From positions 1 through 36,679 of the forward strand of contig VGEU01000024.1 in NCBI GenBank assembly GCA_016869145.1: a stretch of DNA of 36,679 nt, written 5' to 3'. This stretch comes from Alphaproteobacteria bacterium. Lineage in GTDB: Bacteria > Pseudomonadota > Alphaproteobacteria > MPNO01 > VGEU01. The notes under the pieces were generated by a model that saw only the letters and a program-made list of their open reading frames with translations, did not search any database and was not told where the DNA came from. Of this stretch, positions 1-36,679 are shown piece by piece; position 1 is the first letter of the stretch, and each line of letters starts with the position of its first letter. The translations under genes were made by a program, and so were the position numbers.

Positions 1-557
1 ACCCGCCGATCTACATGTCGACCGCGAGCCCCGAGGCCGGTGAGTTCGCCGCCCGCCACCGGCTCGGCGCGGGCTTCGCCTTCACCACGCTCCCAATCGC
101 CACCGAGGCCGCGAAGTACTACCGCGCGCAGTGCCTCAAGAATGGCTGGGAGCCGAAGCCCGAGCAGATCATCTACCGCCTCGCGATGCACGTCGCCGAC
201 AGCGACGAGCAGGCGATCGAGGACATGCGCGAGGCGGGCGGCGGGCTGCCCGCGGTCGGTCTCACGATGCGCAACAAGGCGGTCGAGGCCGAGGCAGCGC
301 GCGCCGGCTATTACGGCCGCGACATCGAGACCCAGCGCGGCCGGCTCCAGTCGCGCGGCCAGCTGATGGACCGGATCGACCGCGGCCAGCTCCTCGTCGG
401 CACGCCGGAGACGGTCTTGAAGCAGATCAAGCGGATCCGCGACGAGCTCGGCGCGGGCGTGCTCGATCTCGTCGTCGCCTCGCAGCTCGGCGACAAGACG
501 CTGAAGGCGATCGAGCTGTTCGGCACCAAGGTGCTGCCGCGGATGCGCGAGCTCTGA
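1..557 (+). CDS. LLM class flavin-dependent oxidoreductase, C-terminal part (5' end outside window)
   Basis: The reading frame is open from the first base of the window, so the in-frame ATG at 15 is internal and the true start lies upstream. About 184 residues remain. The C-terminal part has the luciferase-like monooxygenase (F420/FMN TIM barrel) pattern: a segment TPETVLKQIKRIRDE, which in this family precedes the last barrel strand and phosphate-binding region, followed by LDLVVASQLGD and a final helix ending in LPRMREL. Such enzymes use reduced flavin to oxidise organic substrates. The next gene, an alpha/beta hydrolase on the same strand, begins 28 bp downstream, so the two are probably co-transcribed. 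The substrate cannot be deduced. Confidence 0.8.
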   Translation, partial: PPIYMSTASPEAGEFAARHRLGAGFAFTTLPIATEAAKYYRAQCLKNGWEPKPEQIIYRLAMHVADSDEQAIEDMREAGGGLPAVGLTMRNKAVEAEAARAGYYGRDIETQRGRLQSRGQLMDRIDRGQLLVGTPETVLKQIKRIRDELGAGVLDLVVASQLGDKTLKAIELFGTKVLPRMREL

Positions 558-585
558 GCGGCGGCCGAGACGGACATCGGGATCG

Positions 586-1401
586 ATGAGCGAGACCACC
601 GCCTCCGGATCGGCGCGGCCGAGCTTCACGGAGAGCCATGTCGATGCGGACGGGTTCCGCATCCGCTATGTCGCGGCCGGCAGCGGCCGTCCGATCATCT
701 GCCTCCACGGCGGCAGCGGGCTCCGGCTCTCCGGCGTGCACGAACGGCTCGCCGAAACGAGGCGCGTCATCGCCTTCGAGATCCCGGGCTTCGGCACTTC
801 GCCCGCGAATGAGCGCTCGAAGACGATGGCCGAGCTCGGCGCCAGCATGAACCAGGCGATTGCCGCGCTCGGGATCGACAAATACGATTTGATGGGGACC
901 TCGTTCGGCGGCCGGCTCGCGCTCTGGATGGCGGTCCAGCGCCCCGAGGCGGTCGAGGCCGTCGTCCTCATCGCGCCGGCGGTGATCCATGTCGGCATCT
1001 CGCCGTCGAAGGCCGCGCCCGAGGAGCTGCCGGGCCTCCTCTACGCTTATCCCGACCGCCAGCCGAAGCGTCCGCCGCTGCCGCCCGAGATCGACGCCAA
1101 GCAGCGCGCGCTGTCGCGCCGCATGATCACGGGCGAGCGCGACGCGGCGCTCGATGCGCGCCTCGCGACGTTCGAGCGGCCGGTGCTGGCGCTGTTCGGC
1201 ACCGAGGATCGCGTCGTGCCGCCGACCAGCGCCCATCTGTTGCGCGAGGCGATGCCGAACTGCCACGTCGTCCTGATCTACGACGTCGCGCACGCGATCG
1301 ACGCCGAACGTCCCGAGGCGGTCGCCGCCGTCGTCGAGGACTTCCTCGAGCGCCACGAGCGCTTCCTCGTCCAGCGCAAGAGCGGCCTCATCCACCCCTA
1401 G
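586..1401 (+). CDS. alpha/beta hydrolase
   Basis: A 271-residue cytoplasmic protein with no signal peptide and a full alpha/beta-hydrolase fold. The oxyanion-hole region is CLHGGSG (39-45). The nucleophile elbow is GTSFGG with Ser106. The acid is Asp208 in FGTEDRVVP and the base is His236 in YDVAHAID. The catalytic triad is therefore complete. Family members hydrolyse esters, C-C bonds of ring-cleavage products or epoxides; nothing visible here selects among these. The ATG start lies 28 bp after the flavin oxidoreductase stop, with only a weak ribosome-binding site, which suggests the two genes form one transcript. The stop is 13 bp from the convergent hydantoinase A gene. Confidence 0.85.
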   Translation: MSETTASGSARPSFTESHVDADGFRIRYVAAGSGRPIICLHGGSGLRLSGVHERLAETRRVIAFEIPGFGTSPANERSKTMAELGASMNQAIAALGIDKYDLMGTSFGGRLALWMAVQRPEAVEAVVLIAPAVIHVGISPSKAAPEELPGLLYAYPDRQPKRPPLPPEIDAKQRALSRRMITGERDAALDARLATFERPVLALFGTEDRVVPPTSAHLLREAMPNCHVVLIYDVAHAIDAERPEAVAAVVEDFLERHERFLVQRKSGLIHP

Positions 1402-1414
1402 GCCGGGCGATGCG

Positions 1415-3478
1415 CTAGCCCCGGGTTCGCGCCGCGATCGCGATGCGGAGCTCGCCGAGCGGGCCGACCGCGAGCCGGTCGGCGGCGCCGATCACCGTCG
1501 TCGCGCCGTACTCCTCGACGATCGCGGGCCCGTCGATCGCGCGGTCGGCGGCGAGCCCGGCACGGTCATAGACGGGCGTCGTCACGGTCCCGATCGCCGC
1601 ACCGAAATAGACCGGCCGCATCGCCTTCGGGGTCGCCGAGGGCCGCGCGGGCGCCGCCCACAGCCGCGCGATGTCGGGGCGCGGCGTGCGCGCGTGCGCG
1701 TTCACGTGCAGCCCGATCAGCTCGACCGGGCTCGCGGCATCGGCATGGCCGTAGCGGCGGCGATAGGCGTCCTCGAACCGGCGCCGGATGTCGGCGGCGC
1801 TCACGAGCGCGCCGAGCGGCACCTTGAGCGCGTGCTTCTGGCCGCGATAGCGGAGCTCGGCCGCGCGCTCGAAGGCGATCGCCGCGCCCGCGACCTCGCG
1901 CGCGAGCGTGCCGCCGCTCGCCGCCTCCATCGCGCCGAACCGTGTCGCCATCTCGTCGAGCACATTGTCGTCGAGGTCGACGACGAGGGTCTGGGCGTTG
2001 TCGATGCGGGCATCGGCGAGGAGCATGCCGACGGCGGAGAAATTGCCCGGCTCGGGCGGGATCACAACCGTCGGGATGCCGAGCTCGCGCGCCAGCGCGG
2101 CGGCGAAGATCGGGCCGCTGCCGCCATAGGCGAACAGCGCGAAGTCGCGCGGGTCGCGGCCGCGCTCGACGGTGAGGGTGCGGATCGCGTCGGTCATGGT
2201 GAGCGTCGCGAGCGTCGCGATGCCGTCGGCGACCTCGGCGATCGCGCTGTCGCCATAGCCGAGCGGGGTCGCGACGCGTAGGGCGATCGCCCTTCGTGCC
2301 GCCTCGGCGTCGAGCCTGAGCGCGCCGCCCAGAAACGCACCGGCGCCGATCCGACCCATCACGAGGTTCGCATCCGTCACCGTCGGCTCGACGCCGCGCT
2401 TGCCGAAGGCGACGGGGCCCGGGTCGGAGCCCGCGCTCCGCGGCCCGACGCGAAGCCGCGCCTGGGCATCGACCGCGGCGATCGAGCCCCCGCCCGCGCC
2501 GACCTCGACGATGTCGACGACCGCGCCCCGGATCGGGAAGCCGCGATCATAACCGCCGACGAAATAGGGCGAGCGGATATCGGTCCGGCCGCCCTCGACC
2601 AGCGCGCACTTGGCCGTCGTGCCACCCATGTCGAAGGCGATGAGATCGCCGAGACCGAGCGCCTCGGCATAGGCGGCGGCGCCGATGCAGCCGCCGATCG
2701 GCCCCGATTCGATCAGCGCGACGGGCTCGCGGATCGACCGCTCGACCGACAGCACGCCGCCGTTCGAGCCCATCATGTAGAACGTCCGCGCGAACCCGGC
2801 GGCGCGGAGCCCGCCGTCGAGCCGCTCGGCATAGCGGCGCATGCGCGGGCCGACATAGGCGTTGGCGGCGACCGTCGCGGTGCGCTCGAATTCGTACCAC
2901 TCGCGGCTCAGGGCCGTGCCGGTCGAGACATAGACGCCCGGCAGATGCGCGGCGAGAAGTGCGGCCGCCGCCTCCTCGTGGCGCGGATCGACATAGGCGT
3001 TGAGGAACGAGACCGCGACGGCCTCGACGCCGGCCGCCCTCATCTCGGCCGCGATGGCGACGATGGCGTCGCGATCGAGCGGCACCAGGACCTTGCCCTT
3101 GGCGTCGATCCGCTCGTCGACCTCGAAGCGGAGCGGGCGCGGCACAAGCGGCGGATCGCGCCGATAGCCGAGGACGAAGGGCTTGGCCCGGTTGCCGCGG
3201 CCGATCTCGAGCGTGTCGCGGAAACCGCGCGTCGTCAGAAGCGCGGTGACGACGCCCGATCGCTGGAGGAGAGTGTTGATGACGAGCGTGGTGCCGTGCT
3301 TGGCGAGCATGGCGGCGGGAAGATCGACGCCGGCCTCGCCGATGCAGGCCATGACGCCCTCGAGCAGGTCGCCATAGGTCGTGAGGTGCTTGGCGCGCGC
3401 GAGCCGGCCCGTGGCGGGGTCGAACGCCACGAGATCGGTGAACGTGCCGCCGGTGTCGACTGCGAACAGGCTCGCCAT
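1415..3478 (-). CDS. hyuA: hydantoinase A / 5-oxoprolinase-type ATP-dependent subunit
   Basis: A 687-residue member of the hydantoinase/oxoprolinase ASKHA family. The N-terminal domain opens with VDTGGTFTD (7-15), the phosphate-binding loop. HGTTLVINTLLQR (61-73), SREWYEFERT (191-200), IESGPIGG (256-263) and AFDMGGTTAK (281-290) are the conserved ATP-binding and domain-closure segments. These enzymes use ATP to open cyclic imides or lactams (N-methylhydantoin, 5-oxoproline) or to carboxylate ketones, acting with a B subunit. I chose the ATG at 3478, not the upstream in-frame ATG, because GAGGG precedes it at good spacing and the family motif starts at residue 7. The B subunit gene is adjacent but divergent, which is unusual. 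Substrate unknown. Confidence 0.9.
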   Translation of the reverse strand: MASLFAVDTGGTFTDLVAFDPATGRLARAKHLTTYGDLLEGVMACIGEAGVDLPAAMLAKHGTTLVINTLLQRSGVVTALLTTRGFRDTLEIGRGNRAKPFVLGYRRDPPLVPRPLRFEVDERIDAKGKVLVPLDRDAIVAIAAEMRAAGVEAVAVSFLNAYVDPRHEEAAAALLAAHLPGVYVSTGTALSREWYEFERTATVAANAYVGPRMRRYAERLDGGLRAAGFARTFYMMGSNGGVLSVERSIREPVALIESGPIGGCIGAAAYAEALGLGDLIAFDMGGTTAKCALVEGGRTDIRSPYFVGGYDRGFPIRGAVVDIVEVGAGGGSIAAVDAQARLRVGPRSAGSDPGPVAFGKRGVEPTVTDANLVMGRIGAGAFLGGALRLDAEAARRAIALRVATPLGYGDSAIAEVADGIATLATLTMTDAIRTLTVERGRDPRDFALFAYGGSGPIFAAALARELGIPTVVIPPEPGNFSAVGMLLADARIDNAQTLVVDLDDNVLDEMATRFGAMEAASGGTLAREVAGAAIAFERAAELRYRGQKHALKVPLGALVSAADIRRRFEDAYRRRYGHADAASPVELIGLHVNAHARTPRPDIARLWAAPARPSATPKAMRPVYFGAAIGTVTTPVYDRAGLAADRAIDGPAIVEEYGATTVIGAADRLAVGPLGELRIAIAARTRG

Positions 3479-3505
3479 GGTCCCTCTTTCGATCCGACTG
3501 CGAGT

Positions 3506-3532
3506 GCTATGCTCAACGCCGCATCCGGTCAA
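3506..3532 (-). promoter_or_regulatory. candidate sigma70-type promoter for hyuA
   Basis: On the minus strand TTGACC (3532-3527) is followed after 15 bp by CATAGC (3511-3506), 28 bp upstream of the hyuA start. The -35 match is good; the -10 match is partial and the spacer is short. It lies in the 83-bp gap between the divergent subunit genes, where at least one promoter must exist. Confidence 0.25.
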
Positions 3533-3561
3533 CCGCTTCGCGTGGGCCGAGGGAGAGGACA

Positions 3562-5352
3562 ATGGACGACTTGCAGAGGGCGGCGACGATCGATCCGATC
3601 ACACTCGAGATCATCCACCACGGCCTGATCTCGATCGCGAACCAGATCTCGGCCAACATCACAAGAACCGCCTACAGCCCGCTCGTCTACGAGTACAAGG
3701 ACTACGCCTGCGGCCTCGTCGACGCCGAGGCCCGCCTTGTCGCCCAGGCGGACGGCTCGATCCCGATCTTCGTCGCCAACGCGCTCGGCAATGCGGTCAG
3801 CGACGGGCTCCTCGTCTACGGCGCCGATGGGCTCGGGCACGGCGATATCGTGATCTCGAACCACGGCGGCACGCTCGGCCAGCACCTCAACAACGTCGTG
3901 ATGTATACGCCGGTCCGGATCGGTGCGAACCGCGAGCGGCTGGTCGGCTTCATGTGCGTCCTCGTTCACTGGATCGACGTCGGCGGCAAGCTGGTTGGCT
4001 CGTGCAGCCCGAACGATTCGACAGAGATATTTCAGGAGGGCATCCAGTTCCGCACCGTGAAGGTGTGGTCGCAAGGCGCGCCGGTGCGCGAGATGTACCG
4101 GATGATCGAGTACAACACGCGCTTTCCCGAAATGGTGCTCGGCGATCTCGAGGCCCAGGTCGCCGGCACGCTCCAGGGCCGCGATCTCTTCCTCGCGCTC
4201 CTCGACCGCCACGGCGCCGACACGATCGAGCGTGCCATCGCCCTGATCTGGGACAAGTCCGAGGCCGCCGCGCGCGCGGCCGTGCGCGCGCTCCCCGACG
4301 GCGTCTACCGCGCCCGCGCTTTTCTCGACGACGACGGCGTCGCCCTCGGCGCGCCCGTCGCGGTCGAGGTCGCGGTCATGATCGCGGGCGATGCGATGAC
4401 GGTCGATCTGTCCGGGGTCGCCGACCAGCTCGAGGGCCCGCTCAATTCGGGCCTCCACGGCGGCGCGATCCCGGCGGCGCGGATCGCGTTCAAATATCTC
4501 ACCACGCCGGAGGAGCCGGCGAACGAGGGGAGCTTCCGCCCGCTCACCGTCGTCATCCCGGAAGGCAAGTTCCTGAGCGCGACCGGCAACGCGCCGCTCG
4601 CCCTCTACAGCGCACCACTTCCGACCGTGATCGACACGATCCTCCGCGCGGTGGCCGGCGCCGATCCCACCCGCGTCGCCGCCGCCCATCACGGCACCTT
4701 CGCCGCGCACACCATCTTCGGCCGCAAGCCGGAGACGGGTGAACTCTACCAGCAGCTCGATACCGGCCCCGGCGGCTGGGGCGCGAGCGTCGCTGCCGAC
4801 GGACCCGGCCCGTTCAAGTCGATGGCGCACGGCGACACGATGGACGTGCCGGCCGAGGCGCAGGAGGCGATGTTCCCGCTCCGCATCCTGCAGATGGCGC
4901 TCCGCACCGATTCCGCCGGCGCGGGCCGCCATCGCGGCGGCCTCGGTATCGAGAAGCTGGTCGAGATGCTGGCGCCGGCCGGGCTCAGCCTGACGATCGA
5001 GCGCACCGGCTGCCCGCCCTGGGGTCTCGCCGGCGGCGAAGCGGCGAGTCCGGGCGAGGGGATCATCGAGCGCGCGGGCGAGGCGCCGATCCGCATCACG
5101 AAGAAGAACGTCAACCTCGCGGCGGGCGACCGCATCCGGATCCGGACCGCGGGCGGCGGCGGCTACGGACCGGCGCATGAGCGCGCGCCCGATGCGGTCG
5201 CGGCCGACGTGCGCGCGGGCTATGTCGGCCGGGACGTCGCGCGCGCGATCTTCGCCGTCGCGCTCGACGAGACGGGCGCGGTCGACCGTGCCGCGACAGA
5301 AGCCTTGCGCGCGCGGGCTCAGTCGAAGCCGGGCGGCGCGACGAAGCCCTGA
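3562..5352 (+). CDS. hyuB: hydantoinase B / 5-oxoprolinase-type catalytic subunit
   Basis: A 596-residue hydantoinase B family protein. Typical family segments are DPITLEIIHHGL near the N-terminus, NITRTAYSPLVYE, a central NHGGTLGQHLNN, and the glycine-rich GGGGYGPA near residues 532-539. It is the partner of the A subunit in ATP-dependent opening of hydantoin- or oxoproline-like rings, or in ketone carboxylation. The ATG at 3562 is preceded by GGGAGAGGAC, a strong ribosome-binding site. The gene points away from its A subunit across an 83-bp gap, so the two cannot share one transcript. Its last 34 bases overlap the 3' end of the convergent amidase gene. The length is normal for the family and no internal damage is visible. 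Confidence 0.9.
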   Translation: MDDLQRAATIDPITLEIIHHGLISIANQISANITRTAYSPLVYEYKDYACGLVDAEARLVAQADGSIPIFVANALGNAVSDGLLVYGADGLGHGDIVISNHGGTLGQHLNNVVMYTPVRIGANRERLVGFMCVLVHWIDVGGKLVGSCSPNDSTEIFQEGIQFRTVKVWSQGAPVREMYRMIEYNTRFPEMVLGDLEAQVAGTLQGRDLFLALLDRHGADTIERAIALIWDKSEAAARAAVRALPDGVYRARAFLDDDGVALGAPVAVEVAVMIAGDAMTVDLSGVADQLEGPLNSGLHGGAIPAARIAFKYLTTPEEPANEGSFRPLTVVIPEGKFLSATGNAPLALYSAPLPTVIDTILRAVAGADPTRVAAAHHGTFAAHTIFGRKPETGELYQQLDTGPGGWGASVAADGPGPFKSMAHGDTMDVPAEAQEAMFPLRILQMALRTDSAGAGRHRGGLGIEKLVEMLAPAGLSLTIERTGCPPWGLAGGEAASPGEGIIERAGEAPIRITKKNVNLAAGDRIRIRTAGGGGYGPAHERAPDAVAADVRAGYVGRDVARAIFAVALDETGAVDRAATEALRARAQSKPGGATKP

Positions 5353-6770
5353 TACTCCGCCTCGAGGAGCCGCGCGAACTCGATCGTCGTGCGGTCGCCG
5401 TATTGCGGCCCGATGATCTGCACACCGACCGGCCGCCCGTCGCGCGTGAACCCGATCGGCGCCGCCGCCGAGGGCAGATAGAACAGGCAGGAATAGCCGG
5501 CCCAGTAGATCTGGTTCATGAACGGCGTCGTCTTGCCGCCGATCGAGAGCGTCCGCTCATAAGGCGGGGTGTCGAGATGCGGGAAGGTCGCGGTGCACAG
5601 CACCGGCGCGAGGAGGAGATCGTACTCGGCGAAGAACGCGTGCCACTTCCGCCGCAGCCGGTGGCGATGCTCGTTGAGCCGCAGCCAGTCGCGGTGGAGG
5701 AGGGTGTTGCCGCGGAGCATCCGCGACACCTTGGTCTCGGTGCCGGGCGGCAGCGCCGCGAGCTGATCGCGGAACCGCGCCTGGTCCTCGTCGGAGAAGC
5801 GCGCCGATGTGGCGCCGCGAAGGAGCACGTCGAACGTCCGGTGGGCGTCCTCGAGGTCGACATCGGGCCGCGCGCGGTCGCTGATCTTCACCTTCTTGCC
5901 GGCGAGGAACTCGGCGAGCTTGGCGAGGAGCCCGACGATCTCGGGATCGACGGGCGCGGTCTCGTGGTCGAGGACGATGCCGATCCGGAAGTCGCGGAGC
6001 CGCGTCTTGCGCGGCGGCGGCAGAGCGAGCCGCCAGCCGGCCGCGTCGATCTCGTCGGGTCCGGCGAGCGTCGCGAGCCCGACCGCGAGATCGTCGGCGC
6101 TTCGCCCCATCGGCCCGATCGCCAGGATGTCGAGCGGCGCCACGTTGTCGTTGAGCGCGTGGCCGTCGGTCGGGCAGATGCCGAAGGTCGGCTTGAGGCC
6201 GAACAGACCGCAGAACGCGGCCGGCGTGCGGATCGAGCCGGCGATGTCGCTGCCCATCTCGATGCCGGTGAGCCCGGCGGCGAGCGCGGCCGAGGAGCCG
6301 CCGGACGAGCCGCCCGGCGACATCGCCTTGTTCCACGGGCTCACCGTGCGGCCGTAGATCGCGTTGAAGGCCTGCGGATCGGCGAGCCATATCGGCACGT
6401 TGGTCTTGCCGAACACGATCGCGCCGGCGCCCTGCCAGCGGTCGACCGCGAGCGCGTTGTGCCGGGCGCGGTTGTCCTTGTAGGCCGGCACGCCCCACGT
6501 CGTCGGCAGGCCCTCGACGTCGAAGGAGTCCTTCACCGTCATCGGCACGCCGTGGAGCGGTCCCCAGCGCTTGCCCTTGGCGAGCGCGCGGTCGGCGGCG
6601 CGGGCGCGCTTGCGCGCCTTCGCGATGTCGGTCGCGATGATCGCGTTGAGCGCCGGGTTGTAGCGCTCGACACGGGCGAGATAGTGATCGAGGAGCTCGA
6701 GGCACCCGATCTTCTTGCGCTGGATCAGCCGTGCGAGCGCGCGGGCCGGCAGGAAGGCGATGTCAGGCAT
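5319..6770 (-). CDS. amidase (amidase-signature family)
   Basis: A 483-residue amidase-signature enzyme. The Ser-cisSer-Lys triad is complete: Lys80 in PMTVKDSFD, Ser155 in the glycine/serine-rich GGSSGGSS, and Ser179 in SDIAGSIRTPA. The spacing of the three residues (75 and 24) equals that of fatty-acid amide hydrolase. It hydrolyses an amide to a carboxylate and ammonia or an amine; the substrate is not evident. It is cytoplasmic, with no signal peptide. The ATG at 6770 has AAGGGA seven bases upstream. It starts 51 bp after the gltD stop on the same strand and is probably the last gene of the gltBD operon, which hints at a role in nitrogen release. Its 3' end overlaps hyuB by 34 bases. Confidence 0.9.
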   Translation of the reverse strand: MPDIAFLPARALARLIQRKKIGCLELLDHYLARVERYNPALNAIIATDIAKARKRARAADRALAKGKRWGPLHGVPMTVKDSFDVEGLPTTWGVPAYKDNRARHNALAVDRWQGAGAIVFGKTNVPIWLADPQAFNAIYGRTVSPWNKAMSPGGSSGGSSAALAAGLTGIEMGSDIAGSIRTPAAFCGLFGLKPTFGICPTDGHALNDNVAPLDILAIGPMGRSADDLAVGLATLAGPDEIDAAGWRLALPPPRKTRLRDFRIGIVLDHETAPVDPEIVGLLAKLAEFLAGKKVKISDRARPDVDLEDAHRTFDVLLRGATSARFSDEDQARFRDQLAALPPGTETKVSRMLRGNTLLHRDWLRLNEHRHRLRRKWHAFFAEYDLLLAPVLCTATFPHLDTPPYERTLSIGGKTTPFMNQIYWAGYSCLFYLPSAAAPIGFTRDGRPVGVQIIGPQYGDRTTIEFARLLEAEYQGFVAPPGFD

Positions 6771-6821
6771 GGGTAGTCCCTTCTTCGATGCGCACCGGGG
6801 CGGCGCGCTGCGCTGATGCGG

Positions 6822-8273
6822 TCAGCGGGGAAGCTGGCTCGATCCCATCAGGAACACATCGATCGCGCGGGCGCATTGGCGGCCTTCGCGGATCGCCCAG
6901 ACGACCAGCGACTGGCCGCGCCGCATGTCACCGGCGGCGAACACGCGATCGACGGAGGTGCGGTAGTCGGTCGTGTCGGCGCGGACGTTCTGGCGCTGAT
7001 CCACCGCGACGCCCGCATCGGCGAGAAGCCCATCCTGGCGTGGCCCGCGGAAACCCATCGCGAGGAGGACGAGATCGGTCTCGAGCTCGAACGTCGAGCC
7101 CACGACCTCCACCATGTTCACGCAACCCGACGCGTCCTTCTCCCATGCGACGCGGACGCATTCGAGCGCGCGGACGCGGCCCTTGTCGCCGAGCGCGCGC
7201 TTGGTGAGGACCGCCCAGTCGCGCTCGCAGCCTTCCTCCTGCGAGGACGAGGTGCGGAGCTTGAGCGGCCAGTTCGGCCAGGTCAGCCCCTTGTCCTCCT
7301 TCTCGGGCGGGCGGGGCATGATCTCGAGCTGGGTGATCGAGGCCGCGCCCTGGCGCACCGAGGTGCCGATGCAGTCCGAGCCGGTGTCGCCGCCGCCGAT
7401 GACCACGACATGCCGGCCGGCCGCGGTTATGGTGCCGGCCGGGGCGGCGGTCGCCTCGTCATCGCCCGCGACGCGCTTGTTCTGCTGGGTCAGGAAGTCC
7501 ATCGCGTAGTGGATGCCGTCGAGCGCGCGGCCGTCGACCTCGAGATCGCGCGGCCATTCGGCGCCGCCGGTCAGCGCGACGGCGTCGAACTCGGCGAGAA
7601 GCGCCGACATCTTGAGGTCGCGGCCGATCTCGACGCCGGTGACGAAGCGGACACCCTCGACCTCCATCTGCGCGATGCGGCGGTCGATCAGCGATTTCTC
7701 CATCTTGAAGTCGGGAATGCCGTAGCGGAGGAGGCCGCCGATGCGGTCGCTCTTCTCGTAGAGCGTCACGTCGTGGCCGGCGCGCGCGAGCTGCTGGGCG
7801 CAGGCGAGCCCGGCCGGGCCCGAACCGACGACCGCGACGCGCCGCCCGGTGTGCTGCACCGCCATCACCGGGTTGATCCAGCCCTCCTCCCAGCCGCGGT
7901 CGACGATCGCGCATTCGATCGTCTTGATGGTGACCGGCTGGTCGTCGATGTTGAGCGTGCACGCCGCCTCGCACGGCGCCGGGCAGATGCGGCCGGTGAA
8001 CTCGGGGAAATTGTTGGTCGAGTGCAGGGTCTTGAGCGCGGTCTCCCACTGGCTCCGGTAGACGAGGTGGTTCCAGTCGGGGATCAGGTTGTTGACCGGA
8101 CAGCCCTGATGGCAGAACGGAATGCCGCAATCCATGCAGCGGCCGGCCTGCTTGCCGAGATCGGGATCGGCGAGCGGCTTGACGAACTCGCGCCAGCTCC
8201 GCCGGCGCTGATCGAGCTTCTCGTAGCCGCGATCCTGGCGCTCGAATTCGAGGAATCCGGTCGGCTTGCCCAC
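6822..8273 (-). CDS. gltD: glutamate synthase (NADPH) small subunit
   Basis: A 483-residue protein of standard length. The N-terminal domain holds the iron-sulfur cysteines Cys46, Cys49, Cys54, Cys58 and Cys97, Cys101, Cys105, which bind the 4Fe-4S clusters linking the two subunits. The FAD site is [15 protein letters not shown] with [13 protein letters not shown] after it. The NADPH site is [12 protein letters not shown]. The protein passes electrons from NADPH through FAD to the large subunit, for conversion of glutamine plus 2-oxoglutarate to two glutamates. It starts 13 bp after gltB and is followed by an amidase gene 51 bp downstream. All expected residues are present. Confidence 0.97.
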
Positions 8274-8286
8274 GGCGCGCCTCCCC

Positions 8287-12933
<4,647 letters not shown>

Positions 12934-12992
12934 GACCCTCGACCTGCCTTCCCCGCGGTCTCCGCCCCGGCGGAAGGGCCTTGATTTGCAAC

Positions 12993-13022
12993 ACTATGCA
13001 TGAGCCTCGGGGGGAACGCGAA
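12993..13022 (-). promoter_or_regulatory. candidate promoter for gltBD-amidase
   Basis: On the minus strand TTCGCG (13022-13017) and CATAGT (12998-12993) are separated by 18 bp, about 60 bp upstream of the gltB start. The -10 matches the consensus at four of six positions and the -35 is weak. It is the best sigma70-like match I could find in this gap. Confidence 0.22.
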
Positions 13023-13240
13023 ACCCTCCGCATTGGCCCGTCGGAGCCGCAGGGTCCGGGTCGTTCGGTCGCGTTCGGCCGGCAGGCTCTAGGCTGCTCG
13101 AAGCATTCTAGGCGAACGCGCCGACCCGCAACAGCACCGAACTGCCGCACCCCCGGCGCGACTGGGCGATGGATCGCGCCGCATCCCCCATTTGGGGCAT
13201 GACAGGGCATGCTGGAGCCCCTACGGTCGCGCCTGCCGGC

Positions 13241-13257
13241 GGCCGGATGGTCCGGCC
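13241..13257. promoter_or_regulatory. inverted repeat GGCCGGA-TGG-TCCGGCC
   Basis: A perfect 7-bp inverted repeat with a 3-base loop, about 85 bp upstream of the repeat-protein start. It has no following T-run, so it is not a canonical terminator. It could be an operator or a leader hairpin, or chance in GC-rich DNA. Confidence 0.3.
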
Positions 13258-13341
13258 GGATGGCGTCGTCGTTGCCCTTCAATGCCGCGGGTCGCGTATC
13301 TGGCCAGGTATCGGGGGCGGCTCAGGAACAGAATACGAAAG

Positions 13342-14337
13342 ATGTTACGACCCCCCGTAGCAACTCTCGTCGCGTTAGTTGTCGCACTTGCAACGCTGAC
13401 GGCCCCCGGTATAGCGCGCGCCCAGGTCTCGCTCGGGTTCGAGATCGTCGGCATGACCGCGGCGCGCCCGGCGTCTGAAGCAACCCGGCCGACCGCGACG
13501 CCCGCGCCCGAGCCCGCGACCACGCGGGCGACGCCCGCGCCCGCGACGACCCGGGCGACCAGGGTCGTGGCGCGCCCGACCGAGACCACGGCATCGCTCC
13601 TCGAGGCGGCCGGGTCGGCGCGGCAGTCGATCGCGGCATTCACCCTCCCGGCGCTCGCATTGGCCCCCGATCTCGGGGTCGAGACAGCGCTGCCGGCCCC
13701 GATGCCGGGTCCGACGCTCGTGACCAGCGCACTCGCCCGAAGCGGCCCCTGGAACGCACCCCTCCCAGACGAGGCCGTGGCGACCGCACCGAAGGTGGTG
13801 GCGAACGTGACCACGGCGGTGGCCGAAACGCGGGCTGTGGCGGCCGCGCCGGCGACCGAGAGCCGCGCGCCCGAGAGCCGTGCGCCAGAGAGCCGGGCGC
13901 CAGAGAGCCGGGCGCCAGAGAGCCGGGCGCCGGACCGGGAGGGCGTGCCGACGGTCCTTTTCCTCGGCCTCCTCGCGCTCCTCCTGTCGGCCGGGCACCG
14001 GCTCGCGCGGCGATCGAGCGTGGTCGCCCCGTGGCAGGCCGCGCCCGCCCGCGATACGCGGTTCTACTGGTTCGGGACCATCGCGCTGTCGCGGCGGCGG
14101 CTGCCGACGCTGGCGCGCGATCTGCCGGTGCCGCGTCCGCTCGCCATGGCGCCGGACGCGCCGGCGGCGTCCGTCATTCCGATCGATGTGGACCTGCCAC
14201 CACCTTCCTCGCCGGAGCCGCAGCCGGTCGCCAAGCGGCGGCGGACGCGCGCCGACGATGCCGCGGCGACGGCGACAGCCCGACGCGCCCGGCATGCCAA
14301 GGCGGCCGATGGGCCGGTCGCGCTCGCGGCCGATTAA
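13342..14337 (+). CDS. hypothetical secreted/membrane-anchored protein with ESRAP pentapeptide repeats
   Basis: I do not recognise this 331-residue protein. Residues 1-27 form a signal peptide ending in ARA. Residues of about 35-170 are low-complexity and rich in Ala, Thr and Pro. Five tandem ESRAP pentapeptides follow at 173-197. A hydrophobic segment VPTVLFLGLLALLLSAG (about 202-218) is followed by RLARRS, which looks like a membrane span with a positive inside flank. The last 110 residues are Pro/Arg/Ala-rich and basic. The likely topology is a disordered, proline-rich stalk outside the membrane and a basic tail inside. I chose the ATG at 13342 because it begins the signal peptide and AGGAA lies about 14 bases upstream; longer in-frame starts would bury the signal. 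The stop is 3 bp from the convergent hydrolase gene. Confidence 0.6.
   Translation: MLRPPVATLVALVVALATLTAPGIARAQVSLGFEIVGMTAARPASEATRPTATPAPEPATTRATPAPATTRATRVVARPTETTASLLEAAGSARQSIAAFTLPALALAPDLGVETALPAPMPGPTLVTSALARSGPWNAPLPDEAVATAPKVVANVTTAVAETRAVAAAPATESRAPESRAPESRAPESRAPESRAPDREGVPTVLFLGLLALLLSAGHRLARRSSVVAPWQAAPARDTRFYWFGTIALSRRRLPTLARDLPVPRPLAMAPDAPAASVIPIDVDLPPPSSPEPQPVAKRRRTRADDAAATATARRARHAKAADGPVALAAD
13858..13932 (+). repeat. five tandem 15-bp repeats encoding ESRAP
   Basis: The 15-bp unit GAGAGCCGNGCGCCN is repeated five times in frame. Units three and four are identical and unit five differs from them only at its last base. Units one and two differ at the wobble bases of Arg and Pro. 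The near-identity of the last three suggests recent slippage expansion. Confidence 0.95.
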
Positions 14338-14340
14338 CGC

Positions 14341-15432
14341 TCAGCGTTTTGCGACACCGAGCGCGGCGGCCATCCAGTCGGCCGCCTGGGTGCGATGGCA
14401 CCAAGTCCGATTGCTCGCGACGTGGTTCGCGCCCTCGATCAGGAGGAAGTTCACCGGGCCCGACACCTCGCGCGACAACCGCTCCGCATCCTGCCAGCGC
14501 GTGATCTTGTCCTCCCGGGCGGCGATGATCATGAGCGGCGCGGTGATGCGGGGCGCGATGCCCTCGAGGCTGAACGGACGGGTCTTCTCGCGCGCCTCGG
14601 CGACCGAGCCCGAATGCGTGCGCACTCGGTACACCTCCTTCAGCGATTGCGGCCGCTGATCGAAACTCTCGATCACGCTGAACGCGCCGCCATTGGCGAT
14701 GCCGGCCTTGACGCGCTTGTCGAAGGCCATCACCCGCGGCACGTAATAGCTGCCCATGCTTCCACCCGAGATGCCGATGCGCCCAGCGTCGAGATCGGCT
14801 CGCGTCGCGATCCAGTCGAACACCGCGCCGGCCGGCACCTCGTAGTCGTGCCGGATCGGGAAATCGTATTCGCCCTCGCCCTGGCCCGGCCCGTCGAAGG
14901 CGAGTGTCGCCATGCCGCGCTCGAGGAAGGACTGCTCGAGGAAGTGCTGCTCCTCCTTGGACGAATCCATGCCCGAGATGATGACCACGACCGGCAGCCG
15001 TGCGTCCGCTGCCGGTTGGCGCAGATTGCCCGCGAGCGTCTTGCCTTGATAAGGGATCTCGATCCGCTCGCCGGCCGGCTGGAGGAAGGGGAGCGCCAGC
15101 GTCTTGCACGCGACCGCCTTCATGTGCGCGGCCTTCATCTCGGCGATGTTCTGGACGAACATGAACTTCGCGAAATGGTAGCAGACCGAGGCGTCGAGGA
15201 GATGCTGGCCGGCGCTCAGCCGGTGCCCGGTCGAAAGCGCCTCGCGCCCGACCGCCTCGTGCGCCGCCGCCCGCTCGCTCCAGGCGCGGTACCAGTCCTC
15301 CCAGCGGTCGCCGTCTCGACGGCGAACCGGATTCCACTTCGCCGGATAATGCTCTAAAGGACAGGGCGCGCAAACCGCTCGGGAGGCCGACATGGCGACG
15401 GCAACGGCGACGGCGACGGCGAGGGAAGGCAC
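14341..15432 (-). CDS. alpha/beta hydrolase resembling 2,6-dihydroxypseudooxynicotine hydrolase
   Basis: A 363-residue protein with an N-terminal helical cap region (about 40-120) and an alpha/beta-hydrolase core. The triad is Ser225 in SGGSMGS, Asp308 in AREDKIT and His337 in GANHVAS. FDGPGQGEGEYDF (179-191) is typical of the DUF1100-like hydrolases that include the nicotine-pathway C-C hydrolase. As I recall it, that enzyme's triad (Ser217, Asp300, His329) has identical spacing. Its extra catalytic Glu148 corresponds to Asp156 here, in SGMDSSKEE. The start is uncertain: the frame opens with a GTG at 15432 and the first 22 residues include an Ala-Val repeat from a GGCGAC hexamer run. It may be a poor signal peptide, or translation may start later. 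The substrate is unknown. Confidence 0.8.
   Translation of the reverse strand: MPSLAVAVAVAVAMSASRAVCAPCPLEHYPAKWNPVRRRDGDRWEDWYRAWSERAAAHEAVGREALSTGHRLSAGQHLLDASVCYHFAKFMFVQNIAEMKAAHMKAVACKTLALPFLQPAGERIEIPYQGKTLAGNLRQPAADARLPVVVIISGMDSSKEEQHFLEQSFLERGMATLAFDGPGQGEGEYDFPIRHDYEVPAGAVFDWIATRADLDAGRIGISGGSMGSYYVPRVMAFDKRVKAGIANGGAFSVIESFDQRPQSLKEVYRVRTHSGSVAEAREKTRPFSLEGIAPRITAPLMIIAAREDKITRWQDAERLSREVSGPVNFLLIEGANHVASNRTWCHRTQAADWMAAALGVAKR
15392..15422. repeat. short GCGACG/GGCAAC hexamer run
   Basis: Roughly five imperfect hexanucleotide units (GGCGAC with variants) run through the extreme 5' end of the minus-strand hydrolase, encoding Ala-Val-Ala-Val. It is the main reason the start of that gene is doubtful, since slippage here would add or remove dipeptides without breaking the frame. 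Confidence 0.6.
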
Positions 15433-15485
15433 GGGGCTCGTCTCGGTCTCGCCGAAGCGCCTCGACGGCGCGGATTGAGGGCGCG

Positions 15486-17042
15486 ATGCGGATCATCTCT
15501 CCGGACGCGGCGGCGGCGCTGATCGAGGACGGCTGGACGGTCTCGACCAGCGGCATCGGCATGGCCGGCTATCCCGAGGCGATCGCCGCCGCGCTCGAGC
15601 GGCGCTTCGTCGCCGAGCGCCGGCCGCGCGACCTCACGCTCGCCTGGGGTTCGGCGCAGGGTGATCGCGCCGACCGCGGGCCGAACCACTTCGCCCATGA
15701 CGGGCTGATCAAGCGGATCATCTGCGGTCACATGGGCGCCGCGCGCAAGATCGGCATCATGTGCTTCGAGAACAAGATCGAGACCTATATCTGGCCGCAG
15801 GGCATCATGACCCAGGTCTATCGCGCGATCGCGGGCGGTCGTCCGGGCGTCCTGTCGGCGATCGGGCTCCATACCTTCATCGACCCGCGCTACGAGGGCG
15901 GTCGGTGCAATGCGCGCACCACCGAGGAACTCGTCGAGATCGTCGCGCTCAAGGGGCGGGAGTGGATGTTCTATCCCGCCTTCCCGATCCACTGCGCGCT
16001 GGTGCGCGGCACGACCGCCGACGGCGACGGCAATATCTCGGTCGAGCACGAGATGTGCTTCGACGATTTCCTCGCGATCGCCCAGGCGGCGCGCAACTCG
16101 GGCGGCATCGTGATCGCGCAGGTCAAGCGGCTGAGCGCGACCGGCTCGCTCGATCCCCGCCTCGTCCGGATCCCCGGCATATTGGTCGACTATGTCGTCG
16201 TCGCCGAGCCGGTCGAGCATTGGCAGACGACGATCGATGAGTACAACCCCGCCTATACCGGCGAGATCCGCGAGCCGCCGCACGTCTTCACGCCGCTGCC
16301 GCTGACGGCCGAGAAAGTGGTCCAGCGGCGCGCCTTCCTCGAGCTCCTGCCGCTCCGGCGGCCCATCGTCAATCTCGGCGTCGGCATGCCGATGGGGATC
16401 GGCGATGTCGCGCGCGAGGAGGGGGCGTCGGACTTCACGCTCACGATCGAGACCGGCCCGATCGGCGGCACGCCGCAGAGCAAGACCTTCGGGCCGGCGA
16501 TCAACCCGGCGGCGATCGTCACCCATGCCGAGCAGTTCGACTTCTACGACGGCGGCGGGCTCGACATCGCCTTTCTCGGCTTCGCCGAGGCCGATGGCGC
16601 GGGCAATGTGAACGTCTCGAAATTCGGCGGCCGCGTCGGTGGCGTCGGCGGCTTCCCCAATATCGCCGAGACGGCGAAGACCATCGTCTTCTGCGGCGCG
16701 TTCAATGCCGGCGGGCTCGAGGCCGCGATCGGCGACGGCCGCATCCGCATCACCAAAGAGGGTCAGCACGCCAAGTTCGTCGCCCGGATCGAGCAGCTGA
16801 GCTTCAACGCGGCCCGCATCGCGGGCCTCGGGCGGACCATCCTCTACGTCACCGAGCGCTGCGTGCTCGCGATGCGCGACGGCCGCTTCACCCTCGTCGA
16901 GGTCGCGCCCGGGATCGACGTCCGCCGCGACATCCTCGACCGCATGCCGTTCACGCCCGCGATCTCAGAACCGCTCGCCACCATGGACCCACGCCTGTTC
17001 ACGGACGGCGCGATGGGCGTCGTTGCCAAGGAGAAGCCATGA
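15486..17042 (+). CDS. fused-subunit CoA-transferase (propionate / 3-oxoacid CoA-transferase type)
   Basis: A 518-residue family I CoA-transferase with both halves in one chain, as in propionate CoA-transferase and YdiF. The N-terminal half carries TSGIGMAGYPEAI and LTLAWGSAQGD; the C-terminal half carries VNLGVGMPMGIG. The catalytic glutamate is Glu322 in TIETGPIGGTP, the residue that forms the glutamyl-CoA intermediate. It moves CoA between a carboxylate and an acyl-CoA in the cytoplasm, typically to activate acids for degradation. The gene is divergent from the hydrolase (53-bp gap) and its stop overlaps the next start as ATGA, so the small secreted protein downstream is translationally coupled. 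The exact acyl substrate is unknown. Confidence 0.9.
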   Translation: MRIISPDAAAALIEDGWTVSTSGIGMAGYPEAIAAALERRFVAERRPRDLTLAWGSAQGDRADRGPNHFAHDGLIKRIICGHMGAARKIGIMCFENKIETYIWPQGIMTQVYRAIAGGRPGVLSAIGLHTFIDPRYEGGRCNARTTEELVEIVALKGREWMFYPAFPIHCALVRGTTADGDGNISVEHEMCFDDFLAIAQAARNSGGIVIAQVKRLSATGSLDPRLVRIPGILVDYVVVAEPVEHWQTTIDEYNPAYTGEIREPPHVFTPLPLTAEKVVQRRAFLELLPLRRPIVNLGVGMPMGIGDVAREEGASDFTLTIETGPIGGTPQSKTFGPAINPAAIVTHAEQFDFYDGGGLDIAFLGFAEADGAGNVNVSKFGGRVGGVGGFPNIAETAKTIVFCGAFNAGGLEAAIGDGRIRITKEGQHAKFVARIEQLSFNAARIAGLGRTILYVTERCVLAMRDGRFTLVEVAPGIDVRRDILDRMPFTPAISEPLATMDPRLFTDGAMGVVAKEKP

Positions 17043-17515
17043 GGACACCGGCCCCGATCCTCGCGCTCCTCGCGATCCTCGCGCTCCTCGCCGCGCCGCC
17101 CGCGCACGCGCAGGACAATCCGTGCTTCGACCAGGCGAAGATGGCCGCCCACATCAAGGCCTCGGGGCTCGCCTGGGAGCAGCGGCGGCCCGATCTCTGG
17201 CGCGTCGATCTTGAGTCCGAGACGCGAAAATCCGTCCGCGTGGTCGCGACCTGCGGCACCCAGCTCGTCGTCCTGTTCGCGGTCGTGGCGGAGGTGGCCG
17301 ATCTCAAGAAGTCCGAGGCGCTCTATCTCTATCTGCTCCGCATGGCCGCGCGGTTCGACCACGTGAAGATCGGCGTCGATTCGGACGGGGACTATCTCGT
17401 CCGCATCGATCTCCGCACCCGCACCTTCGACGCCAAGGACCTCGAAGCCGCGGCGCGGCAGGTGCGCTCGGTCGTCGATGAGCTGACGCCCGGGCTTCGC
17501 GCCCACGCCAACTGA
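17039..17515 (+). CDS. small secreted YbjN-like protein
   Basis: A 158-residue protein with a clear signal peptide (1-24, cleavage after AHA, mature start QDNPCF). The mature part has two cysteines (in NPCFDQ and VATCGTQ). It ends with DGDYLVRIDLRT and a helical tail, the alternating beta-strand and helix order of YbjN / type III secretion chaperone-like folds. I assign the fold by pattern only. Proteins of this group are often of unknown function. The start overlaps the CoA-transferase stop by four bases (ATGA), which is odd for a periplasmic protein paired with a cytosolic enzyme. The stop is 7 bp from the convergent molybdenum hydroxylase gene. Confidence 0.7.
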   Translation: MRTPAPILALLAILALLAAPPAHAQDNPCFDQAKMAAHIKASGLAWEQRRPDLWRVDLESETRKSVRVVATCGTQLVVLFAVVAEVADLKKSEALYLYLLRMAARFDHVKIGVDSDGDYLVRIDLRTRTFDAKDLEAAARQVRSVVDELTPGLRAHAN

Positions 17516-17521
17516 ACGCGG

Positions 17522-19816
17522 CTATTTGCGCCCGTTCCGCGCCGCCTCGACCAGCGCCCAGACCCGCGGCGGCGACAGCGGCAGCGCGGTCGGCTGCACG
17601 CCCTCGGCCGCGAGCGCGTCGGCGACCGCATTCGCGATGACGCCGCCGACCGGGATGATGCCGCCCTCGCCCGCGCCCTTGGCGCCGAGCGGGTTGACGG
17701 GCGAGGGATGCTCCTCGAGCGCGACGCCGCGGATCACCGGGAAGTCGCTCGCGGTCGGCATGAGATAGTCGGCGAGCGAGCCGGTCAGGAGCTGGCCCTC
17801 GCCGTCATAGACGAGATGCTCGAGGAGCGCGCCGCCGAGCCCCTGGACGATGGCGCCGACCGTCTGGCCGTGCAGCGTCTCCGGGTTGATGATGCGCCCG
17901 ACATCCTCGACCGCGACATAGTCGTGGACGGCGACGTGGCCGGTCCGCGGATCGACCGAGACATGCGCCGCGTGTGCGCCGTAGGAGTGCGTCCGCCGCT
18001 CGTTGAGGAACGTCCCGTCGGCGACGAGGCCGTCGCCGGCGAGCGCGGCGTAATCGATGGCCGCGAGGTCGGGGCCGATCGCCGTGCCGTCGCGGAGGAG
18101 GACGGCGTCGGGCGCGCAGCCAAAGCGGGCCGCCGCGCGGGCGCGGATCTGCGCCTCGAGCTTCGCCGCCGCGTCGAGGACGGCCGAGCCACCCATGACG
18201 GTCGAGCGCGAGCTATAGGCGCCGAAGCCCTCGGTGACGAGGCCGGTCGAGCCGTGGCGGACGCTCCTGAGGCGCTCGATCGGCACGCCGAGCGCATCGG
18301 CCGCGATCTGCGCGAAGATCGTCTCGACGCCCTGGCCGACCGAGGACGAGCCGACATGGACCGAGAGGGTGCCGTCGGGCTCGAGGATCAGCCGCGCGTC
18401 CTCGCGCGGGCCGCTCGCGCCGCCTTCGATGTAGCAGGACACCGCGACGCCGTGACGCCGGCCCTCGCGATCGGCGCCGGAGAGCCTTGATTTGGTCGCC
18501 CAGTCGAACTCGGCGAGGCAGCGATCGAGCGTCTGACGGAAGTCGCCGCTGTCGCAATGGGTCGTGCTCTCGAGCGGGTTGATCGTCGCGAGCGCGTAGG
18601 GCATCGCGGTCGTCGGCACGAGGTTCATGCGGCGGAAGGCGATCCGGTCGATGCCGAGATCCCTCGCCGCCATCTCGATCAGCCGCTCGCGGAAGAAGTC
18701 CGCTTCGAAGCGGCCCGGTGCGCGGTAGGTGCCGGCCGGCGTCTTGTTGGTGAGAAGGAGCTCGACATCCATCTCGATGTTCGCGACGTCGTAGGGACCC
18801 GAGAGGATCTGCGCGACGTTGCGCGGGCCCATCACGCCGTTGGTCCGGACATAGGCCCCGAGATCGGCGCGGGCATGTCCGCGGAAAGCGAGGATCCGGC
18901 CGTCGCGGCGGCAGGCGATCTCGAGCGTGCACTCGACCTCGCGCGCGTGGTTGGCCGCGATCAGATGTTCGCGCCGGTCCTCGATCCACTTGACGGCCCG
19001 CCCGACATGGCGCGCCGCGAACGGGATCAAAAAGTCCTCCGGGTAGAACTCGCCGCGCACGCCGAAGCCGCCACCGGCGTCGTTCTCGATCATGTCGATC
19101 AGCGCCGGATCGACGCCGATCTGGCCGGCGAGGATCTTGCGGTTGGGATAGGGCACCTTGCTCGCGCCCCATATGGTGAGCCGGCCCCAAATCCGGTCCC
19201 ATTCCGCCATGATGCCGCGCGGCTCCATGTGGATCGCGGTGTGACGCTGGACCGAGAAATGCTCGCGCCTCGTGTAGTCGGCACTCCGGAACGCCGCCGC
19301 GGCATCGCCCTTGCGGCCCTCATAGGTGATGGCGCGGTTGGACGCCGCGCCCGGGAACAGGAGAATCGCGCCGGCCGCCGAGGCGTCGCGGTCGGCGACG
19401 ACGGGCAATGGCTCGATCTCGAGCGCGATCGCCTCGAGCGCGTCCTCGGCGCGGGCGGCGGTGTCGGCGACGACGACGGCGATCGGCTCGCCGACGAAGC
19501 GCACGCGGTCGGCGGCGATGACCGGCTGCACGAAGGGCTCGAGCGACGGCCATGCGGCGAGCCGGATCGGGATCACCGGAACGGGTCCGATCTCGGCGGC
19601 GGTGATCACCGCGACGACGCCGGGGCGCCGTCGCGCCTCGGTCGCATCGAGCACGCGGATCAGCCCGTGCGCGACCGAGCTCCTGAGGATCGCGGCATGA
19701 AGCGTCGTCGCGTGCGGTACGTCGTCGACATAAATTCCGCGGCCGCGCAGGAACCGGAGGTCCTCGAAGCGCTCGATCGCGGCGCCGATATAGGTGTTGG
19801 TCCGGCGCGACGTCAT
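17522..19816 (-). CDS. molybdenum hydroxylase large subunit (xanthine dehydrogenase family, CoxL-like)
   Basis: A 764-residue molybdopterin-cytosine-dinucleotide subunit. Conserved segments are RFLRGRGIYVDD (21-32), VGEPIAVVVAD (108-118), GGGFGVRGEFYPED (248-261), the cofactor-binding SSSVGQGVET, and GAKGAGEGG with the catalytic Glu at about 717. The active-site loop is TYRAPGR (363-369), not the AYRCSFR loop of true CO dehydrogenase nor the AYRGAGR loop of form II, so CO oxidation is unlikely. Such enzymes hydroxylate N-heterocycles or aldehydes using water. The ATG at 19816 overlaps the 2Fe-2S subunit stop as ATGA; the longer upstream frame is a shadow of that gene. It is the last gene of the FAD-FeS-Mo operon. 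Confidence 0.93.
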   Translation of the reverse strand: MTSRRTNTYIGAAIERFEDLRFLRGRGIYVDDVPHATTLHAAILRSSVAHGLIRVLDATEARRRPGVVAVITAAEIGPVPVIPIRLAAWPSLEPFVQPVIAADRVRFVGEPIAVVVADTAARAEDALEAIALEIEPLPVVADRDASAAGAILLFPGAASNRAITYEGRKGDAAAAFRSADYTRREHFSVQRHTAIHMEPRGIMAEWDRIWGRLTIWGASKVPYPNRKILAGQIGVDPALIDMIENDAGGGFGVRGEFYPEDFLIPFAARHVGRAVKWIEDRREHLIAANHAREVECTLEIACRRDGRILAFRGHARADLGAYVRTNGVMGPRNVAQILSGPYDVANIEMDVELLLTNKTPAGTYRAPGRFEADFFRERLIEMAARDLGIDRIAFRRMNLVPTTAMPYALATINPLESTTHCDSGDFRQTLDRCLAEFDWATKSRLSGADREGRRHGVAVSCYIEGGASGPREDARLILEPDGTLSVHVGSSSVGQGVETIFAQIAADALGVPIERLRSVRHGSTGLVTEGFGAYSSRSTVMGGSAVLDAAAKLEAQIRARAAARFGCAPDAVLLRDGTAIGPDLAAIDYAALAGDGLVADGTFLNERRTHSYGAHAAHVSVDPRTGHVAVHDYVAVEDVGRIINPETLHGQTVGAIVQGLGGALLEHLVYDGEGQLLTGSLADYLMPTASDFPVIRGVALEEHPSPVNPLGAKGAGEGGIIPVGGVIANAVADALAAEGVQPTALPLSPPRVWALVEAARNGRK

Positions 19817-20298
19817 GATGCCGCGTCCGCCTTGTGGCCGCGATAGGCGGCGCGCGCCTCGAGCACGGCCTCGACGATCCCGACATAGCCGGTGCAGCGG
19901 CAGAGATTGCCCGACAGCACCTCGCGGATGCGGTCGGCGTCGGCGTCGGGCTCCTCGGTGAGAAGGGCGTGGGCGGTCGTAATCATGCCCGGCGTGCAGA
20001 AGCCGCACTGGAGCGCGTGGTGGCGGCGGAAAGCGGCCTGGAGCGGGCTGAGCGCCGCATCGTTCGACAGGCCCTCGACCGTCACGACCGAGCGTCCCTC
20101 GGCCTGCACCGCGAGCATCAGGCAGGAGCGCACCGCCTCGCCGTCGACCAGGACCGTGCAGGCGCCACAGACGCCGTGCTCGCAGGCGAGATGCGTGCCG
20201 GTGAGGCCGAGATGATGGCGGAGGCAGTCGGCGAGCGAGGTGCGCGGCTCGACCGCGACTTCGGCGCGCCTGCCATTGACGTCGAAGCGGACCGTCAT
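19813..20298 (-). CDS. molybdenum hydroxylase 2Fe-2S subunit (CoxS-like)
   Basis: A 161-residue electron-transfer subunit with two 2Fe-2S sites. The plant-ferredoxin-type cluster uses Cys39, Cys44, Cys47 and Cys59 (ACEHGVCGACTVLVDG). The C-terminal cluster uses Cys98, Cys101, Cys133 and Cys135 (CGFCTPGM and NLCRCTGY). All eight cysteines are present. It passes electrons from the molybdenum centre to FAD. I chose the ATG at 20298 because GAGGAA sits five or so bases upstream. An in-frame ATG eight codons earlier would overlap the FAD subunit gene by 14 bases and lacks such a site. The gap to the FAD subunit is 10 bp. Confidence 0.95.
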   Translation of the reverse strand: MTVRFDVNGRRAEVAVEPRTSLADCLRHHLGLTGTHLACEHGVCGACTVLVDGEAVRSCLMLAVQAEGRSVVTVEGLSNDAALSPLQAAFRRHHALQCGFCTPGMITTAHALLTEEPDADADRIREVLSGNLCRCTGYVGIVEAVLEARAAYRGHKADAAS

Positions 20299-20308
20299 CG
20301 GTTCCTCG

Positions 20309-21166
20309 TCAGCGTCGGGCACGCGCGAGCGCGCGCTCGAGGAGTGTCGCGGCGAGCGCCCGGCGATAGGCCGCCGGCGCGTGGAGATCGTCGGGCGGAT
20401 CGACGCTCGCGCGCGTCGCGGCGGCGGCGGCGGCGATCGCCGTGTCGTCGACGATGCGTCCCTCGAGCGCGGCCTCGGCCGCCGGAAGCCGGCACGGCCG
20501 GTTGGTCGCGCCGATCACGCCGATCCGCACGTCGCGCGCGCGCCCGGCCGCGTCGGTGTCGTAGAACGCGGCGATGCCGGCGAGCGCGAAGTCGCCACGG
20601 CGGCGCGCGAACTCCTCGAAGCCCCAGCGTCGTCCGGCTGGCCACGGCGGCAGCCGGACCGCGACGATCAGCTCGTCCGTATCGAGCACGGTCGCGAGCG
20701 CGCCGGTGAAGAACTCCCCGGCCGCGACCGTCCGTTCGCCCCGCGCGCCGACGATCGTGATCTCGGCGCCGCAGACGACCGCGATCCCGGGCATCTCGGC
20801 GGCCGGGTCGGCGTGGGCGAGGCTGCCCCCGACGGTGCCGCGGTTCCGGATCTGGTAGTGCGCGACGTGGGCGATCGCGGCGGCGAGCAAAGGATGCGCG
20901 CCGGAGAGGCGGCCATCCTTCTCGATGTCGCGCCAGCGCACGCGCGCGCCGAGCGTGACGCCGTCGGCGCCGATCGTGATCGCGTCGAGCCCCGGGATGC
21001 GGCCGAGGTCGACGAGGAGCGCGGGCGCGGCGAGCCGGAAGGCGAGGACCGACATCAGGCTCTGACCGCCGGCGATCGGGCGCGCGGCGCCGTCGTGGCG
21101 GGCGAGCAGGGCGACCGCCTCCTCGATCGAATTGGGCGCGGCATAGTCGAAGGGGGCGGGCTTCAT
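20309..21166 (-). CDS. molybdenum hydroxylase FAD-binding subunit (CoxM-like)
   Basis: A 285-residue protein of the PCMH/CoxM FAD family. The flavin-pyrophosphate motif is IAGGQSLMSVLAFR (31-44), and the second FAD motif is TVGGSLAHADPAAEMP (111-126). A C-terminal CO-dehydrogenase-flavoprotein domain follows. It takes electrons from the 2Fe-2S subunit and passes them to an external acceptor. It is first in the order FAD, 2Fe-2S, Mo subunit, the canonical CoxMSL arrangement. The ATG at 21166 has no strong ribosome-binding site. It begins 70 bp after the split chromate-transporter genes on the same strand and may be transcribed separately. Confidence 0.93.
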   Translation of the reverse strand: MKPAPFDYAAPNSIEEAVALLARHDGAARPIAGGQSLMSVLAFRLAAPALLVDLGRIPGLDAITIGADGVTLGARVRWRDIEKDGRLSGAHPLLAAAIAHVAHYQIRNRGTVGGSLAHADPAAEMPGIAVVCGAEITIVGARGERTVAAGEFFTGALATVLDTDELIVAVRLPPWPAGRRWGFEEFARRRGDFALAGIAAFYDTDAAGRARDVRIGVIGATNRPCRLPAAEAALEGRIVDDTAIAAAAAATRASVDPPDDLHAPAAYRRALAATLLERALARARR

Positions 21167-21199
21167 CGGCGGCGCGTTCGGTGGCGTGACAGGACCGCG

Positions 21200-21227
21200 A
21201 ACGTAGTGGAGACCGCGCCCCTTGCAA
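21200..21227 (-). promoter_or_regulatory. candidate promoter for the molybdenum hydroxylase operon
   Basis: On the minus strand TTGCAA (21227-21222) and AACGTA read as TACGTT (21205-21200) are 16 bp apart, about 34 bp before the FAD-subunit start. The -35 is fair and the -10 weak. If real, the operon need not depend on the upstream transporter genes. Confidence 0.25.
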
Positions 21228-21236
21228 AGAGGTTCG

Positions 21237-21758
21237 TCAGGCGAAGCCGAGCGCCCCGATCACGCCCGCCGCGCCGAGCGCCCATAGCGGGTTGAGGCGC
21301 GTCCACCACGCGAGCGCCGCCGTTGCGAGCGTGATCGCGAAGCGCGCGAGGTTCGTGTCGGCGGCGATCGCGATCACCAGCGCGCCGGCCGCGACGATCC
21401 CGATCGTGACGGCGGAGAGCCCGGCCTGCACCGCGACGCGCCATGGTCGGTCCCGCCATCGGTTCCAGAGCTGGAACACGAAATAGGTGAGGACGCAACA
21501 GGGCACGCAGAATGCCGCCGTCGCGACGAGGGCGCCGCCGAGCCCGGTAACGTGCCAGCCGATCAGCGTCACGATCGTCATGTTGGGGCCTGGCGCGCCC
21601 TGCGCGATCGCGAAGAGATTGGTGAACTCGGTGTCGCTGAGCCAGCCCGCGACATCGACCGCGTGGCGGTGCATCTCGGGGATCACCGTCGGGACGCCGC
21701 CGACCGCAAGCAGCGACAACACCGCGAAATGCGCGATGAGCTGGCCGTAGGCGCCCAT
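21237..21758 (-). CDS. chromate transporter family protein, C-terminal-type half (short ChrA)
   Basis: A 173-residue hydrophobic protein of the CHR family, single-domain type. It contains the family motif GAPGPNM (in AIAQGAPGPNMTIV) and SLLAVGGVPTVIPEMH at the N-terminus. Several transmembrane helices follow and it ends with ALGAAGVIGALGFA. I start it at the ATG at 21758, which overlaps the stop of the first half (TGATG). An open frame extending to 22220 is a shadow of that neighbour. The pair should form one heterodimeric inner-membrane transporter, for which chromate or sulfate are the known family substrates. Confidence 0.88.
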   Translation of the reverse strand: MGAYGQLIAHFAVLSLLAVGGVPTVIPEMHRHAVDVAGWLSDTEFTNLFAIAQGAPGPNMTIVTLIGWHVTGLGGALVATAAFCVPCCVLTYFVFQLWNRWRDRPWRVAVQAGLSAVTIGIVAAGALVIAIAADTNLARFAITLATAALAWWTRLNPLWALGAAGVIGALGFA

Positions 21759-22324
21759 CACCGCCGCCACCGCCAATACGCCGCGACACCGAGCGGCGCG
21801 AGGACGAAGAGCACCCAGAGGAGCGGCCAGCGGAAGATGCCGACGGCGAGGAAGCCGATCGCCGCGATCAGGATGGCGCGCCAGTCGCGGGCGCGGAAGA
21901 ACGGCTCGGCGATCTTCGCCGTGGTCGCGATCATGAGCCCTGCCGCCGCCGCGGCGATCGCGCCGAGCGTGTCGTCGACCGCGGGCGAGGGGCCGATCCC
22001 CTCGTAAAGCGTGACGAGCAGGAGGACGATCACCATCGGAACGCCGATCAGCCCGGCAAAGGCCGCGATCGCGCCGGGAATGCCGCGAAAGCGGACGCCG
22101 AGCGCCACCGCCAGGTTGATCATGTTGGGGCCGGGCAGGAACTGGCAGAGCGACAGCATGTCGGTGAACTCGGCCGGGCTCAGCCAGCCGCGCCGCTCGA
22201 CGATCACGCGACGCGCCCACGGGAGGACGCCCCCGAAGGCCTGTATCGAGATGGTGAGAAATCCGACGAAGAGCGCGCCGAGCCCGGGATTGGTCGGCGC
22301 GGCGGGGGCGGCATCGCTGGTCAT
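21758..22324 (-). CDS. chromate transporter family protein, N-terminal-type half (short ChrA)
   Basis: A 188-residue CHR-family membrane protein. The signature is SIQAFGGVLPWARRVIVERRGW followed by CQFLPGPNMINLAVALG, the loop that begins ChrA domains. Five or six hydrophobic helices follow. Its stop and the start of the second half overlap by one base, so translation is coupled. The start at the ATG at 22324 is chosen because the family homology begins soon after; the upstream frame is arginine-rich and non-homologous in look. Together with the second half it makes a split version of the fused ChrA transporter. Confidence 0.88.
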   Translation of the reverse strand: MTSDAAPAAPTNPGLGALFVGFLTISIQAFGGVLPWARRVIVERRGWLSPAEFTDMLSLCQFLPGPNMINLAVALGVRFRGIPGAIAAFAGLIGVPMVIVLLLVTLYEGIGPSPAVDDTLGAIAAAAAGLMIATTAKIAEPFFRARDWRAILIAAIGFLAVGIFRWPLLWVLFVLAPLGVAAYWRWRR

Positions 22325-22369
22325 CCGGTCTCGATAACAGCGCCGGCGCGAGGACGCAAACTTGTCACG

Positions 22370-22391
22370 ATGGCCGCTGCCTTGCGGCCAT
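22370..22391. promoter_or_regulatory. perfect inverted repeat in the chrA / 22484 divergent gap
   Basis: ATGGCCGC and GCGGCCAT, 8 bp each, flank the 6-base spacer TGCCTT. It sits 46 bp upstream of the chrA start and 93 bp upstream of the gene at 22484. With no T-run after it on either strand, it is better read as an operator than a terminator. No regulator gene is nearby. Confidence 0.4.
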
Positions 22392-22483
22392 AGACTCGCG
22401 GTAGAGCGAACCACCCCCGCGACCAGGCTCGACCGCGCGGTCGTGCCCCGACCCATCCCTGCGTCCCGTCGGAGCAGGTATTA

Positions 22484-23329
22484 ATGGTCGCCTCGTTTCG
22501 GATCGGTATCGTCCTCGCCGTCATCGCCTCGGCGCTTGCCGTCGCGGGTTCGGCCTCGGCGCTCGTGTTCACCGCCGCGGGCGGCAATCCGGCGGCGATC
22601 CAGGCGACCGTCGATGCCTTCCGCGCCGCGCTCGGGAGCCCGAACAACGCCAACGCGCTCGGGCCGGTCGACGGCGGCCGGCGCGAGATCAATTGGGACG
22701 GCGCGGCGGCGCCGTTCGTGATGGCGCCCGATCTCTTCAACGCCGTCGTCCGCCGCGGCGCGGTGTTCGCGACGCCCGGGACCGGTTTCCGCCAGAGCAA
22801 TCCGACAGGCGGGCCGGATGATCGGTTCAGCTCGATCAACGCGACCTATCCCGACCAGTTCCAGACCTTCTCGGCGCCGCGGCTCTTCACCGCGGTCGGC
22901 AGCAACATCGTCGATGCGTTCTTCTTCGTCCCCGGCACGCCCGAGCCCGTCGTCATCCGCGGTTTCGGCGCCGTCTTCACCGACGTCGATCTCGCAAACG
23001 CGACGCGCATCCAGCTCTACGACGAGAACAACGTCCTGATCGCCGACGAGGCGGTGCCGGTCGCCGCCCAGGGGCTCTCGTTCCTCGGCATCACGCTCGA
23101 CGACGACATCTTCCGCGTGCGCCTGATCAGCGGGTCGACGGCGGTCGGGCCCGACGATTCACCGTCGAACCAGCTCGACGTCGTGGTGATGGACGATTTT
23201 CTCTATTCGGAGCCGCGGCGCATCGATGCGCCGGCGGGCGCGCTCTTTCTCGCCGCCGGCCTCGCCTTCGCCGCCCGGCGCACCCGCCTCAGTCGTGCAC
23301 GGGTCCGTCGACGGGCAGGTTGGTCGTGA
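22484..23329 (+). CDS. secreted hypothetical protein with PEP-CTERM-like C-terminus
   Basis: A 281-residue protein with a signal peptide (1-26, ending SASA). The mature region is beta-rich, with VIRGFGAVFTDVDL and RIQLYDENN, a pattern common in exported PEP-CTERM proteins. The C-terminal tail IDAPAGALFLAAGLAF followed by AARRTRL matches the general layout of such sorting signals: short polar motif, hydrophobic helix, arginine cluster. The canonical PEP triplet is replaced by DAPA, so sorting is uncertain. AGCAGG precedes the ATG. Its last 41 bases overlap the 3' end of the convergent metallophosphoesterase gene. I do not know its function; a surface or extracellular-matrix role is the family expectation. 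Confidence 0.65.
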   Translation: MVASFRIGIVLAVIASALAVAGSASALVFTAAGGNPAAIQATVDAFRAALGSPNNANALGPVDGGRREINWDGAAAPFVMAPDLFNAVVRRGAVFATPGTGFRQSNPTGGPDDRFSSINATYPDQFQTFSAPRLFTAVGSNIVDAFFFVPGTPEPVVIRGFGAVFTDVDLANATRIQLYDENNVLIADEAVPVAAQGLSFLGITLDDDIFRVRLISGSTAVGPDDSPSNQLDVVVMDDFLYSEPRRIDAPAGALFLAAGLAFAARRTRLSRARVRRRAGWS

Positions 23330-24065
23330 TGCGCGAGCGCTCGACGACGACGCGTCCGTCGGCGGCGAGGCGGACCAGGTTGACCGACCGCGCATAGTCG
23401 GGCGAGCCCGAATAAAAGGCGTGCATCGCATCCGGACCGACCCGGGCCGGGCGGTTCCAGTGGCCGAGCGCGACATAGTCGGCCGCCGTCGCCGCGATCT
23501 CGGCGTCCCCGATCAGCCAGGCGGCGCGCGGCACGACCGAGCGGTCGGGCACCGGTTCATAGTGGCCGTGCGCGACCGCGACATGCCAGCGTACGCGGCG
23601 TGGCAGCGGGCTCGCGAGCGGCGCCATGTCCTCGTAGTCGCGGTGCGCGTTGCCCCAGACCTCGAGATCCCAGGCCGGGAACACGACCGAGGCCTCGTGG
23701 GTGACGCCGAGAATGTGGACATTGGCCGGATCGGCGAGCCCGGCGCGGCGATAGACCGACGCCGGCAGCGCCGGGTCGTGGTTCCCGGGCAGGACGACGA
23801 CCTCCATGCCGCAGTCGCCGAGGAGCCGGGTCGCGCGGTCGATGATCGCGACCGGGACGCGGTTGTGGTCAAAGACGTCGCCGGCGAGGATCACGAGATC
23901 GGCCGCCCGGGCGCGCGCGGTCTCGAGCACGGCGCGGAGGCCGAGCGTGCCATCGCCGCCATAGGTCCGGGCCGTATAGTCGTCGTCGACGTGGAGGTCG
24001 GACGAGTGGACGATCACGACATCGCGCGCCGCCGTCCCGCCCGTGGGACGCCTGTTCTCGACCAC
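23289..24065 (-). CDS. metallophosphoesterase (SbcD/calcineurin-like)
   Basis: A 258-residue protein with a complete two-metal calcineurin-type site: Asp23 and His25 in SSDLHVD, Asp63 in AGDVFDH, Asn96 and His97 in PGNHDPA, His166/His168 in VAHGHYE, and His202 in LGHWN. The layout is that of the nuclease/phosphoesterase domain of SbcD-like proteins. It is shorter than full SbcD (about 400 residues) and no sbcC lies nearby, so a DNA-repair role is only one possibility. It starts with GTG, with AGGA about six bases upstream, 64 bp after the last of the four binding-protein genes. It could be the tail of that transcript. Confidence 0.85.
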   Translation of the reverse strand: MVENRRPTGGTAARDVVIVHSSDLHVDDDYTARTYGGDGTLGLRAVLETARARAADLVILAGDVFDHNRVPVAIIDRATRLLGDCGMEVVVLPGNHDPALPASVYRRAGLADPANVHILGVTHEASVVFPAWDLEVWGNAHRDYEDMAPLASPLPRRVRWHVAVAHGHYEPVPDRSVVPRAAWLIGDAEIAATAADYVALGHWNRPARVGPDAMHAFYSGSPDYARSVNLVRLAADGRVVVERSRITTNLPVDGPVHD

Positions 24066-24129
24066 CGTGATCCTGCCCGACCGCTGTCTCGCCCGTGAAC
24101 GACGGCGGCGATACTACACCAACAAGTCG

Positions 24130-25092
24130 CTATTGCGCCTTGATGTTGTTGGCCTGGATGACCGGCACCCACTTGGCCTTCTCGGCCGCGATGAAGGCCG
24201 CGATCTCCTCGAAGGTGCTGGGCGCGGGGTAGAGGACCGCGTTGTTGAGCCGCTGCACGGCCACCGGGTCGCGGAGCGCCGCGTTGACGTCGCGGTGGAT
24301 GCGCTCGACCAGCGCCCGCGGGGTCTGCGACGGGGCGTAGAGGAGGAAGGCGAAATAGGACTCGAGCTCGGGCATGCCGACCTCGTGCACGGTCGGCACG
24401 TTGGGGAGCTCGGGGATGCGCGTCCTCGATGTGACGGCGAGGGCGCGCACCTTGTCCTTCTGGGTGATCGCGGTATTGGGCACGTCCATCGACCACTGCA
24501 CCTCGTTCTTGAGGAAGCCGTCGATGAAGGGCGTCGTGCCGCGATAGGGAATGTGCGTGCTCTCGACGCCGATGCGCATGCGCAGGAACTCGCCGGCGAC
24601 ATGGGGCGTCGTGCCGATGCCGGGCGAGCCGAAATTGGTCTTTCCAGATTCCTTCTTGAGCCAGTCGATGAAGCTCTTGAAGTCGGTCGGCGGGATCAGC
24701 GCGTTGGTCTCCACGATCATCGGTGTGCGCGTCAGGAGGTTGACGGCGACGAGGTCCTTGTCGGCGTCGTAGGGGAGCTTCTCGTAAAGCGCCTTGAAGG
24801 TCGCCATGATGGTGACGCCGCCGATCAGGAGCGTGTGGCCGTCGGGCGGCGATTTCGCGGTGTGATCGGCGGCGACGTTGCTCGCCGCGCCGGGCTTCGA
24901 TTCGACCACGACGGGCTGACCCCAGACGCGGGTCAGGTACTCGCCGATCGAGCGGCCGATGACGTCGGTCGATCCGCCCGGCGCGAATCCGATGATGAGG
25001 CGGACCGGCTTGGTCGGCCAGTCCTGCGCCGCGGCGGGCGCGGCGAGGGACGCGGCGAGCGCAAGGACCACTGCAACGACGCGGGATGCCAT
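24130..25092 (-). CDS. Bug/TctC-family periplasmic binding protein, copy 4
   Basis: A 320-residue tripartite tricarboxylate transporter substrate-binding protein. Residues 1-22 are a signal peptide (PAAAQDWP cleavage region). The ligand-binding loop is IIGFAPGGSTD, with the PGG of typical Bug proteins. YRGTTPFIDGFLKNEVQW is the second domain hallmark. The C-terminus is WVPVIQANNIKAQ. It binds a small organic acid in the periplasm. It is the most divergent of the four tandem copies; the other three have AGG instead of PGG. No TctA or TctB membrane gene is present in the window. Confidence 0.92.
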   Translation of the reverse strand: MASRVVAVVLALAASLAAPAAAQDWPTKPVRLIIGFAPGGSTDVIGRSIGEYLTRVWGQPVVVESKPGAASNVAADHTAKSPPDGHTLLIGGVTIMATFKALYEKLPYDADKDLVAVNLLTRTPMIVETNALIPPTDFKSFIDWLKKESGKTNFGSPGIGTTPHVAGEFLRMRIGVESTHIPYRGTTPFIDGFLKNEVQWSMDVPNTAITQKDKVRALAVTSRTRIPELPNVPTVHEVGMPELESYFAFLLYAPSQTPRALVERIHRDVNAALRDPVAVQRLNNAVLYPAPSTFEEIAAFIAAEKAKWVPVIQANNIKAQ

Positions 25093-25153
25093 CGAGATCG
25101 GTACCTCCTTCTGCGCCGCGGTCGAGCCGCGCGCGGCTGCGGTCGTCGTCCGG

Positions 25154-26122
25154 CTATTCCGCCTTGATGTTGTTGGCCTTGATCAGCGGTACCCACTTGG
25201 CGCGCTCGGATTCGATATAGCGGAGCGTGTCGGCGGTCGAGAGCGGCGACGGATTGACGCCGATCGTCTTGAGCCGGTCGAGCGCGAACGGCTCGCGCAT
25301 GCCGGCGAGCGCGGCGGCCTCCATCTTCTGCGCGATCGCGGCCGGAAGGCCGGCGGGGCCGTACAGGATGAAGGTGGTGTGGACCTCGAAATTGGCGACG
25401 CCGAGCTCGGCGAGTGTCGGCACGTCCGGGAACTCCGGCGCGCGTTTGCTGTCGGCGACCGCGAGCACGCGAATGCGATCCTTGTGGATGACGGCGTTGC
25501 CGATCGAATCGGTGCCCCACTGGACCTCGTTCTTGACCAGCGCCTCGCCGAACGGGGCGGCGCCGCGATAGGCGATGTGGGTGCTGTCGAAGCCGTGGCG
25601 CGCCTTGAACAGCTCGGCCGCGAGGTGGACCATCGAGCCGACGCCCGGCGAGCCGAAATTGTGCTTGCCGGTCTCCTTCCGCATTAAGGCGACGAACTCC
25701 TGATAGGACTTCACCGGGAAGGGCATGCTGGTCTGGAGCACGAGCGGCGTGCGCGTGAGCACCGCGATCGGCATGAGGTCCTTGTTCACGTCGTAGCTGA
25801 GCTTCTCGTAGAGCCACGGGAAGATCGTCGAGACGGTGATGCTCGTGACGTGGAAGGTGTAGCCGTCGGGCGCCGCGCGCGCGGTCAGATCGGCGGCGAC
25901 GTTGCCGCCAGCGCCGGTGCGCGCCTCGACGACGACCGGCTGGCCCCATTGCCGGGTCATGTACTCGCCGAGGACGCGGGCGAGAATATCGGTCGGGCCG
26001 CCGGCGACGAAACCGGTGATGATGCGGATCGGCTTGGTCGGCCAGTCCTGCGCGGCCGCGGGCAGAGCCGCGACGAGGGCTGCGGCCGTCAACGCCGCGA
26101 GGATGGAACGGCGGCCGTGCAT
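25154..26122 (-). CDS. Bug/TctC-family periplasmic binding protein, copy 3
   Basis: A 322-residue paralogue of its neighbours. The signal peptide is 1-24 with cleavage near PAAAQDWP. The ligand loop is IITGFVAGGPTD. GNVAADLTARAAPDGYT and YRGAAPFGEALVKNEVQW are shared almost unchanged with copy 2. The C-terminus is WVPLIKANNIKAE. The ATG at 26122 is chosen because the signal peptide starts there and GGGAGA precedes it; the longer open frame upstream is a shadow of copy 2. The 41-bp gap to copy 2 includes a run of eight T (plus strand). The protein should capture an organic acid, ligand unknown. Confidence 0.93.
   Translation of the reverse strand: MHGRRSILAALTAAALVAALPAAAQDWPTKPIRIITGFVAGGPTDILARVLGEYMTRQWGQPVVVEARTGAGGNVAADLTARAAPDGYTFHVTSITVSTIFPWLYEKLSYDVNKDLMPIAVLTRTPLVLQTSMPFPVKSYQEFVALMRKETGKHNFGSPGVGSMVHLAAELFKARHGFDSTHIAYRGAAPFGEALVKNEVQWGTDSIGNAVIHKDRIRVLAVADSKRAPEFPDVPTLAELGVANFEVHTTFILYGPAGLPAAIAQKMEAAALAGMREPFALDRLKTIGVNPSPLSTADTLRYIESERAKWVPLIKANNIKAE
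26021..26057. repeat. 37-bp exact repeat, copy a (in binding-protein copy 3)
   Basis: Identical to 27031-27067 and in the same orientation, 1010 bp apart. It encodes the end of the signal peptide and QDWPTKPIRI of the mature protein. It is the longest exact match I noticed between the paralogues and could support recombination or record gene conversion. Confidence 0.8.
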
Positions 26123-26163
26123 GGCAGTGGTCTCCCTGTCGTTTTTTTGGCGTAGGCGGGCGT

Positions 26164-27147
26164 TCACTCCGCCCGGATGTTGTTGGCCTTGATCAGCGGA
26201 ACCCAGCGGTCGCGCTCGGCGGCGAAATAGCGCGTGGTCTCGGCGGGCGTCATCGGCGCGGCATAGAGCCCGACGCGGCGCAGGCGCTCGACCGAGGCCG
26301 GATCGCGGAGCGCGCGGATCGTCTCGGCCGAGATCCGCTCGACCAGCGCGGGCGGCAGGCCGGCGGGCGCGAACAGCGCGTGCGCCGTGTAGATCTCGAG
26401 ATCCACATGGCCGAGCTCGGCGAAGATCGGCACGTCCGGGAACTCCTCGACGCGCCGCGCCGCGGCGACCGCGTGGAGCTTGTACTTGCCCTTGTGGATG
26501 ACGGCGTTGCCGATCGGGTCGATGCCCCACTGCACCTCGTTCTTGAGGAGCGCCTCGCCGAACGGCGCCGCGCCGCGATAGGCGATGTGGGTGCTCTGGA
26601 TGCCGAGCCTGCTCTTCAGGAGCTCGGCCGCGAGATGGACGGTGGTGCCGATGCCGGGCGAGCCGTAGTTGAACTTCGCCCCGTCGCGCCGCATCAGCGC
26701 GACGAACTCGGCGAAATCATTGGGCGGAAACGCCATGCTGGTCTCGAGGATCAGCGGCGTCCGGGTCACCACCCCGATTGCGACGAGATCCTTGACCGGA
26801 TCGTAGGAGAGCTTCTCGTAGAGCGCCGGGTAGAAGATCGCGATCGCGGCGCTGTTGACGTGGAGCGTGTAGCCGTCGGGCGCGGCGCGCGCGGTGAGAT
26901 CGGCCGCGACATTGCCGCCCGCGCCCGGCTTCGCCTCGGCGACGACCGGCTGGCCCCAGACCCGCGCGAAGTGGTCGCCGAGGATGCGGGCGATCGCGTC
27001 GGTCGGACCGCCGGCCTGGAACCCGGTCAGGATGCGGATCGGCTTGGTCGGCCAGTCCTGCGCGGCCACCCCAGTCGCCGTCAGAGTCGCCGTCAGGGTA
27101 GCCGCCAGAACCGCGGCGGCGAGGACGAGCCCCAATAGGCGCCGCAT
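26164..27147 (-). CDS. Bug/TctC-family periplasmic binding protein, copy 2
   Basis: A 327-residue binding protein. The signal peptide includes a Thr-Ala repeat (LTATLTATG) and is cleaved near VAAQDWP. The ligand loop is ILTGFQAGGPTD. Conserved segments match copy 3, for example GNVAADLTARAAPDGYT. The C-terminus is WVPLIKANNIRAE. It starts only 10 bp after the copy 1 stop, and the likely ribosome-binding site lies across that stop, so the two are co-expressed. A 37-base stretch of its signal-peptide region is identical to that of copy 3. Ligand unknown. Confidence 0.93.
   Translation of the reverse strand: MRRLLGLVLAAAVLAATLTATLTATGVAAQDWPTKPIRILTGFQAGGPTDAIARILGDHFARVWGQPVVAEAKPGAGGNVAADLTARAAPDGYTLHVNSAAIAIFYPALYEKLSYDPVKDLVAIGVVTRTPLILETSMAFPPNDFAEFVALMRRDGAKFNYGSPGIGTTVHLAAELLKSRLGIQSTHIAYRGAAPFGEALLKNEVQWGIDPIGNAVIHKGKYKLHAVAAARRVEEFPDVPIFAELGHVDLEIYTAHALFAPAGLPPALVERISAETIRALRDPASVERLRRVGLYAAPMTPAETTRYFAAERDRWVPLIKANNIRAE
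27031..27067. repeat. 37-bp exact repeat, copy b (in binding-protein copy 2)
   Basis: Identical to 26021-26057. Recombination between the two would delete about 1 kb and leave one chimeric binding-protein gene in frame. Confidence 0.8.
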
Positions 27148-27157
27148 GGCCGGCCGC

Positions 27158-28126
27158 CTACTCGGCCTTGATATTGTTGGCCTTGATCAGCGGCACCCAC
27201 TTCGCCTCCTCGTCGGCGAGGAACTTCACCGTCTGTTCCGTCGTCATCGGATCGGGATAGAGGCCGACCGCCTTGAGCCGCTCGATCGTCTGCGGCTCGC
27301 GGAGCGCGGCGCCGAACCCGGTCGCGATCCTCTCGACGATCGGCTTCGGGATGCCGATCGGACCGGTCACCATGAAGGCCGACGAGGCTTCCATGCCGGC
27401 GTAGCCGAGCTCGGCGAGCGTCGGAACGTCGGGGAGTTCTTTCGCCCGCTCGCTCGCCATGATGGCCAGCACGCGCAACTTGTCGCGCTGCATCACCGCG
27501 GTGCCGATCGGATCGACGCCCCACTGGACCTCGTTCTTGAGGAGCGCGTCGGCGAAGGGCGCGGTGCCGCGATAGGGAATGTGGGTACTGGCGAGCCCCA
27601 TGCGGATGCGGAACAGCTCGGCCGCGAGGTGCGGCAGCGTGCCGACACCGGGCGAGCCGAAATTCGTCTTCGCGCCGTCGCGCTTCATGAAGCCGATGAA
27701 CTCCTGGAAGTTCTTCACCGGCACCTGGAGGTTCGTCTCGACGACCATCGGCGTCCGCGTCAGGATCGCGATCGGCACGAGCTCCTTCTTCGCGTCATAG
27801 GCGAGCTTTTCGTACATCGCCGGATAGACGTTGAAGACGACCATGCTGTTGACGTGGAGCGTATAGCCGTCGGCCGGCGCGCGCGCGGTGAGCTCGGCCG
27901 CGACATTGCCCGCCGCCCCGGGTCGCGCCTCGACGACGACCGGCTGGCCCCAGGTGCGGGTGAGATAATCGCCGATGATGCGCGACAGCGTGTCGGTCGG
28001 CCCGCCCGCCTGGAACCCGACAAGGATCTTGATCGGCTTGTTCGGATAGTCCTGTGCCGCGGCGGGCATGGCGGCGAACGCGGCGGCCAGCGCGAGCCCA
28101 CTGGCGATCCGGGCAAACAAGCTCAT
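27158..28126 (-). CDS. Bug/TctC-family periplasmic binding protein, copy 1
   Basis: A 322-residue binding protein and the first of four in transcription order. The signal peptide is 1-24 (PAAAQDYP). The ligand loop is ILVGFQAGGPTD. The second lobe has YRGTAPFADALLKNEVQW, and the C-terminus is WVPLIKANNIKAE. I chose the ATG at 28126 because GAGGGAC lies about eight bases upstream and the signal peptide begins there; an ATG six codons earlier and a much longer open frame lack support. It is divergent from the flavin monooxygenase gene across a 180-bp gap, which suggests shared control. Confidence 0.93.
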   Translation of the reverse strand: MSLFARIASGLALAAAFAAMPAAAQDYPNKPIKILVGFQAGGPTDTLSRIIGDYLTRTWGQPVVVEARPGAAGNVAAELTARAPADGYTLHVNSMVVFNVYPAMYEKLAYDAKKELVPIAILTRTPMVVETNLQVPVKNFQEFIGFMKRDGAKTNFGSPGVGTLPHLAAELFRIRMGLASTHIPYRGTAPFADALLKNEVQWGVDPIGTAVMQRDKLRVLAIMASERAKELPDVPTLAELGYAGMEASSAFMVTGPIGIPKPIVERIATGFGAALREPQTIERLKAVGLYPDPMTTEQTVKFLADEEAKWVPLIKANNIKAE

Positions 28127-28180
28127 GGGTCGTCCCTCATCCATCCTGTGGCGATCCGTAAGGTTGAGAGTGGGTGAGGT

Positions 28181-28195
28181 TTGACCACCCGTCAA
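28181..28195. promoter_or_regulatory. TTGAC-N5-GTCAA inverted repeat in the divergent gap
   Basis: A symmetrical element between the divergent binding-protein and monooxygenase genes. On the minus strand TTGACG (28195-28190) could also serve as a -35 box, with a weak CACTCT 17 bp later. It could be an operator overlapping a promoter for the binding-protein operon. The half-sites are only 5 bp, so chance is possible. Confidence 0.3.
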
Positions 28196-28306
28196 GCGAG
28201 CTGGACCCGTCGCACCGCTGCGGCGCGTCACGGCATCTGTTGCGGCTGGCCGCGGTCTCGCATCTAATGGCAGCCGTTCTTCTACACGGGACCGATCACA
28301 GCGACC

Positions 28307-29509
28307 ATGCCCGATACCAGCCGGCCCTCCTTGCGTCCCGATCCCGACTGCCGCGCCGCCTTCATCGACGCCGCGCGCGCGATGGTGCCGGGTCTCCAGG
28401 CCCGCGCCGCTCTCTGCGAACGCGCGCGCGCGATACCTGCCGAGACGCACCGCGCGTTCCGCGATGCGGGTTTCTACCGATTGTTCCAGCCGGCGCGCTA
28501 TGGCGGCTTCGAGATGGACCTCGGGTTGATGATCGACGTTGCGGCCGAGCTCGGGCGCGGTTGCGGCTCCAGCGTCTGGAACTTCACCAATCTCGCCGCG
28601 CAAGGCTGGATCAACGGCATGAAGACGCCCGAGGCCCAGGAGGAGCTGTGGGCCGACGATCCCGATGCGCTAATCGCCTCGTCATTTCCGGGCAAGGACG
28701 CCGTGGTGCGCATCGTCGACGGCGGTGTCGTCGTCAAGGGCACCTGGCACTTCTCCTCGGGCGTCGACTTCGCGCGCTGGAACCACCTCCAGATCTTCCT
28801 CAAGCCCGAGGGCGGCCCGCCCGAGCACCGCTTCGCGCTGATCCCCGACCGTGACTTCACCGTGATCGACGACTGGTTCTCGAACGGGCTCGCCGGCACC
28901 GGCAGCCGATCGATCCGAATCGAGGAGGCGTTCATCCCCGACTACCGCACCCTCAACGCGCGCGACATCGCCGGCGGCCCCACGCCCGGCAGCGCGATCA
29001 ACGCCTCGCCGCTCTACCGCATGCCGTTCTTCGGCGTCGGCGGCAAGCTGTTCTCAGGCCCGGCGCTCGGCATCGCGCGCGGCGCGCTCGAGATGATCGA
29101 GGCCGACATCGCCGGCCGGAGCGCGGTGAGCGGCGTGCGCCTGGCCGAGCAGCAATCGGTCCATCTCCGTATCGCCGAGGCCGGCGCCGAGATCGACGCG
29201 GCGTGGGCGCTCCTGCTCCGCGATTGCGTCGAATCGCGCGATGCCGCGCTCGAGGGCGCGCCGATCGATCTCCTGCGCCGCGCGCGCTGGCGACGCAACA
29301 ATGCCTATGCGATCCTGCTCTCCGTCCGCGCGGTCGAGCGTCTGTTCCTGCTCACCGGCATGCGCGGCCTCGTCCCCGACGACCCGGTGCAGCGCGCCTG
29401 GCGCGACGTTCACGCCTGCGCCGCCCAGGTCGCGATCGCCTGGGACCCGCAGGCGGCGAATTACGGCCGCGCCCGCTTCGGGCTGCCGTTTAACGATCCG
29501 CGCGCCTGA
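28307..29509 (+). CDS. flavin-dependent monooxygenase of the acyl-CoA dehydrogenase fold (HsaA/DszC-like)
   Basis: A 400-residue protein with the acyl-CoA dehydrogenase N-terminal helical domain, a middle beta domain (VVKGTWHFSSGVDFARW, the family's flavin-facing segment) and a type 2 C-terminal helical domain. The middle-domain phrase and LAGTGSRSIRIEEAFIP are characteristic of group D flavin monooxygenases such as HsaA or DszC, not of true acyl-CoA dehydrogenases. These use reduced flavin delivered by a separate reductase to hydroxylate aromatics or related compounds. No reductase gene is in the window. The ATG has only a weak ribosome-binding site. The GMC oxidoreductase gene follows 29 bp downstream, so the pair is probably an operon. 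Confidence 0.85.
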   Translation: MPDTSRPSLRPDPDCRAAFIDAARAMVPGLQARAALCERARAIPAETHRAFRDAGFYRLFQPARYGGFEMDLGLMIDVAAELGRGCGSSVWNFTNLAAQGWINGMKTPEAQEELWADDPDALIASSFPGKDAVVRIVDGGVVVKGTWHFSSGVDFARWNHLQIFLKPEGGPPEHRFALIPDRDFTVIDDWFSNGLAGTGSRSIRIEEAFIPDYRTLNARDIAGGPTPGSAINASPLYRMPFFGVGGKLFSGPALGIARGALEMIEADIAGRSAVSGVRLAEQQSVHLRIAEAGAEIDAAWALLLRDCVESRDAALEGAPIDLLRRARWRRNNAYAILLSVRAVERLFLLTGMRGLVPDDPVQRAWRDVHACAAQVAIAWDPQAANYGRARFGLPFNDPRA

Positions 29510-29538
29510 CCACCCGTTCCGCAGACGGCGCCCGTGAC

Positions 29539-31167
29539 ATGACCGCCAAGAGCTACGACTACATCATCGTCGGCGCCGGCTCGGCCGGCTGCGTCCTCGC
29601 CGACCGGCTGAGCGAAAACGGCGCGCGCGTGCTCGTGCTCGAGGCGGGTCCCGCCGACCGCGATCCGCTGATCCACATCCCCGTGGGGATGGGGCGCATG
29701 CACGCCCGACGCGCGCATGACTGGGGCTATGACAGCGATCCAGAGCCGGGGCTCGACGGCCGCCCGATCGAGGCGATGCGCGGCAAGGTTCTGGGCGGGT
29801 CGTCGTCGATCAACGTCATGGCCTATGTGCGCGGCCATCGCGGCGACTATGACCGCTGGGCGGCGGCCGGCTGCACCGGCTGGTCCTATGCCGAGGTGCT
29901 GCCCTATTTCCGCCGCTGCGAGAGCTGGGAGGGCGGCGAGGACGCTTGGCGCGGCGGCTCAGGCCGGCTCCGCGTGACGCGGACGCGCTGGAAGGACCCG
30001 CTCTTCGACAACTGGATCACGGCCGCGGGCGTCGCCGGCTACGGCGAGACCGCCGACTACAATGGCGCCCGCCAGGAAGGCTTCGGTCGCGCGCAATGGA
30101 CGATCCGCGACGGACGGCGGTGCAGCGCGGCGGTCGCGTTCCTGCGACCGGCCCTTCTCCGTCCCAACGTCACCCTCTACACCGAGGCGCTCGCGACGCG
30201 CGTGGTGATGGAGAAGTCCCGCGCGGCCGGCGTCGTGTTCGAGCACGGCGGCGCGGTCGCGACCGCGCATGCCACGCGCGAGGTGATCCTCGCCGGCGGG
30301 GTGTTCAACTCGCCGCAGCTCCTGATGCTGTCGGGAATCGGGCCGGCCGAGCACCTCCGCGCGGTCGGCATCGCGCCGGTCGTCGATCTCCCTGGTGTCG
30401 GCGGCAATCTGCAGGACCATCTCGCGGTGCATGTCAGTTTCCGCCGCCGCGCGTCGGGCCCGTTCGTCGCCGCGATGCGGTTCGACCGCATGGCGCGCGC
30501 GTTGGTGCGGGCGCATCTCTTCGGGACCGGGCCGGGCACGATGCTGCCGAGCGGGCTGCACGGGTTCATCCGGACCGAGTCGAACGCGCCGGTGCCCGAC
30601 ATCCAGTTCATCTTCCGCGGCACGGCGCCCGATGCCCATCTCTGGTTTCCCGCGATCAAGGCGCCGTTCCGCGATTCCTATTCGATCCGCCCGGTCCTTC
30701 TGCATCCGGAGAGCCGCGGCACGGTGCGGCTGCGGAGCGCGAACCCGCGCGATCACGTCCGCATCGTGCAGAATTTCTTCACCGCGCCGAGGGATCTCGC
30801 AACGCTTCGCGCCGGTGTGCGCGCGGCCGAGGCGGTGGCGTGGGGAAAGCCGCTCGATCCTTTCCGCGGCGAGCCGATCTCGCTCCCGTCGCGTCCCGCG
30901 ACCGACGGCGAGATCGACGCGATGATCCGGAAGACCGCGATCACCGCGCACCACCCGTCCTGCACCTGCCCGATGGGGACGGGGCCGGACGCCGTGCTCG
31001 ATCCCGCGCTCCGCGTCCGCGGCGTCGAGGGCCTGCGCGTGGTCGATGCCGCGGCGATGCCCGATCTCGTCTCGGGCAACATCAACGCCTGCGTCCTGAT
31101 GATGGCCGACAAGGCCTCCGACATGATCCTCGGCCGGCCGACGCTTCCCGCTGCCATCGGCGCCTAG
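29539..31167 (+). CDS. GMC family oxidoreductase (choline dehydrogenase / alcohol dehydrogenase type)
   Basis: A 542-residue FAD enzyme. The Rossmann dinucleotide motif is IIVGAGSAGCVLADRLSE (9-26). GMC signature 1 is GKVLGGSSSINVMAYVRGH (82-100) and signature 2 is GGVFNSPQLLMLSGIGP. The catalytic pair is His472 in HHPSCTCPMG and Asn516 in GNINACV, with the same 44-residue spacing as the choline oxidase pair. It oxidises an alcohol to an aldehyde, passing electrons to the respiratory chain or oxygen. It follows the monooxygenase gene by 29 bp and probably acts on a hydroxylated product or a substrate of the same pathway. The true substrate is unknown; choline is not specifically indicated. 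Confidence 0.9.
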   Translation: MTAKSYDYIIVGAGSAGCVLADRLSENGARVLVLEAGPADRDPLIHIPVGMGRMHARRAHDWGYDSDPEPGLDGRPIEAMRGKVLGGSSSINVMAYVRGHRGDYDRWAAAGCTGWSYAEVLPYFRRCESWEGGEDAWRGGSGRLRVTRTRWKDPLFDNWITAAGVAGYGETADYNGARQEGFGRAQWTIRDGRRCSAAVAFLRPALLRPNVTLYTEALATRVVMEKSRAAGVVFEHGGAVATAHATREVILAGGVFNSPQLLMLSGIGPAEHLRAVGIAPVVDLPGVGGNLQDHLAVHVSFRRRASGPFVAAMRFDRMARALVRAHLFGTGPGTMLPSGLHGFIRTESNAPVPDIQFIFRGTAPDAHLWFPAIKAPFRDSYSIRPVLLHPESRGTVRLRSANPRDHVRIVQNFFTAPRDLATLRAGVRAAEAVAWGKPLDPFRGEPISLPSRPATDGEIDAMIRKTAITAHHPSCTCPMGTGPDAVLDPALRVRGVEGLRVVDAAAMPDLVSGNINACVLMMADKASDMILGRPTLPAAIGA

Positions 31168-31194
31168 GGCGCCACCCGCATCGAGCGCCGCCGC

Positions 31195-32421
31195 TCACGC
31201 CGGCGCGTCGGTCTCCTTGTACTCGAGGCCGAACAGCGTGCAGGCATTGCGGCCGAGGATGTTGCGCTTGGCGCGCTCGGTGAGGAACGGCAGGTCGTAG
31301 ATCACGCTCGGCAGGTCGAAGTCCCAGTGCGGCCAGTCGGAGCAGTAGAGGAGCTGCGTCTCGGCGTTGATCGCCTTGAACGTCGCCTTGAGGAGATCCA
31401 TGTCGGTCATCTCCATCGGCTGCGACGAATAGTACATCTCGCGCATGTACTCGCTCGGCCGGCGCTTGAGGAGCGGCGCCTCCGACGAGCGCATCATGTA
31501 CTCGTTGTCGAGGCGCTGCATGAGATAGGGCACCCACGCGAGGCCGGATTCGATCCACGCCACCTTGAGCCGGGGAAAGCGCTCCGGCATCCCGTTGAGG
31601 ACCCAGTTCGTCATGTGCACGATGTTGCAGTGGACGAACGACAGCGCGTGCATCCCCATGAACGTGTTGGTGAGCGAGATCGAGCCGTCGGCCCAGTTGT
31701 GGCCGGCGTGGAAGCCGACGACGCGTTTGGTCTCCTCGATCGCCTTCCACACCGGGATGTAGCTGTTGTGATAGACCTTGCGCTGGTGCCCGCTCGTCAC
31801 CATGAAGCCGACGACGCCGTCGCAGCCGGCGAACTCCTCGACCGTCTTGAGGCACATCGCGGGATCGCTGAACGGCAGATAGACGAAGGCCTTCACCCGC
31901 TTGTCGACGGTGAGGAGCTTCCGCGTGAGCCAGCGGTTATAGGCGAACGACAACTGCTCGGCGACCTCGGGCTGCGGATGCTGCCCGAACAGAAGAAAAG
32001 GCGTCGGGAACTGGACCGTGTAGTCGACACCCATCGATTCGATCGCGCGCCGGGCGAGGGTGACGTCGCGCGGGACGCTCGTGTCGTCGATGACCTCGCC
32101 GAGCTTCTGCTGATGCGGGATGCGCCCGCCGACGTCCTGGTAGCGGAGACCGGGGTTGGATGTCACGAGCCCGGGGAACTTGCCGCCCCAGTCCTCGAAG
32201 CTCCGCGCCGTGTGGCGAAGGACGTCGCTGTCGAGATAGTCGAGGATCTCGTTCCACGATCCGGTCTCGGTGTGGTGGGCATCGACGTCGACGATGGTGA
32301 ACCGGTGGTAGCCGCGCTCGACCGATTGCTGCCGCGCGCGCGCCAGGATGTCGCGGGTGTCGGTCGCGGTGTTGATCTCGCGGATCGGGAGCTCGCGATG
32401 GGCCTGCTGGCCGGTATCCAT
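31195..32421 (-). CDS. amidohydrolase family protein (PF04909, ACMSD-like)
   Basis: A 408-residue TIM-barrel metal enzyme. The N-terminal metal motif is DVDAHHTE, the barrel has VVGFHAGHNW, and the last motif CSDWPHWDFD supplies the final aspartate. The family includes decarboxylases (ACMSD, gamma-resorcylate), hydratases and lactonases, many in aromatic degradation. I chose the ATG at 32421 because GGAGG lies eight bases upstream; the ATG five codons earlier has its purine run too close. It is convergent with the GMC gene (27 bp apart) and is divergent from the next gene across a 310-bp gap. Reaction unknown. Confidence 0.88.
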   Translation of the reverse strand: MDTGQQAHRELPIREINTATDTRDILARARQQSVERGYHRFTIVDVDAHHTETGSWNEILDYLDSDVLRHTARSFEDWGGKFPGLVTSNPGLRYQDVGGRIPHQQKLGEVIDDTSVPRDVTLARRAIESMGVDYTVQFPTPFLLFGQHPQPEVAEQLSFAYNRWLTRKLLTVDKRVKAFVYLPFSDPAMCLKTVEEFAGCDGVVGFMVTSGHQRKVYHNSYIPVWKAIEETKRVVGFHAGHNWADGSISLTNTFMGMHALSFVHCNIVHMTNWVLNGMPERFPRLKVAWIESGLAWVPYLMQRLDNEYMMRSSEAPLLKRRPSEYMREMYYSSQPMEMTDMDLLKATFKAINAETQLLYCSDWPHWDFDLPSVIYDLPFLTERAKRNILGRNACTLFGLEYKETDAPA

Positions 32422-32731
32422 GATCGTCGCCTCCATCCTGGCACGGGCTTGAGGGCCTCGACCGTATCCGTGCCGCGGCGCGGGTGTCAAACGGCGGCCC
32501 TCGATCCGTTCGGGAGGCCGGCGTGGCCGCCGCAGCCTGGACCGCGGCCTCGCTCACACCGGCGTGAGCCGGGACACCGGGTCCCCGGTCGGCCCGGGAC
32601 TCATCGGCGGCTCACGGTCCATCGACGGCTCACGGTCCATCGACGGCCCCGCGGGTCTTCGTTATCTTTAGTCGTTCGGCATGCCCGCACGATCGAACTG
32701 CCAGCACGGGTCGCGAGCGCAACGAGAGCCC
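32422..32731. promoter_or_regulatory. 310-bp divergent intergenic region with an 18-bp tandem repeat
   Basis: No supported gene. It separates the amidohydrolase from the frameshifted trypsin-like gene. It holds two tandem 18-bp units at 32608-32643 and an AT-rich patch near 32661-32671 (GTTATCTTTA) that could be the -10 region of the downstream gene. Otherwise I see nothing recognisable. Confidence 0.5.
32608..32643 (+). repeat. two tandem copies of an 18-bp unit
   Basis: CGGCTCACGGTCCATCGA occurs twice head to tail, followed by a partial third start (CGGC). It lies about 90-125 bp upstream of the start at 32732. It could be tandem binding sites or a slippage duplication. Confidence 0.85.
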
Positions 32732-33444
32732 ATGAACGGTCCGACGAGCCAGCCCAAGACCGTCAGCGTCGTCCCCGGCGCGACGCTCCAGTTTCTCGAT
32801 CTCGCCTTCGCCCTGGAGAGCGTCGGCAAGCTCCGGCGCCATTTCTGGGAGTATTCGGTCGAGGAGCGGCGCGGCGGCGCGACGGCGCCAAGTTCGAGCT
32901 GTTGCTGGGGCGGTCGGAGGTCTATGTCACGAGCCCCGCGCTCGGGCGGCTGATCCGTGTCGCTGCCCCAAAGATGCTGCCGACGGTCGCGGACGACATC
33001 CGGCTCGCGTTCCTCCGCCTCGTCGAGCGGGCGCCGGACGCGGCGGTGCTGCCGATCGGGCCGATGCCGTCGGCGGGCACCTACAAGGCGCCGAGCTACA
33101 TGACGGAGATCCCGCGCCAGGTCGATCTCGAGCGCTGGCGCCGCGGCGAGCGGCCGTCGAACATGCCGGCGGAGCGCATCGTCGATACGGCGCTGACGCT
33201 CGATGCGGGCCGGCTGCGCATGCGGAGCGGGGGCTCGATCCAAGACCGCGGCGCGCCGCTGGTCGATGCCTGCGGCCGGGTCATCGGCATCGGCGTCGCG
33301 TCGGCCCGGCAAGTGACCGCGGACGGTCCGATCAGGGCCGACGTGGTCCCGGCGGCCATCCTCGCCCGCTTGCTCGGGCGGATCGGCATCCAGGTCGCGA
33401 CCGCGGTCGAGCCGTGCGCGGCGACGGCCCCGCCGCGACGCTGA
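32732..33444 (+). pseudogene. frameshifted gene with trypsin-like C-terminal motif
   Basis: Coding starts at the ATG at 32732 (GAGAG just upstream) and runs in one frame to about 32870, ending FWEYSVEER. It then continues in another frame as DGAKFELLLGRSEVYVTSP to the TGA at 33444. The switch lies in the GC-rich, repetitive stretch 32866-32886. A single insertion, or a 2-base deletion, explains it, whether mutation or sequencing error. Restored, the protein would be about 237 residues with no signal peptide. The tail GAPLVDACGRVIGIGVA resembles the active-site strand of trypsin-like peptidases, where GNSGGPLVD is usual. Here the segment is QDRGAPLVD, so the nucleophilic serine is absent. A catalytic His and Asp are not apparent. 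It may be a non-peptidase relative even when intact. Confidence 0.6.
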
Positions 33445-33512
33445 GCCCCTGGCCGGCGGCTCGGGTTCCGCCTAGTCTTTTCGGCGGCGAGGCGTGAGCG
33501 GCGGGACGGCGC

Positions 33513-34973
33513 ATGAACCGGACGGGCAGGGACTATCTCGAAAGCATCCAGGACGGGCGCGTGATCTATATCGGGAGCGAGCGCGTCGCCGACCAGACAA
33601 CGCATCCCGCCTTCGCCGCGTGCGCGCGCACCTATGCCGCGCTCTACGACCTCAAGGCCAATCCGGCGAACCGCGACGTCCTCACCTACGAGGAGGACGG
33701 TGAGCGCTACGCGATCTGGTATCTGAAGCCGAGATCGGCCGAGGACCTGAAGCGGCGGAACCGCGCCCACCATCGCATCGCGCGGTTCTGCCACGGGCTG
33801 ATGGGCCGGACGCCCGACGCGGGCGGCGGCAATCTCACCGGGCTCGCCATGCGCCCCGAGGCGTTCGACGTCGGCGAGGGCGGCAACCGCGACAATCTCG
33901 CGGCGATCTGGCAGCATCTGCGCGAGGACGACATCTTCCCGACCTATGCGGTCGTGCCGCCGCCAGGCGCGCGCAATCGCGACTACTACCAGTCGGCGGG
34001 CGTCAAGATGCCGGCGCTCCGCGCCGTGCGCGAGACCGATCGCGGCGTCGTCGTCGACGGCATGAAGATGCTCGCGACCGGCGCGGTCTATGCGCACGAG
34101 GTGCTGGTCGGCAACATCATGCCGCTCGCGCCCGACCAGAAGGCGGAATCGATCACCTGCGTGATCCCGCTCAATCTGCCCGGGCTGACGCTGTTCTCGC
34201 GCCCGCCGATGAACCGGCCCGGCGACCGCGAGTTCGATGCGCCCTTGACCCACCGCTACGACGAATCCGACTGTATGCTCGTGTTCCGCGACGCGCTGGT
34301 GCCGTGGGAGAAGGTGATCGTCCACAACAACGCGCCCTTGTCGCGCAGCATCTATGTCGAGACGCCGGCGCACGTGATCTCGAACCACCAGTCGACGGTG
34401 CGTTTCCGCGAGAAGCTCCGTTTTCTTTTGGGCGTCGCGAGCCTGATCACGCGCTACACCGGCGCGCGCGACATCCCGGCGGTGCGCGACACGCTCGCCC
34501 GGCTCGCCGCGATGGAGGCGGGCTATGCCGCGATGGTCGAGGCCCAGGTTCTGGCGCCCGAGACCTATCAGGGCGGCTACGTGATCTACAACCGGCGCTA
34601 TCTCTACGCGGCGCTCCACTGGGCGATGGAGAACCACTCGGCGATCCTCGACATCATGCGCGAGCTGATGGGCGGCGGCCAGTTCCAGTTCCCGGCGACC
34701 ATCGCGGTTGCCGACGACCCCGAGCTCAAGGACATGTTCGACACCTACTGGACCGCCGGCGCCGACAAGGCGATCGACCGAATGAAGCTCTTCAAGCTCG
34801 CCTGGGACGTCGTCGGCTCCGAGCACGCGAGCCGCGCCACGTCCTACGAGAAGTTCTTCGTCGGTCCGGCGCACGCGGTCCGCAACTACAACTTCGTCAA
34901 CGCGCCGTGGGACGCGCTCCACGCCGACGTCGAGGCGCTGATGGCGAGCTACGGGCCGGGGCCGTCACGCTGA
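33513..34973 (+). CDS. 4-hydroxyphenylacetate 3-hydroxylase family monooxygenase (HpaB-like)
   Basis: A 486-residue protein with the HpaB N-terminal domain (RTGRDYLESIQDGRVIYIG) and the C-terminal FAD-binding helical domain (ELMGGGQFQFPA, FKLAWDVVGSEHASR). RFCHGLMGRTPD and the loop MKMLATGAVYAHEVLV are also family traits. HpaB enzymes ortho-hydroxylate phenols with reduced FAD supplied by HpaC. No HpaC-like gene is in the window, so reduced flavin must come from elsewhere. The ATG at 33513 starts at the family motif. It follows the frameshifted gene by 68 bp and precedes the HAD gene by 28 bp. The substrate is probably a phenolic, but is not defined by sequence. Confidence 0.92.
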   Translation: MNRTGRDYLESIQDGRVIYIGSERVADQTTHPAFAACARTYAALYDLKANPANRDVLTYEEDGERYAIWYLKPRSAEDLKRRNRAHHRIARFCHGLMGRTPDAGGGNLTGLAMRPEAFDVGEGGNRDNLAAIWQHLREDDIFPTYAVVPPPGARNRDYYQSAGVKMPALRAVRETDRGVVVDGMKMLATGAVYAHEVLVGNIMPLAPDQKAESITCVIPLNLPGLTLFSRPPMNRPGDREFDAPLTHRYDESDCMLVFRDALVPWEKVIVHNNAPLSRSIYVETPAHVISNHQSTVRFREKLRFLLGVASLITRYTGARDIPAVRDTLARLAAMEAGYAAMVEAQVLAPETYQGGYVIYNRRYLYAALHWAMENHSAILDIMRELMGGGQFQFPATIAVADDPELKDMFDTYWTAGADKAIDRMKLFKLAWDVVGSEHASRATSYEKFFVGPAHAVRNYNFVNAPWDALHADVEALMASYGPGPSR

Positions 34974-35001
34974 CGCCACGATCCCGGGCGATACTCCCTC
35001 G

Positions 35002-35859
35002 ATGATCCCGATCCTCGATCGCGCCGGCGCACTCCTCGCGCGCTACGACGTTCTTTTCTGCGACGTGTGGGGCGTCGTCCACGACGGTGTCCGCGCCCAC
35101 GACGACGCAGTGGACGCGCTCGGCCGCTTCCGCGCCGGCGGCGGCACCGTCGTCATGGTCTCGAACGCGCCGATCCCGGGTTCGGCGGTCGCGCGCGTGA
35201 TGGACGAGAAGGCGGTGCCGCGCGGTGCGTGGGACGCGGTGGTCGCCTCGGGCGATCTGGCGCGGGAAGCCGTCGCGGCGCGCGGCTGGCGATCCGTCCA
35301 TCACGTCGGCCCGGCGCGCGATCTCGCGCTCTTCCGCCATGCCGGCGTCGCGCGTGTCGCGCTCGCGGAGGCCGACGGCGTCGTCTGCACCGGGCTCGTC
35401 GACGATCGGGCCGAGACGGCGGCCGACTACGATCCGCTCCTCGCCGCGATCCGGGCGCGCGATCTCGTGTTCGTGTGCGCCAATCCCGATCTCGTGGTCG
35501 AGGTCGGGGATGCGCTACTGCCTTGCGCCGGTGCGATCGCCCAGCGCTACGAGGCGGCGGGCGGAGAGGTCGTGTGGGCGGGAAAGCCGCATGCGCCGGC
35601 CTACGCGGCGGCGACGGCGCGCGCGGCGGCGCTCCGGCAGCACGCGATCGATCGCGGGCGGGTGCTCGCGATCGGCGACAGCGTGCGGACCGATCTCGCA
35701 GGCGCCGCGGCGTGGGGGATCGACGCGCTCTTCGTGGCGCATGGCATCCACCGCGCCCGCGTCATGCCGGACGGCCGCCTCGACCCCGGCCGGCTCGCGG
35801 ATCTCCTCGCCGAGCACGGCGCGACCGCGACGGCCGCGGTCGCCGGCCTCGCCTGGTAG
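35002..35859 (+). CDS. HAD-superfamily class IIA hydrolase (TIGR01459-type)
   Basis: A 285-residue HAD hydrolase. Motif I is FCDVWGVVHDG with the nucleophile Asp21. Motif II is VVMVSNAP, motif III lysine is in WAGKPHAPAY, and motif IV is VLAIGDSVRTDLAGA. The large C2a-type cap between motifs II and III, and DVWGVVHDG in place of the usual DxDGVL, are features of the alphaproteobacterial TIGR01459 group. It probably dephosphorylates a small phosphorylated metabolite in the cytoplasm; the substrate is unknown. The ATG lies 28 bp after the HpaB-like gene. Only 3 bp separate its stop from that of the convergent gene. Confidence 0.9.
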   Translation: MIPILDRAGALLARYDVLFCDVWGVVHDGVRAHDDAVDALGRFRAGGGTVVMVSNAPIPGSAVARVMDEKAVPRGAWDAVVASGDLAREAVAARGWRSVHHVGPARDLALFRHAGVARVALAEADGVVCTGLVDDRAETAADYDPLLAAIRARDLVFVCANPDLVVEVGDALLPCAGAIAQRYEAAGGEVVWAGKPHAPAYAAATARAAALRQHAIDRGRVLAIGDSVRTDLAGAAAWGIDALFVAHGIHRARVMPDGRLDPGRLADLLAEHGATATAAVAGLAW

Positions 35860-35862
35860 CCC

Positions 35863-36679
35863 TCACCCCGCGATCTGTCGCCACGCGCCGCGGAAGGGGC
35901 GGAACACGAAGCGCACCGTGTGGCGTCCCGCCGGCACCGCGACGGCGCGGAAGAGGACATTCGCCCGAAGGATCGGGATGCGGCGTCCGTCGATCTCGGC
36001 CTCCCACCAGGCGTGCCACGGATCGGCGAGCACGACGTGCCCGGCGCCGTCGGCCTCGACCGCGACGACGACCTCGCCGTTGCGATAGCGGACGAGCCGC
36101 GCCGTGCCGCGCGCGGGTGGCGTCGCTGCCGTCGTCGCCGCGCCTTCGAGAAGGACGGTGGCCCGGAGATCGACATCGGGCCATGTGCCGGTCCGGACGA
36201 TCGCCGCGAAGTCGGCGTCCTGCGCCGCGCCCGCGAAGTGGACGCGCGGGAAGGCGCGCGGGTTCTCGTAGAGATGGCCGTCGCCGGTCCGCCCGAGCGG
36301 AACGAGATCGCCGGGCCGGAGGGACGGGTCGATCGCCTCGACCGGAACGCCCGTCACGATGAAGCGGAGCCCGAGGAGATCGGCGAGCGTCGAGCGGTAG
36401 GACGGGAAGAGGGCCGTGAAGACCCGCTGATCGGGGAGCGCCACCGTGTCGCCGGTGCCGACCGCCTGGTGATAGCTCAGGAGACGCAGCGGATTATAGC
36501 CGAGCGTGTGGTCGAGCCCGTGCACGAGGCTCGCATTGGGCCAGGCGAAGCCGAGGCCGGCGAGCTCGACCCGGTCGCGCCGGTCGGGCGCGGCGGCGGC
36601 GGCGAGGCGCGCGCGGAGCGCCGCGATCGTCTCGTTCGCCGTGTCGGGCCGCAGCATCTCGTAGGCGTCCGGTGGCAGC
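35863..36679 (-). CDS. YfhO-like membrane protein, C-terminal extracytoplasmic part (5' end outside window)
   Basis: The frame stays open to the right edge, with LPPDAYEM before the first in-window ATG at 36657, so the start is outside. About 271 residues are visible. Segments such as LVHGLDHTLGYNPLRLLSY, LLGLRFIVTG, GHLYENPRAFPRVHF and LADPWHAWWEAEIDG are the typical soluble C-terminal domain of YfhO-type glycosyltransferase-like membrane proteins: naming of a past address, a fragment on valuing, and a beta-sandwich tail. YfhO-type proteins lie in the inner membrane and have been tied to cell-envelope glycosylation. The helical membrane domain would lie outside the window. Assignment rests on this pattern only. 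Confidence 0.75.
   Translation of the reverse strand, partial: LPPDAYEMLRPDTANETIAALRARLAAAAAPDRRDRVELAGLGFAWPNASLVHGLDHTLGYNPLRLLSYHQAVGTGDTVALPDQRVFTALFPSYRSTLADLLGLRFIVTGVPVEAIDPSLRPGDLVPLGRTGDGHLYENPRAFPRVHFAGAAQDADFAAIVRTGTWPDVDLRATVLLEGAATTAATPPARGTARLVRYRNGEVVVAVEADGAGHVVLADPWHAWWEAEIDGRRIPILRANVLFRAVAVPAGRHTVRFVFRPFRGAWRQIAG

Follow-up and report, generated by a model that had tools for sequence, protein, structure and literature searches.

The window analysed here is an entire contig (contig 24; 36,679 bp), in which four genes encoding TctC/Bug solute-binding proteins follow one another head to tail on the minus strand; the contig ends are 24 kb and 8.5 kb away from the array. The run begins with copy 1 (28126-27158; 322 aa, AGGPTD loop, PF03401 E value of 1.7e-59), followed after 10 bp by copy 2 (27147-26164; 327 aa, AGGPTD, 2.2e-59), after 41 bp by copy 3 (26122-25154, with its start codon at 26122; 322 aa, AGGPTD, 4.3e-61), and after 61 bp by copy 4 (25092-24130; 320 aa, PGGSTD, 1.5e-52). 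The scores against the PF03401 (TctC) profile were 179-207 bits at a Pfam gathering cut-off of 27 bits, with coverage from profile positions 1-3 to position 273 of 274. The open reading frames and profile matches (E values of 1e-52 to 1e-61) agree with the first-pass annotation, made from the sequence alone, in the four paralogues, the gaps between them, and the distribution of the two loop variants.

All four genes start with ATG, contain no internal stop codon, and are intact. Copies 1, 3, and 4 have a Shine-Dalgarno-like sequence ahead of the ATG, of the GAGGG type in copy 1 and AAGGAGG in copy 4. The mature regions of the proteins are 46-61% identical pairwise, and each N-terminus, as read by eye, is hydrophobic and ends in AAAQD or AAQD. 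The C-terminal tail that the first-pass annotation had described as shared was present throughout the array, but it is not peculiar to it, as KANNIKAE or near variants also end other Bugs of the genome. The dN/dS ratios between copies were 0.60-0.75 (Nei-Gojobori), values that were set aside as evidence because the third-position GC of 91-93% caps synonymous change.

Gene neighborhood and probable co-transcription of the array

The short gaps of 10, 41, and 61 bp, together with the failure to find terminator-like sites on the minus strand between the copies, suggest that the four genes are likely carried on one transcript, probably starting at a single promoter ahead of copy 1. The 180-bp divergent intergenic region (28127..28306, from the gene ends) yielded no sigma-70 consensus in a simple scan and is likely the control region of both the four-gene run and the opposite gene. 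The latter encodes an HsaA/HpaH-like flavin monooxygenase (28307-29509, plus strand), located upstream of and divergent from the array, and opens a catabolic block (28307..34973) that also includes genes for a GMC oxidoreductase (29539-31167, plus), an amidohydrolase_2 protein (31195-32436, minus), and an HpaB-like 4-hydroxyphenylacetate 3-hydroxylase (33513-34973, plus). On the other side, 64 bp downstream of the array, lies a minus-strand gene (23289..24065) for an SbcD-like calcineurin-type phosphoesterase (PF00149, E value of 1.6e-11; TIGR00619 under the cut-off), which is not obviously related to the array. Elsewhere in the window, a molybdenum hydroxylase set, hydantoinase A/B, an amidase, a chromate transporter pair, and glutamate synthase genes were detected.

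The scanned genes of the window included neither TctA nor TctB, and none of the nine TctA and nine TctB matches in the whole genome fell on this contig, as the first-pass annotation had stated for the window. With neither tctA nor tctB adjacent, the array does not form a complete TctABC operon. Moreover, the window proteins scanned included no histidine kinase, response regulator, chemoreceptor, or transcription factor, so that the sensing role offered in the first-pass annotation found no local support. The idea that the four proteins serve sensing (two-component or chemotaxis) instead of uptake, in the manner of BctC with BctDE in Bordetella, is decidedly unlikely, although it has that precedent, orphan Bugs are often linked to kinases in Rhodoplanes (PMC5994714), and about 1.7 kb separates the contig 47 TctC gene, considered below, from a histidine kinase/response regulator gene.

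Fold, binding loops, and ligand pocket

The AlphaFold2 model of copy 1 (pLDDT of 93.5), in which an N-terminal helix is present, matched the terephthalate-binding protein TBP (8hkb) with a Z score of 38.0 and an rmsd of 2.1 over 294 residues, and Bug27 (2qpq) with a Z score of 38. Solved TctC proteins as a whole gave Z scores of 32 to 38, compared with about 18 for the next family, and those closest to the array were BugE, AdpC, TBP, BugD, MatC, TphC, and Bug27. By the PF03401 profile and the two-lobed fold predicted for copy 1, the four copies are TctC/Bug solute-binding proteins. Within the domain-1 signature P-F-x-A-G-G-x-x-D, of which P, G, G, and D have been named as very conserved (PMC5812351), all four copies retain F, GG, and D and replace the leading P with G. 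The same replacement occurs throughout the 14-member clade to which the array belongs, versus 11 of 154 Bugs from other genomes (hereafter foreign Bugs).

To describe the pocket, nine contact positions (31, 35, 36, 150, 155, 177, 179, 197, and 242) were mapped on the terephthalate-binding TBP/TphC (PMC8556258). The residues are QPTPLRTPS in copy 1, QPTPTRAPT in copy 2, VPTPMRAST in copy 3, and ASTPTRTVF in copy 4, so that the full set is unique to each copy. From copy 1 to copy 4, position 155 reads L/T/M/T, position 197 P/P/S/V, and position 242 S/T/T/F, and copy 4 alone has S rather than P at position 35. These distinct sets fit different ligands. Of the pocket residues P86, Q150, T155, and T242 that characterise terephthalate-binding proteins, three were compared: Q150 is P in all four copies, T155 is L/T/M/T, and T242 is S/T/T/F, a pattern that does not match the pocket of TphC.

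The divergence of the pocket bears on a further reading, in which the array is largely redundant and the duplicates raise the dose of one receptor while drifting without a change of ligand. Pocket identity was 49%, compared with 55% for the rest of the protein, and 27% of random position sets were equally low; faster pocket divergence, which would have pointed to new ligands, was not found, and the specialisation for different ligands proposed in the first-pass annotation is not supported statistically. A pocket that diverges no faster than its surroundings speaks for redundancy, as does the retention in all four copies of the YRG loop, P at TphC position 150, and GG-x-T-D. Against it, the copies are well diverged (at the pairwise identities given above) and all intact, and the nine-position contact sets differ between any two of them. 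A largely redundant array appears unlikely.

A second suggestion of the first-pass annotation, that the AGGPTD/PGGSTD split marks a difference in binding properties, was rejected, because A or P is the commonest polymorphism at that position, with P in 95 and A in 53 of the 154 foreign Bugs. The loop of TphC contacts its ligand via backbone atoms (PMC8556258). Despite this weak loop marker, copy 4 branches deepest within the array and has different residues at several pocket positions. In addition, the Trp that follows TphC position 242 (position 243), kept in 122 of the 154 foreign Bugs, is replaced by A/A/T/A in copies 1 to 4. This replacement is not specific to the array, as it also occurs in the arrays L066 and L081, and it is absent from the contig 25 array of the same genome and from three-gene arrays; it is regarded as a lead only. 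The two former loci (L066:5950-9870 and L081:4088-8928), from Xanthobacteraceae and Rhodoplanes MAGs, carry Bugs in tandem, four in one run and five in the other, and none of the nine has the usual Trp.

Origin of the array within a genome-specific radiation

The source genome (3.93 Mb, 247 contigs, 99% complete) contains 31 TctC matches, 30 of them above the cut-off, versus nine TctA and nine TctB matches, and its Bugs are therefore mostly orphans. Judged by gene position, seven TctC genes belong to TctABC operons (contigs 1, 9, 21, 35, 47, 92, and 95), one further TctC gene is located near a putatively fused TctA-TctB, and the orphans number about 23. Another run, of four orphan Bugs on the same strand, was located on contig 25 (about 12.9-17.1 kb), and Bug pairs occur on contigs 7 and 52. 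After the contig 25 run (L143:4401-9551) comes a fifth, convergent Bug, and NMT1/TAXI-type binding proteins flank both sides. One run of genes on contig 1 (L149:4310-9438) combines a quinolinate phosphoribosyltransferase gene, a LOG-like gene, and UbiD with an orphan Bug and a remote TctC-like gene, an arrangement that recalls the link of Bug27/Bug69 with nadC (PMC11452294). Furthermore, the TctA and TctB matches share one frame at C46:13958-15841 and C1:52614-54581 (695 and 755 residues), which suggests fused TctA-TctB proteins, and the TctC gene of one TctABC operon (C1:154908-155747) has an in-frame TAG and may be broken or misassembled. The genome also gave 31 matches to the TRAP component DctM (about 30 genes, one of them split) in its 3.93 Mb; together with the 31 TctC matches, these make up a strongly carboxylate-scavenging gene set.

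For the phylogenetic analysis, trees were built with every other Bug of the genome and with 45 to 154 foreign Bugs, the latter drawn from loci matching peptide patterns of copy 1. The four array copies formed one clade in the 30-row own-genome tree (100/99), again in the 66-row mixture-model tree (100/99), and in the 175-row FastTree (99), with copy 4 as the deepest branch and copies 2 and 3 as sisters (100/94, 66-row tree). Because the four copies form one clade against all other Bugs compared, the origin of the array by local tandem duplication is well supported by the trees. The local expansion put forward in the first-pass annotation is thus borne out, and the first of the two checks considered from that annotation, a phylogeny placing the copies far apart, found them together. 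The other, TctAB genes immediately beyond the window, runs up against the contig ends at 24 kb and 8.5 kb from the array. The contig 25 run also formed one clade in the own-genome tree (92/94; left as a polytomy in the 66-row tree), as did the contig 7 pair (100/99, own-genome tree), and local duplication has therefore occurred repeatedly in this genome.

The array, the contig 25 run, and the contig 7 pair all fall inside a 17-member Bug clade (100/99, 66-row tree) that is confined to the source genome, although genomes outside the sample could break it. In 26 other genomes of the order nothing matched copy 1 at E<=1e-45, nor did anything in 384 further genomes of the class at E<=1e-70. In a 398-genome sample of the phylum, the best foreign match had an E value of 2e-70 and identity never exceeded 42%, compared with 53-58% inside the array. 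Orthologous arrays in relatives were found neither in the order nor in the sampled class, where the sampled genomes include none of the same family.

Candidate transporter and comparison with known systems

The sharing of one transporter by the four proteins, the other half of the proposal on ligands in the first-pass annotation, is plausible, and the phylogeny offers a candidate. Contig 47 carries a module with the confirmed order tctB-tctA-tctC, and its TctC is the only member of the 17-member clade with its own TctAB. As this TctC and the 14-member group with the array in it are sisters (100/93), the contig 47 tctBAC module is plausibly the best candidate for a shared transporter, a choice that follows from the position of its TctC in the tree. 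Two points count against this choice: identity between the contig 47 TctC and copy 1 is no more than 37%, so that a conserved docking surface is at best putative, and the genome has eight other TctA proteins that might serve in its place.

Orphan Bugs might also pass their ligands to another transporter family (TRAP or ABC) encoded elsewhere. The genome has about 30 DctM genes, the related Bug pair on contig 52 faces one of them, and Rhodoplanes shows linkage of 8 Bugs to TRAP genes and of 41 to ABC genes (PMC5994714). Nevertheless, the genes identified in the window include none of the TRAP or ABC type, and the case for productive pairing of Bugs with TRAP or ABC membrane parts consists of gene linkage. 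Such a hand-over is considered very unlikely here.

Runs of this kind have been reported previously. Rhodoplanes sp. Z2-YC6860 has 434 TctC proteins and nine complete TTT operons (Rosa et al. 2018, PMC5994714), with tandem arrays of 2, 3, 4, 5, and 9 orphan TTT solute-binding protein genes (PMC5994714). The present genome resembles it in its adjacent TctC genes without TctAB and its lineage-specific expansion, and its nine TctA proteins compare with the nine TTT operons there. In contrast, only three members of the nine-gene Rhodoplanes array are closest to another array member (PMC5994714), whereas all four copies here form one clade, and the expansion is far smaller (31 versus 434). Similarly, TphC of Comamonas is served by a membrane pair, TpiA/TpiB, whose genes lie away from its operon (PMC8556258), and it shares with the array the position of a periplasmic TctC protein beside catabolic genes with the membrane pair elsewhere, as would be the case for the array. 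The model of copy 1 aligns with TphC at a Foldseek TM of about 0.8 and 33% identity; unlike the run of four here, the terephthalate operon holds a single solute-binding protein gene. Bug27/Bug69 (quinolinate, with conserved contacts that include Phe12, Cys136, and Asn228) and AdpC (C6-C9 dicarboxylates) are likewise orphans that share the TctC fold and its pincer loops, but they are encoded by single genes, and Bug27 and AdpC are 29-32% identical to copy 1. The array is therefore a clear, small example of already published orphan TctC runs, to which it adds a run that is strictly monophyletic and one named candidate for the transporter.

Taken together, successive local tandem duplications within a lineage-specific Bug radiation gave rise to the four-gene run, which is probably expressed as one transcript. 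Each protein would be exported and would hold a small carboxylate between its two lobes by the conserved GG-x-T-D and Y-R-G loops. The ligand would most likely be passed to a TctAB pair encoded elsewhere, with contig 47 tctBAC as the best candidate. Because the ligand-contact positions differ, the copies probably bind different but related carboxylates, for which the neighboring hydroxylases suggest aromatic or phenolic acids. We infer the co-transcription, the use of an unlinked TctAB, the choice of that pair, and the ligand class from gene order, phylogeny, and neighboring genes, and assign the whole explanation a probability of roughly 0.55. As a tentative and rather doubtful extension, the contig 47 TctAB may serve a genome-specific radiation of about 16 orphan relatives of its TctC, including the array and the contig 25 run.

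Apart from the transporter candidate, the array is an ordinary case of a published pattern. The transporter partner of orphan Bugs has been a standing question since their discovery in Bordetella, and the small set in this genome (31 TctC and 9 TctA), with one clean clade and a single candidate TctAB, makes the idea of a shared transporter concretely testable. If true, the extended proposal would describe an uptake network with one transporter and many receptors, the history of which could be read from one tree.
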